DNA of 64,000 bases from Nitrospira sp. (GTDB lineage Bacteria > Nitrospirota > Nitrospiria > Nitrospirales > Nitrospiraceae): contig JADLEJ010000008.1 of NCBI GenBank assembly GCA_020846195.1, positions 62,001 to 126,000 of the forward strand. The letters are read 5' to 3'. Under the pieces are notes generated by a model. The model was not told where the DNA came from and searched no databases. It saw only the letters and a list, made by a program, of their open reading frames with translations. Shown piece by piece: positions 1 through 64,000 of this stretch; position 1 is the stretch's first letter; the number at the start of each line of letters is the position of its first letter. The translations under genes and the position numbers were made by a program.

Positions 1-198
1 CTGCGCAATACCGGCAAACCCGTACAGCGCTGCGGCTCCTCGAATCCGGTGCGCCACAATATATTGCTCGTGCAATTGTTGCGGACTGGGGATAGCCCCA
101 TCGGCTGGATGCAAGGCGCGCTTGATCTCGGCGATGCCATCGACAGCCTCGGCCACGAAAATAGCCAGAAGATTGTCCGGATCGAATTCAGCGCTCAT
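1..198 (-). CDS. HPt/CheA-type chemosensory histidine kinase, N-terminal fragment (cut by window edge)
   Basis: The reading frame opens with ATG at 198 and runs off the left edge, giving 66 residues. Residues 50-61 carry a histidine followed by RIRGAAALYGF, matching the phosphoacceptor motif of HPt domains, so His50 is the probable phosphorylation site. The gene lies just downstream of the MCP, CheW and receiver genes. By analogy with ChpA/PixL-type systems it is probably the kinase that reads the MCP signal. The rest of the protein is outside the window, so a CheA or hybrid-kinase architecture is inference. Confidence 0.7.
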   Translation of the reverse strand, partial: MSAEFDPDNLLAIFVAEAVDGIAEIKRALHPADGAIPSPQQLHEQYIVAHRIRGAAALYGFAGIAQ

Positions 199-246
199 CC
201 CAGCCCCTTCTCACCAGGAGGATGTCAGATCTTCCAAGGTATCTCA

Positions 247-2133
247 TTACACCAGTTTGAATTGCGACACCGAGGCCGTCAGCGTTTCAGCGAGCTTGGC
301 CATGTCTTCGACCGTGACGCGCGTAGAGTCCGTGGCTTTCTGCGTGGCCACCGCGCCCCCGGTGAAGTCCTTAATCGAGCGCCCCACCTTGTCGGTCGAC
401 GCGGTCTGCTCAACCGCGGATGAGGCGATGCTTTGAGCCAGCTCCGATGAACGCTGCGCGATGGTAGAAATTTCTTTAAACACGTCGCCCGTGCGCAACG
501 CAGACGCCGATCCCGCTTCCACGGCCTGGGTTTCATGTTCCATTGCGACCACCGCGTCCTGCGTTTCGCTTTGAATTACTTTCACAAGGTCCGCAATTTC
601 CCGCGTCGCCTGCGTGGAGCTTTCCGCGAGCTTTCTCACCTGATCCGCGACGACCGCGAATCGAGCGCCCGCCTCTCCGGCGCCGGCGGCCTCAATGGCC
701 GCGTTCAAGGCCAGCAGGTTTGTCTGATTGGCAATGTCTCGGATCGTCGACACGATTTGCGAAATTTCCAATGAGCGATCGCCAAGGGCTTTCACCTGTT
801 TCGACATGCGCTGCACCGCCGCGCGGATGCTCTGCATGTCCTGCACGGTTTCTTGGACCGCCACACGGCCGCGCTCGGTCGCCTGCAACACCTGGCGGGC
901 GGATTCGGACGATGCGCCGGCGGTTTCAGCGACCTGGCGCATCGATGCCGCCAGCTGTTCGACCGCACCCAGCGTCTTGACGGACTCGTCGGCTTGATGC
1001 TTGGCCGTGCCGGACATCTGCCCAGCATTCTCTCTCAACGTTCCAGCCGACTTATTCACGCGCTCCGCCGCTTCACGCACTTGGCGCATCAGCTGCGCGA
1101 ACCGCTGAATCATGAGATTGAATCCGTCGGCCAAGTTTCCGAACATATCCGCCGTGACTTCTCCGCGCTTCGTCAAGTCTCCTTTGCCGACGTCGGACAC
1201 CAAGACGAGAAACTGCATCAAACGCTTTTGCATCACGTCGCGCTCTTCCTCCGTGGACACCAGCACCGTAATACGGTCCAGCATGGAGTTGAACGCTTTC
1301 GCCATATGGCCCACCTCGTCGTCGCTCTCAAGTTTTGCGCGCGCTTGAAGATTGCCTGCCGCAGCTTGCTCGGCGACATCCGCGACGTGCACAATGTTCC
1401 GGGCAATATACCGAGCCAGGTAGTAACCGATCGCGCCGCCGAGCAGCAGCGCGATGAGACCGCCGAACAGCACCCAGTTCGTACTCCGCGTCGCTTCGAC
1501 CTGCCCGCTCTCGTTCAACTCTTTCGCCAACTCTCGAATCGTGGTCATCAACTCTCTTACTCGAAGCGTCGCCGTGTTGTACTTGTTCGCAACTTCGACA
1601 GAGAGCGACAAATTACCCAGATCTCGCATGCTCTGCTTCTGATCTTCTGAAAGCGCCGCGGAATAACTGTCCGCAAACGCGCTGACGGCGCCGTCGGTCG
1701 ACGCAAAATACTCGGCCAGCGCGGTTTTCAGCGCGGCAATGTCCTTCGCTTCATTGCGTCCCGTCGCCGACTCGCGCAACTCCGACCCGTGATAGGCCTG
1801 CAAGGGTTCCAAGGTCTGCTTTTTGAGGCTCGCCAGCGGGGCGATCGCATCCTCGAAGTCGCTCTTCCGCGACTGGCGGCCGGCGTTCAGCAACGCATCG
1901 TGATACAAACCGAGATTCGTACTGCTGATTCCGGTGTTCGACAGCGCCACCGTCGATCCGTCATAAATATTCTGCAACTCAGCTTTGAGCCGGCTTAATC
2001 CGATAAGACCCACGAGACCGACCATGATCATGATGACGCCGACGGCAGAAAATCCGAGAATCAATTTCGGCAGAGTTTTGAGATTATTAAACCACGTCTG
2101 AGCCGTCCCCGCTGACTTGCTGTGCCTCGCCAT
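247..2133 (-). CDS. Methyl-accepting chemotaxis protein (PilJ-like)
   Basis: A 628-residue inner-membrane receptor. A first transmembrane helix lies near residues 24-46, a periplasmic four-helix region follows, and a second helix lies near 218-240. A HAMP domain comes next (about 240-292), then a second HAMP-like segment containing GKGDLTKRG (about 308-360) and the cytoplasmic signalling coiled coil. The hairpin tip is the conserved [17 protein letters not shown] followed by [15 protein letters not shown]. No C-terminal CheR/CheB tethering pentapeptide is visible. It sits between cheW and the HPt kinase in one operon. Tandem HAMP architecture resembles PilJ-type sensors, so control of surface motility or second-messenger output is possible but unproven. 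Confidence 0.93.
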
Positions 2134-2221
2134 AACTCTTCCTCCTCCTCAACCCCGTAGGGCAATCGGTTTCTATCGTCGTCGCTGCGCTGAGCGGCGG
2201 ACCGGTTCATATGCCGGCTAT

Positions 2222-2722
2222 CTACTGCGCCGCGCCTTCCACACAGGCCAGCAGCTTCTGCACATCCACCATGCCGCTCATGCGTTCCTCAATCTTCGCC
2301 AGGCCCGAAAGAAACGGCCGCGACTCCGATAATCCTCTCGAGGTCCCGCTCAAGAGATCATCGGGATGGATCGTGCGGATTTCCGGCACTGCGTCGATGA
2401 GAATGCCGACCTGCTGCTGACCGTGGCGCACAACCACTGCAAATGGCAGCGGCGCAGCCGACGGAATTCCGAGCGACGGGCGTAAATCCGCCAGCGGCAT
2501 GACCGTGCCTCGAATATTCGCCACTCCCACTAATGTGGACGGCACCCCAGGAACTGGCGTCATGGTTTCCAGTTCGAAGACTTCCCGAACGTGGCGCAGA
2601 TCGATGGCAAAGAGTTCTCCTCCAAGCGTCACGAGGCAAATGCGCGACGGGGCGGGTGCTTTGACATTTTCAGCCAGGGCCACGCTGACCGCTTGAGAAG
2701 GACTGAGAGCTGGTTCCATCAT
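2222..2722 (-). CDS. CheW-like coupling protein
   Basis: A 166-residue protein made almost entirely of one CheW domain. It includes the typical segments FAIDLRHVREVFE, PGVPSTLVGVANIRGTVMPLADLR and VGILIDAVPEI. CheW proteins link receptor tips to the CheA kinase in cytoplasmic arrays. The gene lies 88 bp upstream of the MCP gene and just downstream of a CheY-like gene, all in the same direction, so it is the adaptor of this chemosensory operon. The N-terminal 25 residues are a variable extension. It could equally be called PilI-like. Confidence 0.92.
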   Translation of the reverse strand: MMEPALSPSQAVSVALAENVKAPAPSRICLVTLGGELFAIDLRHVREVFELETMTPVPGVPSTLVGVANIRGTVMPLADLRPSLGIPSAAPLPFAVVVRHGQQQVGILIDAVPEIRTIHPDDLLSGTSRGLSESRPFLSGLAKIEERMSGMVDVQKLLACVEGAAQ

Positions 2723-2759
2723 CTCCCTTTACCAACCAGATTTCGTGCCGCCTGGAAAC

Positions 2760-3122
2760 TCAGTTCAACGCCCGCTTTACGGCGGCCAAAAGATCTTCCG
2801 CTTTAAACGGCTTCACCACATACCCGTTCGCGCCCTGCTGCTGCCCCCAGAACTTGTCGCTCTCCTGCCCTTTGGACGTGCACAGCACGACGGGAATATC
2901 TTTGAATCGATCGTCGGCTTTCAGGTCGCGGCAGGCCTGGAAACCGTTCCGGCCCGGCATGACCACATCCATGACAATAAGATCCGGCTTTTCAGAGACG
3001 ATCTTATCTTCCAACTTATCCGCATTCGGGAACGACACCACCGTATGGCTGGCCGCCTTGAGATACCCTTCGATCATCTGCAATTCGGCATAGGAATCGT
3101 CGACGACTACGATCTTGCTCAT
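2760..3122 (-). CDS. CheY-like single-domain response regulator
   Basis: A 120-residue receiver domain with no output domain. The acidic pocket is Asp8-Asp9, the phosphoacceptor is Asp52 in VMDVVMP, the switch residue is Thr82 in CTSKGQ, and the invariant lysine is Lys104 in VVKPF. This layout resembles PilG/PilH and CheY, which carry signal from the kinase to a motor or effector by protein contact. It lies between the DUF3365 haem sensor and cheW. Which effector it contacts cannot be told from the window. Confidence 0.94.
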   Translation of the reverse strand: MSKIVVVDDSYAELQMIEGYLKAASHTVVSFPNADKLEDKIVSEKPDLIVMDVVMPGRNGFQACRDLKADDRFKDIPVVLCTSKGQESDKFWGQQQGANGYVVKPFKAEDLLAAVKRALN

Positions 3123-3161
3123 AACGCTCGTCCTCCAGCTCCAATAGTTGAACCCTAGCCC

Positions 3162-3896
3162 CTATCGCATCGGCACAACGACACTGATTGCGCCGGCGAG
3201 ATCTCCTTCTTTCCATCCCTCTTTTCTCGTTCCGGTAATATCCCGCTCTCCTTTCGGTCCCCCATGGCAAGTCAGACATGTCGGGCCGGCATATTCTGGA
3301 TCCATCACGCGCATAACCGGCTTCCCCCCCACCATCGCCGCCTTGGCATACTGCTGGCCCTTCGGATGGCGGGAATCGGCAAACATGCGCAGCACTTCCG
3401 ACTCAAAATCGTCCGGCTTGTTGCCGGGGAATCGATAATCCATTCCCGTTAATTTCAGGCGAATGCCGGTTTTCCTGTAAAACTTCTCTCCGGACTTGCG
3501 GGCGAACACCGCGGGAATGAATCCTTTGAACGCGACGCCTTGCTTATTGATCACCGGCTGCCCTTCCAGCACCACTTCGCGTTCCGCTTCGAGCAACGCC
3601 AGGAGGATCGCGCTTTGCGGGGCGCCATTCGAACGGCTCAGATCCACACGTGTCTTCGCTTTAAACTTCTCAACGACCTGGCGCGCCAAGAACTCGTCCG
3701 TGAACCCTTTATTGCCTTTACTGGAATCGTTGATGAGGGCTTGATGCTCCGACACCACCGCGCGGCCCGATTTCAGCAATTCAATCAATAGCTCTGCCGT
3801 TTCGCTCTCATCGCCTGCGCGAGCGGGCGAGGGCACCCCCATCACCGTTGCGCACAGAGTCACACCAAGAATGAGTGCTGTGAACTGGGCCTTCAT
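3162..3896 (-). CDS. DUF3365-family periplasmic c-type haem sensor protein
   Basis: A 244-residue exported protein. I place the start at 3896 because a strong ribosome site (AAGGAGG) precedes that ATG, and the protein then begins with a clean signal peptide ending at ARA (residues 25-27). The longer frame to 4004 lacks these features. The body matches the DUF3365/Tll0287-like fold found as a sensor module in kinases and receptors. A CLTCH haem-attachment motif lies at residues 207-211. It is the first gene of the chemosensory operon, so a redox or ligand-sensing role for the MCP pathway is a reasonable inference. Confidence 0.85.
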   Translation of the reverse strand: MKAQFTALILGVTLCATVMGVPSPARAGDESETAELLIELLKSGRAVVSEHQALINDSSKGNKGFTDEFLARQVVEKFKAKTRVDLSRSNGAPQSAILLALLEAEREVVLEGQPVINKQGVAFKGFIPAVFARKSGEKFYRKTGIRLKLTGMDYRFPGNKPDDFESEVLRMFADSRHPKGQQYAKAAMVGGKPVMRVMDPEYAGPTCLTCHGGPKGERDITGTRKEGWKEGDLAGAISVVVPMR

Positions 3897-4268
3897 ATGG
3901 ATCTCCTCCTTCAAGACTGGCTCACCTAGTGGTTCACGCCCAAGTGTAGTCGCTTGCTTTCCATTCGCAAGAAATCGATGAAAATCGGCAATTCCACTAA
4001 CCATTCACGGCGTCTTCATACAAGCTGGCGACACGAATGTGCGGAGACTGCAACCGAGAGCAACATCGGAGAAACCGCAACTATTGTGCCGGGATGAACG
4101 AGAGACCTTCAGGAAGGATACTCGGCATGAGAATGTGCCCACATGCTGCTATATCTGCACGAATTGTGAGCAACGCAGGCAGACTGATACCCTCGCCGCA
4201 GAGTGCGAAATCCGCGCACAGTTGTGCAGCACATGACAATTCTTGTTGCTGAATGAGCGCGGCGCGCG
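3897..4268. other. Intergenic region between the chemosensory and cobalamin operons
   Basis: About 370 bp separate the DUF3365 start from the cobQ stop. The short frames here lack ribosome sites and resemble no family I know. The chemosensory promoter and the cobalamin-operon terminator should lie here. I see no convincing sigma-70, sigma-28 or sigma-54 element and no clear terminator hairpin with a T-run. Confidence 0.5.
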
Positions 4269-5807
4269 TTAACGACGAGCGGAGACCGCGCGAAGAAGCG
4301 GCGCGAGCGTAAGATGCGACTGTAGGTGGTCTGCCCATGTATCGAGCTGGCCATCGAACGAGTGAGAAATGCCTTGAGAGACGGTGTCGGCCAAAGGCGC
4401 GAGCGCTTTTCGATTACGGATTCTGTTTATCCAAGCCCGTCTGAATTCAGGCAGATCGAAGACGCCGTGCAGGTATGTGCCCCAAATCAGGCCGGATTCG
4501 CTCACCGCTCCGTCGAAACGCTCAACGTCTCTGTCCGCCAATTGCCCGCCGCCAGGATTGAGCGGACACACATGAAAGCAAGGGCGCATATCACGCCCTG
4601 CTGTCTCTCCCATATGAATAAAATATCCTTGAACGGTCAGATGTCTGTTCGGTTCTATGACAAGAGACTCAGCTTCAACCAATTGCGTCACCTTGGTCCT
4701 AGCCAGGTGCGTGACGACATCTAACAGCCCAAGCCCATCGATCTCGCCCCCGGCTTCTACTCCCTCAGGATCCGCAATGCGCTGTCCCAACATCTGATAC
4801 CCGCCACAAATGCCGACGACCTCGCCCCCGCCACGGGCATAGCGGCCAATCGCCTCCGCCATGCCTGACTGACGGACATACCGAAGATCGTCAATCGTGT
4901 TTTTGCTCCCTGGAATCACAATCACATCCGCGCCGTCAAGATCCGCCGGCGCCGCCGCATACCGCACCACCGCATCGGGCTCTGCGATGAGCTGATTGAA
5001 ATCGGTAAAGTTGCTCATGCGCGGCAACAGCACGACCGCAATATTGACTCGATCCCGAGCGAATGCGGCATGACGGTGGCGTTCAATATCGACAGCATCC
5101 TCCTGATCCAACGCCAGGCCGCGCAACATCGGCACAACTCCCAACACGGGAAGGCCAGTCCGCTGCTCGATAAACTTCACCCCATCGTCGAACAGCGTCG
5201 CATCGCCGCGAAATTTATTGATCACGATCCCGACGACCCGTTCGCGCTCATGGGGCGCGAGCAAATCCAACGTGCCAATGACCTGCGCGAACACGCCGCC
5301 GCGATCGATGTCCGCCACCAAGACAACTCGCGCATCCGCCAGTTCGACGGCCGACCAATTGGCCAGATCGCGATCTTTTAAATTCATTTCGGCCGCGCTC
5401 CCGGCCCCCTCAATAACGATGGCATCGTACTGGCTGGCCAGCCGTTCATAGCTCTCCCGCACACGCTCGGCCAGCACGGCCCGCTGCTCAAAATAACTTC
5501 TGGCCTCCGCCTTGCCCCACACCGTTCCTTGCACGACAATCTGCGCGCTGCGATCCGAGTCCGGCTTCATCAAAATCGGGTTCATATCGGCATCGGGGGC
5601 GAGACCGCAGGCCTGCGCCTGCAACGCCTGGGCACGGCCAATTTCTTTTCCATCCGGCGTCACGAATGAATTGTTCGACATGTTCTGCGCCTTAAACGGC
5701 GCGACCCTGATCCCGGCCCTGAGAAAGAGGCGGCACAGCCCCGCCGTAATGAGACTCTTCCCAACATCCGATCCCGTGCCAAGCACCGCCAGCGCGCGCG
5801 CTTTCAT
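4269..5807 (-). CDS. cobQ: Cobyric acid synthase CobQ
   Basis: A 512-residue ATP-dependent amidotransferase that amidates four carboxylates of adenosylcobyrinic acid a,c-diamide using glutamine. The N-terminal dethiobiotin-synthetase-like domain begins with GTGSDVGKS (P-loop) and has the typical KAQNMSNNSF segment. The C-terminal class I glutaminase domain contains the nucleophile loop GICGGYQMLG and a catalytic histidine in YLHGVF. I choose the ATG at 5807 because it overlaps the cbiZ stop as ATGA and begins directly before the P-loop domain. It is the last gene of the long cobalamin operon. Confidence 0.96.
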   Translation of the reverse strand: MKARALAVLGTGSDVGKSLITAGLCRLFLRAGIRVAPFKAQNMSNNSFVTPDGKEIGRAQALQAQACGLAPDADMNPILMKPDSDRSAQIVVQGTVWGKAEARSYFEQRAVLAERVRESYERLASQYDAIVIEGAGSAAEMNLKDRDLANWSAVELADARVVLVADIDRGGVFAQVIGTLDLLAPHERERVVGIVINKFRGDATLFDDGVKFIEQRTGLPVLGVVPMLRGLALDQEDAVDIERHRHAAFARDRVNIAVVLLPRMSNFTDFNQLIAEPDAVVRYAAAPADLDGADVIVIPGSKNTIDDLRYVRQSGMAEAIGRYARGGGEVVGICGGYQMLGQRIADPEGVEAGGEIDGLGLLDVVTHLARTKVTQLVEAESLVIEPNRHLTVQGYFIHMGETAGRDMRPCFHVCPLNPGGGQLADRDVERFDGAVSESGLIWGTYLHGVFDLPEFRRAWINRIRNRKALAPLADTVSQGISHSFDGQLDTWADHLQSHLTLAPLLRAVSARR

Positions 5808-6535
5808 GATTGCCGCTCCCGCCACCGTTGCGCTTTGGCCAAGCCGCGAGTCATACAGGTGGCCACCGCCTGTCCAATCAAAGCGCCCATGATCGTATGG
5901 GTCCCGCTATAGAGGTGCCACGGTCCCTCGCCACGCTTCATACAAACAATCGCCACCGCATCGGTCCCGGTTCCAGTGGCGCCAGGCTGCCCGGTCCAAC
6001 TGGGGACGGCATGATCTCTCAAGACACCGGTTTTGCTTTCAGTCACGACTTGCACCGCCCCCACCATTGCCGCACTCGACAGACAGACATTCGTCACGAT
6101 GATGATATTGATCGTTCCCGGCATTGTCGCAGGACGCGCCCGCTTGGAAGCCTGAGGATTCTCCCCCGCGCGCACCGCATTTGTGACGCCTACCGTAGCA
6201 AAGCATTCCACCCAGATCGCCCCCGACACAGCTCGCGCCGTCACCACCCGCGTCATGGGAACCGCCGTCATCAATCCCACCGTCCCCTTGCCCTTGTTCA
6301 CGCCGAGACGGGATGCCAGCTTCCGCAAGTACTGCGCAGGATCGCCGTGGGTGGATCGACCGGCGCTCATATCGGAATTCGGCGCCACCTGATGATTCAA
6401 AATAGACGACGCGAAGGCAAAACCGCCGCCTTGCGGGGCGGAAGAAAGCACCCGCCTCTTGCCTCCGAGATCGACGATCAGCGTCTGCTGCGTCACTCGA
6501 TACCGGGTCTGCATGCGCGACGATCGTCCTGGCAT
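5804..6535 (-). CDS. cbiZ: Adenosylcobinamide amidohydrolase CbiZ
   Basis: A 243-residue protein with the CbiZ core: INIIIVTNVCLSSAAMVGA, then GTGTDAVAIVC, and the C-terminal HTIMGALIGQAV. CbiZ removes the aminopropanol tail from adenosylcobinamide or pseudocobalamin to give adenosylcobyric acid, allowing salvage and remodelling of foreign corrinoids. The ATG at 6535 overlaps the cobD stop (TGATG). A GTG at 6544 is the alternative start. It sits with the rebuilding genes cobD, cbiB, cobU, cobT and cobS, which fits a remodelling role. It has the GC-rich codon use of its neighbours. Confidence 0.9.
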   Translation of the reverse strand: MPGRSSRMQTRYRVTQQTLIVDLGGKRRVLSSAPQGGGFAFASSILNHQVAPNSDMSAGRSTHGDPAQYLRKLASRLGVNKGKGTVGLMTAVPMTRVVTARAVSGAIWVECFATVGVTNAVRAGENPQASKRARPATMPGTINIIIVTNVCLSSAAMVGAVQVVTESKTGVLRDHAVPSWTGQPGATGTGTDAVAIVCMKRGEGPWHLYSGTHTIMGALIGQAVATCMTRGLAKAQRWRERQS

Positions 6536-7647
6536 CACGTCCACTTTTCTCGCAACGCGCGAGAGAAGGAGTTCACCAGCCGATCGTTATCCTCGCGCGA
6601 CCTCACGGCAACCCTGATCGAGCGGCGATTCGCGCCTGGAACAGAGGCGCAATCCCGAATGAGCAACCCCTCGCGCCGCATCTGTTCAGTCATCTTGCTC
6701 GCAGACCATCCAGGCGGCAACTCCATGAAGATGAAATTGGCGCACGATGGAAACAACTCGCAACCCGGCAAGCGCGCGAGCGCGTTAGAGAGTCGCGTCC
6801 GCTCCTTCAAGACAAACCGAAGACTCCTCTTTGCATGAGCCATATCGCGCAACGCAGCCAATGCGGCGACCTGCCCCATGGCATTGACCGACCAGGGCGG
6901 CAATGCGCTACGTAACCGCTGGACGACAGCCGGCGCCGCGACCGCGTACCCCACCCGCAATCCTGGCAATCCATAAAATTTCGTCAGGCTCCGTAATACC
7001 ACCACCCTGGACCATGATGACGCCAACGGAAGGATAGACCGTTCCGAGCAATAGTCCGCAAACGTTTCATCGACGATCAGCCAGATACCGCGCCGCTGAG
7101 CGATTCGCGCCAGCATCAGTATGTCTGCCGCCTCGCAAGCCTGCCCCGTCGGACTATTGGGATTGCATAGCAGCATCCCGTCAATCGTCCGAGATCCCTT
7201 CGTCTGCCGCTCCAGCATCTGACAGAGCCGATCGATCGGCAGCGCATACTGGTCGTCTCGATCCGCGCACAGCGTCGTGACGCGTCCACCGGCCCGCGCC
7301 ATCGCCGCGGCATACTCAGAGAATGTCGGTTGGACCAAAACCAAATGATCGATCTTGAGCGCCCGAGGAATGGCATGGATTAATTCTATGGAGCCATTTC
7401 CCATTGCAACCCTGGCGGGTTCGACGCGCCACTGGTCGGCCAGCGCATGACGCAGCTCCCAGCACTCGGGATCGGGGTAATGCGGAATAAGATGGCGCGC
7501 CCCAGCGATAGCGCGCCAGACGTTCGGAGAAGGCCCCAGTGGATTGATGCTGGCGCTGAAATCGATCAGCGTGGAAACATCCCGTCCAAGCTCGCGCGCC
7601 GCCGCATGCACATCGCCGCCGTGAACGGATTTCTTTACAGCACCCAC
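6535..7647 (-). CDS. cobD: Threonine-phosphate decarboxylase CobD (CobC type)
   Basis: A 370-residue fold-type I PLP enzyme. The N-terminus HGGDVHAAARELG and FSASINPLGPS are diagnostic for the CobD/CobC family. The PLP lysine lies in LRSLTKFYGLPGLRVGY, and the cofactor-binding LLCNPNSPTG and VDETFADY are present. The reaction makes (R)-1-amino-2-propanol phosphate, the linker joined to cobyric acid by CbiB. The GTG start at 7647 overlaps the cbiB stop. The name follows Salmonella usage; Pseudomonas naming would be cobC. Confidence 0.93.
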   Translation of the reverse strand: MGAVKKSVHGGDVHAAARELGRDVSTLIDFSASINPLGPSPNVWRAIAGARHLIPHYPDPECWELRHALADQWRVEPARVAMGNGSIELIHAIPRALKIDHLVLVQPTFSEYAAAMARAGGRVTTLCADRDDQYALPIDRLCQMLERQTKGSRTIDGMLLCNPNSPTGQACEAADILMLARIAQRRGIWLIVDETFADYCSERSILPLASSWSRVVVLRSLTKFYGLPGLRVGYAVAAPAVVQRLRSALPPWSVNAMGQVAALAALRDMAHAKRSLRFVLKERTRLSNALARLPGCELFPSCANFIFMELPPGWSASKMTEQMRREGLLIRDCASVPGANRRSIRVAVRSREDNDRLVNSFSRALREKWT

Positions 7648-8591
7648 AATACTCCCGCTCCGATCAAGAGACCCAGCAGACTGGCCACCGCCATCAATTG
7701 CATTGCGAGTGTAATGTCTCCTACGACCAAGTCACGCCGCCCATCGCCAAGAGTCGGACGTTCATTCGCGACACCGTCGTAATAGTTGATCCCGCCTAAC
7801 TGCACGCCAAGCGCGCCGGCCATCGCGGCCTCCGGCCTGCCGCTATTCGGACTCGGATGGTTCCCGCCATCGCGCCACCAGATACGCGCGCTGTGCATCA
7901 TACGCCGATGACTCATCGTCATCAGACCGGTTGCCAGCACCAGCAGAGCTGCCGCGAGTCGCGCGGGAATCCAATTGACCACATCGTCGAGCCTGGCCGA
8001 TGCCCAGCCAAAATTCAGGTATCGCTCATTACGATGACCGATCATCGAATCCAATGTATTAACCGCCTTGTACGCCAGCGCGCAGGCCGGACCGCCAAGC
8101 ATGAGATACAACAGCGGCGCGATCACGCCGTCCGCCGTGCTTTCCGCGACGGTTTCAATCGCCGCGCGCGCGACTTCCGATTCGGACAGCGTTGCGGTAT
8201 CCCGGCCGACCACCATCGACACCGCCTGGCGCGCACCGGCCAGACTGCCCCGCTCCAACGACAAGCTAACCGCCCGCACATGGTCCCACAGATCCCGGCC
8301 TGCCAGGGTCGTCGCGGCCAGCACAATCGTCACGGCACTTCCGAACCAGCCTGCCAGACTCCCGGCTTCCGCTATCATCCACTGTCCAATGAGATACACG
8401 AGCAATGGCAATCCCAACGCAAGCGCCAGTCCGGCGAGACGAAGTGCGAGCGGACTTCGACAGATCCCTCTCACCCGATCGTCGCACCAACCAATGACCC
8501 AGCCCATCGCACGAACCGGATGCGGCAGCCAGCGAGGATCGCCAACTGCCAAATCGACAACCGCGGCAAGCACGAACTCACGACCTGTCAT
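7635..8591 (-). CDS. cbiB: Adenosylcobinamide-phosphate synthase CbiB
   Basis: A 318-residue integral membrane protein. Its N-terminal signature DLAVGDPRWLPHPVRAMG and the later KAVNTLDSMIGHRN and NHPSPNSGRPEAAMAGALG segments are strongly conserved in CbiB. It attaches aminopropanol phosphate to adenosylcobyric acid to give adenosylcobinamide phosphate. The start ATG overlaps the cobS stop (ATGA), so the two are translationally coupled. It is called cobD in Pseudomonas. Confidence 0.95.
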   Translation of the reverse strand: MTGREFVLAAVVDLAVGDPRWLPHPVRAMGWVIGWCDDRVRGICRSPLALRLAGLALALGLPLLVYLIGQWMIAEAGSLAGWFGSAVTIVLAATTLAGRDLWDHVRAVSLSLERGSLAGARQAVSMVVGRDTATLSESEVARAAIETVAESTADGVIAPLLYLMLGGPACALAYKAVNTLDSMIGHRNERYLNFGWASARLDDVVNWIPARLAAALLVLATGLMTMSHRRMMHSARIWWRDGGNHPSPNSGRPEAAMAGALGVQLGGINYYDGVANERPTLGDGRRDLVVGDITLAMQLMAVASLLGLLIGAGVLWVL

Positions 8592-9352
8592 GCGAGTAAC
8601 ACGAGCGACGGGACCAGCAACAGAAAGAGAATTTCGACCGCTTCATTCGCGGCGCCGAGCGTATCCCCCGTAATCCCCCCAAACCACGACCTGCAACCAG
8701 CCCATATCGCCAGCACCGCCAGAGATCCCGCCGCCAGGACCATCAGCGCGCCAGCGATCCCGAATCCCCAGACTAACCCCGCGACGAGAACCCCCGTTGA
8801 AGCCGCAACATGCTGCCAAGACAAATGCGTCAAGAACGACGAGGCCAAGCCACCCTCTGCTCTGGCATAGGGAGAGGCCCAGGCCACGACGACCATCGCC
8901 CAACGCCCCATCGCCGGCATGCAGAGCAACGCCGGCACTCTCAGGGCTTGAGGCAGCGCCATCAACCCGGCATAGCGCAAAAGCAAAGAGAGAAACAGGC
9001 CCGTGGCGCCAATGGCGCCGATGCGCGGATCGCGCATAATGGGCAGGCGTTCGGCTGCGGTCCGGCCACCGGCTAACCCATCCAGCGTGTCCGCCAAGCC
9101 ATCCTGATGCAATCCCCTAGTCAGCAAAACCAACAGCACGATCAGCAGCACATTCACCACCACGGCGGGAAACAGCCTCGACAATCCCGCGTCGGCCAGC
9201 ACCAGCCCACCGCCGATCAAAATCCCCACGGCGGGATACCAGGCCATCGATGCCGCCAGCTCACCCTCCGTCGGGTCATGCCACGCACGGCTCAGCGGAA
9301 TCCCCGTGAGGAACTGCCAGGCGAACACGAATGGGCGAGCCATCGCTCTCAT
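8588..9352 (-). CDS. cobS: Adenosylcobinamide-GDP ribazoletransferase CobS
   Basis: A membrane protein of about 254 residues. It joins alpha-ribazole (or its phosphate) to adenosylcobinamide-GDP, the last assembly step of the coenzyme. It begins with the family signature FLTGIPL, and contains LTRGLHQDGLADTLDGLAGG with its acidic metal-binding residues, then MRDPRIGAIGATGL. I choose the ATG at 9352, a few bases after the cobT stop. The frame can be opened to 9448, but that would bury the start inside cobT. An ATG at 9343 is also possible. Confidence 0.93.
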   Translation of the reverse strand: MRAMARPFVFAWQFLTGIPLSRAWHDPTEGELAASMAWYPAVGILIGGGLVLADAGLSRLFPAVVVNVLLIVLLVLLTRGLHQDGLADTLDGLAGGRTAAERLPIMRDPRIGAIGATGLFLSLLLRYAGLMALPQALRVPALLCMPAMGRWAMVVVAWASPYARAEGGLASSFLTHLSWQHVAASTGVLVAGLVWGFGIAGALMVLAAGSLAVLAIWAGCRSWFGGITGDTLGAANEAVEILFLLLVPSLVLLA

Positions 9353-9357
9353 CGGCG

Positions 9358-10410
9358 CTAGGCTTTCTCCGAGACTCCGGCTTCGCCGAACGTCGCCATT
9401 TCTGTATAAACCTTGAGGGCTGCACAGACGAGACTCATGCCCAAGCAAGCGCCGGTGCCTTCGCCGAGACGGAGATCAAGATCCAGAAGGGGCTTCAAGG
9501 CCAGCTGCTCCAAAATCGCCTGATGACCTCGTTCGACCGACCGATGCGACGCGATCAGATAGTCCCGGCAGCGCGGCTGAAGGCCGACGGCAATCAAGGC
9601 CGCGGCGCCCGCGATAAATCCATCCAGCACCACCGGCACGCGCGCGGCCGAGGCCCCAAGGATCAACCCAGCCAGCCCCGCGATTTCCAATCCACCCACT
9701 GTGGCCAGCACGTCAAGCGCAGGGGCTCGATCAAGGCGATGCAGATCGAGCGCCTGCTGAATCACCGCCACCTTCCTTGCATGTCCCGCATCGTCGATGC
9801 CGGTCCCACGCCCGGTCACTTCAGAAACTGGCCGTCCCGTCATCACCGCCGTGATCGCCGCGCTCGACGTCGTATTCCCGATCCCCATTTCGCCGGTCCC
9901 GATCAGTCCAAACCCTTCCTGCGCCGCCTGCGTCGCCAGCTCCACGCCAACCGAGATCGCCTGCTCGGCCTGCGCGCGGGTCATCGCTGGCTCACGAAGC
10001 AGATTCCGCGTCCCGGCCATGACTTTTTTCCCGATCAGCCCTGGAACAATGCCGAAATCATAATCGACGCCGATATCGACGACCTTCACATCCACTCCCG
10101 CATGACGGGCCAAAACATTCACCCCCGCACCGCCGCGCAGGAAGTTCAACACCATCTGCGGCGTGACTTCTCTGGGATAGGCACTTACCCCTTCCGTTGT
10201 CACACCATGATCCGCCGCAAACGTGAAAACGACACCACGGGGAATGTTCGGCTTCAGCTCTCCCGTCATCATGACGTAGTGCGCCGCCACCTCTTCCAAC
10301 CGCCCCAAACTGCCTTGCGGCTTCGTCAGGCGATCCAACCGCGCCTGCGCTTGCTTCAACAACTGGGGATCAGGCGATTGAATCCGGTCATACAAAGCCT
10401 GTAACGCCAT
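9358..10410 (-). CDS. cobT: Nicotinate-nucleotide--dimethylbenzimidazole phosphoribosyltransferase CobT
   Basis: A 350-residue enzyme, the usual CobT length. It transfers phosphoribose from nicotinate mononucleotide to dimethylbenzimidazole, producing alpha-ribazole phosphate. Visible signatures are RLDRLTKPQGSLGRLEE, the FAADHGVTTEGVSAYP loop, GEMGIGNTTSSAAI and the C-terminal glycine-rich RLGEGTGACLG. The ATG at 10410 is preceded by AAGGAG at good spacing, so I prefer it to the longer frame reaching 10491. It lies between cobU and cobS, with bluB a few genes upstream supplying the base. Confidence 0.96.
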   Translation of the reverse strand: MALQALYDRIQSPDPQLLKQAQARLDRLTKPQGSLGRLEEVAAHYVMMTGELKPNIPRGVVFTFAADHGVTTEGVSAYPREVTPQMVLNFLRGGAGVNVLARHAGVDVKVVDIGVDYDFGIVPGLIGKKVMAGTRNLLREPAMTRAQAEQAISVGVELATQAAQEGFGLIGTGEMGIGNTTSSAAITAVMTGRPVSEVTGRGTGIDDAGHARKVAVIQQALDLHRLDRAPALDVLATVGGLEIAGLAGLILGASAARVPVVLDGFIAGAAALIAVGLQPRCRDYLIASHRSVERGHQAILEQLALKPLLDLDLRLGEGTGACLGMSLVCAALKVYTEMATFGEAGVSEKA

Positions 10411-10424
10411 TGCCGTCTCCTTCC

Positions 10425-10940
10425 TCATTTCAATCGCAGGGGAATGCCGCTCACGACCAGATGCGCCTCGTCGGCGCCTGCCGCCAGCCATTGATTCACC
10501 CGGCCGGCCACATCGCGAAACGCCCGTACCGACGGCTCCGCTGGCACCAACCCCAACCCCAACTCATTGCTCACAATCACGACCCGGGCTTTCGTCTCAC
10601 GCATCGCCTCTAGCAAGGCGGCCACTCGCATCGGTAGGTCTGATTCCGTCACACCCACGCCTTGCAGATTGCTCAGCCATAGCGTCACGCAATCCACCAC
10701 GATGGTCCGGTACTGGCTTCCGGAGGTTGAAAACCACTTCGCTACTTCAAGCGGCACTTCCGCCGTGTCCCAATCGGCCGCGCGAGTGGCCTGATGCCGG
10801 GCGATCCGCGCCGCCATCTCGACATCCAGTCCTTGCCCCGTCGCCACAAACGCGCGCGGCTGCTTCGGCCCAGCCAGTTGAAGCGCAATGTCGCTCTTGC
10901 CGGACGCCGCGCCGCCCAAAACGAAAATGATCCGGCCCAT
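10425..10940 (-). CDS. cobU: Adenosylcobinamide kinase / adenosylcobinamide-phosphate guanylyltransferase CobU
   Basis: A 171-residue bifunctional nucleotide-loop enzyme. It starts MGRIIFVLGGAASGKS, so the P-loop lies at residues 8-16 as is normal for CobU. It also has VATGQGLDVEMAARIARH with the histidine that carries GMP, WLSNL, and VSNELGLGLVPAEP. It phosphorylates adenosylcobinamide and converts it to the GDP form used by CobS. The frame extends to 11054, but family length and the P-loop position support the ATG at 10940, 22 bases past the preceding gene. The ribosome site there is weak. Confidence 0.94.
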   Translation of the reverse strand: MGRIIFVLGGAASGKSDIALQLAGPKQPRAFVATGQGLDVEMAARIARHQATRAADWDTAEVPLEVAKWFSTSGSQYRTIVVDCVTLWLSNLQGVGVTESDLPMRVAALLEAMRETKARVVIVSNELGLGLVPAEPSVRAFRDVAGRVNQWLAAGADEAHLVVSGIPLRLK

Positions 10941-10962
10941 GGGCTGCCGTGGCGTCTTACGG

Positions 10963-11559
10963 CTACTCGGTTTTCTTGGCGGCATCCCGTTCCCACAAAA
11001 ATTCCGGCTCGCCCTGTGTCTTGGCCACCCAGCGCGCGAGCACAAACAAGGCATCGCTCAGCCGATTGACATACTTGACGATCGTCGGATCGACCGGCTC
11101 CACTTTCGACAGCGCCACGCAGAGTCGTTCGGCCCGCCGGCACACCGTGCGAGCTTGATGCAGAAAGCTGGAGACTTTCCCGCCGCCCGGCAGGATAAAT
11201 TCTTTCAGCGGCTCCAAATCTTTTTGGCAGCGATCAATAAGTTTTTCCAGTCGCGTGACATCGTTCGCCGCCACCTGCGGCATATTCTTGAACGTCTGCC
11301 CCGGCGCCGTCGCCAGAATGCTCCCGACATCGAACAGCTTGTTCTGCACCCACCGCAATTCTTCCTCCAGCTGTCCAGCGGCGGCATAGTCGTCGATCAC
11401 GTCGGCATTCATCGCGCGGACCACTCCGATCGACGCATTCAACTCATCGACCGTCCCGTAGGTCTCAACTCGCAGGCTGTCCTTCCAGACCTGCTGCCCG
11501 CCGGCCAAGCGCGTTTTTCCAGCGTCGCCCGTTCGGGTATAGACTTTCGTAATACGCAT
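10963..11559 (-). CDS. Cob(I)alamin adenosyltransferase, PduO/MmaB type
   Basis: A 198-residue protein with the PduO-type signature TKVYTRTGDAGKT near the N-terminus, YGTVDELNASIG, and the RTVCRRAERLCV segment with ATP-binding arginines. It transfers the adenosyl group of ATP to Co(I) corrinoids. A second, unrelated adenosyltransferase of the CobO type lies in the same operon at 12638-13237, so adenosylation is doubly provided for. One may act on biosynthetic intermediates and the other on salvaged B12. That division is inference. Confidence 0.93.
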   Translation of the reverse strand: MRITKVYTRTGDAGKTRLAGGQQVWKDSLRVETYGTVDELNASIGVVRAMNADVIDDYAAAGQLEEELRWVQNKLFDVGSILATAPGQTFKNMPQVAANDVTRLEKLIDRCQKDLEPLKEFILPGGGKVSSFLHQARTVCRRAERLCVALSKVEPVDPTIVKYVNRLSDALFVLARWVAKTQGEPEFLWERDAAKKTE

Positions 11560-11586
11560 CGTGTGGGTCCCCTTTGCCCTCTGTCC

Positions 11587-12267
11587 TCAGCCTTCCGTCC
11601 TGCCGCCCCATGATTCAGAATGAATGAGTTGCTCAACCGGAATTCTTGCCCGCCATCCAGCCGTTTCCAAATCGGGCTGCGTCGCAAACTCGGACACATA
11701 GCCAAGACAGAGATACGCCAGCACTTTCACCGGCCTGGGAATGCCCAGCACCTTCTTCACAGCCTGATGATCGAGAATGCTGACCCAGCCCACGCCGATG
11801 CCCTCCGCGCGCGCGGCCAGCCACAGATTCTGGATCGCGCAACAGGTGCTGTACAAATCCGTCTCGCGCACCGTGGAGCGTCCAAGCACATGCGGGCCGC
11901 CGCGCTGGCGGCTGCACGTCACGCAAATATTCACCGGCGCCTCTTCGATTCCTTCCAGCTTCAACCCGCGATACAGCGTGGCGCGATCGCCCTCATACCG
12001 CGAAGCGGCCTCGCCATTCGTCTGGGCAAACAGCTGCTTCACCGCGCGCTGCGTGGCAGGCTGGCGGATGACGACAAAATCCCACGGCTGCATAAAGCCG
12101 ACAGAGCCGGCGTGATGCGCGGCGGTTAACACTCTAGTCAGCGCCTCCTCCGCAATCGGCGTCGGGAGAAAGTTTCGCCTGACATCGCGCCGCTCGAAAA
12201 TCGCCCGGTAGACCGCCGCCCGCTCCGCGTCTGAAAATCGGCCGTCATTGGGAAGCATCCCACTCAC
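11587..12267 (-). CDS. bluB: 5,6-dimethylbenzimidazole synthase BluB
   Basis: A 226-residue flavoprotein of the nitroreductase fold. It has RRDVRRNF near the N-terminus, the diagnostic AHHAGSVGFMQPWDFVVI, and GIGVGWVSILD. BluB uses oxygen to break reduced FMN into dimethylbenzimidazole, the lower ligand of B12. Its position upstream of cobT and cobU indicates an aerobic route to the ligand. The GTG start at 12267 overlaps the stop of the upstream CWC gene. An ATG at 12258 is the alternative. Confidence 0.93.
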   Translation of the reverse strand: MSGMLPNDGRFSDAERAAVYRAIFERRDVRRNFLPTPIAEEALTRVLTAAHHAGSVGFMQPWDFVVIRQPATQRAVKQLFAQTNGEAASRYEGDRATLYRGLKLEGIEEAPVNICVTCSRQRGGPHVLGRSTVRETDLYSTCCAIQNLWLAARAEGIGVGWVSILDHQAVKKVLGIPRPVKVLAYLCLGYVSEFATQPDLETAGWRARIPVEQLIHSESWGGRTEG

Positions 12268-12488
12268 ACACTTTCCCTGGCAGTCGAATCATACGATCCA
12301 GATGACAGCTCTAGCTCACCGGCCGCCACTTTACCCAAGCACAGCGGACAGAGACAATCCTGAAACCGCGCGGCAATCCAATCCATCTGCGATTCGGTGA
12401 TGCCGACCTTCCCGCACCAGCACTGATAGCCGCCGCACGAAAATACCGCGCCGCAGGCTTCACAAGTTTTGTCCACCGGGCCTCTCAC
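12264..12488 (-). CDS. Small cysteine-rich CWC-domain protein
   Basis: A 74-residue protein with eight cysteines. These include CEACGAVFSCGG, the CWCG signature and the CLCPLCL pair, matching the Cys_rich_CWC family, whose function is unknown. The cysteine pairs suggest a zinc ribbon. It overlaps the bluB start by four bases, so it is co-translated with the cobalamin genes and may be a metal or redox accessory factor. It follows directly after the palindromic repeat, so a fresh transcription start could exist there. Confidence 0.8.
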   Translation of the reverse strand: MRGPVDKTCEACGAVFSCGGYQCWCGKVGITESQMDWIAARFQDCLCPLCLGKVAAGELELSSGSYDSTARESV

Positions 12489-12514
12489 AAGTCGTACTCC
12501 TCTCGTTCTCTTGC

Positions 12515-12637
12515 AGACTGCTCAAAAAGACCGTCCAGCAAGGCCGCAGCAAGTGAAGGGCCGAGGCGTACTCGCTGGAGTACGTTGAGGACCTGAGCGC
12601 TGCGAGAACGCCGCTAGCGGGGTTTTTCAGCAGCTTG
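12515..12637. repeat. Long imperfect palindromic intergenic repeat (Nitrospira-type REP/MITE-like)
   Basis: About 123 bp form an imperfect inverted repeat. The outer arms are CTGCTCAAAAA and the complement of TTTTTCAGCAG. Inner matches follow through CGCAGC, and the centre is GTACTC-GCTG-GAGTAC. It lies between the cobO stop and the CWC gene and begins right at the cobO stop codon. On either strand it would fold into a long hairpin and could attenuate transcription. I recall closely similar elements scattered between genes in Nitrospira genomes, but no second copy is visible in this window. Confidence 0.75.
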
Positions 12638-13237
12638 TTAAAATTCCACCCCGGCTTGAGCCTTGATGCCTTTCCGAAACGGATGCTTCACCTGCTTCAT
12701 CTCCGTCACGAGATCGGCCTCCTCGATCAGCGCTTCCTTCGCACCGCGCCCCGTCAGCACCACATGCTGCATCGGAGGGCGGGCACGCAATGCCGTGATA
12801 ACGTCCGCGACATCCACATAATCCTGCTGTAGCGCGATATTGAACTCGTCGAGAATGACCATGGCATAGGAGGGGTCGCGCAGGAACCCGCAGACCTGCT
12901 TCCACGCCTCTTGAGCGAATTGCGTATCGCGCTCGCGATCCTGCGTCTCCCAAGTGTAACCCTCGCCCATCCGTAAAAATGTCACGCGGTCGCCGAATGA
13001 TTTCAACGTCCGCTCTTCCGCCGTATCGATCGCGCCTTTGATAAATTGAACGATCGCCACCTTCAGTCCGTGGCCGATGCAGCGCAAGGCCATTCCCAGC
13101 GCCGCAGTCGTCTTGCCCTTGCCGGCGCCGGTATAGACAATCACCAAGCCCTTTTCCTCTTGCGCCGCTTCGATACGCCGATCCACCGAGGCCTTCAGCC
13201 TGGCCATCCGCGCTTTATGCTCATCCTGTTCTGTCAT
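12638..13237 (-). CDS. cobO: Cob(I)yrinic acid a,c-diamide adenosyltransferase CobO/BtuR
   Basis: A 199-residue P-loop enzyme. The motif VYTGAGKGKTTAALG near residues 35-49 is the unusual ATP loop of the CobO/BtuR/CobA family, and ILDEFNIAL is the family acidic segment. It adenosylates the cobalt of cobyrinic acid a,c-diamide, the product of CbiA, whose gene lies directly upstream and overlaps by four bases. The stop codon abuts the palindromic repeat. Confidence 0.95.
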   Translation of the reverse strand: MTEQDEHKARMARLKASVDRRIEAAQEEKGLVIVYTGAGKGKTTAALGMALRCIGHGLKVAIVQFIKGAIDTAEERTLKSFGDRVTFLRMGEGYTWETQDRERDTQFAQEAWKQVCGFLRDPSYAMVILDEFNIALQQDYVDVADVITALRARPPMQHVVLTGRGAKEALIEEADLVTEMKQVKHPFRKGIKAQAGVEF

Positions 13238-14637
13238 CGGATCTCTCCTTGCGTGGCCGATGCCTGACCCCTTGTCCGGCGAGCAGCCGCCACCAGCGAC
13301 GCCGCAACCTGCGGCTGACTGGCAAAATGCAGATGCGTATAGAGCGCCACGACATTTCCAATGGATAATCCATCCGGCCCCTGTGACTCTCCTCGAACGT
13401 CAGTGAGCCCGCAAGCATAGGTCAACGGGCCTTTCGGCACCAGTGTGGAGTAATGGAATTCGTGGCCGCGCGCCGTCGCGCCGGACGCGCCAAGAATGCA
13501 GGGCCGGGAAAACTCCACCGTCCGGTATCCCAGCGTCAGGCCAGACTTTCGCATGACGGCTTCCGCCGCAAAGAGCCCAACCATCTCATGGGAACGCCCT
13601 TCGACGTCTCGAATCGCTTGCGTGAGATACATCATCCCGCCGCATTCCGCGTAGATCGTCCCGCCCAGCCCGGCAAAGGCGCGAACGGCCTGCCGCATCG
13701 AGCTATTCCCGGCGAGCATGTCGGCATACAGCTCTGGATACCCCCCTCCAAGATAGAGCATCTCGACATCGGGAAGCATACGATCCTTCAGCGGTGAAAA
13801 TCGAATCACCTCCGCGCCAGCCGCTTCGAGCAAGTCAAGATTGTCCTGATAGTAAAAACAAAACGCCAGGTCATGCGCGACGCCGATACGAACCGGCCTT
13901 TCTTTGCTTCTTGCGACCGCGAGTGGCGCAGCAAGAAATGGCGCGTCACCGGCGGTCCTGGCCAGGGATTCGACCAGATCGAGATCGATGGTGTTCATGG
14001 CCATTGTTCCAAGCCGGTCATACAATTCCGCCGGCCCCTGCTCCATCGCCGTGACAAGCCCTAGATACCGATCCGCAATCATGACAGCGGCATCCGGCTT
14101 CAGATACCCGACGACCGCGACATCGGTTTCAGCCTCAACCGCTTCCTTCAACAAGCGATAGTGCCCCTCGCTGGACACCCGGTTGAACAGCACGCCCGCC
14201 ACGCGCAGCGCCGGGTCGAATCGCGCATACCCCAGCACCATCGCCGCGGCAGACCGCGCCATCGCGCTGCCGTCGATCACCAGCAACACCGGCGCCTCCA
14301 ATTGCCTGGCCAGCTCAGCCGTGCTGCCGATGTCGTTCACGGGCGAACTGCCATCGAACAACCCCATCATCCCTTCGATGATGGAACAATCCGCATCGGC
14401 AGCAGCCCGAGCGAAGATCTCTCGACTACGCTCAGCACCCAGCATCCAGCCATCGAGATTGCGAGACGGCCGCCCCGTCACCGCCGCATGATGGCCAGGA
14501 TCGATAAAGTCCGGCCCCGCCTTGAACGGCTGAACCTGGCGGCCCCGCTTGCGCAAGGCCGCCAAAATCGCCAGCGTGACAGTCGTCTTGCCGACACCGC
14601 TCGCGGTGCCGGCAATGATGAGGCGCGGGTGCGTCAT
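13234..14637 (-). CDS. cbiA: Cobyrinate a,c-diamide synthase CbiA (CobB)
   Basis: A 467-residue ATP- and glutamine-dependent enzyme that amidates carboxylates a and c of cobyrinate or its hydrogen form. The N-terminal P-loop domain has GTASGVGKTT, KAGPDFIDPGHH and EGMMGLFDG. The C-terminal glutaminase domain has YAECGGMMYL with the nucleophilic cysteine. The ATG at 14637 is preceded by GAGGAA, and the protein then starts right before the P-loop. The longer frame to 14736 would overlap btuB deeply. It is the earliest ring-modifying enzyme in this cluster; no corrin-ring methylation genes are present here. Confidence 0.95.
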   Translation of the reverse strand: MTHPRLIIAGTASGVGKTTVTLAILAALRKRGRQVQPFKAGPDFIDPGHHAAVTGRPSRNLDGWMLGAERSREIFARAAADADCSIIEGMMGLFDGSSPVNDIGSTAELARQLEAPVLLVIDGSAMARSAAAMVLGYARFDPALRVAGVLFNRVSSEGHYRLLKEAVEAETDVAVVGYLKPDAAVMIADRYLGLVTAMEQGPAELYDRLGTMAMNTIDLDLVESLARTAGDAPFLAAPLAVARSKERPVRIGVAHDLAFCFYYQDNLDLLEAAGAEVIRFSPLKDRMLPDVEMLYLGGGYPELYADMLAGNSSMRQAVRAFAGLGGTIYAECGGMMYLTQAIRDVEGRSHEMVGLFAAEAVMRKSGLTLGYRTVEFSRPCILGASGATARGHEFHYSTLVPKGPLTYACGLTDVRGESQGPDGLSIGNVVALYTHLHFASQPQVAASLVAAARRTRGQASATQGEIR

Positions 14638-14647
14638 TCTTGCTTCC

Positions 14648-16651
14648 TCATGGCTTAGCGCTAAACGCGACTCGCAGGCCGCCAAAGATCGAGCGAATCG
14701 GGACCCCGGCGCTGGCCACCTCCTCGTACTTTTCATTGAAGAGATTTTCCGCGCGCAGATACACCTGCACCTGCTTGGTCACGTCGTACGTTGCCGCGAG
14801 CGACCAGACATCGAAGGCGCGCAGACTTTGATTATTTCCGGTAGTGTTGAACCGCGAGCCGATATACCGGCCCGTGACCGTGATCCACAACGGCGCAATA
14901 GGCTGATAACCAAGCACCATGCTCCACTGATCGACCGGCCATCGAGGGAGCCGCGCCGCCGTATCCAAATCCCTGGTCAACGTATTCGTATACTGCGCCT
15001 GGAAGGTCACCCCTCGAAGAAACTGCCGCTCGCTGGTATAGGCATATGACAGACTGGCCTCCCAGCCCTTCGTCGAAGCATCGCCAAGTTGCTGCGGACA
15101 GAACCCGAACGTGCTGAAGGGCGCGCAAAATACCGGATCGTTTGTGGTCACGATCAAATTGCGGTAACGATTCCAAAAGAAGCCTCCACTGAGCTTGAGG
15201 GACTTGGAGAGAAAGAACTGATCGATCCCCACATCCATGCTCTGGCTTTTCTCAGGACCGAGATTCGGATTGCCGAAATTGGGAAAGTACAACTCATTCA
15301 TGCTTGGAGCGCGGAAACCCGTTGAATAGCTCGTGCGGAGCTTCGTGTCGGTCTCCTTGCTATAGTAGCCCCCCGTCAATCGATAGGTCGTGGCATTGCC
15401 GAATACATTGTAACTATCGTAGCGCACTCCCGCCGTTCCAAAGAAGCGATCCCAGAGGTTGACCTGAGCCTGGGCAAATCCCGCATTCGAGCTCAAGATT
15501 CGATTGGTCAAACCGGTGTCGTTTTCGCCCTGCTGCTCGCGAAACTGATAGCCACCACTCAGCAGCAGCATCTCGGTAATGCGAAAGTCATGTTGCCATT
15601 CGATCCGGTTGGACAACACACGCGTCTCATTCGGCGAGCCAAAGGGAGTGCTGAGCACGTTCGTAGCGAGACTGCGCTGGACCGTGCCGGGCAAGAACAA
15701 CGACGCCTCCTGCGCCCGCGAGAGGGTCAGCTTCTGGGACCACCATTCCGTTAACGGCTGTCGATAGCTGCCGCTGAAAATATAATCCTGGCTCCGCATC
15801 TTCGATCCGTAGACTTCTGCCGGAGATGTTGCCGAGATGCTGTCGAGGGCGACATCCGAATTGGTCCATCTGAAATTGAAGTCCAGACGCCCATCTTTCG
15901 GCAGATCCACGCCCACGCGAGCGGAGCCGGTCCAGTTGCGATAAGAATCCCGCTCCGTGGCGCCGCGCCGATAGTTCACCGCGGAAAAGCTGGAGCTATC
16001 CCAACGAGACAGCGCCAGGCTGTAATCCACAATTCCCTGCTTGCCCGAGACCGTCCCGCCTTCACGCACCGTGGTAAACGATCCGTACTCAAGGAAGGCG
16101 CCCACAGTCGGTGGCCCCTGCCCTTTTTTCGTGGTGATATTGATGACCCCACCCATCGCATCCGATCCATACAACATGCTCTGCGCGCCCCGGAGGATTT
16201 CGATCCGTTCGATGTTGTCGGTCGTCAGATTAGCAAAATTGTACCCGCCGGCCGTCGCGCTATTGACGATAGCGCCATCGATGATCACCAAGGTTTGCGA
16301 TGAACTGCCGCCGCGGATTCTGATGCTCGCATCCGTTCCAGGGCCGCCATTTGAAAACGCCGCCACCCCTTGCGCGAGCCGCAGCGCATCCATCACGGTT
16401 CGGAGATTTTGTTTTTTCATATCCTCGGCCGTGATGACCTCCACCGCGCTGGTGACCTGCGTCACTGGAATCGGCGTTTTCGTCGCGCTGACGACGACCT
16501 CGGGCGTCTCAATGATATCGGCCTGAGCGGCGTCGGCGACAACAGCATCCGTCGCATCAGTCGCCACGGCAGCGTCTTGAGCGAGGGCCGCTCCTGCAGG
16601 CAGGCTCAGAAGGCAGGCACACAACAACCAGCAGACACGTAACAACGGCAT
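14648..16651 (-). CDS. btuB: TonB-dependent cobalamin receptor BtuB
   Basis: A 667-residue outer-membrane receptor. A signal peptide ending at ALA (about residue 24) is followed by an acidic linker and a TonB-box-like EVVVSATKTPIP. The plug domain (about 65-175) contains RIRGGSSSQTLVIIDG and IERIEILRGAQSMLYGSDAMGGVINITTKK. A 22-strand-type barrel region ends in an aromatic-poor tail, LRVAFSAKP. A cobalamin riboswitch directly upstream and cbiA directly downstream fix the substrate as cobalamin or a related corrinoid. The ribosome site AAGGGAG lies seven bases before the ATG. Confidence 0.95.
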   Translation of the reverse strand: MPLLRVCWLLCACLLSLPAGAALAQDAAVATDATDAVVADAAQADIIETPEVVVSATKTPIPVTQVTSAVEVITAEDMKKQNLRTVMDALRLAQGVAAFSNGGPGTDASIRIRGGSSSQTLVIIDGAIVNSATAGGYNFANLTTDNIERIEILRGAQSMLYGSDAMGGVINITTKKGQGPPTVGAFLEYGSFTTVREGGTVSGKQGIVDYSLALSRWDSSSFSAVNYRRGATERDSYRNWTGSARVGVDLPKDGRLDFNFRWTNSDVALDSISATSPAEVYGSKMRSQDYIFSGSYRQPLTEWWSQKLTLSRAQEASLFLPGTVQRSLATNVLSTPFGSPNETRVLSNRIEWQHDFRITEMLLLSGGYQFREQQGENDTGLTNRILSSNAGFAQAQVNLWDRFFGTAGVRYDSYNVFGNATTYRLTGGYYSKETDTKLRTSYSTGFRAPSMNELYFPNFGNPNLGPEKSQSMDVGIDQFFLSKSLKLSGGFFWNRYRNLIVTTNDPVFCAPFSTFGFCPQQLGDASTKGWEASLSYAYTSERQFLRGVTFQAQYTNTLTRDLDTAARLPRWPVDQWSMVLGYQPIAPLWITVTGRYIGSRFNTTGNNQSLRAFDVWSLAATYDVTKQVQVYLRAENLFNEKYEEVASAGVPIRSIFGGLRVAFSAKP

Positions 16652-16694
16652 GACGAATCTCCCTTGCGCTCGAGGGGTTCAGTCGATTCGACAG

Positions 16695-16895
16695 CGGACT
16701 GGGTCTCCTGACTTGCGGATCGTCGCGGCTCTGCGCCTTCCCATGCGCCAAGGCGCACAGTGGCATTGTGCAGAGCTACTCCCCGCTGACAGTGGCGGCA
16801 CCGTGATGGATTTGCACCATCTTCCCCGTCACCCGCGTCGTTTCTTCAAAACGCTCTTTCCTCGCGATGATACCGTCCCCCAACAGGCACGGTTC
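16695..16895 (-). promoter_or_regulatory. Cobalamin riboswitch upstream of btuB
   Basis: Read on the minus strand, the leader has the conserved cobalamin aptamer elements: GGTGCAAATCC, GCCGCCACTGTCAGCGGGGAG, a GCCACTG B12-box, GGGAAGGCGCAGAGCC and the closing GTCAGGAGACC. Downstream, CCCCT can pair with the AAGGGAG ribosome site of btuB, and no T-run follows. Control is therefore probably at translation initiation. High adenosylcobalamin should repress btuB and the genes behind it. Confidence 0.93.
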
Positions 16896-16925
16896 CGTGG
16901 CTGGGGACATGGCCACTGAACCTGT

Positions 16926-17807
16926 TTATACGCGGCTCGATACAGACGGCATCGTCACTCGCGGCAGTCCGCTGTGGGGATGCGCATCCACGACGACCTC
17001 GCAGCCATACACCATTTGCAAGACCTCTTCACGGATCGTCTCGGCAGGCGTGCCGACCTGGAAGACTTGGCCTTCTTTCAACATGACCAACCGATCGCAG
17101 AGCTGGCTGGCGACATTCAGATCGTGCGAGACGATGACCACGGTCAGCGCCCGCTCGCGATTGAGCCGGCGGATCAATCCGCAGAGGTCGATCTGATGAT
17201 TGATGTCGAGAAAGGCCATTGGCTCGTCGAGCAAGAGCACGGTGGACTCCTGCGCCAAGGCTCTGGCGAGCATCACCCGCTGGCGCTCGCCACCCGAGAG
17301 ATCCGTCACCAACCGGTCGGCAAACGCGACGACATCCGTATCCACCATGGCACGATGAGCCACCAGCAGATCGTCGGCCGATTCATCCCCCATTCCCAGA
17401 TTCCACCAGCCCTGGCGCCGGCGCGGGAACCGCCCCATAAGGACTGTCTCAGCCACCGTGAACGGAAAGGCTTGCGTAAATTCCTGCGGCACGACCGCGA
17501 CCATCTTCGCCAGCGCGCGCGGCTCAAGCCGATCGATCGATTGCCCGGCTACCTGAATGGCGCCCAAAGCCGGTCGCAATAACCCAGCCAGCAACTTCAA
17601 GAGCGACGACTTTCCCGATCCGTTCGGGCCGACAATCCCCAAGATCTCTCCCGGCTCAGCGGCAAACGATACGGCATCGACGGTCCAGGCGCGCCCAGAC
17701 TGGCCAGACTGGTCTGATCGATAGCGAAACGACACCCCTTCGACCGCGATGGCTGAACGGATCGAGCAGGGTTGCGGCATTGCGCAGGTCTCCGTAGGCG
17801 TCGGCAT
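16926..17807 (-). CDS. btuD: Cobalamin ABC transporter ATP-binding protein BtuD
   Basis: A 293-residue ATPase. It has Walker A GPNGSGKSSLLK near residue 60, the signature LSGGERQRVMLARAL, Walker B VLLLDEPMAFLDI and the switch histidine in VIVSHDLNVA. It belongs to the FecE/BtuD class of importers. The start lies just past the btuC stop in the btuFCD order. The link to B12 rests on the riboswitch at the head of this transcription unit, since FecE-type ATPases are also used for iron-siderophores. The 20 residues after the start carry no recognisable motif. Confidence 0.9.
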   Translation of the reverse strand: MPTPTETCAMPQPCSIRSAIAVEGVSFRYRSDQSGQSGRAWTVDAVSFAAEPGEILGIVGPNGSGKSSLLKLLAGLLRPALGAIQVAGQSIDRLEPRALAKMVAVVPQEFTQAFPFTVAETVLMGRFPRRRQGWWNLGMGDESADDLLVAHRAMVDTDVVAFADRLVTDLSGGERQRVMLARALAQESTVLLLDEPMAFLDINHQIDLCGLIRRLNRERALTVVIVSHDLNVASQLCDRLVMLKEGQVFQVGTPAETIREEVLQMVYGCEVVVDAHPHSGLPRVTMPSVSSRV

Positions 17808-17808
17808 G

Positions 17809-18957
17809 TCAGATCATCCGGTCTTTCCGCCACAGCAGGAGATAGAGAAAGAACGGCCCGCCGGCGAGAGCGGTGACAATGCCCACGGGAATTTCGGCCG
17901 GCGCGAACATCGTCCTGGCGATCGTATCGGAGACAACCAAAAACATGCCTCCGACCAATGCGGAAGCCGGCAACAACAGGCGATGATCGGATCCGATCAT
18001 CATGCGCACGGCGTGAGGCACGACCATGCCGACAAACCCCATCATGCCGCTCACCGACACCACCGCGCCGGTGATCAGCGCCGTCAACACATAGAGCTGT
18101 TTCTTCACACGCTCCGTGTCGATGCCGAGCGATCGCGCCGTCTCTTCTCCTTGCGTCAGCACGTTCAGCACCTGCGCTTTATGGATCAACACCGCGGACA
18201 CGAACAGCACGTAGATCGCGATGACACCCAGCGTCGGATAGCCTGGCGCCATCAGCGAGCCCATCAACCAGGCGATGAGACCCGCCGACCGGTTGGGCTC
18301 CATGATCGACGTAATAAACATGATCAGCGCGGTGAGAATCGCGTTCAGAATGACGCCAGCCAGCAATAGACTGTGGATGGGGAGCCGCCCCTGCGACTGC
18401 GCCAATCGATAGATCAGCGCCAGCGCACAGAGTCCTCCGATAAATCCAAAGAGAGGCAAGAGGGGCAGCAACAGCACGGTTGCGCCAATTCCCAGCAACA
18501 TGGCAATGGCCGCGCCCAATGCTGCGCCGCTAGAGACGCCCAGCACATAGGGGTCCGCCAGCGGATTTCTCAAGAGCGCTTGCAGCGTGACGCCGACTGC
18601 CGCCAGCGCGCTCCCGACGAGAAATCCCATCAACACGCGCGGGAGCCTCACATGGAGAAAAATCACACTGCTGGTTTCGAGCGATGAGGCGTCGAGCGAT
18701 CCGGTGGTCAACAGGTGACCCAATGCCGCAAACGCATCCGCCAGCGATACGGACACTGCACCGACCTGGCTAGATAACAGGATGACGGCGGCGCTGGCCA
18801 GCAGAAGCCCAGTCAAGACCAGGCTCCATCGCCGGCGCGTCAACATGGCGCCAGTGCGATGCCAGTCCGCCTGTACGGTTTGTGCGGTTTGCCCGGAAAC
18901 AGACATCGCTCCGCCAGGCGCCTGCAGATGGGAGGGTGTCGCATGGCTGTTCGCCAT
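17809..18957 (-). CDS. btuC: Cobalamin ABC transporter permease BtuC (FecCD family)
   Basis: A polytopic membrane protein of about 382 residues with roughly ten helices. FecCD-family signatures include VRLPRVLMGFLVGSALAAVGVTLQALLRNPLADPYVLGVSSGAALGA in sections, GLIAWLMGS, ARSLGID, and GFVGMVVPHAVR before the last helices. I place the start at ATG 18957, a few bases after the btuF stop, because GAGGGG precedes it. The frame also opens at 18987. It pairs with BtuD and BtuF to move corrinoid across the inner membrane. Confidence 0.92.
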   Translation of the reverse strand: MANSHATPSHLQAPGGAMSVSGQTAQTVQADWHRTGAMLTRRRWSLVLTGLLLASAAVILLSSQVGAVSVSLADAFAALGHLLTTGSLDASSLETSSVIFLHVRLPRVLMGFLVGSALAAVGVTLQALLRNPLADPYVLGVSSGAALGAAIAMLLGIGATVLLLPLLPLFGFIGGLCALALIYRLAQSQGRLPIHSLLLAGVILNAILTALIMFITSIMEPNRSAGLIAWLMGSLMAPGYPTLGVIAIYVLFVSAVLIHKAQVLNVLTQGEETARSLGIDTERVKKQLYVLTALITGAVVSVSGMMGFVGMVVPHAVRMMIGSDHRLLLPASALVGGMFLVVSDTIARTMFAPAEIPVGIVTALAGGPFFLYLLLWRKDRMI

Positions 18958-18961
18958 TGCG

Positions 18962-19975
18962 CTAGCGCCCCTCGCTCGAACCGGCATTGCCCGGCCCAGC
19001 GTTCGAGGAGGGATGAAAGAGGTCGGCCAGCAGCTCCAGCGCTTGCCCGATTCTGGGGCCCGGACGATTAATCAGGTCGGCGGAAATCTGACGCAGATTG
19101 TTCTGCTTGACAGCGGTCAACGTCGTCCACTTCCGCCAGGCCTGCTGCTCGCTCTCGGAAATCCCCTCGGCCTTTCCGACTGGAAACAGGAGGATCTCCG
19201 GATTCTCCTGCAGCACCACCTCCATGCTGAGCCGCGGATAGGCCGTGGCACTCTTGGCGGCCACGTTGATACCGCCAGCCAGTGCAATCAATTGATCGAT
19301 GAAACTCCCCGGGCCAACGGTGATCAGCGGCGCGCTGTTCAAGACATAGAGCACTCGCACGGGCGTGACGCCCTGCGTTCGTGTCTTAATGCGGGCCATC
19401 TGCTGGCGCAGATCCATCCCGAGAGCCGTCGCTTCGGTCGAACGATCCAGCATCCGCCCTAATGTCTGGATATGCGCCAGCACGTCTTCGACGCTCTTCG
19501 CGGACAGGATAAAGACCGGAACTTTGAGCTGATCCAGCTTGCCGATCAGATCGGGCTTTAGAAACTCCTGCGGCGCCACAATTAAATCCGGCTGAAGCGC
19601 CACAAGCGATTCAAGATTCGGATTGGCGTATCCGACTTTCGCTTTCTGAGTGGCTTCGGGAGGATAGTCGCAAAACTGCGTGACCCCAACCACCTGCGCC
19701 CCTGCGCCGATCGCAAACAACATTTCCGTCACGCTCGGCGCCAGTGAAACAATCCGGCTCGGCGCTTTGGCCAAATAGACTCGGCGCCCCATGTCGTCGA
19801 TAAACGACCGCGACGACACATGCGCCATGAACGGCATACCCGTCAGGATGCCTTGCTGCCGCCGCTTCATGTCTGCACACTCTCCATCAACACAAGCCAA
19901 CGCCCTCGGCGCGTACGCCAGCAACGCGAGACAGACAAGACCCACTGCCACAAGATAGCGGCCATATCCGCGCAA
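18962..19975 (-). CDS. btuF: Periplasmic cobalamin-binding protein BtuF
   Basis: A periplasmic binding protein of about 337 residues with a signal peptide ending in PRALA. The BtuF/FepB fold shows PSRIVSLAPSVTEMLFAIG, DYPPEA and NLESLVALQPDLIVAPQ. It delivers corrinoid to BtuCD. No ATG fits. A TTG at 19990 opens the frame but lies inside the 3' arm of a terminator hairpin. The TTG at 19975 has GAGG nine bases upstream and still gives a full signal peptide, so I prefer it. If right, the hairpin hides the ribosome site as well as ending transcription. Confidence 0.88.
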   Translation of the reverse strand: MRGYGRYLVAVGLVCLALLAYAPRALACVDGECADMKRRQQGILTGMPFMAHVSSRSFIDDMGRRVYLAKAPSRIVSLAPSVTEMLFAIGAGAQVVGVTQFCDYPPEATQKAKVGYANPNLESLVALQPDLIVAPQEFLKPDLIGKLDQLKVPVFILSAKSVEDVLAHIQTLGRMLDRSTEATALGMDLRQQMARIKTRTQGVTPVRVLYVLNSAPLITVGPGSFIDQLIALAGGINVAAKSATAYPRLSMEVVLQENPEILLFPVGKAEGISESEQQAWRKWTTLTAVKQNNLRQISADLINRPGPRIGQALELLADLFHPSSNAGPGNAGSSEGR

Positions 19976-20014
19976 ATAAAAAATCCTCAAGGCCTGACAG
20001 AGACCTTGAGGATT
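19976..20014 (-). terminator. Riboswitch-associated intrinsic terminator at the btuF start
   Basis: On the minus strand AATCCTCAAGG (complement of 20004-20014) and CCTTGAGGATT (complement of 19982-19992) form an 11-bp stem with an 11-base loop. The run TTTTATTT follows. This is a textbook rho-independent terminator placed between the cobalamin aptamer and btuF. It is therefore the likely expression platform, and its 3' arm holds the GAGG of the btuF ribosome site. Confidence 0.8.
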
Positions 20015-20077
20015 GCACCCGCATCTTCATCCTCGCCTGTTCCCCAGCCCTCGAGGGAACGATGGTCAATTCATTGG

Positions 20078-20250
20078 GCAGGTCTTCTGGCTCATGGTTC
20101 ATCCTACTCCCCACGCCTTCCCATCCAGCGGCTGGACAGTGGCATTACCGGGTTTCGTCCCCATTCACAGCGGCGGGACCGCGAGGGATTCACACCCTCT
20201 TCCCTTACCCAGGAATCACATATTGTGGAGGCACAATAGGAGACCTTGCC
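20078..20250 (-). promoter_or_regulatory. Cobalamin riboswitch upstream of btuFCD
   Basis: Read on the minus strand, a closing stem GGCA-AGGTCT pairs with AGACCTGCC at the 3' end (20078-20086). Inside lie GGGAAGAGGGTGTGAATCCCTC, GCCGCTGTGAATGGGGACG, GCCACTG and GGGAAGGCGTGGGGAG. These are the conserved cobalamin aptamer elements. About 60 bases later comes the terminator at 19976-20014. Binding of adenosylcobalamin should favour termination and shut off the importer. Confidence 0.93.
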
Positions 20251-20254
20251 GAAT

Positions 20255-20262
20255 ATTGTCAA
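20255..20262 (-). promoter_or_regulatory. Candidate -10 region of the btuF riboswitch transcript
   Basis: TTGACAAT on the minus strand ends seven bases before the first base of the riboswitch closing stem (20250). GACAAT (20255-20260) is therefore best read as a -10 box, with start of transcription near 20250. TTGACA taken as a -35 box would put the start inside the aptamer stem. No clear -35 partner was found, so support is weak. Confidence 0.3.
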
Positions 20263-20461
20263 GTTCATTAATGGCCGGACGGCGTTCAATGCGCGATGGA
20301 CTCAGGCCGATCTTTTCCCTCCCCCACGAAAAGAACGGCCTCCCTATGCGAGGTTAGAAACAGCCCGCATCGGCATGGGCTTTGCTGACCTCTCTCGATT
20401 GAAACTCCAGATACGTCGCAGCCACTCGATTACACTCCGAACCACGAGGTCGCATCCATCC

Positions 20462-21853
20462 ATGCGGAACATCATGATCAGCATCTGCCTTATTGGACTC
20501 TTTCTTGAACTATCCGGCCTAATCTGGTCAACCAAGAAAGACGCGCCCAGCGAGAGATTTGTAAGACTCTCCACCCCACCGGCCCACAGCATTGAACGCC
20601 CGCTCGACAATGGCTATTTCTTGCTGCTGGGGATGGCCGCGGCAAGTGGGACAAACCCCGTCCAAACCGGGTACGACATCTGGAGCGAAGCCGCGGCGCG
20701 GCCGCTCGAATGCAGCTATGACTTGGATAAACCGGGACGCACAGAACTTCGCCTGCCAGTGGCCTATGACCGTGTCGTTCCCGAGTGGCATGCCGCAGAT
20801 CCGCTGGCTGAATTCCAAAACAAAGACGCGGCGTTTCGGCTGTCGGCTCCTCTCTACGCGCCGCTTACCGCACGATATGAGCAGTTTCTGCGGATGAAAT
20901 TTGAAGACTGGGGATACGGACAGACTGGCACGCCCCGCATTGAGGAGCTGATGGGGGCCCATCGCCTGTTTGTGGCAATTGGGTTCGGGGAACAGGCAGG
21001 AGCCGGCCTGAACCGGCTCGCCCTCGATCTCGCCAAGTGGCGTAGCGTCCTACGGGAAGCCCGGACCCTCTCGGTAAAAATAGTGGCAGCCGTGATTATC
21101 GAAGACGATGTCGCCCTCCTGTCGCGCATGTTAAGTCACAATACCGTCGACACGCATCTGCTGACTCACGGTCTTCATTTGCTCCAGCCATTGACTCCCG
21201 TCGAGTACTCGCTCCGCTGGCCGATTCAAAATGAATTCACAATGGGCTATCACCGCAGCCGAACGGACCTCGCGCACGGCCCCCGGCTATCGGAAGCCGA
21301 CTCCCCAGGTCAGGCAACCGTCGCGACCTTGGCGCATCTGCCTCTCAATGCGTTTCAAAAGGTGACCCACCCCAGAAGCCTGACAGGATTTGGATTCGCC
21401 TCATCAGGCCAGCGCACCTGGGAGGCCTATTCAACCTATTACGACGCTACAATCAAAGCGGCGGAAACGATTCACAGCCCGCTTCCTCGCCTGCAAGATA
21501 TCGCGAAACACTCGCAACGAACGTTTCTTGAGCGGCTGGCCGACCCGATGGAGTTCGAACCGCAATGGGAGCCATTCAGCCAGCGCCTAGTCGAAACGGA
21601 TGCGCGGCTGCGCTTAGTCTCGCTGCAAATCCTCATGCGAAAACCGACGGCTACGGTCACCATCCCGACCAGGCTGGCGGAAGTCGGCTCGATCTACTTC
21701 GACCCTTTCACCGGACTCCCCATGCTCTGGAGCCCAACACAGAAAAGACTTTATAGTGTGGGGAAAGACCGGCTCGACGACGGAGGGGATTCGAGCTTCG
21801 ATATCAGCGTGCCGCTCCCGCCGGCCTTCGCCACTCCATCACCGGCTTCTTAG
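20462..21853 (+). CDS. Hypothetical membrane-anchored or exported protein
   Basis: I do not recognise a named family. The frame opens at 20246, but the ATG at 20462 begins a hydrophobic stretch (MISICLIGLFLELSGLI) typical of a signal anchor, so I use it; the protein is then 463 residues. The rest is soluble-looking, with an alpha-helical middle. The C-terminus contains DPFTGLPMLWS and LYSVGKDRLDDGGD, a pattern also seen at the ends of some secretion-related and unknown exported proteins. It runs opposite to the btuF operon, so the two share an upstream region. Function unknown. Confidence 0.75.
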   Translation: MRNIMISICLIGLFLELSGLIWSTKKDAPSERFVRLSTPPAHSIERPLDNGYFLLLGMAAASGTNPVQTGYDIWSEAAARPLECSYDLDKPGRTELRLPVAYDRVVPEWHAADPLAEFQNKDAAFRLSAPLYAPLTARYEQFLRMKFEDWGYGQTGTPRIEELMGAHRLFVAIGFGEQAGAGLNRLALDLAKWRSVLREARTLSVKIVAAVIIEDDVALLSRMLSHNTVDTHLLTHGLHLLQPLTPVEYSLRWPIQNEFTMGYHRSRTDLAHGPRLSEADSPGQATVATLAHLPLNAFQKVTHPRSLTGFGFASSGQRTWEAYSTYYDATIKAAETIHSPLPRLQDIAKHSQRTFLERLADPMEFEPQWEPFSQRLVETDARLRLVSLQILMRKPTATVTIPTRLAEVGSIYFDPFTGLPMLWSPTQKRLYSVGKDRLDDGGDSSFDISVPLPPAFATPSPAS

Positions 21854-21895
21854 AGGGACGCACGCGTCATTCTTACAGACAACATTCCCACGGTC

Positions 21896-22162
21896 TCAAC
21901 GCCGCTTCTTCTGATACTTGAGCTTCAGGACCAAGATCGTGGACGTCAGAATAAATGTAATGGCGTTGGTGACGATGATCGGCCATGCCGCCAGGGCCAC
22001 CCCGTAGATCAACCACAAAAATACTCCGGTCGTAAAAGCCACTAACATCGCCAGCGACATATCGTCAGCAGACTTTGTTGCCCAGGTCCGCTGCACTTGT
22101 GGCAAGAACGCAATCGTCGTGAGCGTCCCTGCAATGAAGCCAATCCAATTCGTTGTCTCCAT
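21896..22162 (-). CDS. SemiSWEET-type (PQ-loop) small transporter
   Basis: An 88-residue protein with three transmembrane helices and one PQ-loop repeat: [23 protein letters not shown], then [19 protein letters not shown]. Bacterial SemiSWEETs of this length dimerise to carry sugars. The ATG at 22162 is preceded by AAGGGATGTG and matches family length. The longer frame to 22225 adds a charged, unlikely tail. Substrate cannot be told. It stands alone between the unknown protein and rpmB, which is on the other strand. Confidence 0.88.
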
Positions 22163-22288
22163 CACATCCCTTTCGACACGCTTCTCCGAATAATCTCCGC
22201 CATCCGATTCAACCCCTTGCCACACTTCACCTTCTTGTGCTACTTTACTCGGCGATCAATCGCTCGATTACTCAGAAGGAGCACTACC

Positions 22289-22480
22289 GTGGCATTCTCT
22301 TGCGATCTTTGTCAGAAGAAACCGAAATCCGGGAACAACGTCAGTCACGCGAACAACAAGACCAAGCGGGTATTCAACCCCAATATTCAGACAGTTCGCG
22401 CAGTGGTCGACGGTGCAAACAAAAAAATTCGTGTATGCACCCGTTGCCTCCGATCAGGACTGGTCACAAAAGCCGTCTAG
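22289..22480 (+). CDS. rpmB: 50S ribosomal protein L28
   Basis: A 63-residue L28 starting at GTG 22289, preceded by AAGGAG seven bases upstream. It has [23 protein letters not shown] and a second cysteine pair in [10 protein letters not shown], so it is a zinc-binding (C+) form. L28 is an assembly protein of the large subunit. Longer frames in the same reading frame start in unrelated sequence. It is a single-gene unit on the plus strand. Confidence 0.95.
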
Positions 22481-22740
22481 ATTCCCTTCTTTGTTCAATT
22501 CAATCCTACGGCATCGAGAACAGCACTCGGCTTCTTCGCTCGGTCAGCTTGATGGCCCGTGGGTCGTCAGCTGACAGCGAGAGAGTCTTGCTGCCGTCTT
22601 TGCTTGTCGACCTGCCTCCATTGCAATCATCACGGGTTGCCCCATCTTCATATCACATCCTTCCTACATCACTCGTGTGTATTCTGAGCGCTTTACAAAG
22701 AGAGTACTGGCTCATTCCACGCCTGCATCGGCAGGAGTGA
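22481..22740. other. Intergenic region between rpmB and the tRNA-Gly terminator
   Basis: About 260 bp with no gene I can support. A frame crossing the region has no family resemblance and overlaps rpmB in another frame. No clear rpmB terminator was seen. Confidence 0.5.
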
Positions 22741-22778
22741 AAAAAAAGGACTTGGAAGCGCCTGACTCCCAAGTCCTT
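22741..22778 (-). terminator. Intrinsic terminator downstream of tRNA-Gly
   Basis: On the minus strand AAGGACTTGG and CCAAGTCCTT form a perfect 10-bp stem around a 13-base loop, followed by a run of Ts (22741-22747). It lies 26 bases past the tRNA 3' end and is oriented to end the tRNA transcript. Confidence 0.9.
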
Positions 22779-22803
22779 AGATCCTGACAATGACGCCTTT
22801 AAT

Positions 22804-22878
22804 TGGAGCGGGCGATGGGATTTGAACCCACGACTACTTGCTTGGGAAGCAAGGACTCTACCACTGATCTACGCCCGC
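22804..22878 (-). tRNA. tRNA-Gly (anticodon CCC)
   Basis: The minus strand folds into a full cloverleaf: acceptor GCGGGCG/CGCCCGC, D-loop AGTGGTAGA, anticodon stem CTTGC/GCAAG with loop TTCCCAA (anticodon CCC), and T-arm GTGGG-TTCGAAT-CCCAT. The 3' CCA is encoded (22804-22806). It decodes GGG glycine codons. Confidence 0.97.
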
Positions 22879-22930
22879 TCGCTGGGGTGCATCCTACGCG
22901 GGCGACGATTCCAAGTCAAGAAAGGCCGCC

Positions 22931-24142
22931 CTACTTAGCTCGTTCCACCAAAGCAAACTTGCGCCGGCCGATTTTCATTTGATACTGGCGGCCGGCAACC
23001 AACACAACCACGGCATTAGCGTCGCTCTGTTTTTTCTGATCGAACTCCACCCCGCCCTGAATCACCAGCCGCCGAGCTTCGCTTTTGCTCGTCACCAGGC
23101 CCGTTTTCGCCACGAGATCGACCAGCCCAATCGACTGGCCGTCCTTGAGATCCTGGCCGGTTAGCACTACTCGCACATCCGGCTCATCTGGAAACTCCCG
23201 TTCTGAAAACTTGTGCTGAAACGCGCCTCGCGCCTGTTTCCCAGCCTCGTCTCCGTGATACCTGGCAACCATCATCTCGGCCAGCGACTGCTTGGCCTCC
23301 ATCGGATGCAGCGATTTCACCCGCTCCAGATCTTCCGTCGTCAGCAATTCATAATACCGCAGCATCAACAGGTCGCTGATCGACATCATCTTGCCGAACA
23401 TATCTTCCGGCTTATCCTCCAGTGCGATGTAGTTGCCGACGCTCTTGCTCATCTTCTTGATGCCGTCAGTGCCTTCCAGCAACGGCATCGTAATGACCAC
23501 TTGCGCCTCCTGCCCAAAGTCGCGCTGTAGCTCCCGTCCAACCAGCAAGTTAAACTTCTGGTCGGTCCCGCCCAGCTCCACATCCGCCTTCATCGCAACC
23601 GAGTCATAGCCCTGCACCAGCGGGTAAAGAAACTCGTGGACACTGATCGGCTTTTGCTCGTGAAAGCGTTTATGAAAATCGTCCCGCTCCATCATCCGCG
23701 CCACGCGATAATGCGCGGCCAGCTGGATCAAACCTTCCGCCGTCATCGCGCCCATCCAGGTGCTGTTGAATTCAATGGTCGTCTTCTGCGGGTCGAGGAT
23801 TTTAAAAATCTGCCGCTGGTAAGTCTTCGCGTTCTCCTGCACCTGTTCCTTGGTCAGCGCGCGACGGGTCTCCGAGACACCGGTCGGATCGCCGATCATG
23901 CCGGTGAAATCGCCGATCAAAAACAACACCTGATGACCGAGATCCTGAAAATGCTTCAGCTTATGGATCAGGACCGTATGGCCGAGGTGCAGATCTGGCG
24001 CCGTCGGATCGAATCCCGCCTTCACACGAAGAGGGCGATTCTCTTTCAGCGAGCGGGCCAGCTTCGCCTCCAGCTCGGCACGCTGAATGACTTCCACCGT
24101 CCCGCGCAGAATCAGATCAAGCTGCCGACTCAATTCACTCAT
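22931..24142 (-). CDS. tyrS: Tyrosyl-tRNA synthetase
   Basis: A 403-residue class I aminoacyl-tRNA synthetase. The adenylate motifs are HLGH (in [13 protein letters not shown]) and KMSKS. The tyrosine-binding region includes [15 protein letters not shown]. The C-terminal S4-like RNA-binding domain has [20 protein letters not shown]. Length and motifs fit the TyrZ-type bacterial enzyme. It charges tRNA-Tyr with tyrosine. It is the last gene of a run gcvH-lpdA-comEA-like-tyrS with small gaps. Confidence 0.96.
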
Positions 24143-24159
24143 ACCGGCCCCTTCTTTCC

Positions 24160-24597
24160 CTATTCCAACCTGGCAGACGCCATCACCACGACAAACGGCT
24201 TCAATTGCTCCAGCTTCTTCTTTCCAATTCCCTTCACCGCCCGCAGATCCTCGACCGCTTGGAACCGCCCGACAGACTTCCGGTAATCCACCATCCGTTT
24301 AGCCAGTACAGGGCCAACGCCGGGAAGCTGATCCAAATCGGCTGCCGTCGCACGATTCAGATCGACCCGGGGCGAACGATTCGGCATCCGGCGCGCCTCA
24401 CTCGCCTCTGCAGTCTGAGCCACAGAACCGGCAGTCGAAACTGTTGCTGCCGTGGTGTCATCGGAAACAATCGCGGCCGCATGGGTCACAGAAGGGCGTT
24501 GCATCGTTTGAGGAACCTGCCAGCCGATCCACAAGACGACGCCCGCCGTCATCGCCAACCTGCTCAGCTTAATGAGGAACGACTGCAGCAGTCTCAT
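24160..24597 (-). CDS. ComEA-like helix-hairpin-helix protein
   Basis: A 145-residue protein with an N-terminal membrane anchor (about residues 12-27), a low-complexity linker, and a C-terminal double helix-hairpin-helix domain: [28 protein letters not shown] then [19 protein letters not shown]. This is the DNA-binding module of ComEA, which captures DNA in the periplasm during natural uptake. Proteins with this module alone are often unrelated to competence. The start overlaps the lpdA stop by four bases. Confidence 0.88.
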
Positions 24598-26015
24598 GAT
24601 TTCTTTTTCAGCTGGTGAATCGCGCAGTCCTCGACATCTTCCACCGCTTCGACAAACCCTTCCGCGAGCGTCGGATGGGCGTGAATCATACGGGCGATCT
24701 GCGACACCGTAGCGCCGGTTTCCATCGCCAGCGCTGCCTCGTGAATAAGATCGGCGGCATGGGCTCCCACGATGTGCGCGCCGAGCAACCGGCCGGTCGC
24801 CGCATCGGCAATAACCTTGAACAAACCCGTGATATCGCCGGTGGCTTGCGCCTTGCCCAGCGCCGCATAACGGAATCGCCCTACCTTGATCGCTTGCTCG
24901 GGATCATGGCCGGCAGCCTGCGCCTGTTCACGCGCCTGCCGCTCCGTCAGCCCGACCCGGCCAACTTCCGGTAGCGTAAAGATCCCGGCCGGAATCGCGT
25001 CGTACCGGATCGTCGCCGGATGCCCCATGATATTTTCAACCGCGACTTTTCCCTGCGCCGACGCCACATGCGCCAGCATGGCCTTGCCGACCACATCGCC
25101 GATCGCATAGACGCCGGGTATATTCGTCTCCATTCTGTCATCGACAAGAATCTCGCCGCGCCGCCCCAAGGCCACGCCAACCTGCTCCGCCCCGATGTCG
25201 CGCGATTGAAATCCGCGTCCAATTGAAACAAGAAGCATCTCCGCCTCAACGGTGCTACCATCTTTTAATTGCGCCGTAACTATCCCCTCACGCACCTGCG
25301 ACTCTTGAATCGTCGTGCCGGTTCGGACATCGACCCCGCGTTTTTTAAGTTCTCGCGCCATCAGCACCGAGACCTCTTCATCCTCAAGCGGAAGCACAGT
25401 CGATTGCAGCTCAACCATGGTCACCTGCGTGCCCAAACCGCTGAAGAGCGACGCGCATTCGCACCCCTCGACTCCAGCGCCGAGAATAATCATTCGCGGC
25501 GGGGCGGAATCCAAGTTCAGCGCCTGCTTGCTTGTAATAATGGTTTTCCCATCGACGGGAAACTGGTTCAAGTCCGGCCAAGACGATCCCGTGGCAATCA
25601 CCAGCGCATCCGCCTGCACCTGCCGCTGCGAACCGTCTTGGGCCGTCACCGCAATCGTGCGCGCATCGACCAGCCGGCCCCGCCCCTCAACCACCTCGAT
25701 CTTCCAGGCGTTGAACAATGTGGCAATGCCTTTAACCAGCGACGCCACCACCTTATTCTTCCGCGCCACCATGCGCGCGAGATCGTAGCGAGGCGGCCCA
25801 GGCAGGAGAAGACCGAGATCGTCCGCTTTCTTGAGTTTGTCGCCGAGTTCGATGACGGAGAGGAGGGCTTTGCTGGGGATGCAGCCCCAATTCAGACAGA
25901 CACCACCCAGCGCCTGCTGCTCGATGACCGTGACACGCGCGCCCAATTGGGCCGCTCGAATCGCCGCCACATACCCGCCGGGCCCGGATCCCAAAATCGC
26001 GATGTGTTTCGACAT
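24594..26015 (-). CDS. lpdA: Dihydrolipoyl dehydrogenase
   Basis: A 473-residue FAD-dependent disulphide oxidoreductase. The FAD motif GSGPGGYVAAIRAAQLG is at the N-terminus, the redox-active disulphide lies in GGVCLNWGCIPSKALL (about residues 38-53), the NAD motif is GAGVEGCECASLFSGLG, and the C-terminal active-site HAHPTLAEG is present. It reoxidises lipoyl groups of the H-protein or of 2-oxo-acid complexes. gcvH lies 10 bp upstream, pointing to glycine cleavage or a related lipoyl system. The T and P proteins are not in this window. Confidence 0.94.
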   Translation of the reverse strand: MSKHIAILGSGPGGYVAAIRAAQLGARVTVIEQQALGGVCLNWGCIPSKALLSVIELGDKLKKADDLGLLLPGPPRYDLARMVARKNKVVASLVKGIATLFNAWKIEVVEGRGRLVDARTIAVTAQDGSQRQVQADALVIATGSSWPDLNQFPVDGKTIITSKQALNLDSAPPRMIILGAGVEGCECASLFSGLGTQVTMVELQSTVLPLEDEEVSVLMARELKKRGVDVRTGTTIQESQVREGIVTAQLKDGSTVEAEMLLVSIGRGFQSRDIGAEQVGVALGRRGEILVDDRMETNIPGVYAIGDVVGKAMLAHVASAQGKVAVENIMGHPATIRYDAIPAGIFTLPEVGRVGLTERQAREQAQAAGHDPEQAIKVGRFRYAALGKAQATGDITGLFKVIADAATGRLLGAHIVGAHAADLIHEAALAMETGATVSQIARMIHAHPTLAEGFVEAVEDVEDCAIHQLKKKS

Positions 26016-26024
26016 GGACCCGCG

Positions 26025-26411
26025 TTAGTGTTTCTGACTGGCTAGAAACGATTCATATTGCGCGGCCGTCATCAGTTGCTCGACCTCGCCTGGATTCGAG
26101 AGATCGATGACCGCGATCCATCCCTTGCCGTAGGGATCGGAATTGACCACTTCGGGATGATCTTTGAGATCGGTATTGATCTTCGACACCGTGCCGCTGA
26201 CCGGCACATAAATGGTCGAGGTTGTTTTCGTCGATTCCACTTCGCCGATCTGCTGCCCGGACGTCACCACCGCGCCGACTTTCGGCATATCGAGAAACAC
26301 AATATCCCCGAGGGCATCCTGGGCAAAATGGCTGATGCCCACCGTCGCCTGCTTGCCGTTGAGACGCACCCACTCATGTTCTTTGTGATACCGCAAATCG
26401 TTGGGAATCAT
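26025..26411 (-). CDS. gcvH: Glycine cleavage system H protein
   Basis: A 128-residue lipoyl carrier. It begins MIPNDLRYHKEHEWVRL, has VGISHFAQDALGDIVFLDMP, and carries the lipoylated lysine at about position 62 in ESTKTTSTIYVPVSG. The usual context around that lysine is SVKAASD, so the STKTTST version is slightly divergent. The ATG at 26411 is preceded by GGAG at six bases. It shuttles the aminomethyl group between glycine decarboxylase and the T protein, and lpdA next to it would reoxidise it. Confidence 0.95.
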   Translation of the reverse strand: MIPNDLRYHKEHEWVRLNGKQATVGISHFAQDALGDIVFLDMPKVGAVVTSGQQIGEVESTKTTSTIYVPVSGTVSKINTDLKDHPEVVNSDPYGKGWIAVIDLSNPGEVEQLMTAAQYESFLASQKH

Positions 26412-26486
26412 AGGAGTCTCCATGATTTTCAATTGAAGAAACGCCCGAGGAAGACGCCGGATCGTAGTGGTCAACCATGTGATTTG

Positions 26487-27908
26487 TCAAGGAAGACCGC
26501 CCCCGCTCGAACCGAGCAACAGAAGATTGCCAGCGCCCTGTTCCTGCGACATGGATTCAAGCCCTTCGGTCCAGGAGACAAACGATGCCGTCTCCGGACC
26601 TGCCACCGGCCGAACAAGCCAGAGGCGATCGGAAGATCCCGCTTGCTGCGCGAATTGCTCCAACTCCGCTGCGTTTTCGTCCCCCTCCCCGCGAAACACC
26701 AGCTCACCGCCACTCCGCTGAAACAAGTCGTTGAGATCCTCGCCGTACTGCTCCAACCCCATTAACGGGTCGCCAACCGTCCGGCCATGCACTTCAATCA
26801 ATAAACGCCCGGCGGGGTTGGCATCATGAATCAATTTCCTGATCCGTACCGCCACATCGCCATAGCTTCTAGCCTTCCAGCCCACCCAACGCCAATAGAT
26901 CGACTCCCGGTCAGGTCCTACGGACTCCGCTCCTCCCGGCTCACCCAATAATTGCTGCGGCGTGATTGCCAGACCAAAGACGGAGGCAAACCGCTGAAAC
27001 GACCCATCCGAATAATCCTGCGCGTACCCTTGCGCGTCCCTCGCCCTCAACAAAATCCCATCGCACCCGGCCCGCAGAAATGACGCCGCCCGGCCTTCGA
27101 CAGCAACTTGATACTCGAGATGCAAGGGATCGGAGAGCTTCGCCGGCATGCGGCCATCACGTAGATCCACCCTCTTGGCATACGACAGGCTCACCCACTC
27201 AGGCTCGAGCGAGAGTCCCCGTCCTTGATGAACATCCAGCGCGCCCCACACCGAGAGGCTGGCAAGGTGCGCAGCGCCGATAAACGCCCGTAGCTGATCT
27301 GAACTTTCTTCAGGCCCTCCATCAGAGCCGGCCGAATCCAGCAGTACTGTTGTCACACCAGCTTTCAGCAAGGCCTGAAACCAGGCGACCCAGTCTGACA
27401 CCGGAGGGAGCTGAGCCAAAGAAAGCCCCAGCGCAACCTGGCGCATGACGCTGCCACGAGGCCCGCCTGGCATCTGCCGCAATTGATCGAGCCGATCCAA
27501 CGCCTGTTGCTGGAAGCGCTGCGTCTGAGCATCCTGCCCAGGATCGCCCGTGGCCAGCGCGCGGTATTCCGCCATCGCCGCGCGATACGCCCCCGTCTCC
27601 TCATAGGAACGGCCGAGCCCCCAACGCGCCTCCGCCAATCGCGGATCTCCAGCCGCCGTCGAATCGACGACTCGCCGGAAAAAGAGCACGGCTGCGGGAT
27701 AGCGCGCTTGCGCAAAGGCCCGGTGAGCCTCGCGCAAGAGGCTCGACTGCGCATCGCGCGCCGGATCGTCGTGAATCTGTTCGAGAGGGGCCGATGAGGG
27801 AGAAAAAGGAGCGAGTCGCTGGCTACAGGCACACAACAATGCGAGTGACAGCGCCATCGCCGCCCCTCGCATCAGTGCTTGTCCGGAAGTGAAGGGCAGG
27901 GAAACCAT
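26487..27908 (-). CDS. Lipoprotein with TPR-like region and PgaB-like C-terminal domain (tentative)
   Basis: A 473-residue protein with a lipoprotein signal (LALLCAC, lipidated cysteine near residue 28). Residues about 50-150 look like tetratricopeptide helices (AHRAFAQARYPAAVLFFRRVV; ARWGLGRSYEETGAY). The remainder suggests a beta/alpha-barrel: TTVLLDSAG, SVWGALDVHQGRGL, CDGILLRA, YWRWVGWKA and AGRLLIEVHG recall the hydrolase-like C-terminal domain of PgaB polysaccharide deacetylases. That match is from memory of pattern, not alignment. It could act on a cell-surface glycan. ndk lies immediately upstream. Confidence 0.6.
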   Translation of the reverse strand: MVSLPFTSGQALMRGAAMALSLALLCACSQRLAPFSPSSAPLEQIHDDPARDAQSSLLREAHRAFAQARYPAAVLFFRRVVDSTAAGDPRLAEARWGLGRSYEETGAYRAAMAEYRALATGDPGQDAQTQRFQQQALDRLDQLRQMPGGPRGSVMRQVALGLSLAQLPPVSDWVAWFQALLKAGVTTVLLDSAGSDGGPEESSDQLRAFIGAAHLASLSVWGALDVHQGRGLSLEPEWVSLSYAKRVDLRDGRMPAKLSDPLHLEYQVAVEGRAASFLRAGCDGILLRARDAQGYAQDYSDGSFQRFASVFGLAITPQQLLGEPGGAESVGPDRESIYWRWVGWKARSYGDVAVRIRKLIHDANPAGRLLIEVHGRTVGDPLMGLEQYGEDLNDLFQRSGGELVFRGEGDENAAELEQFAQQAGSSDRLWLVRPVAGPETASFVSWTEGLESMSQEQGAGNLLLLGSSGGGLP

Positions 27909-27928
27909 CGCCCTCCGAAAAAATACCC

Positions 27929-28348
27929 TTACCAGAAGATTTCCATGCCGGGAAAGAAATAAGCGGTTTCGAATGCCGCAGTCTCAGGCGAGTCCGATCC
28001 GTGCACGGCATTGAATTCGATATTCGCGCCATGCGCCTTGCGAATCGTATTGGCATCAGCCTTGGCAGGGTCGGTCGCGCCCATCAACTCCCGATTCTTC
28101 TTAATGGCATTGTCGCCCTGCAACACAATGACAACCGCCGGACCGGACGACATAAACGTGCAGAGGCTATCGAAGAACGGCCGCGTCTTGTGAACGGCAT
28201 AGAAGCCTTCCGCCACCGGCTTCGACATCTGCATCAGCTTCATCGCCACCGGCTTCAACCCCGCCTTCTCATAACGGTTGATGATATCGCCGACCGCATT
28301 CTTCTTCACCGCATCAGGCTTGATAATCGCTAACGTACGTTCGCTCAT
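27929..28348 (-). CDS. ndk: Nucleoside diphosphate kinase
   Basis: A 139-residue NDK of normal length. It starts [15 protein letters not shown], has [14 protein letters not shown], and the phosphohistidine motif [12 protein letters not shown] near residue 118. It exchanges the terminal phosphate between nucleoside triphosphates and diphosphates. It precedes the lipoprotein gene in the same direction, and decayed toxin-antitoxin DNA lies upstream of it. Confidence 0.96.
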
Positions 28349-28487
28349 GATGGCTCCGATTTCTCCAGAAAGTTAAAGAATACATTGAACAGCGCTGGCG
28401 CATTATAAGTGGCCGATAACGGGCTTGCAAGGGCGAGTGCTAGCGATAGATGAGCAGATGGCACAGGAATACTATTGACGCCGGACA

Positions 28488-28710
28488 CTACTTGGCAGGC
28501 GATATATGCGATACGAGAATTTGAGGGACTTTGAGAAAGTGCGCATCTGTCGTGAGCACGGTCAAGCCATTCCAGGAATAGCTCAGCGCTCGAATCATCC
28601 GGGAAGGTGTGCAGTTCGAAATCGACCCCCAACGGGACCGCGCTCAGGCCCATAATTCGGCAGCCTCCAGCAACACATCTTCAATGAGCCCGTCACCAGA
28701 GACCTTGCCC
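28488..28710 (-). pseudogene. Degenerate PIN-domain (VapC-like) remnant
   Basis: No intact frame exists, but stitched frames on the minus strand give EDVLLEAAELWA, then VDFELHTFPDD, then GLTVLTTDAHFLKVPQILV ending at a TAG (28488-28490). The last segment resembles the C-terminus of VapC-type PIN ribonucleases (TTDAHF). At least two frameshifts are needed to join the parts. It lies just downstream of the decayed hicA, so this is a graveyard of toxin-antitoxin genes. Confidence 0.5.
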
Positions 28711-28846
28711 CAGCCAGAGAGAGTGCGCTTCAGCAAGCTCGCAACCAGCGATGCCCTCGTCGCTCCAAGTCATCTTGCGCCGCGAGAAACAGCTCCTGGC
28801 ACCTTTCATAGCTCCCACTTCACAACCCCATGACATTTTCTTTGGA

Positions 28847-29059
28847 TTACAAATCGCCTGGCGTGAGCCCTGTCGCTTTCGACAGACGGACCAGCATCCG
28901 AGGGCCGATTTCGTCTCTGTCGTGAAAGGCAAACACCACGTCAGCTCAACCAGTCCGTTGCAGAACTTCATGAGATCCTGATGTGCGGTCGGCTTGCCAG
29001 CTGATTCGAAGGAGAGCTGAGAGCACACGGGAAGCGTGACTCGAAGGCCAATGGCTCAT
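28847..29059 (-). pseudogene. hicA: HicA-type toxin, inactivated by one in-frame TGA
   Basis: Seventy codons read cleanly in one frame except codon 38, which is TGA. The translation begins MSHWPSSHASRVLSALLRI, continues TSGSHEVLQRTG, then stop, then ADVVFAFHDRDEIGPRMLVRLSKATGL and a final TAA. HicA toxins of this type have a tryptophan after the glycine (GWxD), so a TGG-to-TGA change explains the stop. HicA is a small mRNA interferase with a catalytic histidine, seen here in GSH. The ATG overlaps the hicB stop as ATGA, the usual pair arrangement. Confidence 0.75.
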
Positions 29060-29279
29060 GCCGCAATGAATGAGAGGTTCAGTAACTCCTCGGGAACCGC
29101 TTCGGCATACTCAAGACGATCAGCCATGGCGCGAAGCGCCAGCGCTTGAACTGCGGCGAGCGCGCGGCCCCCGTCTGGCCGTGCGCCATCACACCAGAGA
29201 GCGACGGCACTTCACCGATCCACCGGCCATCTTCCAGCTCAATCTTGAACTGCGTGGGTTCCCCATGGGTACGCCTCAA
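29056..29279 (-). pseudogene. hicB: HicB-type antitoxin, frameshifted in a G-tract
   Basis: The first half reads TQFKIELEDGRWIGEVPSLSG and VMAHGQT. The second half, in another frame, reads RALAAVQALALRAMADRLEYAEAV and EELLNLSFIAA, ending TGA at 29056-29058. Together they match a short HicB antitoxin. The frames meet at a run of five Gs (complement of 29168-29172); adding one G restores a continuous protein. No ATG precedes the start, and TTG at 29279 is only a guess. With hicA stopped too, the pair is probably dead. Confidence 0.7.
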
Positions 29280-29423
29280 GAGATTCGTTGCTTGGCAAGC
29301 TACGTCCGAACAAGCCAAAAACCAAGCGCGATGGGAACTGCTGCGCATGGGAAGAAACAGGGCAGGACATTCAACTAGAAGACAAAACTCCCGATACCTC
29401 TTCTGCCTCTCGTGAGGAGGGCG

Positions 29424-29804
29424 CTACCGGCGCGCGTTGAACACTGTAATCTCCGGCATAGGATAATCTTTGACGTTTCCAGTTGCCAAGGTGGCGCCCT
29501 CAATGAAGGCCGTTGCGGCAATGAGACAGTCCGCCAACTCCAACCGCCGGCTGGTGCTCCGCTTCTTGAAACGCCCAGCCGCCTCAGCCACCCTATGCGT
29601 CACAGGATAAATCACAAGCCCATCGAGAAGCGCACATGTCGCCTTCTCTTCTTCCGGCCGCATCCCCGCATAGAGTTCGGCCACCGACACGACCGAGCAA
29701 CAAGGAACAAACCGATCCGCGACATTCTGCAGAAAGACCCTGATGGCATCCCGCCCCCTGAGCAGGTCGATAAGCACATCTGTGTCCAAAACGATCTTGC
29801 TCAC
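29424..29804 (-). CDS. vapC: VapC-type PIN-domain ribonuclease toxin
   Basis: A 126-residue PIN domain with the acidic active-site set: Asp7 and Asp9 in VLDTDVLID, Glu43 in SVAELYAG, Asp92 in ELADCLIAATA, and a late TGNVKDYP acidic site. VapC toxins cleave tRNA or rRNA when freed from antitoxin. The start overlaps the antitoxin stop as ATGA. All expected catalytic residues are present, so it is probably functional, unlike the remnant at 28488-28710. Confidence 0.92.
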   Translation of the reverse strand: MSKIVLDTDVLIDLLRGRDAIRVFLQNVADRFVPCCSVVSVAELYAGMRPEEEKATCALLDGLVIYPVTHRVAEAAGRFKKRSTSRRLELADCLIAATAFIEGATLATGNVKDYPMPEITVFNARR

Positions 29805-30067
29805 CGAATACCTGTCCGAGCCAGGCGGGACGACTTCCTAAGCGAGCGAACAAACGGCCTCGCTCCTTTGGCCAGCTCAGGATGCGCCTCAGCCTTCCAG
29901 CTCCCAAAACTCGTCTGCACGGCCTTTTTAAACCGGATCCGTTTGAGTTCATGACGCAAGGCATCCCCTACGACCTTGCTCTGCTCTCCCTTTGGAACCG
30001 TTCGCTTTAATTCATCCAGCAGATCTCCGGGCAAAGTAAAATTCGCCTGCCTGGTTGTACTCGCCAT
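29801..30067 (-). CDS. VapB-like ribbon-helix-helix antitoxin
   Basis: An 88-residue protein whose N-terminus (ANFTLPGDLLDELKRTVPKGEQSKVVGDALRHEL) looks like a ribbon-helix-helix DNA-binding domain. The basic C-terminal half should wrap the PIN toxin. The ATG at 30067 follows GGAGGGAGG; the longer frame to 30166 runs through the operator-like dyad and is rejected. It overlaps vapC by four bases. The dyad GCCTAT-N8-ATAGGC just upstream is a candidate autoregulatory site. Confidence 0.8.
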   Translation of the reverse strand: MASTTRQANFTLPGDLLDELKRTVPKGEQSKVVGDALRHELKRIRFKKAVQTSFGSWKAEAHPELAKGARPFVRSLRKSSRLARTGIR

Positions 30068-30094
30068 AGGCGCCCTCCCTCCACCTATAGAACA

Positions 30095-30129
30095 GCCTAT
30101 ATGATGACATAGGCCACAAAGACTGTCAA
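30095..30129 (-). promoter_or_regulatory. Candidate promoter and operator of the vapBC pair
   Basis: TTGACA (complement of 30124-30129) is followed downstream by a perfect dyad GCCTAT-N8-ATAGGC (30095-30114). Another TATAGG half-site lies a few bases further on, before the antitoxin start. No ideally spaced -10 box is obvious. Toxin-antitoxin complexes usually bind such dyads at their own promoter, so autoregulation is inferred. Confidence 0.45.
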
Positions 30130-30260
30130 AACAGCCTTCGTCAGAGCCTCCCCACGAATGTCCCATAGATTATGAATCTAGAAGGATTACCGGCACGGAA
30201 TGGACACCACAGAAGGAACGACCGCTTATTAAGGAAACGCCTCGCCGAGCTAAGCGCACC

Positions 30261-30400
30261 CCACATCTGAATCAGCCGCTTCAAGGTCTCTGACTGGATG
30301 GTCGTAAAAGCCACTCCGAATTCATGCCCCCTGGACCAGCGCACCGTCCCCTCATCCGGCGACAACTCCACGCTCGGAATAAGAAAAGCCTCCCGGTATC
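30261..30400 (-). pseudogene. Truncated PilZ-domain fragment
   Basis: A short frame reads REAFLIPSVELSPDEGTVRWSRGHEF and GVAFTTIQSETLKRLIQMW, which matches the second half of a PilZ domain (VRW.RG.EFGV.F). The N-terminal RxxxR c-di-GMP-binding part is missing, and an in-frame TGA lies upstream near 30408. The fragment is wedged between the vapBC promoter and the PEP-CTERM gene, suggesting loss of the rest by deletion. Confidence 0.55.
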
Positions 30401-30410
30401 TGTTGACTCG

Positions 30411-31124
30411 TCACGCCACGAGCAACTGTCGACGTCGCCAGCTCCCGGCGCCCAGGCCAATCAAGGCCGTGAAACCTGAGCCGAACAGCAGCACGGCAGC
30501 GGGAACTGGGACTGCCGTGAGGGAGGTAATTCGACCTTCACCGTAGTAGGTGCCAATCCCATTGCTGAAGGAATAAAAAAATCGATTATCCCCAGACGAC
30601 CCAAGGCTTGGTGGCATAACGGGCAAAGAATCGCCATCAAATGTACTGGATGAAAGATAGAGTAGATCAAAGGCCATAAAAGTACTGCGCCATCCATTGA
30701 TTACATTGCCGCTAGAGATACTCTGCTCCATCTTGTATCTGTCATATAAATTTGGAAACAAACCCAGGTCGATGTCATTGGAAACCACAATATTCCCCCA
30801 CTCTCCAATCGAAATTGGGTATTGATGGGGGACAACCGTCTGGCCGCCTATGGTGAGGCCTATAGATGTAAGCGCCCCTGCATACACCCTTTGCCTAGTA
30901 TTCGATTCAATGTCCACGGTGCTTGACTCAAATGTATACGCCCCCGCAAACAACTGTCCGATGCCAATACCTGTTGCGGCTCCCACCACTGGCTGTACGG
31001 ATGTTATTACTCCGGCAAACTGAAACGTCACCGGCGCAGCCACAGCCGGAGCGATCGCGGCACAGAGCGAAACCAATCCACCCACCAAGAGCGCGCATCC
31101 ATGCGACCATCTGTTCCTAAACAT
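30411..31124 (-). CDS. PEP-CTERM (VPxPA-type) sorted surface protein
   Basis: A 237-residue exported protein. A signal peptide ends at VAA (about residue 29), and the body is beta-rich and glycine/serine-rich with no known domain. The C-terminus has VPVPAAVLLFGSGFTALIGLG followed by SWRRRQ: a sorting motif, a hydrophobic helix and a basic tail. Exosortase cleaves this tail and passes the protein to the surface. The ATG at 31124 follows GGAGG. No exosortase gene is in this window, so the processing enzyme must lie elsewhere. Confidence 0.88.
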   Translation of the reverse strand: MFRNRWSHGCALLVGGLVSLCAAIAPAVAAPVTFQFAGVITSVQPVVGAATGIGIGQLFAGAYTFESSTVDIESNTRQRVYAGALTSIGLTIGGQTVVPHQYPISIGEWGNIVVSNDIDLGLFPNLYDRYKMEQSISSGNVINGWRSTFMAFDLLYLSSSTFDGDSLPVMPPSLGSSGDNRFFYSFSNGIGTYYGEGRITSLTAVPVPAAVLLFGSGFTALIGLGAGSWRRRQLLVA

Positions 31125-31177
31125 AGAAAGATTCCTCCGTTTCCTGAAAACAATATGTTCGCGCTCTCGCCTTCTCT

Positions 31178-31414
31178 CTACGGCTTCCACCCAAGCGTCG
31201 GGTCCGGCACAAAGGTGAGCGCCACACTCGCTGCCATCTCCAAGCCTGCCGGGGCGGCTGGAATCGGTTGCCCCACCTCCCGCTTGATCAAGAGAGTCCG
31301 AACCAGCCACCCGCCAAGCACCTGCGCCCGATCCGTTCGTATCCACGTACCCACATAAGGCGGAGTCGCCGCTACTTGATTGACCAATTCGATAGGTTGC
31401 CACTGTAATGGCAT
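31178..31414 (-). CDS. Small hypothetical protein downstream of the lipoprotein pair
   Basis: A protein of about 78 residues beginning MPLQWQPIELVNQ, with no family I recognise. It follows the large lipoprotein gene by 35 bp and precedes the PEP-CTERM gene, on the same strand. GAGGGGG sits six bases before the chosen ATG. ATGs at 31420 and 31429 are alternatives. A competing frame on the same strand reaching 31403 joins the PEP-CTERM gene but has no ribosome site and lacks a signal peptide. Confidence 0.55.
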   Translation of the reverse strand: MPLQWQPIELVNQVAATPPYVGTWIRTDRAQVLGGWLVRTLLIKREVGQPIPAAPAGLEMAASVALTFVPDPTLGWKP

Positions 31415-31449
31415 AGCCATCCCCCTCATTCTTCTAATCAGCCCTACTC

Positions 31450-32979
31450 TTACTTCCTCTTCACCGTGGCGCTGAGCGTATCCACCAAATCGCTGTGGTC
31501 GCGCAAGAGCTTTTCCCACCGCTTGATTACCTGCGTGCGATGCTTGGCCAGGTTAACGGCCGCCTCATTCAGCTTGGCGGTGGATTTTTTCAGCGCATCC
31601 TGATCGGTCTGATCGATCTGATCGTTGGCCGTCTTCGCATCCTTCACCGCCTGCACAAGTTTTCCTTCCTCATCCAACTCCTTCTCCACGTCCACAGCGG
31701 TCAATTGGTTCGCCAGGCGTGTTTGCAGATGAGTCAATGACAGCGTGCCAGGAGTGGACGGCGCCGTGCCTCGCTGCGGATCAGCGGATTGATCCGCGAG
31801 CGCCAGCAATTGATCGGCCAGTATAATTGATGCCCCCTTGTCACCAGAGGCCAGCTTCTTCGTCACCTCCATCACGCCTTCCAGCGCCGTCTTGGCGGCC
31901 TTGGTATAGGCGTCCAGCAATTCCGTGGGATCGCTGGCAAAGCTTTTGAGACTCCAGTTGCCCGTCTCATCCTTGATGAAGGCCATCTGCATTTGGCCGC
32001 GCCCGCTCGCATAGGCTGTATTAATCTTCGACCAGAAATGGTCGCCATAGAGCCGGTCAATGATCTTGATGCGCTCGTCCATGTTGGGCGAGATATTGAA
32101 CGTCAGATAATCCAGCGGTCGAGGGAGATGTCCATCAGCCCAATCGAAAAGATGCACGAAATCTGTGGGCTCAGCTTCACGAAGATGGGTGCTTAACGGC
32201 AACTCGCGACGGTCTCGGCCATACGGGGGAAGCTGCTTACGCAGCGCGTCTGCGCGAGCTTCAATTTGATTGCCATATTCAGACGCAGCAGCCATAAACA
32301 GAGTCGCCGCAATACGAGCCTTCGTATTCCAGGGCACTCCTACAGCGCTCATGGTGGCGTAGCGAAAGGCCGCTACCTGCATTGCTGCGGCTGTTCGACT
32401 GATATCGGCGAGCACATCTGCTGAGACTTTGCTAAAAGCACCAGGACTCAGTGGCACGCTTGATCTCTTCGCATTCGCCTCCTCATACTCCTCTCGTATT
32501 TGATTCATTAAGACTGAGACGGCTTTCTTCGTGCCCTCCGCTGAATTAGGGACTCCACTCTGATCGAGCAACAAAGCCTTCACTGCATCTACTGCTCTCT
32601 GTAACAGAGGTAGATTCTCGCAATCGCCGGATGCCTTGCTGAATGCCTTGTCGAATAAGCAAATCGATCTTTCAAGATTATTGGCAAGACCGAATGAATC
32701 GTGTATGACCTCACTACGGAGGGAGTCCCCCAAAGACGTGCGTCTCCACCAACTATCCTCTGGTCCATCCTTTGCAAATTTCCATATACCCAGCATTCCG
32801 TTCTGGGCTTCGACCAGATATCCATACAGCTCACTGAGCTGAATTTCCGGCTCCAGCGACAGCGGGCCTTTATAGACCTCCACTTCAATGCGCATGGCGG
32901 CAGAATCCAACGAGGCGCAGCCTGAAAATCCCAACAAGAAAACTCCCAGCGCAAGACAAGACCAACGAAGAGAATGCAT
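31450..32979 (-). CDS. Large hypothetical lipoprotein
   Basis: A 509-residue protein starting at ATG 32979. It begins with a lipoprotein signal (FLLGFSGC, lipidated Cys near residue 21). The body is largely alpha-helical, and the C-terminal 120 residues are charged and look like coiled coil (VDVEKELDEEGKLVQAVKDAK onward). No catalytic motif is seen. It is just downstream of a second lipoprotein gene (33004-34218), and both may be parts of one cell-envelope complex. Function unknown. Confidence 0.75.
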   Translation of the reverse strand: MHSLRWSCLALGVFLLGFSGCASLDSAAMRIEVEVYKGPLSLEPEIQLSELYGYLVEAQNGMLGIWKFAKDGPEDSWWRRTSLGDSLRSEVIHDSFGLANNLERSICLFDKAFSKASGDCENLPLLQRAVDAVKALLLDQSGVPNSAEGTKKAVSVLMNQIREEYEEANAKRSSVPLSPGAFSKVSADVLADISRTAAAMQVAAFRYATMSAVGVPWNTKARIAATLFMAAASEYGNQIEARADALRKQLPPYGRDRRELPLSTHLREAEPTDFVHLFDWADGHLPRPLDYLTFNISPNMDERIKIIDRLYGDHFWSKINTAYASGRGQMQMAFIKDETGNWSLKSFASDPTELLDAYTKAAKTALEGVMEVTKKLASGDKGASIILADQLLALADQSADPQRGTAPSTPGTLSLTHLQTRLANQLTAVDVEKELDEEGKLVQAVKDAKTANDQIDQTDQDALKKSTAKLNEAAVNLAKHRTQVIKRWEKLLRDHSDLVDTLSATVKRK

Positions 32980-33003
32980 GGCGATCATCAGTGCAACACT
33001 CCT

Positions 33004-34218
33004 CTATGGCTGAACCTTTCGTTGACTCTTGACATAGGACGCGCGTAAGCGGTCTCGGAGTAACGCCAAGGTCTTCTCATTCTCAGCCGTGCCCTGGTCC
33101 ACTTTGCGGCTGACATCCAACAGATCCTGCTGCCCGGTCAAAATCGTGCCTCGCTCTTCCAGCAACGCTTCCATCGTGTGCACCTGTGTGCTCGCCGTCT
33201 GAAACCGCCTGTCCGACATCTGCTGCAAGGCGCCGATCAGCGGCTTGCTATCTACCGACAGCGCCATCAGCAGCCGGTCATTGGGATCCAGCTCTTTTGC
33301 CCCCTCAGGCCCCAGCACAAAATAGCGCTGTTCCGACGGCTTGCCCGCGCAAGCCGCCCCCTGAGGAGATGCCGCCGCTGCTCCTAACTCTTTCAGCTTC
33401 TCTTCTATCTTCTTTTCTAGTTCTTCCAACGTCTGGATCTCATGCTTCTTGGCATCTTCTTTAGCTTTGGCCACATCCTCCTGAGCCTTCTTCAACTCGG
33501 CTTCCAGTTGTTTAATCTTCTCGGCCGGATCATCCGATGGCGGCATTGTCTTTGGTGGATTACTCATCGAGTTATTTCCATCCGGCGTCTTTCCATCAGA
33601 TGGCGGTGCGCTGACCACATGAAGCAACTTCATCATCTCTAGACGATCCTCAATCATTTCCACCAACTTATTCAGCAGCTTGGTTTTAGCCGCGTCCCCC
33701 AGCTTCTTGTCATCACCAATGTCGCGATACAGATCTCTGAATTTCTTTACGTCCTGCAAGGCCGTCGCCTGCTTGGACTCTGCTCGCACCTCATCCGCCG
33801 ATACCAACGCGAATGATTTGGTGCCCTCGTGATAACGCACCTGGCTGCCAAAGGGATCGATCTGATCTTTCCGCAGCACCCCCGACTCGAAATGCACATG
33901 CTTAAACAGCGCCGCCGCTTGCCCTGTCATACGAAAGCGATAGAGGGAGTCCTGCATGGGCACAAACCCGCCACGGACATGCCGCATGAACCCAGAGTCA
34001 TCCGACTGGTCATGCGATGGCTCCAGACTGCATCCACTCAACACCCGAAAGTAATAGGTCGCGCGGAACCGCACATTGGAATCCACATTGCCAGGTTCCA
34101 ACCCGGTATCGATGCGCATGTTCGACGACACATCAGAAAGCCATGAACAGGCAGGCAACAACCCCAGCAGACACAGTACCCCCGGCAGTACCACCCGGCG
34201 TCTTGTCATACTCTGCAT
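33004..34218 (-). CDS. Hypothetical coiled-coil lipoprotein
   Basis: A 404-residue protein with a lipoprotein signal (LLGLLPAC). A beta-type N-terminal part is followed by a long coiled coil around residues 235-285 (AEKIKQLEAELKKAQEDVAK and KEDAKKHEIQTLEELEKK). The purine-rich GAGGAGAGGGAG directly before ATG 34218 supports that start over the longer frame to 34266. It has no known family. It lies 15 bases upstream of the other large lipoprotein and should be co-transcribed with it. Confidence 0.75.
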   Translation of the reverse strand: MQSMTRRRVVLPGVLCLLGLLPACSWLSDVSSNMRIDTGLEPGNVDSNVRFRATYYFRVLSGCSLEPSHDQSDDSGFMRHVRGGFVPMQDSLYRFRMTGQAAALFKHVHFESGVLRKDQIDPFGSQVRYHEGTKSFALVSADEVRAESKQATALQDVKKFRDLYRDIGDDKKLGDAAKTKLLNKLVEMIEDRLEMMKLLHVVSAPPSDGKTPDGNNSMSNPPKTMPPSDDPAEKIKQLEAELKKAQEDVAKAKEDAKKHEIQTLEELEKKIEEKLKELGAAAASPQGAACAGKPSEQRYFVLGPEGAKELDPNDRLLMALSVDSKPLIGALQQMSDRRFQTASTQVHTMEALLEERGTILTGQQDLLDVSRKVDQGTAENEKTLALLRDRLRASYVKSQRKVQP

Positions 34219-34298
34219 CTCCCTCTCCTCACCATCCATCTTTGGTGTCAGCCATTTGACCGACACATTACTTAGTCTGAACTATCGCATTTGCATTT

Positions 34299-34667
34299 CT
34301 ACTCATTGTGTTTCCGCACTATTGCCAAGTACACTCTTGCCGCGAGCTCGCCTCTGGACCGGACGCCGAGTTTTTTGAAGGTCCGTTCCAAGTGAGTTTG
34401 AATCGTCCGAGCACTGACGTGGAGTTGCGATGCAATCTCTTTATTGGTTAGCCCCCGCGCCACTAAGCCCGCCACTTCCGCTTCTCGAGCCGTTACCCCA
34501 TCCAACAGCACCGACACAGCATCGGCTCCGTCGAGCATGTGCAACAGTGGCGTCGCATTCATGGATTGCACGTCCACGCCCCTCGACATCCGCCTTCTTG
34601 CTCCAACCTCCAGAGTCATCTCCAGGCCCTCTTGTAGCAAACCTAGCAGCCAAGCGACATACGCCAC
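34299..34667 (-). CDS. Short LuxR-type regulator
   Basis: A protein of up to 122 residues. The C-terminal LuxR helix-turn-helix is complete: LTAREAEVAGLVARGLTNKEIASQLHVSARTIQTHLERTFKKLGVRSR. The N-terminal part is only about 50 residues with no receiver, GAF or autoinducer domain, so it may be a remnant of a longer regulator. The frame opens with GTG at 34667; an ATG at 34619 with a better ribosome site is the alternative. It is divergent from the three tandem LuxR genes at 34740-38047 and may share their control region. Confidence 0.75.
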   Translation of the reverse strand: MAYVAWLLGLLQEGLEMTLEVGARRRMSRGVDVQSMNATPLLHMLDGADAVSVLLDGVTAREAEVAGLVARGLTNKEIASQLHVSARTIQTHLERTFKKLGVRSRGELAARVYLAIVRKHNE

Positions 34668-34704
34668 CTGGCGTACAAGTTACTACCTAGCTAATAGTTA
34701 ATCG
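34666..34704. promoter_or_regulatory. Dyad elements between divergent LuxR genes
   Basis: ACCTG-N5-CAAGT at 34666-34680 is an imperfect inverted repeat resembling a shortened lux box (canonical spacing is N10). Close by, TTACTA-N9-TAGTTAA (about 34680-34702) forms another imperfect dyad. Both lie in or at the edge of the 72-bp gap between divergent regulators. Operator function is a guess. Confidence 0.3.
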
Positions 34705-34739
34705 AAGGACATCGGAGAGCGGGAGAGAGACGCAGAGAG

Positions 34740-35825
34740 ATGGAACGACTCACGGGAAAAGAACTGCGAAGGCTGTCAACCTTTCTGCGCGAGCTCTATC
34801 AACTGCGCACGCACGAGGAGTTCACAAGCCATTTGGTCGACGCCTTGCCGATGATCACCGAGGCAGAATTCACCTCGTATAACGAAATCGACCGCCGGGC
34901 GGGAACGGGCACGTTTAAGACGAATGTACCCGGCTTTCTCGCCGATCCAGCCCGCTACGGCCAGGTTCTCGCCCAGCATGCGCCGGAGCATCCGATGCTC
35001 CAACATTTCGAGCGGACGAAAGACGGCGCCCCAATCACAATATCGGACTTCGTCTCCGATTCAACCTTCAGGGAAACAGCGCTGCACAAGGAGTTCTATG
35101 AACCGCTCGACATTCCGCACATCATGGGATTCGCGCTCCAGAGCGATCCATCCCGAAGCATTACCGTCGCGCATCATCGCAACGGGCAAGCATTTGGAGA
35201 GCACACCCGATCGATTCTGAATGCCGTCCGTCCGCATATCCTCCAAGGGCTCAAGAATGCATTGGCCGTCACACGTCTGCACGACCAGCTGGCCGCATTG
35301 GACCAGGCCATGGAAGCGGGGCATTGTGCGATGCTCTCGGTGTCCGCAGACGGGCGCATCCACCTAGCCGCGCCCCACGCCCACACGCTGCTCGCACAAT
35401 ACGGCATGGCGCTAACCGGCGGCGCGGATTGGCTGCCGCCTGTGCTGCGAGCCTGGTTGCGCCGCCAGATCAGCCACCCCGCCACGGCTGACGACGTGGC
35501 CCCTTCGATCACACCGCTGACAGTCACTGGCAAGGCTGGAACGCTGGTCATTCGATTGATGCCAAAGAGGTCGCAGTATCTACTGATGTTAGAAGAAGAT
35601 CGCCCTCTGTCGCCGGACCTCCGCCACCTTGGCCTAAGCCCACGGGAAACCGAAGTCCTTGAATGGGTCGTTCAGGGCAAGACGAATCCCGAGATCGGCA
35701 CGATCCTCAGCATCAGTCATCGCACCGTGCAGAAACACTTGGAGCGGATTTACATGAGGCTGGGAGTAGAAAACCGCCATGCTGCAATCGGACTGGCACT
35801 CGCTCAACGGAAACGTTCTCGATAG
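34740..35825 (+). CDS. LuxR-family regulator, first of three tandem paralogues
   Basis: A 361-residue regulator. Residues about 5-190 look like a GAF/PAS-like sensor with landmarks shared by the paralogues: LRELYQLRTHEEFTSHLV, YNEIDRR, ISDFVSDSTFRET, EFYEPLDIPHIMG. A linker follows, then a C-terminal LuxR helix-turn-helix: LSPRETEVLEWVVQGKTNPEIGTILSISHRTVQKHLERIY. No receiver or homoserine-lactone domain is recognisable. A purine-rich GAGAGA precedes the ATG. The ligand is unknown. Twelve bases separate it from the next paralogue. Confidence 0.88.
   Translation: MERLTGKELRRLSTFLRELYQLRTHEEFTSHLVDALPMITEAEFTSYNEIDRRAGTGTFKTNVPGFLADPARYGQVLAQHAPEHPMLQHFERTKDGAPITISDFVSDSTFRETALHKEFYEPLDIPHIMGFALQSDPSRSITVAHHRNGQAFGEHTRSILNAVRPHILQGLKNALAVTRLHDQLAALDQAMEAGHCAMLSVSADGRIHLAAPHAHTLLAQYGMALTGGADWLPPVLRAWLRRQISHPATADDVAPSITPLTVTGKAGTLVIRLMPKRSQYLLMLEEDRPLSPDLRHLGLSPRETEVLEWVVQGKTNPEIGTILSISHRTVQKHLERIYMRLGVENRHAAIGLALAQRKRSR
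35673..35754 (+). repeat. 82-nt exact direct repeat, copy 1 (HTH-coding, first LuxR gene)
   Basis: This segment, starting CAGGGCAAGACGAATCC, is identical to 36774-36855 and codes for the recognition region of the LuxR helix-turn-helix. The 20 bases before it differ at only three positions. The third paralogue has diverged here. The identity is higher than anywhere else between the two genes. Confidence 0.9.
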
Positions 35826-35837
35826 GCTCGATCGCGC

Positions 35838-36950
35838 ATGGAACACCTGACATCCAAGGACAACCACCGGCTTCTCACCTTCCTCACAGAGCTATACCAC
35901 CTGCGAACACAAGCGGAGTTTGTGAGCCACTTGGTCGCGGCCGTTCCTCAACTCATCGCCACGGATGCGAGCGGATACAACGAGATCAATTCCCGGCGAC
36001 AGATGGCCGTCTATTCCGGATGGCCGCCGGATCATCCGCATTTCCCGGACGCCCAGGAAATCCTCAGTCGCTATGCCCACCAAAGTCCGTTGATCGCCTA
36101 CGCCGAACGCAGCAAAGACACGACCGCGCACAAAATCACCGATTTCGTCTCACAGCGGGCCTTCCGAACAACCGCCCTGTTTAACGAGTACTATCGGCCG
36201 CTCCAGCTTCACTACAACATGGGCGTGCGCCTGACCACTGCGGCCGATCCGCTCATCTGCATCGGCCTGTTACGATCCCGGCGGGACTTCTCGACTCGCG
36301 ATCTCGCCCTGCTCACAATTCTCAGCCCACATCTGATGCAGGCCTATCACAATGCCGCCGCCGTCACGCGATTGCAGGATCGGATGGCAGCCGGAGAAAA
36401 CGAACTGATGATTCGGCGCCAAGGATTTGCGTCGGTCACAGAGGACGGCCATATTCGGTTTGCCACGCCGTCGGCTGAGCGGCTTATGACACGATATGAC
36501 GCCGAGGCCAAACGAGACCGAGGCAGCCTCCCCTTATCCCTTCGCCGATGGTTTCTCCAGGAGTTGCACCGCCACGCCTCTGAATGCCTTCTCCAACAAC
36601 CTAGTCGTCCGTTTCACATAAAGAGAGACGATGGCGTGCTGCTCGTGCGCCTCTTGCGTCACACTCCTAATACTGTCCTGCTGTTCGAAGAGAGTGCTTC
36701 ACCCCGCGCAGGTCATCTACGTGAAACCTTCCGTCTCAGCGACCGCGAAGCGCAAGTCCTTGAATGGGTCATCCAGGGCAAGACGAATCCCGAGATCGGC
36801 ACGATCCTCAGCATCAGTCATCGCACCGTGCAGAAACACTTGGAGCGGATTTACACTCATCTTGGCGTCGAGAATCGCCATGCCGCAATCAGTCTCGTTC
36901 TCTCACTCCGTTCATCACCCGAAGAAAGCCACCCACCATGGAACATCTGA
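35838..36950 (+). CDS. LuxR-family regulator, second tandem paralogue
   Basis: A 370-residue paralogue of the preceding protein, with the same sensor landmarks (FLTELYHLRTQAEFVSHLV, YNEINSRR, ITDFVSQRAFRTT, EYYRPLQLHYNMG) and LuxR helix-turn-helix (LSDREAQVLEWVIQGKTNPEIGT). The HTH-coding DNA at 36774-36855 is identical to 35673-35754 in the first gene, although the sensor halves have diverged. Its last 13 bases overlap the start of the third gene, so the two are translationally coupled. Confidence 0.88.
   Translation: MEHLTSKDNHRLLTFLTELYHLRTQAEFVSHLVAAVPQLIATDASGYNEINSRRQMAVYSGWPPDHPHFPDAQEILSRYAHQSPLIAYAERSKDTTAHKITDFVSQRAFRTTALFNEYYRPLQLHYNMGVRLTTAADPLICIGLLRSRRDFSTRDLALLTILSPHLMQAYHNAAAVTRLQDRMAAGENELMIRRQGFASVTEDGHIRFATPSAERLMTRYDAEAKRDRGSLPLSLRRWFLQELHRHASECLLQQPSRPFHIKRDDGVLLVRLLRHTPNTVLLFEESASPRAGHLRETFRLSDREAQVLEWVIQGKTNPEIGTILSISHRTVQKHLERIYTHLGVENRHAAISLVLSLRSSPEESHPPWNI
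36774..36855 (+). repeat. 82-nt exact direct repeat, copy 2 (HTH-coding, second LuxR gene)
   Basis: Identical to 35673-35754 over all 82 bases, while the flanking sensor-coding regions are clearly diverged. This indicates recent gene conversion or strong selection on a shared DNA-binding helix. Confidence 0.9.
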
Positions 36951-38047
36951 CCATTCGCGATGTCACGCGGCTGTTTGAGTACGTGCGTGACTTATATGAA
37001 TTGCGAGACCACGACGGTTTCAAGCAACAAGCCGTCAAGGGTATCGCCGATCTGGTCACCGCTGACCTCTATACCTACAACGAAATCAGCACCACCAAGC
37101 AACTGGTCACAGGCTATGCGATCTGGCCGACGGAGTTTCCTTTGTTAAAAGACGCCCCTGAGATCGTGGGACGGTACCAGCACCAACATCCGATCATCCT
37201 GCACTATCTCACCCGCGGAGTCGGCAACGTGACAAAGATCTCAGACTTTATGACCTACCGGGAGTTCCGCCGAACAGACTTGCATAACGAATTCTATCGT
37301 CCGATGGGCATTCCGTATGGCATCGGATCCGGCATCTCATTCATGCAGGACTGCTTGATCGGGGTCGGATTGCATCGCAGCGGAAAAGACTATAGCGAAC
37401 GGGATCGCCGGATGTTATCGGAACTCCAGCCCCACATGCTGCAAGCCTATAAAAATTCCCAGGCCGTGACTCGCCTGCATCAAGAGACGGCGGCATACCT
37501 TGGCGCGTTGGATACGCTCGACGCTGCCATCGCCTGCTTGTCGCCTCAGCTCACCATTCAATGGATGACGCCATCGGCGGAACGTGTGTTAACAGCCTAT
37601 GGACTGATCGCTCGCCGGCGGATCGACCGCTTATGCCGCTCGCTTATCGAATGGGTACGGGCGCAAGAGGCCCTGCTGTCATCTCCAGCCGAAGCACTAC
37701 GCCCGCCTCGGCCCTGCTCCATCCCCAGCGCAACCGGAACATTGATGATCCGATTGTTGCGGCATGGCTCTCTGCGCCTCTTGCTGTTGGAGGATCACCG
37801 GGCGGCACCTTCCCTCGCCGCGCTGGCAGCGCTTGGCCTGAGTCCACGGGAAACGGAAATCCTTGGATGGGTCGCTCAAGGCAAGACCAATCCTGAAATC
37901 GGCATAATTCTCGGCATCAGTCCGCGCACGGCACAAAAACATCTGGAAAGGATTTACATCAAGCTCGGTGTCGAAAACCGTCATGCGGCAATAACGATGG
38001 CAATGGACGCGATGCGACAGGAAAGAAATGGGAAGAACTATGACTGA
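36938..38047 (+). CDS. LuxR-family regulator, third tandem paralogue
   Basis: A 369-residue paralogue. The correct ATG is 36938 (MEHLTIRD...), which matches the paralogue N-termini; the frame also extends upstream into the HTH region of the second gene, where it is a shadow. Sensor landmarks are VRDLYELRDHDGFKQQAV, YNEISTTKQ, ISDFMTYREFRRT and EFYRPMGIPYGIG. The HTH is LSPRETEILGWVAQGKTNPEIGIILGISPRTAQKHLERIY, more divergent at DNA level than the other two. Its stop codon lies within a 21-base sequence duplicated from the end of mtnA. Confidence 0.88.
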   Translation: MEHLTIRDVTRLFEYVRDLYELRDHDGFKQQAVKGIADLVTADLYTYNEISTTKQLVTGYAIWPTEFPLLKDAPEIVGRYQHQHPIILHYLTRGVGNVTKISDFMTYREFRRTDLHNEFYRPMGIPYGIGSGISFMQDCLIGVGLHRSGKDYSERDRRMLSELQPHMLQAYKNSQAVTRLHQETAAYLGALDTLDAAIACLSPQLTIQWMTPSAERVLTAYGLIARRRIDRLCRSLIEWVRAQEALLSSPAEALRPPRPCSIPSATGTLMIRLLRHGSLRLLLLEDHRAAPSLAALAALGLSPRETEILGWVAQGKTNPEIGIILGISPRTAQKHLERIYIKLGVENRHAAITMAMDAMRQERNGKNYD

Positions 38048-38097
38048 AACTGCTTGGCCAGCGCGACCGGCGTCACGTCGTAGGCGAGATTCGAGTG
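38042..38097 (-). pseudogene. Duplicated, internally deleted 3' end of mtnA
   Basis: On the minus strand this reads NLAYDVTPVALAKQFQS followed by TAG. The mtnA C-terminus at 39001 reads [20 protein letters not shown] and [11 protein letters not shown]. The copy keeps both ends and the stop codon but has lost the residues between. The last 21 bases (38042-38062) are identical to 39005-39025. The copy ends at the third LuxR gene and lies on the far side of the UPF0175/DUF3368 pair from the real mtnA. Confidence 0.6.
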
Positions 38098-38148
38098 AAC
38101 GCTTGGCTTCCCAGCAACCCCTCCAACCTGCTTATCATGTCACCACAC

Positions 38149-38637
38149 TCACTCCGCTTCTCCCACGATACTCAAGACCGCCGCTCGCGTGAGGGGCGAC
38201 ACTCGAAACCCTTTGACCTGAAGATAATTGATGTGCTCCCTGACCGTCGACACCAAACCAGCGCGCTTCGCATTGATGAGCAAACCCAGCGTGCCGATGA
38301 CAGAAATGTTCAGCCGGTCCGCCGCGCGTCTTGCCAAACCGTCATCAAGTATGAGAACCGCCTCGTCAAACTCTGCCGCCAACATGAGTACATCCGTTTC
38401 ACCGGGACCTAAGTTCTGGTCGGGCAGCAGAATGGCGCGGCCGGCTGGAGAACGTACCGTCAGCCACTCAAACGCCCTCAGATCGGGGAGATCAATCCCA
38501 ACCAACTTACCCGCCTCAATTTCCTGCAGCACTGCGGGAGGAATGAGCACGCGCCTGACGAGCGCAGGGAGAATATGAAGCAGTCCGATTTGATGAAGAT
38601 ATTGCAGTGGCGAGGTGTCGCAAATAACGTCAGGCAA
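38149..38637 (-). CDS. DUF3368-family PIN-like toxin
   Basis: A 162-residue protein of the DUF3368 group, PIN-fold nucleases found as toxins. The N-terminus PDVICDTSPLQYLHQIGLL has the first acidic residue, with ALQ-type VLIPPAVLQEIEAG, GPGETDVLMLAAEFD and LILDDGLARRAA giving the remaining acidic sites. I choose TTG 38637, which gives the family N-terminus, follows GGAAAG, and overlaps the antitoxin gene by eight bases. The ATG at 38700 would bury 63 bases in the antitoxin. Probably an intact toxin. Confidence 0.82.
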   Translation of the reverse strand: MPDVICDTSPLQYLHQIGLLHILPALVRRVLIPPAVLQEIEAGKLVGIDLPDLRAFEWLTVRSPAGRAILLPDQNLGPGETDVLMLAAEFDEAVLILDDGLARRAADRLNISVIGTLGLLINAKRAGLVSTVREHINYLQVKGFRVSPLTRAAVLSIVGEAE

Positions 38638-38881
38638 GGCGGGGTTCTTTCCGAAGTTGCTCCTCGGAGATGCGGAAGGTGTCGACGCCATACTCGGCAA
38701 GCCGGCTCAGAAACACGGCTCGGGGAATGCCGGCTAACTTGGCTGCGGCTCCCGACGACAATTGCCCCATTTCAAACAGTTTGACCGCGCCAGCCATGCA
38801 CAATGCCTCTCCCATGCCTTCAGGGGACAACTTTAGCGCCAACAAGGTTTCGTCGGGGACTTCGAGCATGATTCTGCTCAT
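38630..38881 (-). CDS. UPF0175-family antitoxin
   Basis: An 83-residue protein starting at ATG 38881, six bases after AAAGGAGG. UPF0175 signatures are visible: EVPDETLLALKLSPEGMGEAL, AGAVKLFEMGQLSSGAAAKLAGIPRAVFLSRLAEYGV. The second half is a helix-turn-helix. UPF0175 proteins are commonly paired with DUF3368 toxins as here. A TTG at 38887 is a possible alternative start but lies inside the ribosome-site region. Confidence 0.85.
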   Translation of the reverse strand: MSRIMLEVPDETLLALKLSPEGMGEALCMAGAVKLFEMGQLSSGAAAKLAGIPRAVFLSRLAEYGVDTFRISEEQLRKEPRLA

Positions 38882-38916
38882 CGCCAACCTCCTTTCCAGA
38901 GACCAATTTCCCTTCT

Positions 38917-38925
38917 ACTATAGCA
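38917..38925 (-). promoter_or_regulatory. Candidate extended -10 promoter of the UPF0175/DUF3368 pair
   Basis: TGCTATAGT on the minus strand is an extended -10 element (TGnTATAAT with one mismatch). It lies about 30 bases before the ribosome site of the antitoxin. No good -35 box is present, which is typical for extended -10 promoters. Confidence 0.45.
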
Positions 38926-39000
38926 AAATATCCTAGAACCATGGTGAGTCTTTTCGCATACCGGCGATACACCGCGCATCACCCGTCACAGGAGAATGGG

Positions 39001-40032
39001 CTACGACTGAAACTGCTTGGCCAGCTCGGCCGGCTTGAAGACGCCACGTTCAGTGATGATGCCGGTGATGAGTTCGGCCGGGGTCACGTCGAACGCAGGA
39101 TTGTAGACGGCCACGCCGACCGGCGCGACCGGATGACTGCCGTGGATGGTGGTGACTTCGAGAGGGTTGCGCTGTTCGATGGGAATATCCGCACCAGTCT
39201 TGGTTTTCAAATCGATGGTCGAATAGGGCGCCGCGACATAGAACGGAATATTGTGTGCCTTCGCGAGCACTGCGACGGAATAGGTGCCGATCTTATTGGC
39301 CACATCGCCGTTGGCAGCAATCCGGTCGGCGCCGACGACGCAGAGCTGAATTTTCCCCTGTCGCATGAGCGATCCGGCCATATTGTCGGTAATGAGTGTG
39401 ACCGGAATCTTGTCCTGCATCAGTTCCCAAGCCGTCAGCCGAGCCCCTTGCAACACCGGCCTGGTTTCATCGGCAATCACCTGAATCTTCTTGCCTTGTT
39501 CCCAAGCCGCGCGGATCACGCCAAGCGCCGTGCCATAGCCCGCCGTCGCCAACGCGCCGGCATTGCAATGGGTCAGCACCGTCTGCCCACTCGCAATCAG
39601 CTCCGCGCCATGCCGCCCCATCGCTTTGCATAAGGCAATGTCTTCTTCCAGAATGGCTTGCCCCTCGGCCAGCAGCGCGGCTTTCGCAGCGGGAACCGTC
39701 TGCGCGCTTAAGGACGCCAGCTTCTTTTTCATGCGATCGATTGCCCAAAACAGATTGACGGCCGTCGGTCTGGTGGCGGCCAGATGATCGCAGACCGGCA
39801 CGAGCGCCTGGGCAAACGCGGGAAACCCCGTTGCTGAAACCCCCTGCGCGCCAAGAGCGACACCCAGCGCGGCCGTCACTCCGATAGCGGGCGCACCCCG
39901 GACTTTCAATTCACGGATCGCATCGGCCACCGCCCGATAGTCCTGGCAATCGAGAAACTCGACATGCTCAGGCAACCGGCTCTGATCGAGCAAGCGCACG
40001 GCGCCATTCTTCCATTCAACGGTGGGAACCAT
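39001..40032 (-). CDS. mtnA: Methylthioribose-1-phosphate isomerase
   Basis: A 343-residue eIF2B-like isomerase. It converts 5-methylthioribose-1-phosphate to the ribulose form in methionine salvage. Landmarks are [19 protein letters not shown] near residue 45, the active-site cysteine in [11 protein letters not shown], the aspartate in [20 protein letters not shown], and [15 protein letters not shown]. The chosen ATG at 40032 has only a weak ribosome site, but the frame upstream lies inside the WecA-like gene. Its neighbours are polysaccharide genes, so co-transcription may be incidental. Its 3' end has been partly duplicated at 38042-38097. Confidence 0.93.
39005..39025. repeat. 21-bp sequence in mtnA duplicated at 38042-38062
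   Basis: GACTGAAACTGCTTGGCCAG plus a final C occurs here, at the 3' end of mtnA, and again at 38042-38062 in the same orientation. The UPF0175/DUF3368 toxin-antitoxin pair lies between the copies. Confidence 0.85.
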
Positions 40033-40073
40033 GGAGGGATCTTGTAACGGGATTACGAGGAGAGTGCAAGAGA

Positions 40074-41249
40074 CTACGGCCGGGCACGCCCACTGACTTC
40101 CAGCAATGTCACCATAGCCACGATCAAGCCGGCTTGAGCCAGCAGCAACACCGCTTCCTGAAGGCCCGCATGGCGAAGGGCCATTGCGGAAAGGCCCAGG
40201 CAAATCGTGAGCAGGAAAATCATCGCGACACTGGCCTGGCGGGATCCCAACGCGCGCTCTAAGCGATGATGCAAATGATCCTTCCCGACATAGTCCAGCC
40301 ACTCTTTTACGGAATGCACTTTCCCGGTGATCACGCGCTCCACAGTGATGTGAACCATGTCGTAGATCAGCACACCGAAGATCAGCAACGGATTGCTGAA
40401 AGAGACCAGCGGACTCGCATCGGCCCAATTCCCCTTCACCGCCAGGCAGGCCAGAGTAAAACCAAGAAACGTCGAGCCGCCATCGCCGAGAAAAATCTTG
40501 GCCGGCCGAGCGCCTCTGAAATTATAAGGCAAGAATCCGGCGCAGGCGCCGATGACGGCCAGCGCCAGCCATCCCAGCCCTGGCTGGCCCGTTTCGAATG
40601 CCACCAGTCCCATGAAGCCCGCCATGAGGATCGCCAAGCCGGTAGCCAGCCCGTCCATGCCGTCGAAGAAATTAAAGGCATTTGTAATGCCGACGATCCA
40701 GAGCACCGTCAGCAGCATATTCGCCGCATCCCCAGCTATGTCTGACGGAAAGAGCGTGAGCACTTTACCTGAAGCGATCACAATCCCCGCCGCCACCAGC
40801 TGCGCGACGAGTTTCGAGGAAGCCGGCAATTCACGAATATCGTCGATGACACCAACCAGCAAGAGCAGCGAACCCGCCAGCACTATCGCCGTCATCCAAT
40901 CGGGCAGGATCGAGTTCATCAGCACGGATCCGACAAACCCTGCATACACCGCCACACCGCCGAGCCGCGGCGTAGGTTGCGCATGAATTTTCCGCTCAGT
41001 CGGGATATCGACGAGATTCCAGCGGTGACTGATCTGCACCATCACCGGCGTGAGAGCGCAACTGCCAAGAAACGCCAGCAGCAGCACATAGAGCCAGCGC
41101 AACCCCTCCAGCTGAAACGAATCGCGAACCGCCGGCACCGCCAGCACGACCGCTCCGATCAATGACGCCACCATCGCCGGTGTCATCCATTTCCATGAAC
41201 GCGCGCGCACGGGAACCGGCAGATCCCCCTCGATTACTTGTGTTGCCAT
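40074..41249 (-). CDS. WecA/TagO-like undecaprenyl-phosphate sugar-1-phosphate transferase
   Basis: A 391-residue membrane protein with about eleven helices, of glycosyltransferase family 4 of the MraY/WecA superfamily. Key motifs are [34 protein letters not shown] and the HHR-type loop KDHLHHRLE. It transfers a sugar-1-phosphate, usually from UDP-GlcNAc, to undecaprenyl phosphate, starting glycan assembly at the inner membrane. ATG 41249 follows GAGGG and overlaps the end of the DegT gene. It probably initiates the polymer built by this cluster. Confidence 0.92.
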
Positions 41250-42319
41250 TCGTCCCTCATTGCCAGACACACTTGAGTGGCTTCGTCGTCGGTCAGCGCC
41301 GGATAGAGCGGAAGCGAGAGTGCCTCGCGCTCCGCCGCCTCACTGGCGGGAAATCCATCGAGGCCAAGATAACGGTGCAGCGATCGAAACACCGGCTTCC
41401 GGCATTGCACCCCCCGCCCTTCCAATCGCCCGAGACATTCGTCCAGATTGCTTGAGCCCGATCCCCGCTGAGGCAGTCTCACAACGAACCGATAATAGAC
41501 ATGCGAGCGCCCAACCGGCACAGTCGGCACGATGGCAGTCGTGCCGGCCAGGGCCTCACGATAGCGCCGGGCCAGGCTCACACGCCGCTCTAAGAATTCC
41601 GGAAGCCGTTCCAATTGAGCCAACCCGATGGCGGCTTGCAAGTCCGTCATCTTGAGATTGCTTGCCAGCGGATTCAGCGAAGACGCGCCGTCATACTCCC
41701 GCAAGGCGCGAGCCCGCTCAAGCAATGCCGGATCGCGCGACAACACCATGCCGCCTTCGCCGGCGCACAACAGTTTATTGGCGTAAAACGAACAGACCGT
41801 GAGCGTCCCCACCGAGCCGACCGCCCGCCCATGTTCCATAGCTCCCAGGGTCTGCGCGCAATCTTCAATCAGCGGCAGGCCCAATTGCCCGAGCGCAGTC
41901 AGGTCAGCCGGCAACCCGAACAGATGCGGCACAATGATCGCCCGAGTCTTCGAGGTGATCGCCATACGCACAGCATCGGCACTGATCTGAAACGTCTCTG
42001 GCTCAATATCCACCAGACAGGCCTGCGCACCCACACGCTGCACGGCCTGCCACGGCGCCGCGCACACATAGCTGGGCAAAACCACCTCATCGCCTGGCCC
42101 GATGCCCAATACTCGCAGCGCCACTTCCAGCGCCATCGTTCCCGAATTGATCGCCACGCCCCCGGCCACACCGAAATAGGCTGCCATCCCCCGCTCGAAC
42201 CGCTCGACCACCGTCCCTTGCGCCAGATGGCCGGACTGCAAGACATCGGTGACCGCACGGATCTCCTGCCGGTCGATGGCTGGACGGGAATGGGGAATCA
42301 TGGTCGTCCCGATCATCAT
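41234..42319 (-). CDS. DegT/DnrJ/EryC1/StrS-family sugar aminotransferase
   Basis: A 361-residue PLP enzyme. The N-terminus has MIPHSRPAIDRQEIRAVTDVLQSGHLAQG, typical of the family. The PLP lysine is in CSFYANKLLCAGEGG, and IEDCAQTLGA holds the cofactor-contacting aspartate. These enzymes aminate keto sugars of nucleotide-activated precursors. Together with the neighbouring PIG-L and WbqC-like genes it suggests an amino-sugar in the final polymer. Its start overlaps the PIG-L stop by four bases. Confidence 0.92.
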   Translation of the reverse strand: MMIGTTMIPHSRPAIDRQEIRAVTDVLQSGHLAQGTVVERFERGMAAYFGVAGGVAINSGTMALEVALRVLGIGPGDEVVLPSYVCAAPWQAVQRVGAQACLVDIEPETFQISADAVRMAITSKTRAIIVPHLFGLPADLTALGQLGLPLIEDCAQTLGAMEHGRAVGSVGTLTVCSFYANKLLCAGEGGMVLSRDPALLERARALREYDGASSLNPLASNLKMTDLQAAIGLAQLERLPEFLERRVSLARRYREALAGTTAIVPTVPVGRSHVYYRFVVRLPQRGSGSSNLDECLGRLEGRGVQCRKPVFRSLHRYLGLDGFPASEAAEREALSLPLYPALTDDEATQVCLAMRDEWQHK

Positions 42320-42960
42320 GCTCCGATGTTAATAAACAATCGCAACGGAAGAAACCCTTCTGCGTTTTTCACCCGGCCCTGGATGCCGCGAAAATGCGCC
42401 GACGACCGGATCACGTCCACAATGCTCAGCGCTTCGATGTTCGTCTTCTTGACCTGCGACGCATGGGCCTCGATGGCGGCGATCTTTTCGTCGAGCACCT
42501 GCTCGATGTCGACAAAGACCGTCGGCGCGAAGTTTTGCGTCGTGGGACCTTCGTAGAACAGCACGTTCTTCGTGTAGCGCGTCGCCGACATCGCCGCCAT
42601 GGCCAAGTGGCGGTGATCCTGATGCGTGTCGTCGTGGTAATGCACGAAGATGAAATGCGGGTCGACTTCCTTGACGACCGCCTCGATGGATTGGATCAGC
42701 TCCCGCCCCATCGGCACAGCGGTGTCCTGATAGCCGCCCCAAAAAATCCGCTCGGCACGGAGCTGCTTCGCTGCTTGGTCCTGCTCGAACTTCCGGATTT
42801 CCCCGGCACCGCCCTGCTCGCCCTCCGTCATCACCATCAGAAACACCCGATGGCCGTTTTGCGCGTACTTCACCAACGCCCCGCCGCACCCGGCTTCAAT
42901 GTCGTCCGGATGGGCGCCAATCGCGAGAATCCGCATCGCCTCTGTGCCGTCGAATGTCAT
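42316..42960 (-). CDS. PIG-L/LmbE-family deacetylase
   Basis: A 214-residue zinc-dependent deacetylase. The metal-binding motif AHPDD lies in ILAIGAHPDDIEAGCGG, with a further HYHDDTHQDHRHLA site. PIG-L enzymes remove acetyl groups from N-acetylated sugars. The ATG at 42960 follows GAGGAGG; the longer frame to 43005 overlaps the WbqC-like gene. It lies between the WbqC-like gene and the DegT aminotransferase, so it may generate a free amine on the glycan or its precursor. Confidence 0.92.
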   Translation of the reverse strand: MTFDGTEAMRILAIGAHPDDIEAGCGGALVKYAQNGHRVFLMVMTEGEQGGAGEIRKFEQDQAAKQLRAERIFWGGYQDTAVPMGRELIQSIEAVVKEVDPHFIFVHYHDDTHQDHRHLAMAAMSATRYTKNVLFYEGPTTQNFAPTVFVDIEQVLDEKIAAIEAHASQVKKTNIEALSIVDVIRSSAHFRGIQGRVKNAEGFLPLRLFINIGA

Positions 42961-42976
42961 ATCGACCTCCTCGTCA

Positions 42977-43690
42977 TCATCGCACTGACACCACTGCCCG
43001 GTCATGACTCTCCCTGCGGCTACGCAACCGATTCACAGCGTCGGGCCCCGCGCAGAGCAATAAATCGATCGCCGACACATTCGGCTCGAACGGCTCATAC
43101 ACCTGCCGGTAGACCGGATGGTGAAACTCCTGAATTTCCAGCTCCACGCCGGACGCCTCGAATCGCGGCTTGTCCATATAGCCTTCGGCTCCAGGCCCCG
43201 CGAGATACTGCGTCGCGCCGACCGCCCGGCAGAGATCGATCAGGCGGTCGGTCGGCTCTTCGCGCGCTGTCAGCTCGGAAGCGCAGCGCACCGGCGTTGC
43301 AATGCCATAGGCCTGCAGCAGCCATCGGATCACCGCCAGGTTCAGATCGGACAACTTCGTCCAGGGCTGCGCATAGATTTCCCGCAACTCCGGCAGATAC
43401 CGGTCGCGAAACGGCGCCCGCGCATAGTGCATCTCCAGCGCCCGCAGATGCGGCTCCCGCCAAGACGCCGACGGATTGATCGCCACATCCCGCACACGCT
43501 GACCGAAATGGTGGAGCACCGGCACCGTCAGCCATTGCCATCCGTCCGCCGTTCGGATGCGATTCCGGTTCTGCCATTCGTTCTTCTTGAACTGCACCGT
43601 GTCCAAGACCACAAACAGATCGGCGCGGTCGATCTTGTCGAGATACCCCAGCCATGGGAGAAACTGCGGTTGATGTATCGTCACGCGCAT
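42977..43690 (-). CDS. WbqC-like protein
   Basis: A 237-residue protein of the WbqC family, starting MRVTIHQPQFLPWLGYLDKI. Further conserved parts are LDTVQFKKNEWQNRNRIRT, LTVPV, YLAGPGAEGYMD and HPVYRQVYEPFEPNVSAIDLL. The family is found in polysaccharide loci, often with DegT enzymes; a role in modifying an amino-sugar has been suggested, but the chemistry is not settled. The ATG at 43690 gives exactly the family N-terminus; the frame to 43999 is spurious upstream. Confidence 0.9.
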   Translation of the reverse strand: MRVTIHQPQFLPWLGYLDKIDRADLFVVLDTVQFKKNEWQNRNRIRTADGWQWLTVPVLHHFGQRVRDVAINPSASWREPHLRALEMHYARAPFRDRYLPELREIYAQPWTKLSDLNLAVIRWLLQAYGIATPVRCASELTAREEPTDRLIDLCRAVGATQYLAGPGAEGYMDKPRFEASGVELEIQEFHHPVYRQVYEPFEPNVSAIDLLLCAGPDAVNRLRSRRESHDRAVVSVR

Positions 43691-43692
43691 GG

Positions 43693-45222
43693 CTAGCCAC
43701 GCTCCTTCGCCGGAACATCCACGTAAATGGGATTGGTCAACAATTCGCCGCTCTGTCCAACCGCCTCCAGTCGATAGTAGGCGCCGCCTTCCGGTATAGC
43801 CTGGGCATCCGCCACCTGATACTGCACCGGCGTCTCGGCTTTCGCCGTCCCGGCGATCTCGCCCGACCGGATCAGGCGCAGCGTGACCGGATGCGCCTGG
43901 CCGTCGCGCGCGGAGATCCGGACCGTGGCAACCGCATGCGAGCCGGACGGCAGAGTCAGGCGCTCTCCGATACCGGCCACCGCTTGGTCGCACTCGCATC
44001 TCACCGTGAACTCATCCAAGGTCAGCATTACGCCATGATCCCCTGCGGCAGCCGCATAGGCATGGCCAGACCGAATCGCCTCCAGCACACCTGCGACCGA
44101 TCGTTCCGTCGCAAACACCGTCGTCACCACCCGGTCGAGATCTTTCCCCTTGTCCGCCAAGCCATGAAACGCGATCTCGCCGACCATCGCCGGCACCGCA
44201 TGCGCCGCCGTATGTCGATGCGCCTGAATCGTCCGATCCCAGAGACCGCCGGCGGACTGGATCGTCCTCGTATCCTGATAGAGTCCGCCGAATCCGGCAT
44301 ACCCGCTGGTCAGCGCCAGCGCTTCTGGATGGGCATCGGTCCTCACCGTCACCGCTCCCAGGGGACCGAACGCATACGATTGCAGATCGCGCGCTTCCGT
44401 CATCGACCATACCGTCACCGCACCGCGTTGTTTCGCGGCATCCACAAGCGCTTGATACGGCCGATAGCCCAGCTGCGACTCGTATGAACTGAACGGAGGT
44501 GTGCCGAGCGGCCAGGCGTTCACCAGCGTCGCCACGGCCAGCACGAGACAGAGTGCGGCGCCAATCCGGCGCGTAACACTGACTGGTTCACGCCACCCTG
44601 CGACCGCTCGGCGGCTGGGTGTCCAGAGGAACAGCGCGGGAATAACCAGCAGCAGCGGCGCAACATTCACCAGGCTGGCCCCGTCGAGCGTGAAGGACGC
44701 CGGGTTTCCGCGAGCGGGCAGCGCGCGATAATCTTCCGGCTTCGTCAGGCCCAACACCAGCAGATTGCGCTGCGCGTCGTGCATTGTCAGATCGCCGCGC
44801 CATACCGAACCGGTCCAATAGTAATAGGGCGCAACTTCAACTCCAGGCACCATCACCAGCTGCGGATGGCGCGCCTGCACCGCGTGGATCTCATCGAGAT
44901 AGCGCTCGACCCCGTAGGACAGGACTGAGGGGAAGCTGACCGTCTTTTTCAACAGGCCAGAAAAAGGCTGGAGGCCGTACTCATAGTCCAGGGAGAAATT
45001 ATCGGAGAGCACGATGGCATCCAAGCCTTGCTGCTCCGCTCGTGCCGCCAGCTCCTCCAGGCTCAAGGTGCCGGTGCTGGCCGTGCTGTGGACATGGATC
45101 GCGACGCGCAGCGGCACCCGCTCTTCCGTGGCGGAGGCCACCGGCGAACAGACCAGCCCGGACAGCCCAAGGCTCATCCAAATGACAATACCCACTGCGC
45201 TGTTCCATGCAGAATTATGCAT
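43693..45222 (-). CDS. PHP-domain metallohydrolase with internal membrane hairpin
   Basis: A 509-residue protein. A signal peptide or anchor ends near ASA, then comes the PHP motif AIHVHSTASTGTLSLEEL with HxHS metal ligands, and PGVEVAPYYY. Near residues 185-245 two hydrophobic segments (VNVAPLLLVIPALFLW and IGAALCLVLAVATLV) appear. After them the PHP-like part resumes with VWSMTEARDLQSY, TSGYAGFGG and GHAYAAAAGDHG. The catalytic domain is thus split by a membrane hairpin. PHP proteins in polysaccharide loci include phosphatases. The ATG at 45222 overlaps the upstream GT stop. Confidence 0.8.
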   Translation of the reverse strand: MHNSAWNSAVGIVIWMSLGLSGLVCSPVASATEERVPLRVAIHVHSTASTGTLSLEELAARAEQQGLDAIVLSDNFSLDYEYGLQPFSGLLKKTVSFPSVLSYGVERYLDEIHAVQARHPQLVMVPGVEVAPYYYWTGSVWRGDLTMHDAQRNLLVLGLTKPEDYRALPARGNPASFTLDGASLVNVAPLLLVIPALFLWTPSRRAVAGWREPVSVTRRIGAALCLVLAVATLVNAWPLGTPPFSSYESQLGYRPYQALVDAAKQRGAVTVWSMTEARDLQSYAFGPLGAVTVRTDAHPEALALTSGYAGFGGLYQDTRTIQSAGGLWDRTIQAHRHTAAHAVPAMVGEIAFHGLADKGKDLDRVVTTVFATERSVAGVLEAIRSGHAYAAAAGDHGVMLTLDEFTVRCECDQAVAGIGERLTLPSGSHAVATVRISARDGQAHPVTLRLIRSGEIAGTAKAETPVQYQVADAQAIPEGGAYYRLEAVGQSGELLTNPIYVDVPAKERG

Positions 45223-46402
45223 GCGCCGACAATGCTCCTTGATAGACCGATTCGACCGCATCGACCATCGCCCGCACACCGAACTCGCCGCCAATCGTGC
45301 GCGAGGCGCGCTGCCCAAGACTGTCGGCCCACGAACGATCGGTCAAGATCCGGCGCAGCGCCTCGCTCAACGCCCGGCCATCTCCTGCTGTAACCAACAA
45401 ACCGTTTTCGTCATGCCGCACGATGGCGGGAATCCCGCCGACCCGGCTGGCCACGACCGGCAAACCTGCCGCCATCGCTTCGATCAAGGCGCGTCCCATG
45501 CCCTCGTTCAGCGATGGAAACACGAAGCAGTCCATGCCGGCCAGGCACTGCTCAACATCCTCTCGATGACCGATCAGATGAACCCGCCCATGGAGACCCA
45601 GCGAATCCGCCTGGGCCAGCAAGGCATCGTGCTGTCCGCCACTTCCCGCAATCACGACATGCAGGCGAGGAAACTCGTCTTTGAGAAATCCCGCTGCCTC
45701 GATCAGCACCCGATGGCCTTTAATATCCGTCAACCATCCGATCGATCCAACGATGGTCGCATCGGCGGGACAATCGAACCCAACAGGAATCTGTCTGCCG
45801 TGAACTCGCGCCCGGCGAAACCGCTCCACATCGATCCCGCTGGGAATCATGGCAAATCGATCGGCGCGGCCGACGCCACGCACAAGATGGTCATCCCGCT
45901 CCGCAGCAGTCAGCGCCACAAGGGTGGTCGTCAGTCGAGTCAGGATGCGTTCAATCTGCACAAACACCCGTGATTTCCAGCGACCGAAGTGCCCATAGAA
46001 CACATGCCCATGCGGCGTATGCACGACGACCGGCACACCCGCGAACCAGGCGGCGAGACGCCCCAACACGCCGGCCTTCGACGTGTGCGTATGGACAATC
46101 GCCGGACGCATCGCTTTCAACATGCCGATCAATGCCCGCAGCGCGCAGACATCCTGCCAGGGGCTAATCGGCCGGACGAGCGACGGCACCAGCCGGTAGG
46201 CAATCTGCGCCTTGTCCAACCGGCGGCACTGCGCGTCCGTCGCCACCATGCCGCCCTGCGCATCCCACGATCCGGGATGGCCCGCGATCACCACTGGCTC
46301 ATACTGCGTCCGGTCATGCCCCAAGACGGTCAGCATCGTGTTTTGCGCCGACCCTCCGCGATCGAGTCTCGTAATAATATGAACCACCGTGCGAGGTGCC
46401 AT
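45215..46402 (-). CDS. Glycosyltransferase family 4 (GT-B fold)
   Basis: A 395-residue retaining GT-B enzyme. It has a glycine-rich N-terminal acceptor part (TRLDRGGSAQN) and a C-terminal nucleotide-sugar site with the EX7E motif in FPSLNEGMGRALIEAMAAGLPVVAS. IVGSIGWLTDIKGHRVLIEA is the GT4 second-domain start. ATG 46402 follows the stop of the previous gene by 8 bp, though its ribosome site is weak. It adds one sugar to the lipid-linked glycan; donor unknown. Confidence 0.9.
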   Translation of the reverse strand: MAPRTVVHIITRLDRGGSAQNTMLTVLGHDRTQYEPVVIAGHPGSWDAQGGMVATDAQCRRLDKAQIAYRLVPSLVRPISPWQDVCALRALIGMLKAMRPAIVHTHTSKAGVLGRLAAWFAGVPVVVHTPHGHVFYGHFGRWKSRVFVQIERILTRLTTTLVALTAAERDDHLVRGVGRADRFAMIPSGIDVERFRRARVHGRQIPVGFDCPADATIVGSIGWLTDIKGHRVLIEAAGFLKDEFPRLHVVIAGSGGQHDALLAQADSLGLHGRVHLIGHREDVEQCLAGMDCFVFPSLNEGMGRALIEAMAAGLPVVASRVGGIPAIVRHDENGLLVTAGDGRALSEALRRILTDRSWADSLGQRASRTIGGEFGVRAMVDAVESVYQGALSAHA

Positions 46403-46410
46403 ACCGCGTC

Positions 46411-47634
46411 CTAGGCCGCCTTCCGTTCCGACACAGGTTTTTCGCCGAGACGGATAAGATCCGCGCAATGCTGCACCCAGTTATACCGGCGCTCGATTAG
46501 GCTGCGCCCTTTCTTCGACAAGCGCTCCCGCTCCACCGGTTCCTCGATGCGCGTGAGAACCCGCCCCAGCGCATCGGCAAACGAACGACTGTCCACCCCA
46601 GTTGAAACGAGAATGGGATCGATCTGGTTCAAGACCTCCGGAATCGCGCCGACCGGTGTGCCGACAACCGGTGTGCCGCAGGCCAGCGCCTCCACCGTCA
46701 CGAGTCCAAATCCTTCGAGCTGCGCGGTGGGCATCAGCACGAGATCGGCTGCCTGGTAGTACGCCGCCAGTTGTTCTTCAGGAATAAACCCCGCGAGCCG
46801 AACCCTCTGCTCCAGTTGCCGCTGCCGGATCACCGTCTCCAGCCGGCCGCGCAACGGTCCTTCGCCGCCAATAACCAGGAGACAGCGCTCACCGGCCTGC
46901 CCCAGCAAGGCACAGGCATCCAGCAAAGACTCCAACCCCATGCGCGGAACCAGATTGCGGACGGTAAACAAAATCGTTCCCTGTTCCGGCAATCCCAGCG
47001 TCCGTCGCGCTTCCTGGCGATTGCCCTGCGGACGAAACAGACTCGGATCCGCCGCCCCCGGTATCAGGACAATCCGCTCTGGCGCAATGCCATGTGTTGT
47101 CAACACCCGCTGCCGCATAAACTCGCTCAAGACGACGATGCGATGACAGCGCCTCATCGCGAGCCATTCAATTCCCCGGCGCGACCAGGCATTGATTCGC
47201 TGCCGCATTCTCGGCAACCAGGATGCCGCCGGGGCTGTTCTGCTGAGATACTCTTCATGCGCCAGCGAGTGACAGACATAGATCCACTCGGCTGCAGCGC
47301 TCCACCTGCAATACAGCGGGCCCAGGCCGGTGAGGGCTTGATGGATAACCGCCAGATCGTAGGATGTCTTGTTGGTCAATCGGTCGAACAGCCGCAGCGC
47401 GCCCTGCACGGTCGATTGCACAAAACGCCACTCATTCCGTTTCGACACCGGAAAGCGCCACTCGTTCGCGCCGCCGACCACGGCCTCCGCAGAAGCCGCC
47501 TCGTCCGCCGCCCTAGTCAGCACATCCACCTGATGCCCAGCCGCAACCAAGCCGAGCGCCTGCTGCCGCAAGACGCGCTCCGCGCCGCCGATGACTCGTT
47601 CGGCTGACACTTCGGCTAAGAGCAATACCCTCAC
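46411..47634 (-). CDS. Glycosyltransferase family 4 (GT-B fold)
   Basis: A 407-residue GT4 enzyme. The N-terminus MRVLLLAEVSAERVIGGAERVLRQQALGL is typical, TILFTVRNLVPRMGLESLLDAC opens the second domain, and the donor-binding EX7E motif is in EGFGLVTVEALACGTPVVGTP. Its start overlaps the asparagine synthase stop (ATGA type). It adds a sugar to the growing glycan; substrate not predictable. Confidence 0.91.
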   Translation of the reverse strand: MRVLLLAEVSAERVIGGAERVLRQQALGLVAAGHQVDVLTRAADEAASAEAVVGGANEWRFPVSKRNEWRFVQSTVQGALRLFDRLTNKTSYDLAVIHQALTGLGPLYCRWSAAAEWIYVCHSLAHEEYLSRTAPAASWLPRMRQRINAWSRRGIEWLAMRRCHRIVVLSEFMRQRVLTTHGIAPERIVLIPGAADPSLFRPQGNRQEARRTLGLPEQGTILFTVRNLVPRMGLESLLDACALLGQAGERCLLVIGGEGPLRGRLETVIRQRQLEQRVRLAGFIPEEQLAAYYQAADLVLMPTAQLEGFGLVTVEALACGTPVVGTPVGAIPEVLNQIDPILVSTGVDSRSFADALGRVLTRIEEPVERERLSKKGRSLIERRYNWVQHCADLIRLGEKPVSERKAA

Positions 47635-49568
47635 AACGCCTCCACAGCCACGGCCGGTTCAGCGGCGGGTTGCGCCGCCCGTTCATGCCACAACTCCAGC
47701 ACCATCAGCGCATACAGCTGGTCCGCGCAATTTCTTCTGCCGCTCCGATGCTCCTCCATCAGCCACCGCACGTACTGGGGCGTCACATACCCGCGGCGGC
47801 GGATGGCGGCATCCGACAACAGATCCTGCGCCATCTCACGCAAGTCCTCGCGCAACCAGCGGGCCAGCGGAATCATGAATCCCTGCTTCGGCCCGTCAAG
47901 AATGGCGGCCGGCACCAACCCACGCAGCGCGGACCGCATGAAGCCCTTGAGCTGCCAGCCCGACAGTCGCAGCGATGGAGAAATTCTCAGCGCGCAGGCG
48001 AGAAGCAGGTGATCGCAAAAGGGAACACGCAGTTCCAGCGAATGGGCCATGCTCATCCGGTCGCCCATGCGCAGCAGATCGTCCGGAAGATAGGTCTGAA
48101 GATCGAGGCCCATCGCGCGGTCCATCGGGTTGTCCGACGGCCAGCGGTCGAACAACGGCGAAGGCTGGCCCGGTGAATATCCGTGCGGCAAGGCCGCTTT
48201 CATCGCCTCGCTCCAGACGCCGCCTTCCCACTCAGCCGGAATAAATGTCGTCCACCGGCGATATTGCTCGGCCAGCGAACGATGGCCATGCTCCACAAAC
48301 CGCTTCACCCGTCCAATGTGATCGCGCCCCGTTCCACGCTCGCGACAAATCCCTGAAGCGGATGCGGCCAGCCACGCGCGCATCGCACGCGGCAATGTTT
48401 GATAGGAAGACGCGAGGCGAAGGCCAAGATACCGGGGATAGCCGCCGAAAAGCTCATCCCCGCCGATACCGGACAACGCGACGGTGACCGACCGGCGCGC
48501 CACCTCCGACAGAAGATAGGTCGGAATCGCCGATGAGTCGGCAAAGGGTTCACCCATGCCCTCGACGACCCGCGGAAGAAGCGCGCGAATATCGGGCTGC
48601 AAGATGGCTTCGGTATGATCGGTTCCGAAATGCGCGGCCAGAAGGCGGGCCTGAGCCAGCTCATTGTAGGACTGGTCCGCAGGATGCTCATAGCCGATGG
48701 TAAAGGTCTTCACCAGCCCCCGCTCCTGCATCATCGCCAGCACAGCGGCCGAATCCATCCCTCCCGACAGAAACAATCCCACCGGCACATCGCTCACCAG
48801 ATGCGTATGCACCGTATCGCGAAAGGTCTCGACGAATTGTTCCTTCGCCTCTTCAGCTGTGCTCCACGGCGATGACGACAGGTTGTCTTCGACTCGATAG
48901 TACCGGATAGCTTCGATGCGCCCCCGCCCGACTCGCAGAGCTTCGCCGGGCCTGAGTTGGTACACACCCTCATAGAGCGTGTCGGGTCCTGGAACATACA
49001 GAGCCGTCAGATAATCGGCGATGGCTTGCGGACGAATACGCGCATCGGGCAGCGCTTCCAGCAAAGACGGCAACTCGGACGAAAAGACGACCTCCGTGCC
49101 AGCCCCTTCCGTTCCAGGACGAATCGCGTAGTAGAGCGGCTTGATCCCCAACCGGTCCCGGGCCAACAACGCTTCCTCCCGTTCCCGATCCCATATCGCA
49201 AAGGCAAACATGCCCCTGAGGCGCGAGATGCCATCGATCCCCTCTTGCTCATAGAGATGCGCCAGCACTTCGGTATCGCAACGCGACGTAAACCGGTGGC
49301 CACGGTCCATCAATTCCTGGCGCAATGCCTGGTGGTTGTAGATTTCCCCGTTCAGCACCGCCCAGACCGACCCATCTTCGTTCCGCGCAGGCTGCCGGCC
49401 TCCGAGCGGATCGATCACGCGCAAACGGCGCGCCCCGAGCGCGACGCCGCTCTCCCGATGGAGCCCCTGTTCGTCCGGCCCACGATGGACCAGGCGGCGG
49501 AGCATCCGGGAGACCTGCGCCTCTTCACGCGGTCCGACTGCACCGACGATGCCGCAAATTCCACACAT
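47631..49568 (-). CDS. asnB: Glutamine-hydrolysing asparagine synthase
   Basis: A 645-residue AsnB-type enzyme. It starts MCGICGIVG so the catalytic Cys2 is exposed after Met removal. The glutaminase part has HRGPDEQG, LNGEIYNH and RCDTEVLAHLYE. The synthase part has LFLSGGMDSAAVLA (ATP loop) and LSGIGGDELFGGYPRY. The ATG at 49568 is essential for Cys2; the longer frame to 49679 would block it. In polysaccharide loci such homologues often amidate sugar carboxylates or transfer amino groups rather than make asparagine. Confidence 0.93.
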   Translation of the reverse strand: MCGICGIVGAVGPREEAQVSRMLRRLVHRGPDEQGLHRESGVALGARRLRVIDPLGGRQPARNEDGSVWAVLNGEIYNHQALRQELMDRGHRFTSRCDTEVLAHLYEQEGIDGISRLRGMFAFAIWDREREEALLARDRLGIKPLYYAIRPGTEGAGTEVVFSSELPSLLEALPDARIRPQAIADYLTALYVPGPDTLYEGVYQLRPGEALRVGRGRIEAIRYYRVEDNLSSSPWSTAEEAKEQFVETFRDTVHTHLVSDVPVGLFLSGGMDSAAVLAMMQERGLVKTFTIGYEHPADQSYNELAQARLLAAHFGTDHTEAILQPDIRALLPRVVEGMGEPFADSSAIPTYLLSEVARRSVTVALSGIGGDELFGGYPRYLGLRLASSYQTLPRAMRAWLAASASGICRERGTGRDHIGRVKRFVEHGHRSLAEQYRRWTTFIPAEWEGGVWSEAMKAALPHGYSPGQPSPLFDRWPSDNPMDRAMGLDLQTYLPDDLLRMGDRMSMAHSLELRVPFCDHLLLACALRISPSLRLSGWQLKGFMRSALRGLVPAAILDGPKQGFMIPLARWLREDLREMAQDLLSDAAIRRRGYVTPQYVRWLMEEHRSGRRNCADQLYALMVLELWHERAAQPAAEPAVAVEAL

Positions 49569-49572
49569 CCGG

Positions 49573-49830
49573 TTACTTCTCTTTCCCTTCGGCCGCCATC
49601 CGCTCGTGCCGGTCCAATTCTTCCCGCTCTCGCTCATGCCTGGGTGAAACGGCTTGCGGCGGAACATCCACCGGTTCATACCGCAGATACTTGGCCTCCC
49701 CGACCGACGTCAGCAACAGACGCAGGCCCAGTGCCGCTCCGGCGCCCAACAGACAGACGCATAGCACAATGCCCCAGAGCTTAAACCGCCGCTTCCACTG
49801 GCGGCGGCGCTGCCAGCTCGTTGCGCTCAT
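49573..49830 (-). CDS. Small single-pass membrane protein of unknown function
   Basis: An 85-residue protein with a basic N-terminus (QRRRQWKRRFKLW), one transmembrane helix (about residues 18-40) and a charged tail rich in glutamate and arginine. No family is recognised. It lies four bases before the asparagine synthase start and is probably translated with it. It could be a scaffold or a subunit of the polysaccharide machinery. Confidence 0.6.
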   Translation of the reverse strand: MSATSWQRRRQWKRRFKLWGIVLCVCLLGAGAALGLRLLLTSVGEAKYLRYEPVDVPPQAVSPRHEREREELDRHERMAAEGKEK

Positions 49831-49935
49831 GAGACAGCACCCTTCCGCCGGGCGATTAATTCAACCATTGCTGCCTCGATCAAGCGACGGCCACTAACCG
49901 ATACGCCACAAGCGGCTACATAAACCCACCCACGC

Positions 49936-50838
49936 TCACACATGATCGCACTCGCGCACACCAGTTTTCCTTCTGGCGATTAGTTCAAACGACGGCGCCC
50001 AGACCAGACGGCCGGCGCTCAGCCGATAGGCCAGTGCCGCCGCCAGCGACAGTCCGCCCCCGACCAGCCGCCACTTCAACCGGCGCCCCCAGGAATGGGC
50101 GCTCGTCACCGGACCGAGGCTCGGAGCAGAGTTGCGCAGAGAGAGCACCTCGAACCCGCAGTGTTCCACAAGCGTCCGCAGTGCGTTTGGCGAATAACTG
50201 AACAGGTGAAAGGCCTGATCGTATTGTGCCCCGCACCAACGCACCGGCGTTCTCACGGCATGATGAAACAGCCCGTTCGAAACGCGTATGGCCAGCATCC
50301 CTTGCGAGGTCATCTGACGGGTCATGGCGCCGATCATTGCCGCCGGGTCCGTAACGGTTTCCAGCACGTTCACGAGCGTGACTGCATCGAATCGGCCTGA
50401 GGTCAAGTGATCGAGATCGACCGGCGACAGCACCTCATGGCCTTTCGCCCGGGCTCGCGCCGCGGCCCCTTGTGACACTTCAACCCCGCTGCATGTCCAC
50501 CCGGCTTCGCGACAGAGCATCATGAACGCCCCATCGCCGCAGCCGATATCGAGCAGCCGGCCCGGAGGCTTGCGCCACTCCAACAGATGCGCCAACACAC
50601 TGGCAAAGACCGGCTGCCGATCGGCGGAGCTTTCCGCGGCGCCATAAGACCCATCGTAATTCTCTCGATAATATTCCTCCACCTCGGTAGAGGACGGACG
50701 AGGGCTGAGAAAGACCAGACCGCAAGCAGGGCATGCGACATACCGCCTCGTCGAGGCATGAAAGGCTTCGGACGGACTCGCGCCTCTCCCGCAAGGGCAG
50801 ACAACGCTTTCCATCTCAATGGCCGCCGCGTGACTCAT
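49936..50838 (-). CDS. SAM-dependent methyltransferase with N-terminal zinc ribbon
   Basis: A 300-residue protein. Two cysteine pairs (CPCG and CPACG) form a zinc ribbon in the first 45 residues. Then comes a class I methyltransferase core, LLDIGCGDGAFMMLCREAGW, with TLVNVLETVTDP later. A C-terminal amphipathic region (GGGLSLAAALAYRLSAGRL) may contact the membrane. Such enzymes methylate sugars or cap glycans. The start overlaps the neighbouring GT4 stop. Another ribbon-methyltransferase occurs at 55287-56339. Confidence 0.88.
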   Translation of the reverse strand: MSHAAAIEMESVVCPCGRGASPSEAFHASTRRYVACPACGLVFLSPRPSSTEVEEYYRENYDGSYGAAESSADRQPVFASVLAHLLEWRKPPGRLLDIGCGDGAFMMLCREAGWTCSGVEVSQGAAARARAKGHEVLSPVDLDHLTSGRFDAVTLVNVLETVTDPAAMIGAMTRQMTSQGMLAIRVSNGLFHHAVRTPVRWCGAQYDQAFHLFSYSPNALRTLVEHCGFEVLSLRNSAPSLGPVTSAHSWGRRLKWRLVGGGLSLAAALAYRLSAGRLVWAPSFELIARRKTGVRECDHV

Positions 50839-51992
50839 GCCACCTTCCTATGTTGCGAGAGGACGTCAACCCTCTCGCTCGACAACGCCGCATCGAATAC
50901 CGCCACCGTCTTCTCCACCATCCGGTCAACGGTAAATCGCTCATGAACCGCAGTCCGTCCAGCGCGTCCCAATTGCCTGGCTCGCTCAGGATTATCCAAC
51001 AAAAAGCGAATCGCTCCCGCCAATCCGGCAGCATCGCGCGGTTTGACCAAGAAACCGGTCTCCAAATGTTCAATCACCTCGGGCACGCCGTTGACCCTCG
51101 TTGCGATGACAGGCTTCCCCATCGCCAGCGCTTCGAGAATGACAAACGGAAATCCCTCTGAATGCGACGGCAACACGACCAGGTCCGCCGCCGCATAGAA
51201 ATCCATCACATCGTCGCGCGAGCCGACAAACCGGCACATGGACGACAGGCCTCGGGCGGCAGCCAACTCCTCCAGCGATTGTCTCAACTCACCGTCACCC
51301 ACGCACACACATTGCAGTTGCGGCCATTGCTCCCGCAGCAAGGCCAGCGACTCGATCAAGTCGCAATGTCCTTTCGGTTGGGTCAACCGAGCCACGGTAA
51401 CCAGCAACGGGCCGTCGGTCAGACCGAACTCGCGCCGCACCTTGGTTCGATCGGCCGGTTTCTGAAACATCCGCCGGTCGACACCGTTGTGAACCGTTTC
51501 CGTCAAACCGGCTGCCGCCGGGTCATCTTGGAGCACATCGCGACGGACGGCATCCGACACGCAAATAATCCGCTTCACCCACGGCAGCGTAACCCGAAGC
51601 GCGGTGGAATAGATCCAGCGTTTCAGCCTATTCACCTCATAATCGGCGATTGAATTGTGGACCGTGGAAATCACCACCGGCACCCCCGCCAGCCATCCGG
51701 CCACACGCCCATAGAAATTGGCCCGCGCGCCGTGCGTCTGAAGAATTGTGACCCGTTCGCTCGATAGCACTCGCACCAATCGCATCAGCGCAAAAGGATT
51801 CAACAGCGGCTCCAAGTGCACCACTCGCGCATCCATCCCCCGAGCCTGCATGCGGCCGACAAACGAACCGGGCTCCGGACAAATGAGGATCGGCCTAAAG
51901 CGCGCGGGGTCGAGCCGCTCGCAGAGCAATTCCAGATAGCGCTCACCGCCGCCATAGGAGGCCGATCCGGCTAGTTCCGCAACCACGATCAT
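50835..51992 (-). CDS. Glycosyltransferase family 4 (GT-B fold)
   Basis: A 385-residue GT4 enzyme starting MIVVAELAGSASYGGGERYLELL. The second domain opens with LLVTVARLTQPKGHCDLIESLALL, and the donor site EX7E is in PSHSEGFPFVILEALAMGKPVIAT. The ATG at 51992 overlaps the methyltransferase stop as ATGA, which fixes the start against the longer frame to 52166. It ends at the start of the ribbon methyltransferase, again overlapping. Confidence 0.91.
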   Translation of the reverse strand: MIVVAELAGSASYGGGERYLELLCERLDPARFRPILICPEPGSFVGRMQARGMDARVVHLEPLLNPFALMRLVRVLSSERVTILQTHGARANFYGRVAGWLAGVPVVISTVHNSIADYEVNRLKRWIYSTALRVTLPWVKRIICVSDAVRRDVLQDDPAAAGLTETVHNGVDRRMFQKPADRTKVRREFGLTDGPLLVTVARLTQPKGHCDLIESLALLREQWPQLQCVCVGDGELRQSLEELAAARGLSSMCRFVGSRDDVMDFYAAADLVVLPSHSEGFPFVILEALAMGKPVIATRVNGVPEVIEHLETGFLVKPRDAAGLAGAIRFLLDNPERARQLGRAGRTAVHERFTVDRMVEKTVAVFDAALSSERVDVLSQHRKVA

Positions 51993-52780
51993 GCCGTTGC
52001 ACCGTGCCGTTTTACGCCAAGAATCATCGATCCATTGCCTCGATTCGGCGGGAACAGGATCTCGAATGCGACGGCAAGCACGACCGCCGGCAAAAGCAGC
52101 AGCCCAATGCCTTTGATGCCTCGGGCCTCGCCGCGCGAGAACAGCTCTTTGAGCAGCGCCACCCATCGGCCGAAGGTGGGACGGGCGTCCAGCACGTCCA
52201 CAGACCGCTGCTCCAACGCCTGTTTCAATTGCGATACGGCAAAGCCCTCGTGCACATGATCGTCTCCAGATCGATGCGCACGAAACTGGTTCAGCGTCTC
52301 TGTCTCTCCTGAACCGAACCAGGATTGTTGATCCAGACTCGGCACATGGATAAACAGCCGTCCGCCTACACGCAGCGCTTTCACCAATCGATCGAGCATC
52401 CCATCGAAGTCGTCGATATGCTCCAGCACGTCGATGGAATAGATCAGATCGTACTTGTCCACAGCCGCAAGCCGTTCAAGATCCGATTCAATCACCGACA
52501 TATTGGCCTGGGGCCGGACGCTCTTTACATCGGGACTCATGTGCAAATCCCATCCGACGAAGGAGCAGGTTGAGTAACGGCCAGCAAACATCGCCGCCAG
52601 CTGCGCCTCCGGACCACAGCCTGCATCCAGCACTACCCGGCCACCCTGGCGCAGATACGCCGCCACCTTCCATTGCAAATACAGCCCTTTGATCGTCAAG
52701 CCCGTGTGAAGCCCACCCAACCACCGGTGAGAGAGCGGCCCCGCCACCGCGCGATAAACGTTGTCAAATACCGATGTCAT
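51989..52780 (-). CDS. SAM-dependent methyltransferase with C-terminal membrane segment
   Basis: A 263-residue class I methyltransferase. SAM-binding motif VVLDAGCGPEAQLAAMF, acidic loop FVGWDLHMS, and YSIDVLEHIDD with the post-motif GGRLFIHVPS. A hydrophobic segment near the C-terminus (GIGLLLLPAVVLAVAFEILF) suggests inner-membrane association, fitting a lipid-linked glycan as substrate. Part of the block of methyltransferases between 49936 and 56339. Confidence 0.87.
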   Translation of the reverse strand: MTSVFDNVYRAVAGPLSHRWLGGLHTGLTIKGLYLQWKVAAYLRQGGRVVLDAGCGPEAQLAAMFAGRYSTCSFVGWDLHMSPDVKSVRPQANMSVIESDLERLAAVDKYDLIYSIDVLEHIDDFDGMLDRLVKALRVGGRLFIHVPSLDQQSWFGSGETETLNQFRAHRSGDDHVHEGFAVSQLKQALEQRSVDVLDARPTFGRWVALLKELFSRGEARGIKGIGLLLLPAVVLAVAFEILFPPNRGNGSMILGVKRHGATA

Positions 52781-52822
52781 GACCTGTACGATGCCTCCAT
52801 CATCAACGCCCCTGCATGCCCT

Positions 52823-53665
52823 TCATCGTTTGCGTCCCACGATCAAGAGACTCCCTCGCAAGTGCGGGACGGCATAGAACGGCCACTTCGCCCAATCGAT
52901 TGCCTGCTGCCGCGAGGTCTGGCGGCAATCCTGCGTATCTTCCCCCAGGAAGTGCCGAGACTCGGCAATCTCAAACCCTACACTCCGCAGCATATCAGCC
53001 AGCTCATGCATCGCATATTCGCGCGCGTGAGGCCGCCATTCATCGTCCGGATCGTCATACCCCGGAGGAGCCAGGCGGTCATTGACGGTCCGGCCAGCCA
53101 ACAGCTTCATCACATTGCCGATACGCGTGACATTCGGCGTCGTGATGACGATGCAGCCACCCGGCTGCAGAATACGATGCGCTTCCTCCAGCAGATGAAA
53201 CGGCGACGTCAGATGCTCGATGATCTCCAGCGCGAACACCAGCCTGGCCGTTCCTTCTCCCATCGGCACGGCGGTCGGATAGCCCTTCAGCTCAAACTGC
53301 TTGGCCGCCGGATCCAAGTTGACGGTCAGAATGTCCACATCCACATCCCGCTTCATCAATGCCACGAACTCTGAACTGGCCATGAGACCGGCCCCGATGA
53401 GCCGGGCCGTTCTCGTCGGTTCAATCAAACGCAAGAGCCGCAACAGGCTGCCGGGATACGGGCCGAAATCGACGACCGCCTGCAATCCCTCCGGCAGCCA
53501 GCGCAATCCCCTCTGCAAGGCAAGATAGAACCGATCCCGGCATTTCAGCGCATGGTGCATCGGTATCGTGAAGCGAGGGTCTTCGCTCCCGAATACTTCA
53601 TAGCGAGAAGGACGAAACTCCCGCATCGCACGGTCGAATCCAGATCTCGTGAGGTGGTAGTTCAT
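52823..53665 (-). CDS. SAM-dependent methyltransferase
   Basis: A 280-residue methyltransferase. The first motif is atypical, VVDFGPYPGSLLRLL rather than the usual DxGxGxG, but LVFALEIIEHLTSPFHLLEEAHRILQPGGCIVITTPN is a standard class I core. Because the SAM loop is altered, activity is less certain than for its neighbours. It lies four bases after the next methyltransferase stop. Confidence 0.82.
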   Translation of the reverse strand: MNYHLTRSGFDRAMREFRPSRYEVFGSEDPRFTIPMHHALKCRDRFYLALQRGLRWLPEGLQAVVDFGPYPGSLLRLLRLIEPTRTARLIGAGLMASSEFVALMKRDVDVDILTVNLDPAAKQFELKGYPTAVPMGEGTARLVFALEIIEHLTSPFHLLEEAHRILQPGGCIVITTPNVTRIGNVMKLLAGRTVNDRLAPPGYDDPDDEWRPHAREYAMHELADMLRSVGFEIAESRHFLGEDTQDCRQTSRQQAIDWAKWPFYAVPHLRGSLLIVGRKR

Positions 53666-53669
53666 CGGC

Positions 53670-54329
53670 TTACGCTCTCCGTCCGATCAACAGCAACGTG
53701 TCGCACAACCAAGTAAAGCCCATGGCAGCCAGCGACTCATAGCGCTGGCGCAAGCCAGTCATCGTCACAACCTCAAATCCTTCGCGAACCGCGAGCGCGC
53801 TCAGCAAGGCGGCGTTAAAGGAATGGAGGTGCCGCTCGTCCGCCGTCACCGACGGCACGTCTCCGCGCAGGGCTTCTACCCGAAAGCGCCAGAAGGCCAC
53901 ATTCGGCACGGTAATCAGCACATGTCCGCCTGGCCTGAGCACTCGATGAAATTCCGCCATGGCCCGTCCCGGTTCAATCAAATGTTCAATCACCTCACTG
54001 GCAATAACCAGGTCGAGACTGCCATCGGGTTCCGGCAAGCGCTCGCCATTGAGATCCACCGCATACTGCCGATCCAGCCCTTGCGCGCGATCCAATGCCG
54101 CCAGCGAGAGATCGCACCCGTGCACAACGACGCGAGGCAAGACCTGCTTGATCTCCCTGGCCAGCCGGCCGTCCCCACATCCCACATCCAGCAGCCGGCC
54201 CGGCGCGAGCGCGGCCACGCGCCGGCTGATCTGGCCGTATCGCCGGACGCCCTCGAATGCGCCGGCCGCAGCCTTCCAGCCGTTCCATTCCAGATCGTAC
54301 CGTTCACGCTGGCTCATAGTCTGTGACAT
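53670..54329 (-). CDS. SAM-dependent methyltransferase
   Basis: A 219-residue class I methyltransferase with LLDVGCGDGRLAREIKQV near residue 42, and LVIASEVIEHLIEPGRAMAEFHRVLRPGGHVLITVPN. It is a compact single-domain enzyme of the UbiE/glycan type. Substrate unknown; position suggests a glycan unit. ATG 54329 is used; an inner ATG five codons on is an alternative. Confidence 0.88.
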   Translation of the reverse strand: MSQTMSQRERYDLEWNGWKAAAGAFEGVRRYGQISRRVAALAPGRLLDVGCGDGRLAREIKQVLPRVVVHGCDLSLAALDRAQGLDRQYAVDLNGERLPEPDGSLDLVIASEVIEHLIEPGRAMAEFHRVLRPGGHVLITVPNVAFWRFRVEALRGDVPSVTADERHLHSFNAALLSALAVREGFEVVTMTGLRQRYESLAAMGFTWLCDTLLLIGRRA

Positions 54330-54335
54330 CGCTCG

Positions 54336-55280
54336 TTATCCTCGCAGTCCCGCCTGGCACAGATGCGCCAAGCCAGCGTCATCCTCTCCCAGCCGAATCC
54401 GCCGCAACATGGCCTTCAGGGTCTTCATCTGCTGCCGTCGATCGACCGCATGAGAACAAGCCGCCGCCAGCAATTTCCTCAACACTCCCAGGACGATCCA
54501 CGCCTTCATCAACAAGCGCCGCGGCTGTGCGAAATGCTTTTCCACATAGCGGATGCGACTCAGCTCCCACTGCTCATTGAGACGATTGCGGCTGGTAAGG
54601 CTGCTCCGTCCGAGGAGATGCACGACCTCGGCATCGGCCACATGCCGTATCCGGTACCCGAGTTGCCTGAGGCGGCGGCAGAGATCGACGTCTTCGAAAT
54701 ACATGAAGAACCGTTCGTCCAATCCGCCCAGCCGCTTAAACAGCGCGGCGCGAATCATGAGGCAGGCGCCGTTCGCCCACTCAACATCCTGCGAAACCGT
54801 GCATTCCATCGGCGGCACGGCTCCGGCCAGCCACCGGACAACCACGGGCAAATCCTCCGAATGCCGCACATGGTCCCGAAGCGATGGAAACGGGAAACAG
54901 GATTGCAATACCCGCCCCTGCTCATCGCGCTGCAGACAACTGACCGCGCCGATATCCAGATGCTGCTCCAGACAGGCCGTCATCGTTCGCAGAGTACCGG
55001 CCTGCATCACCGTATCGCTGTTCAGCAACAGGATGTATCGTCCCGAGCTTACAGTGGCCGCCTGGTTGCAGGCCTTGGCAAATCCGACATTCTCGGTATT
55101 CGCGATCACCGCCACCTGAGGGAATCGCTCCCGAACGGCCTCCACGCTCCCATCGCGCGACGCATTATCCACCACGATCACTTCATAGGCCACGCCGGCG
55201 GTTCGGTCCCGCACCGATTGCAGACAGGCCAGAAGCAAGTCCCGCGTGTTATAGCTGATGACGGCGATCGACAGATCCAC
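54336..55280 (-). CDS. Glycosyltransferase family 2 (rhamnosyltransferase-like)
   Basis: A 314-residue GT-A inverting enzyme. It starts with SIAVISYNTRDLLLACLQSV, has VIVVDNASRDGS, NVGFAKACNQ, LLLNSDTVM (DxD-like metal site) and FMYFEDVDLCRRLRQLG. This set is typical of rhamnosyltransferase-like GT2 enzymes. It adds one sugar in the repeat unit. It is preceded by a methyltransferase gene only seven bases upstream. Confidence 0.92.
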   Translation of the reverse strand: MDLSIAVISYNTRDLLLACLQSVRDRTAGVAYEVIVVDNASRDGSVEAVRERFPQVAVIANTENVGFAKACNQAATVSSGRYILLLNSDTVMQAGTLRTMTACLEQHLDIGAVSCLQRDEQGRVLQSCFPFPSLRDHVRHSEDLPVVVRWLAGAVPPMECTVSQDVEWANGACLMIRAALFKRLGGLDERFFMYFEDVDLCRRLRQLGYRIRHVADAEVVHLLGRSSLTSRNRLNEQWELSRIRYVEKHFAQPRRLLMKAWIVLGVLRKLLAAACSHAVDRRQQMKTLKAMLRRIRLGEDDAGLAHLCQAGLRG

Positions 55281-55286
55281 GTGCGC

Positions 55287-56339
55287 CTACCCTTCTTGTT
55301 TCACTGCGCTGATCATCAACTCGTTGCCTCCCCACCGCCAGAACGGCAACAGGCCGCGCTCCAGCCGATGGAGCCCACGGGCAATCGGACCGGCATAGCC
55401 GAGCCGCCGATTGTCCCGCGCATGTCCCTCACGCCTGATCTGCAAACTCTTTTCGTAATTCACCTGCGAGAGAAACGACCGCGTCAGCATCCGTTCGACG
55501 CGGAACCCCGCCCGTTCCACGCAGGCCCGCAAGGTGTCCGGCGTGAAGAGCCAGAGATGCCTGGGCGGATCCAACGCCATCCAGTGATCGGCGAAAAACC
55601 GGCTCATGAAGCCCGCAACATTCGGCGTCGTCAGCACCAGCCGTCCGCCGTCTTGCAAGACACGATGGCACTGGCGCAAATGACTGACCGGGTCGGGCAC
55701 ATGCTCAATGGCATGCACCATCGTAATCATGGCCATGCTTCGGTCTGTGACGTCGACCGTTTCCAAGGTCCCGACCTTTACCGGCACGCCATAACTCTCC
55801 CACGCCGTCCTGGCCGCCTGCGGAGAGAGATCGATGCCCAGCACCTGCCATCCCAGCGCTTTCATGGACGCCAGATAGCCGCCCGCGCCGCAGCCGATAT
55901 CCAGCAGCGTCCCGCCTTCCACAAAAGGAGGACACAACTCATCGCGGCCATATCGCGCCCGGTCTTGCAGCATAGGCACATGTCCAAGCACGCGCCCGAC
56001 CACCGGCGCCCACCACTCGGGCCGTTTAAGTCGGCTGTAGCCAAACACCTCGCTCAAAATCATTCCCCGCATGGCATCTCGCAAGCCGGACGCCGGCCTG
56101 ACCGGCCCCTCGCCCTGCATCGCCCCCTCATGCGGCTCATAGTCCTCCGGATAGCAGTGGGGAATATCCTCCGTCACCGGACGAGGGCTCTGCCAAACTA
56201 ATCCACAGTCTTCACATCGAGCAAAACCAAACTCGCCCTCGACGGAGTAGAGCCGGTCCTGCAACCCCTGAAACAGCGGCGCACCGGAACGGCCGCATAA
56301 TAAGCAGTTCGTGACACGTTCTGTCGTTATCGCCGGCAT
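55287..56339 (-). CDS. SAM-dependent methyltransferase with N-terminal zinc ribbon
   Basis: A 350-residue protein. It begins with a ribbon (CLLCGRSG, CEDCGLVWQSPRP), then a class I core with LLDIGCGAGGYLASMKALGW and ITMVHAIEHVPDPVSHLRQCHRVLQDGGRLVLTTPN. The C-terminal half has basic and aromatic patches. It resembles the ribbon methyltransferase at 49936-50838, so the two may act on similar substrates. Confidence 0.88.
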   Translation of the reverse strand: MPAITTERVTNCLLCGRSGAPLFQGLQDRLYSVEGEFGFARCEDCGLVWQSPRPVTEDIPHCYPEDYEPHEGAMQGEGPVRPASGLRDAMRGMILSEVFGYSRLKRPEWWAPVVGRVLGHVPMLQDRARYGRDELCPPFVEGGTLLDIGCGAGGYLASMKALGWQVLGIDLSPQAARTAWESYGVPVKVGTLETVDVTDRSMAMITMVHAIEHVPDPVSHLRQCHRVLQDGGRLVLTTPNVAGFMSRFFADHWMALDPPRHLWLFTPDTLRACVERAGFRVERMLTRSFLSQVNYEKSLQIRREGHARDNRRLGYAGPIARGLHRLERGLLPFWRWGGNELMISAVKQEG

Positions 56340-56419
56340 AGTCCCTTTCCAACCGTCAGATCAACCTGCCTATCCGTTGGCCTACGATCCGGACAGTGAA
56401 ACACCTCGCGGCCAGGCCC

Positions 56420-57913
56420 TTACGATCCCCACAGCGTGCGCAAACGGAGAGACTCGCGCGACCACACATACCAGCCATACAAGCTCATGCCGGCCAGCCC
56501 GCACAAGGCGCCCAGCCATTGCGCCATCCACAAAAACGGCACCGCCTGACTGAGCGCGATCCCGCAGCCCACCAACAGCACAAGGCCACCGGCCCATCGT
56601 AGCGGCTCAAACGCCGAGACCACTTCCAGTCCCAGGATTTGCATCGTGGCCTTCAAATGCGCGCCGAGCCCCACCATAAATGTCAGGGCCAAGGCCCACG
56701 CGGCTCCTGTCAGCCCCCAGGCCATCGTGAAGGGAATCACCATCGGCACGTAACAGGCGCACATCACTGCCCAAATCTTTGTTTGAAGATCAGGACGATT
56801 GGCTCCGCAGTGGAAGGCCGCCATGACGCTGCAAAAAGCCGCCGCAATCGCAAAGAGGCAGAGGACCCGCAACGGCTCAATCGCCGCCGACCAGGAAGGG
56901 CCGAATACAAACGGAACCAGGTACGGAGCCAGAATCGCCACGGCCATCGCACTCGGCACAACAATCATACCGGTCAGACTCATTTGCAGACTCAAGGCCC
57001 GCAGTGCGCCGGCGCGGTCTTGCTGCATCAACGCATAGGTCGGCAGGCTAATCTGAGAGATGACGCTCATGGCTCGGATGCCGAGCAGGGTTGGAATCGC
57101 CATCGCCAGCTGATATTGCCCCAGCCCCTCAACGCCCTGTAACCGGCCCACAACGAAATCGCCGCCACTCATGACCGTAAACAGAAACCAAGCCGTGACA
57201 TTCTGATACCGCCCATACCGCCAGAGGCTCTGCACCGCCGCGCGATCCAACGACCAGCGGATGCGGCAGGGCGCAAACCAGAACGAGAGCAGCGATCCGA
57301 AAAGAAACGAGACCAATTGTCCTCCCAGCAGCGCCCAGGCGCTTTGCCACCACCAGGCCAATCCGACAGTCGCCGCGGTTTCAACCAGGCGGCGGCTCAG
57401 ATCGAACGACACCCGCCGCCGCAGATCCAGTTGTTTCAGCAGGACGTACAACGCCGGACTGTGCAGCGATTGCAGCAGCACGCCCAGGGCGTGGACGCGA
57501 AGGAAGAAACCCAGTTCAGGAATCTGCATGCCAGCAGCGATCACATCGGCCAATCCCCAAAGACCAACGGTCAGGACAGCTCCCCGAATCACCGACAAGG
57601 TCCAAGCCGCGCGCAGGTCTTCCTCCGTCACCTCTCGTTTAGCGATCACCGCCGACTCCAGCCCTAACTCGGAGAAAATCTGCGTCGCGAGTAAGACGGC
57701 CGCCGACGCCGCCATTAATCCGAAATCGCCCGGCAGCAGCCATCGCGTCAAGATCATGAGCTGGAGAAAGGCAATGCCTTTATCCACGGCAAACCCGGCC
57801 ATGGCCCAGCCGCCCGCTTGCAGCACTCGGTGACGGATGCGGGCTTCGCCGGGCTTCGCTGCGGCAGCAGAATCGTCTAGCGGCATCGGTTCGGCTGTCG
57901 AGACGAGTGGCAT
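56420..57913 (-). CDS. Polysaccharide flippase (Wzx/MATE-like)
   Basis: A 497-residue membrane protein with about twelve to fourteen helices, of the MOP/PST superfamily. An N-terminal GGWAMAGFAVDKGIAFLQLMILTRWLLPGDFGLMA and GLESAVIAKREV are the usual Wzx/WzxC landmarks. It should flip the completed lipid-linked unit to the periplasm. ATG 57913 overlaps the stop of the upstream GT4 gene, deciding against the frame start at 57922. Confidence 0.92.
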   Translation of the reverse strand: MPLVSTAEPMPLDDSAAAAKPGEARIRHRVLQAGGWAMAGFAVDKGIAFLQLMILTRWLLPGDFGLMAASAAVLLATQIFSELGLESAVIAKREVTEEDLRAAWTLSVIRGAVLTVGLWGLADVIAAGMQIPELGFFLRVHALGVLLQSLHSPALYVLLKQLDLRRRVSFDLSRRLVETAATVGLAWWWQSAWALLGGQLVSFLFGSLLSFWFAPCRIRWSLDRAAVQSLWRYGRYQNVTAWFLFTVMSGGDFVVGRLQGVEGLGQYQLAMAIPTLLGIRAMSVISQISLPTYALMQQDRAGALRALSLQMSLTGMIVVPSAMAVAILAPYLVPFVFGPSWSAAIEPLRVLCLFAIAAAFCSVMAAFHCGANRPDLQTKIWAVMCACYVPMVIPFTMAWGLTGAAWALALTFMVGLGAHLKATMQILGLEVVSAFEPLRWAGGLVLLVGCGIALSQAVPFLWMAQWLGALCGLAGMSLYGWYVWSRESLRLRTLWGS

Positions 57914-59109
57914 CACGCACACACCCGTTCGCGCACTGGTTCAGCGGGACGAATCCCGAAGGCGCGCTCTAATTCAACGGCTCTTGCTTCCCAGGTATGC
58001 GCCTCCAACACAGCCGCGCGCCCGGACTGCCCCATCTTGCGCGCCGCCGCTGGGTTTGCGATGAGACCGCACAATCCCTTCGCCAAGGCCACGGCATCGT
58101 CGCCTTTCACCGATACCCCAGCGCCCAGTCGCTCCACAAAATCGCCATAGCCCTCTCCGGCTGTCGCCACCACCGGCCTCGCACAAGCCAAATACTCCCA
58201 GAGCTTCATGGAGTCTCCAGGATAGAAGCGCACCGCGCGATGCAGCACGACACAGCAATCGCTCGCGCCGATCCACCAGGGCACCTCATCGAATTCCACG
58301 CGCCCCGCGAACGACACGACCTCCTCCAAGCCTCGTTGCCGCACCAATTCCTCAAGCGCCGGTTTGGTTTGACCATCGCCGACCAAGAGCAGCATCGCCG
58401 TCGGACATTCGCGCCGGACCAGCGCCATGGCCTCCACGAGCGTATCCAGCCCATGCCAGGGAAAGAATCCTCCAAGAAATCCGATATAGGGCCGATCTGG
58501 ATGCAGTCCCAGGCGGCGGCGAGCTTCAGCCTTGTCGCGCGGCACACAGACGGCAGGGTTCACCCCGTTTCGAATCACATGGCAGCGCGCCGGCTCAACA
58601 CTCCACTCCTGTTGCATCCATTGGGGAATCTCCCGGCAGACACTGACGACGGCCTGCGCCCGCTGCGCCGACAAGCGCAACGCCTCTTGCACCAGGCCGC
58701 GAATCGGCGCGCGCCCCCACAGACCGGTCAATTCCTCAGCCGGCAATCCATTTACGAACAACACGTACGGACAACGCATCGCACGCGCGCACCACAGCGG
58801 CGCCACCTGGCCGGGCGAATCGAACCACAGCATCACATCCGGTTTCTCCTGCCACATGGCCAGAAACAGGGCCACTGCCGAGCCCATGAGATACAGAAGG
58901 GGTCTCATGATCGGAAGACGCACCACAGGGACTCCAATCAGGCTCGCCCCTTCCAAGAGGAAACTCTCGTTTGCCCTAAGCGCTGGCTTCGGCGCAACGA
59001 CTCGCACCGCATGCCCTCGTGCCGCAAGGACGCGCACAAACTCCACCACCTGACGGCTTCCGCCGCCAGCGACGCCCAGCTCTTCATCGCAATAGACCAG
59101 AATCTTCAT
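57913..59109 (-). CDS. Glycosyltransferase family 4 (GT-B fold)
   Basis: A 398-residue GT4-like enzyme. The N-terminus has KILVYCDEELGVAGGGSRQVVEFVRVL, and YIGFLGGFFPWHGLDTLVEAM opens the donor domain. The usual EX7E site appears as GDSMKLWEYLACARPVVAT, with the first glutamate replaced (D), so catalysis may be altered. Position next to the flippase gene suggests a role in the repeat unit. Confidence 0.88.
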   Translation of the reverse strand: MKILVYCDEELGVAGGGSRQVVEFVRVLAARGHAVRVVAPKPALRANESFLLEGASLIGVPVVRLPIMRPLLYLMGSAVALFLAMWQEKPDVMLWFDSPGQVAPLWCARAMRCPYVLFVNGLPAEELTGLWGRAPIRGLVQEALRLSAQRAQAVVSVCREIPQWMQQEWSVEPARCHVIRNGVNPAVCVPRDKAEARRRLGLHPDRPYIGFLGGFFPWHGLDTLVEAMALVRRECPTAMLLLVGDGQTKPALEELVRQRGLEEVVSFAGRVEFDEVPWWIGASDCCVVLHRAVRFYPGDSMKLWEYLACARPVVATAGEGYGDFVERLGAGVSVKGDDAVALAKGLCGLIANPAAARKMGQSGRAAVLEAHTWEARAVELERAFGIRPAEPVRERVCA

Positions 59110-59176
59110 ATTGCCCTAACCCTGTCGACCATCTTCACTCGCCATCCGATCAATCGGCAATCGGCAATAGCCCGAC

Positions 59177-60379
59177 TCATACGCTCTCACCGGCATTGTG
59201 AACGATGACTCGCAGCGGCTTCTGGCGATGGCCGGCCGTCTGTCCAGCGAGATCGCGCAACCCTCGCGCGATGGCCTCCCACCCAAACCGCTCTTCGACA
59301 AACACTCGCCCAGCGGCGCCCAATCGACGAGAGTCATCAGGACGATTCAGTACGGTCAGCACGGCGTCTGCCAAAAGCTCCGCATGATCGGGCTCGACCA
59401 AGACAACTCCGTTGGATTGCGAAAACAACGCCGTGACCGAGGGAATCGCGCTCGCGACCACCGGCTTCCCGCAAGCCAAATAGTCGAATATTTTGACCGG
59501 CGACGTCTCTCCCCGCCCCCCGCAAAACGGCGCCACGCACACATCCATCGCGCCGATCAACGCTGGGACTCGTTCATAGGGAACCCGACCGGTCCAGGTA
59601 ATCAGGCCGGAAAGGCCTTGCCGTTCGGCCTGTTCGCGAAGTGCGGCGGCCTGTTCGCCATCGCCGACCATCACCAGCCGGACGGACGGGCGTTTCGCGC
59701 GCATTCGGGCAAACGCCTCAAGGAGCGTCGCCAGTCCTTGATACTGATAGAAGCTGCCGACAAATCCGATGTACTCACAGGCCGGATCCAATCCAGCCGC
59801 TTGCGCACAGCGGATCTTCTCCCGTGGATGAAACAACGCCAGATCCGATCCGCTGGGCAGCAGCGCGATGCGATCGGCCGCAACTCCATATTCCATCCGC
59901 ACCAGCTGCCGCAATCCTTCCGTCAGCACAACGACGCGATCGCACCGGCGAAGCGCGAACGAGGCGAGGCGATGCGTCAGGCGACTGCGCCATCCACTGG
60001 CGCCCCACGGAGGAACGGGCTCGCCGTTCACTTCGCAAATACAGGTCGCGCCAAAGAGGCGCGCCAGCAGTAACGGATGCGGGCTTTCCGACCAGCGGTA
60101 ATACACCACCGCCGGCCGCTGGCGGAGACCCCGCCAGAGCGCTGAGAAGAAGGCCCGGACCGCATAACTGATTGGACGGATCACCGCGCCCGGCACCATC
60201 GCAATCGGAACGGTGCAAAACCGGCGCGGGGCCAGGGCCGATCGATAGCGGGGGGCAAACACGGTCACCGTCTCGCCGACGGCTGTGAGCGCATCCGCCA
60301 TCGCCCAGATCCGCACCAGCCCCACCGGATCCATCGGCGCATCCGGCTCATGCCAGTAACAACAGATCCACCAGTTCAT
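59177..60379 (-). CDS. Glycosyltransferase family 4 (GT-B fold)
   Basis: A 400-residue GT4 enzyme. It begins NWWICCYWHEPDAPMDPVGL, a form seen in exopolysaccharide GTs. The donor domain starts YIGFVGSFYQYQGLATLLEAF, and the EX7E motif is RGETSPVKIFDYLACGKPVVAS. Its start overlaps the polymerase stop. The N-terminal PM.PVG region may bind a lipid-linked acceptor. Confidence 0.9.
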   Translation of the reverse strand: MNWWICCYWHEPDAPMDPVGLVRIWAMADALTAVGETVTVFAPRYRSALAPRRFCTVPIAMVPGAVIRPISYAVRAFFSALWRGLRQRPAVVYYRWSESPHPLLLARLFGATCICEVNGEPVPPWGASGWRSRLTHRLASFALRRCDRVVVLTEGLRQLVRMEYGVAADRIALLPSGSDLALFHPREKIRCAQAAGLDPACEYIGFVGSFYQYQGLATLLEAFARMRAKRPSVRLVMVGDGEQAAALREQAERQGLSGLITWTGRVPYERVPALIGAMDVCVAPFCGGRGETSPVKIFDYLACGKPVVASAIPSVTALFSQSNGVVLVEPDHAELLADAVLTVLNRPDDSRRLGAAGRVFVEERFGWEAIARGLRDLAGQTAGHRQKPLRVIVHNAGESV

Positions 60380-61758
60380 GCGCGCCTCAGTTCATTGGCG
60401 GGCGGCTCTTCGGCGCTCGACAATCGCGGCACAATCATCATCAACCCCACACACAACCAGAACGGTTCCATGATGCGAATGATGATCAACGTATTGGCGC
60501 CGATGGCATGCGCCAGCATTGCCACAAGACCCAGCCAGACGCCTAACGCCAGCCCCTTCGCAAACGGATCGTCTTCCGCCGCATAAATTCTTCGAGCGCT
60601 CCGCCACACCTGCACGATAATCGCAATAAAGCCGAGAAGGCCTGCCAGACCGGTCTCACCGATAATCTTGACGTACTGCGCGTCGGCCCAGGCATACCCG
60701 GTAATCCCGCGGCCAAGAATCGGATTATGCACCCAGTCCTGCAGCACATAGGCCCAAGACCGAAGCCGCTCCGATGTCGACAAGTCCAACCCCACTTGGC
60801 CGACTTGAATCTCTCCGCCGTACTGGCGTCCGAAAAACGTTTCGTTGATGCGGGTCTTCACGTTATCCGGCGCAAAGAGCGGCAAGAGCGCCACCGCCAG
60901 CAGCAGCGGAACCATGACCCGCGGCTTCCTCCACTGAGACGCGCCAATGGCCAGCACCAGAATCGCTCCCGCCAAATACGAGGAACGCGAGAGTGTGGCC
61001 ATCAAAGCCAGCAGACCGCATCCGCCCAAGACCAGCAGCGCCACGCGGACCGGACCAGCCTTCAGGTGAATCAACAGTCCCGTCACGACGGCAAGAAGAA
61101 ACACGAGATAGCCGCCCAGTGTATTGGGCTCGCCGACTTCTCCTTCGAAGGGCGCCGTCGCCCGTTGTCCGCTCGGAATTTGGTAGATGGCATAGAGGCT
61201 GATGATGAAGCCCGTCACCAGCAACGCAACGACAAGTCCCACGACCTGCCGCTTGGACGTCACATGATTCACCACCATGAAATACACGAAGAAGTATTCA
61301 AAATATTTCAGCACGAAAAAGAAGCCGGTCGCCGGCTGCACGCGACCGGCTAAAACCCCCAGCAGCGTCGCGACAACGCACACCACCATGTAGGCCGCAA
61401 TCGGGCGATTGAGCGGCGTTGTGCGAAACAGCGCCAGCTCCCGGTACACCGCCGTCTTGACTAGCCATCCGAATCCGATAATGACCAGCAAGATGTCGTC
61501 GAGCCGCACCGACAATTCGCGTGCGCCGACGCCGCGCCCCTCCACCCGGCCCACGGCAATTTCCGGAGACAACAGCATCGAAAAGATCAGCAGATACAGC
61601 GCAGCCGGCACCGACGTGAAGGCGATGAGGACGAGAAAGAAGCCGATGGTCGCCTGAAGTCCGACGGCCGGAGTGGTCAGCGTCAACCCAAGCGCGAGAA
61701 CCATGGCCAAGGCCGTGACAACTATGACATCGTTCGGTTTAACCGTTGCGTAATACAC
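60376..61758 (-). CDS. O-antigen ligase/polymerase-like membrane protein (Wzy)
   Basis: A 460-residue protein with about eleven helices and a large periplasmic loop (GQRATAPFEGEVGEPNTLGGYL), plus a second loop with DLSTSERLRSWAYVLQDWVHNPILGRGITGY. This is the Wzy_C/O-antigen ligase pattern. It should polymerise the flipped repeat units. It lies just downstream of the Wzc-like gene, consistent with a Wzx/Wzy-dependent pathway. Confidence 0.92.
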   Translation of the reverse strand: MYYATVKPNDVIVVTALAMVLALGLTLTTPAVGLQATIGFFLVLIAFTSVPAALYLLIFSMLLSPEIAVGRVEGRGVGARELSVRLDDILLVIIGFGWLVKTAVYRELALFRTTPLNRPIAAYMVVCVVATLLGVLAGRVQPATGFFFVLKYFEYFFVYFMVVNHVTSKRQVVGLVVALLVTGFIISLYAIYQIPSGQRATAPFEGEVGEPNTLGGYLVFLLAVVTGLLIHLKAGPVRVALLVLGGCGLLALMATLSRSSYLAGAILVLAIGASQWRKPRVMVPLLLAVALLPLFAPDNVKTRINETFFGRQYGGEIQVGQVGLDLSTSERLRSWAYVLQDWVHNPILGRGITGYAWADAQYVKIIGETGLAGLLGFIAIIVQVWRSARRIYAAEDDPFAKGLALGVWLGLVAMLAHAIGANTLIIIRIMEPFWLCVGLMMIVPRLSSAEEPPANELRRA

Positions 61759-61782
61759 TGTATCCGGACTCCCATCTCGTAC

Positions 61783-63921
61783 TTACCGGTATTCGTAACG
61801 ATACAGCCCGTATTCAGGAGTCACTTCCGACTTCACATTGGTCAGCACCACGCCCATGATGTTCGCCTGGGCATGATCCAGCAGGAATTTGGCGCGCTTC
61901 AACGCGTTCCGCCCGATCCTCCCGACTTGATACACAAGAATCGTCCCATCGACACGCGAACTAAACGCCACCGCATCGGTCACCGGCAGGATCGGCGGCG
62001 TATCGAACAGCACCATGTCGTAATCCTGCTGCATTTCATCGACCAGCGCTTTGATCCTATTCAAGTTCAAGAACTCATTCGGATTGCCCGACTCCGATCC
62101 GCTGGTGAGGACATGCAGATTATCCAGCCCGGGCGTATTCATCATGCGGTCCGCTCCGATCGGCCCGAGCATCAAGTCCGACGCCGACCGCACATAGGAC
62201 CGCCAGGAGGTCGTTCCGACCAAGGCATCGACGAGGCCCGGTTCGCGATCCAACCCAAGGCGCTGATGCACAATCGGCTTTCGGAGATCCGCATCGACCA
62301 ACAGAACGCGCTGGCCTTCTTGCGCCATGGTAATCGCCAGATTGATGACCGAGGTGCTCTTTCCTTCGCCAAGTCCCGCGCTGGTGAAAATGATCGACTT
62401 CACTTTTCGATCCATGCTGGCGAATTGAATATTCGTGCGCAGCGACCGGAGGCTTTCCGACAGCACAGACTTCGGATCGACCAGGCAAATCAGCCTGGAC
62501 AGGCTTTCCACGATCGCAGGCGGCGTCGAGACCGGCAACGCGGCCTTCGCCTGCTCCACCAGTTCACGATGATCGAACTGCGGAATGATGCCCAGGACCG
62601 GCACCTTGAGGAATTCCTCGACCCCTTCAATGGTGCCGATCGAGGTATCGAACGATTCCCGGGCAAACGCCAGGACGACGCCCATGAACAGCCCCATCAG
62701 CGAGCTGACCATGATATTCAGCAACATATTGGAGGCGTTCACGGCTGCCATGGGCGTAATGGCTGGCGCAATAATGGTCACTTCTTCGATCTGCCCCGCG
62801 CTCTTGATCAACAGTTCCTGATGTTTCACTTTCAGCGATTCGAGAAGATCCGCGTTGACTTTCACCTCACGCTCCAGCCGGCTCATCTGAATGGCCGCCT
62901 TGGGGAACGCCATGTACCGGTCCCGATACAAGCGAATCTGCTGGCCCATGGCTACCCCTCGGTCACCCAGCGTCTTTTGCTTGGAGCGCAGCTCCCGCAC
63001 CATTTCGGCCTTCACCCCCGCAATCTTCTGCGAGATCTCCTTCACGACGGGATGGCTCTCCGTATAATTGATCAACAGCGCCGTGCGCTCCTGCCCGAGG
63101 TCCAGAAGGCGCTGATTGAGCGCTGTTAATTGCGCGTACTGCTCTTCGGTAAAGATGCGGACATTGTCCTGCCCCAGCGTGCCGTCATTCCGGTTCAACA
63201 CGGCAATCTGCCGTTCCGCCTCGCCCTGGTTGCGCAGCACGGCATTGTGCTGTTCCTCCAGTTTAGTGAAGGTATCCAGTGCGGCCTTCGCCTCATCGGT
63301 AAGAAAGACTTGGCCTTCACGCTCCTTGAATGCCCGCAGGGCTTCCTCGGCATCGGCCAGTTTCCCTTCCAACTCGCGCAGCTGTTCTTCGACAAACCGT
63401 CGAGATTCCGTCACCAGCCGATTGCGCGCGGCGATATTTTCCTGGCGATACGATTCAGCGGTGAGATTCGCCATCCGTTCGGCGACCCTGGCCTCTCCCG
63501 CGGCCGCCGTAATCCTGATGATGTTGGTCTCCCCTTCGCGCTGCGTCTTCACCCGCTGGCTAAAGTCGTAGATCGTGTTGAGATGCTCAGCCGATCGCTT
63601 TTGCTCAGGGGTCAGATCCTCCGGCACGACGCCCAGCTCCACCGCCACCCGTTCCATGACAGGGAAGCTGCGGATAAACTCCGATTGGGTTACCAAGTCA
63701 TTGGCGTTGGAGAACGACATCGACTCCAGCAATTGCTGCACGACCGTCGTCGAATGATCGAATTTGACCCGCGCCGAGGCTTCATAGACAGGCGGCGGTT
63801 GCAGCAACTGGGAAAAGACGATCGTGAATCCGACGACCAAGGCGGTCGCCAGGATGATCAGATACTTCCGTTTTTTTATAATCAACCAGTAGTCGATTAC
63901 ATTCAGTTCATATTGTGCCAT
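61783..63921 (-). CDS. Polysaccharide chain-length regulator / tyrosine autokinase (Wzc-like)
   Basis: A 712-residue protein with a Wzz domain between two membrane helices (about residues 19-37 and 395-420), a periplasmic coiled coil (about 150-370), and a cytoplasmic BY-kinase. The kinase has Walker A GLGEGKST near residue 518, A' VLLVDADLRKP, and Walker B VLFDTPPILPVTDA. The C-terminus ends in a tyrosine cluster, YGLYRYEYR, the usual autophosphorylation site. It sets polymer length and couples synthesis to export. AAGGAG lies eleven bases before the ATG. Confidence 0.95.
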   Translation of the reverse strand: MAQYELNVIDYWLIIKKRKYLIILATALVVGFTIVFSQLLQPPPVYEASARVKFDHSTTVVQQLLESMSFSNANDLVTQSEFIRSFPVMERVAVELGVVPEDLTPEQKRSAEHLNTIYDFSQRVKTQREGETNIIRITAAAGEARVAERMANLTAESYRQENIAARNRLVTESRRFVEEQLRELEGKLADAEEALRAFKEREGQVFLTDEAKAALDTFTKLEEQHNAVLRNQGEAERQIAVLNRNDGTLGQDNVRIFTEEQYAQLTALNQRLLDLGQERTALLINYTESHPVVKEISQKIAGVKAEMVRELRSKQKTLGDRGVAMGQQIRLYRDRYMAFPKAAIQMSRLEREVKVNADLLESLKVKHQELLIKSAGQIEEVTIIAPAITPMAAVNASNMLLNIMVSSLMGLFMGVVLAFARESFDTSIGTIEGVEEFLKVPVLGIIPQFDHRELVEQAKAALPVSTPPAIVESLSRLICLVDPKSVLSESLRSLRTNIQFASMDRKVKSIIFTSAGLGEGKSTSVINLAITMAQEGQRVLLVDADLRKPIVHQRLGLDREPGLVDALVGTTSWRSYVRSASDLMLGPIGADRMMNTPGLDNLHVLTSGSESGNPNEFLNLNRIKALVDEMQQDYDMVLFDTPPILPVTDAVAFSSRVDGTILVYQVGRIGRNALKRAKFLLDHAQANIMGVVLTNVKSEVTPEYGLYRYEYR

Positions 63922-63939
63922 CGAGCTCTCGTCTCCTTG

Positions 63940-64000
63940 CTATCGTAACGTCGCCGTGGGGAAGAACGCTGGGATCAGGTATGCCGGATAGAATGGGGCA
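63940..64000 (-). CDS. C-terminal end of an upstream gene (cut by window edge)
   Basis: An open frame enters from the right edge, reads APFYPAYLIPAFFPTATLR and stops at TAG (63940-63942), 19 bases before the Wzc-like start. It is too short to identify. In such operons the gene before the Wzc-like kinase is often an outer-membrane export protein, but the sequence does not show that. Confidence 0.3.
   Translation of the reverse strand, partial: APFYPAYLIPAFFPTATLR

Follow-up and report, generated by a model that had tools for sequence, protein, structure and literature searches.

A vitamin B12 uptake locus of Nitrospira carries two cobalamin riboswitches with different predicted expression platforms

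Here, we describe two cobalamin riboswitches at one vitamin B12 uptake locus of Nitrospira sp., found in a window of 64,000 nucleotides (contig JADLEJ010000008.1, positions 62,001 to 126,000). All coordinates below are positions in this window, and all features lie on its minus strand. The btuF leader is likely to act as a dual expression platform, combining transcription termination with a hidden ribosome site, and the btuB leader as a translation-only switch. A terminator-like hairpin follows the B12 box in 115 of 118 btuF relatives (terminator scan), whereas the 99 btuB leaders yielded no leader terminator and all 99 carry a hairpin at the ribosome site. A preliminary description of this DNA had proposed different platforms, with btuF acting by termination and btuB at translation. 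The difference stands, but the wording understates btuF, which fits the class known as "dual". For nitrite oxidizers, these predictions amount to a testable wiring of B12 uptake, in which the ABC transporter would be locked twice and the outer-membrane receptor would have a translational lock of its own.

The gene order on the minus strand is btuF, btuC, btuD, and btuB, followed by CbiA/CobB-like and CobA-like genes. The periplasmic B12-binding protein BtuF (18962..19975, 337 amino acids from a TTG start at 19975) carries a Pfam Peripla_BP_2 domain and a BtuF-like NCBIfam match that scores below the cut-off. It is followed by a btuC-like permease (17809..18987; Pfam FecCD; best NCBIfam match BtuC, below cut-off), a btuD-like ATPase (16926..17807; Pfam ABC_tran), and a btuB-like TonB-dependent receptor (14648..16651; Pfam Plug and TonB_dep_Rec; best NCBIfam match TonB-B12, below cut-off). 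Since the btuB aptamer begins only 37 nt after the end of btuD, btuB is probably co-transcribed from the btuF transcript, and a translation-level switch would thus give btuB its own control. A C/G-rich inverted repeat, CCCCAGCCACGGAACCGTGCCTGTTGGGG, also lies between btuD and the core of the btuB aptamer (16879-16907) and has no T-run.

As proposed in the preliminary description, there are two cobalamin riboswitches at this locus. Against the Rfam covariance model RF00174 (gathering score 31.5), the btuF aptamer (20060..20263) scores 100.4 bits and the btuB aptamer (16683..16888) 93.2 bits. We regard both as real aptamers of the RF00174 class and predict that they bind corrinoids. The B12 box of the btuF aptamer, AGCCAGAAGACCTGCC, was located at 20077..20092 by motif scan and alignment. 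A promoter with a 10/12 match to the consensus (20233..20262) consists of TTGACA (20262-20257), an 18-nt spacer, and TATTGT (20238-20233). A crude scan detected the pattern TTGACA-18-TA(TTG/GAG/AAG)T ahead of the aptamer in 63 of 117 relatives, compared with 1 of 484 controls inside genes. This conserved promoter overlaps the 5′ portion of the Rfam match for btuF (20263-20242), where many of the model's pairs are non-standard. Thus, the btuF leader RNA probably starts near 20226, and the 5′ ~37 nt of the Rfam span are probably not transcribed. Given the same overlap, we rejected the P1/P2 arms that Rfam places at 20263-20242 as part of the transcript; P1 of the btuF aptamer would instead be made from a later segment. 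This revises the likely 5′ end of the btuF riboswitch.

The P6 arm of many btuF aptamers, upstream of the B12 box, carries long and variable insertions (among them those at loci L044, L050, L066, and L115), some of which contain inverted repeats. This suggests that repeat elements settle in a permissive arm of the aptamer. At another locus (L312; G161:C6:88646-89260), two cobalamin aptamers lie ~220 nt apart and might form a tandem riboswitch.

Downstream of the btuF aptamer is an intrinsic terminator (19978..20014) comprising a 14-bp hairpin (20014-19982) and a T-run (19983-19978). Its arms, 20014-20001 and 19995-19982, form 14 pairs, one of them G-U, before TTTTTT. The hairpin has a folding energy of -21.2 kcal/mol (z = -6.1), and none of 200 shuffled sequences folded as well. 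The preliminary description had recognized both hairpin and T-run, although its count of 11 bp was too low. To compare relatives, 120 btuF loci of the Nitrospira family were fetched and 113 leaders aligned, including L078, the central part of which is masked by N. The aligned leaders share one order: B12 box, P13 hairpin, GRGGRTGA, GGGTGCAATCCTCA, and terminator. In nearly all relatives, the terminator hairpin begins at a constant ~60 nt past the B12 box. Among 97 distinct btuF leaders, 11 of the 14 terminator pairs are formed in every leader, and the ninth pair is A-U, G-U, or G-C.

The 3′ arm of this terminator also contains the btuF ribosome site, GAGG (19985..19988), which precedes the TTG codon at 19975-19973 by 9 nt. 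An in-frame start codon, TTG or sometimes ATG, lies after the T-tract, 6-11 nt past GRGG, in 96 of 104 distinct btuF leaders, compared with 5 and 2 leaders in the other two frames. The length of the T-tract shifts among relatives and the start keeps its frame, with a spacing of 9 at 56 loci and of 10 at 41. Because both the frame and the distance from GRGG are kept, this comparison places the BtuF start at TTG 19975, with the terminator predicted to cover its ribosome site as well. The proposal that the hairpin's 3′ arm holds the ribosome site of a TTG start is thereby upheld, and a start well downstream of the hairpin is not what the relatives indicate. A TTG inside the hairpin (19990) was rejected as the BtuF start, being out of frame in the many relatives with spacing 10. 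The start at 19975, which corrects the likely BtuF start, yields an N-terminus that resembles a signal peptide by eye (MRGYGRYLVAVGLVCLALLAYAPRALA).

Barrick and Breaker (2007) named this arrangement "dual transcription and translation attenuation", with the rule that the terminator is so near the open reading frame that its 3′ side holds the ribosome site, with ≤10 nt to the start (PMC2258182). The btuF leader has the same structural features, namely a terminator, a ribosome site in its 3′ side, and 6 nt from hairpin to start, and on this sequence evidence it would be assigned to the dual class. In that earlier survey, the class was assigned by rule to single leaders (PMC2258182). Here, the assignment is backed in addition by the frame of the start codon, the lack of a second ribosome site, ~100 relatives, and a module sequence that is conserved across a phylum.

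An alternative is that the btuF platform is purely transcriptional. GRGG would then serve the terminator alone, read-through RNA would arise only once the antiterminator had freed the arm, and the hiding of the ribosome site would have no physiological role. The GRGGATT arm is indeed kept where the same module precedes genes other than btuF that have a ribosome site of their own (21 of 33 copies). It is also unchanged at 13 loci of the family where 44-175 nt separate the hairpin from the extrapolated BtuF start; among family members with a separation of ~90-175 nt, some have no TTG. Because the arm persists in these loci, its sequence appears to be set by the switch module and not by translation, and btuF would have put the arm to a second use. 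However, a further strong ribosome site within 60 nt past the T-tract is present in only 5 of 103 btuF leaders, read-through RNA must therefore use the terminator arm to translate btuF, and the frame and distance of the start are kept as described. We thus consider a purely transcriptional btuF platform unlikely.

The btuB leader differs in its sequence, its hairpin, and the placement of its ribosome site. Its ribosome site, AAGGGAG (16665-16659), is partly contained in a P13 hairpin (16661..16676) in which CCCT (16676-16673) pairs with AGGG (16664-16661), enclosing the L13 loop CG(A)GC (16672-16668). The corresponding hairpin, CCCYT-CG(A/T)GN...AAGGG, occurs in 99/99 relatives, with its 3′ arm in the ribosome site and a start codon within 16 nt. 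In the window, the hairpin has only four pairs and folds no better than shuffled sequences (z = 0.10). The case for it thus rests on the 99 relatives, and these bear out the earlier suggestion that a C-rich strand might mask AAGGGAG. The absence of a T-run, also described previously, holds for the region after the btuB aptamer in the window. Terminator-like matches were obtained in 11 of 99 btuB leaders, but the six listed all lie past the start codon, in coding sequence, and the matches were not accepted as leader terminators. The btuB leader thus has a kissing loop with a bulged base, a ribosome-site hairpin, and no terminator, and the 3′ arm of its P13 directly contributes to the ribosome site. 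This anatomy points to a translational cobalamin riboswitch.

Both leaders might still use one mechanism, with the missing btuB T-run being incidental and btuB transcription ending by Rho. Translational riboswitches can be coupled to Rho-dependent termination, the subject of a paper by Bastet et al. (2017) that is cited in PMC12121620. However, any action of Rho would only follow from the block in translation, and the two platforms are distinct in sequence, hairpin, and ribosome-site placement over ~100 relatives each, which makes a shared mechanism very improbable. Transcriptional and non-transcriptional cobalamin riboswitches are known to coexist in one Gram-negative genome (TaRTLEt, PMC12121620). 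As in those mixed cases, a transcriptional type here accompanies one without a transcriptional signal. What differs is that both switches belong to a single locus and that their division into two types is maintained across a family.

The kissing loops of the two leaders are complementary. In btuF, loop L5 (20174..20178) is UCCCG, identical to the published L5 consensus (PMC10653944). Its partner L13, CG(A)GG (20053-20049, with A20051 bulged), caps the P13 hairpin GUUCCC/GGGAAC (20039..20060). The lower P13 pair covaries, being paired in 91 of 93 leaders compared with 62.9 in shuffles (0 of 2000 shuffles matched). At the 87 btuF loci where L5 was cleanly read, UCCCG occurs with CG(A/T)GG; L5 picks at some other loci were dropped as spurious motif matches arising from long P6 inserts. 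In btuB, L5 is UGCCG (16800-16796). Among its relatives, UGCCG occurs with CGAGC, CGAGU, or CGUGC (94 loci), and UACCG exclusively with CGAGU (5/5 loci). L5 and L13 are thus complementary in all cleanly read cases (87 btuF, 99/99 btuB) when the third base of L13 is treated as bulged, a feature known from env8HyCbl (PMC10653944). Furthermore, the second L5 base and its L13 partner differ together between the paralogous btuF and btuB leaders.

Between P13 and the terminator, the btuF leader contains a candidate antiterminator hairpin (20008..20034), in which GAGGAU (20034-20029) pairs with AUCCUC (20013-20008) in the 5′ arm of the terminator around the conserved loop GAAG...GGGUGCA. Across 194 distinct modules, GRGGRU:AUCCYC forms 5.9 of 6 pairs, compared with 2.0-4.0 in shifted registers. 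Compensatory changes contribute less to the case for this pairing than conservation does. Where the antiterminator has an A-U pair, the terminator of most relatives has G-U, which would help the two structures compete.

How the aptamer would be coupled to this antiterminator is the weak point of the btuF model. P13 and GAGGAU:AUCCUC share no bases and are compatible in simple folds, so the removal of the antiterminator by B12 is not explained by plain secondary structure. An extended P13 that captures GAGGAU performed no better than shuffled sequence (0.41 paired, compared with 0.53 when the 5′ flank was shuffled) and was rejected. In the corrinoid riboswitch of Priestia megaterium metE, which likewise has a kissing loop, P13, antiterminator, and terminator, the antiterminator strand is supplied by the 3′ side of P13 (PMC10653944). 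In btuF, by contrast, GAGGAU, the antiterminator strand with the best conservation, is located downstream of P13. The coupling would therefore differ from that of P. megaterium or involve the weaker pairing CUGGGGA:UCCUCAG, which overlaps P13 and forms 7 pairs in 60 of 97 leaders and 6 in 35 (-4.6 kcal/mol in the window). As an antiterminator from the 3′ side of P13, this pairing falls short of the combined strength of P13 and the local hairpin, and we retain it as a bare possibility. Also very improbable is a btuF hairpin that attenuates constitutively, with B12 exerting its effect at btuF mainly through translation: the compatibility of P13 with the antiterminator leaves B12 control of termination unexplained, but a partner for the terminator 5′ arm that is conserved in 194 modules would be pointless without regulated termination.

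For the dual btuF platform, we infer an OFF switch. On B12 binding, the L5-L13 kissing loop would hold P13, the GAGGAU:AUCCUC antiterminator would be lost, and the 14-bp terminator would form. RNA polymerase would then stop, and any read-through RNA would have the GAGG of TTG 19975 paired within this hairpin. When B12 is absent, the antiterminator would take the 5′ arm of the terminator, allowing read-through and freeing the btuF ribosome site. At btuB, B12-dependent kissing would stabilize P13, whose 3′ arm is in the AAGGGAG ribosome site, and would affect translation only.

The btuF platform is one copy of a module, GRGGRUGA...GGGUGCAAUCCYCARGG...GRGGAUUUUUU, that is conserved across Nitrospirota. 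Its 17-mer core, GGGTGCAATCCYCARGG, occurs in 134 of 395 Nitrospirota genomes and 50 of 169 genera, and the reversed pattern in none. When a longer module pattern was scanned over 84,980 species genomes, 79 of the 80 loci among the matches listed were Nitrospirota or Nitrospirota-type by title. The one copy among these matches titled outside the phylum (L207) comes from a Syntrophobacterales MAG and precedes a CobU-like open reading frame; it could be a transfer or a misbinned contig. The module was not found in the viral contigs searched. A B12 box lies upstream of 135 of the 146 distinct copies examined. Most of the other 11 look truncated or diverged, and at least three are chance matches.

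The module also precedes genes other than btuF, whose products look by eye like ThiC-type proteins, CobU, CobA, and methyltransferases. Three AUCCCC copies all have a GGGGAU partner. One of them (L001, positions 1-376; G000:C17:184-376, minus strand) belongs to a third cobalamin riboswitch of the genome from which the window comes, on a contig that stops at the terminator. At L225, this type of module precedes a methyltransferase-like gene. Of four ATCCCC matches fetched, two (L300 and L301) lack a terminator and were discarded as chance.

Rapid divergence is usually assumed for expression platforms. What is new here is a module that is conserved, reused, and recruited as a ribosome site; the individual riboswitch claims are ordinary. 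A literature search for such a Nitrospirae module led to a review of cobalamin biosynthesis, which, judged by title and abstract, does not deal with one. None of the pairings identified accounts for the conservation of the loop GAAG...GGGUGCA. One tentative reading is that the module is a Nitrospirota-specific expression platform whose loop might be read by RNA polymerase or a Nus factor, by the ribosome, or through a tertiary contact with the aptamer, with btuF having recruited the module as a ribosome site. An aptamer contact is considered because part of GRGGRUGA(A)G...GGGUGCA-AUCCYCARGG...GRGGAUUUUUU, the stretch GGGUGCAAUCC (20020-20010 in the window, and relatives), resembles the conserved L4 motif of the aptamer, GGUGNNAAUCC; this resemblance could be chance or mimicry. 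A module kept letter for letter across a phylum, before several B12 genes, provides a natural test set for kissing-loop control of termination, a step that the literature calls unresolved.

A different cobalamin riboswitch precedes a CbiX-like gene at 13 loci (L009, L013, L016-L019, L021, L022, L024-L026, L028, and L031). Downstream of its aptamer, a hairpin with GGAGG in its 3′ arm is followed by a T-run and an ATG. At three of these loci, inspected by eye, the ATG opens a short reading frame whose end overlaps the CbiX-like gene in an ATGA. This leader is an independent terminator-plus-ribosome-site design, possibly with translational coupling.
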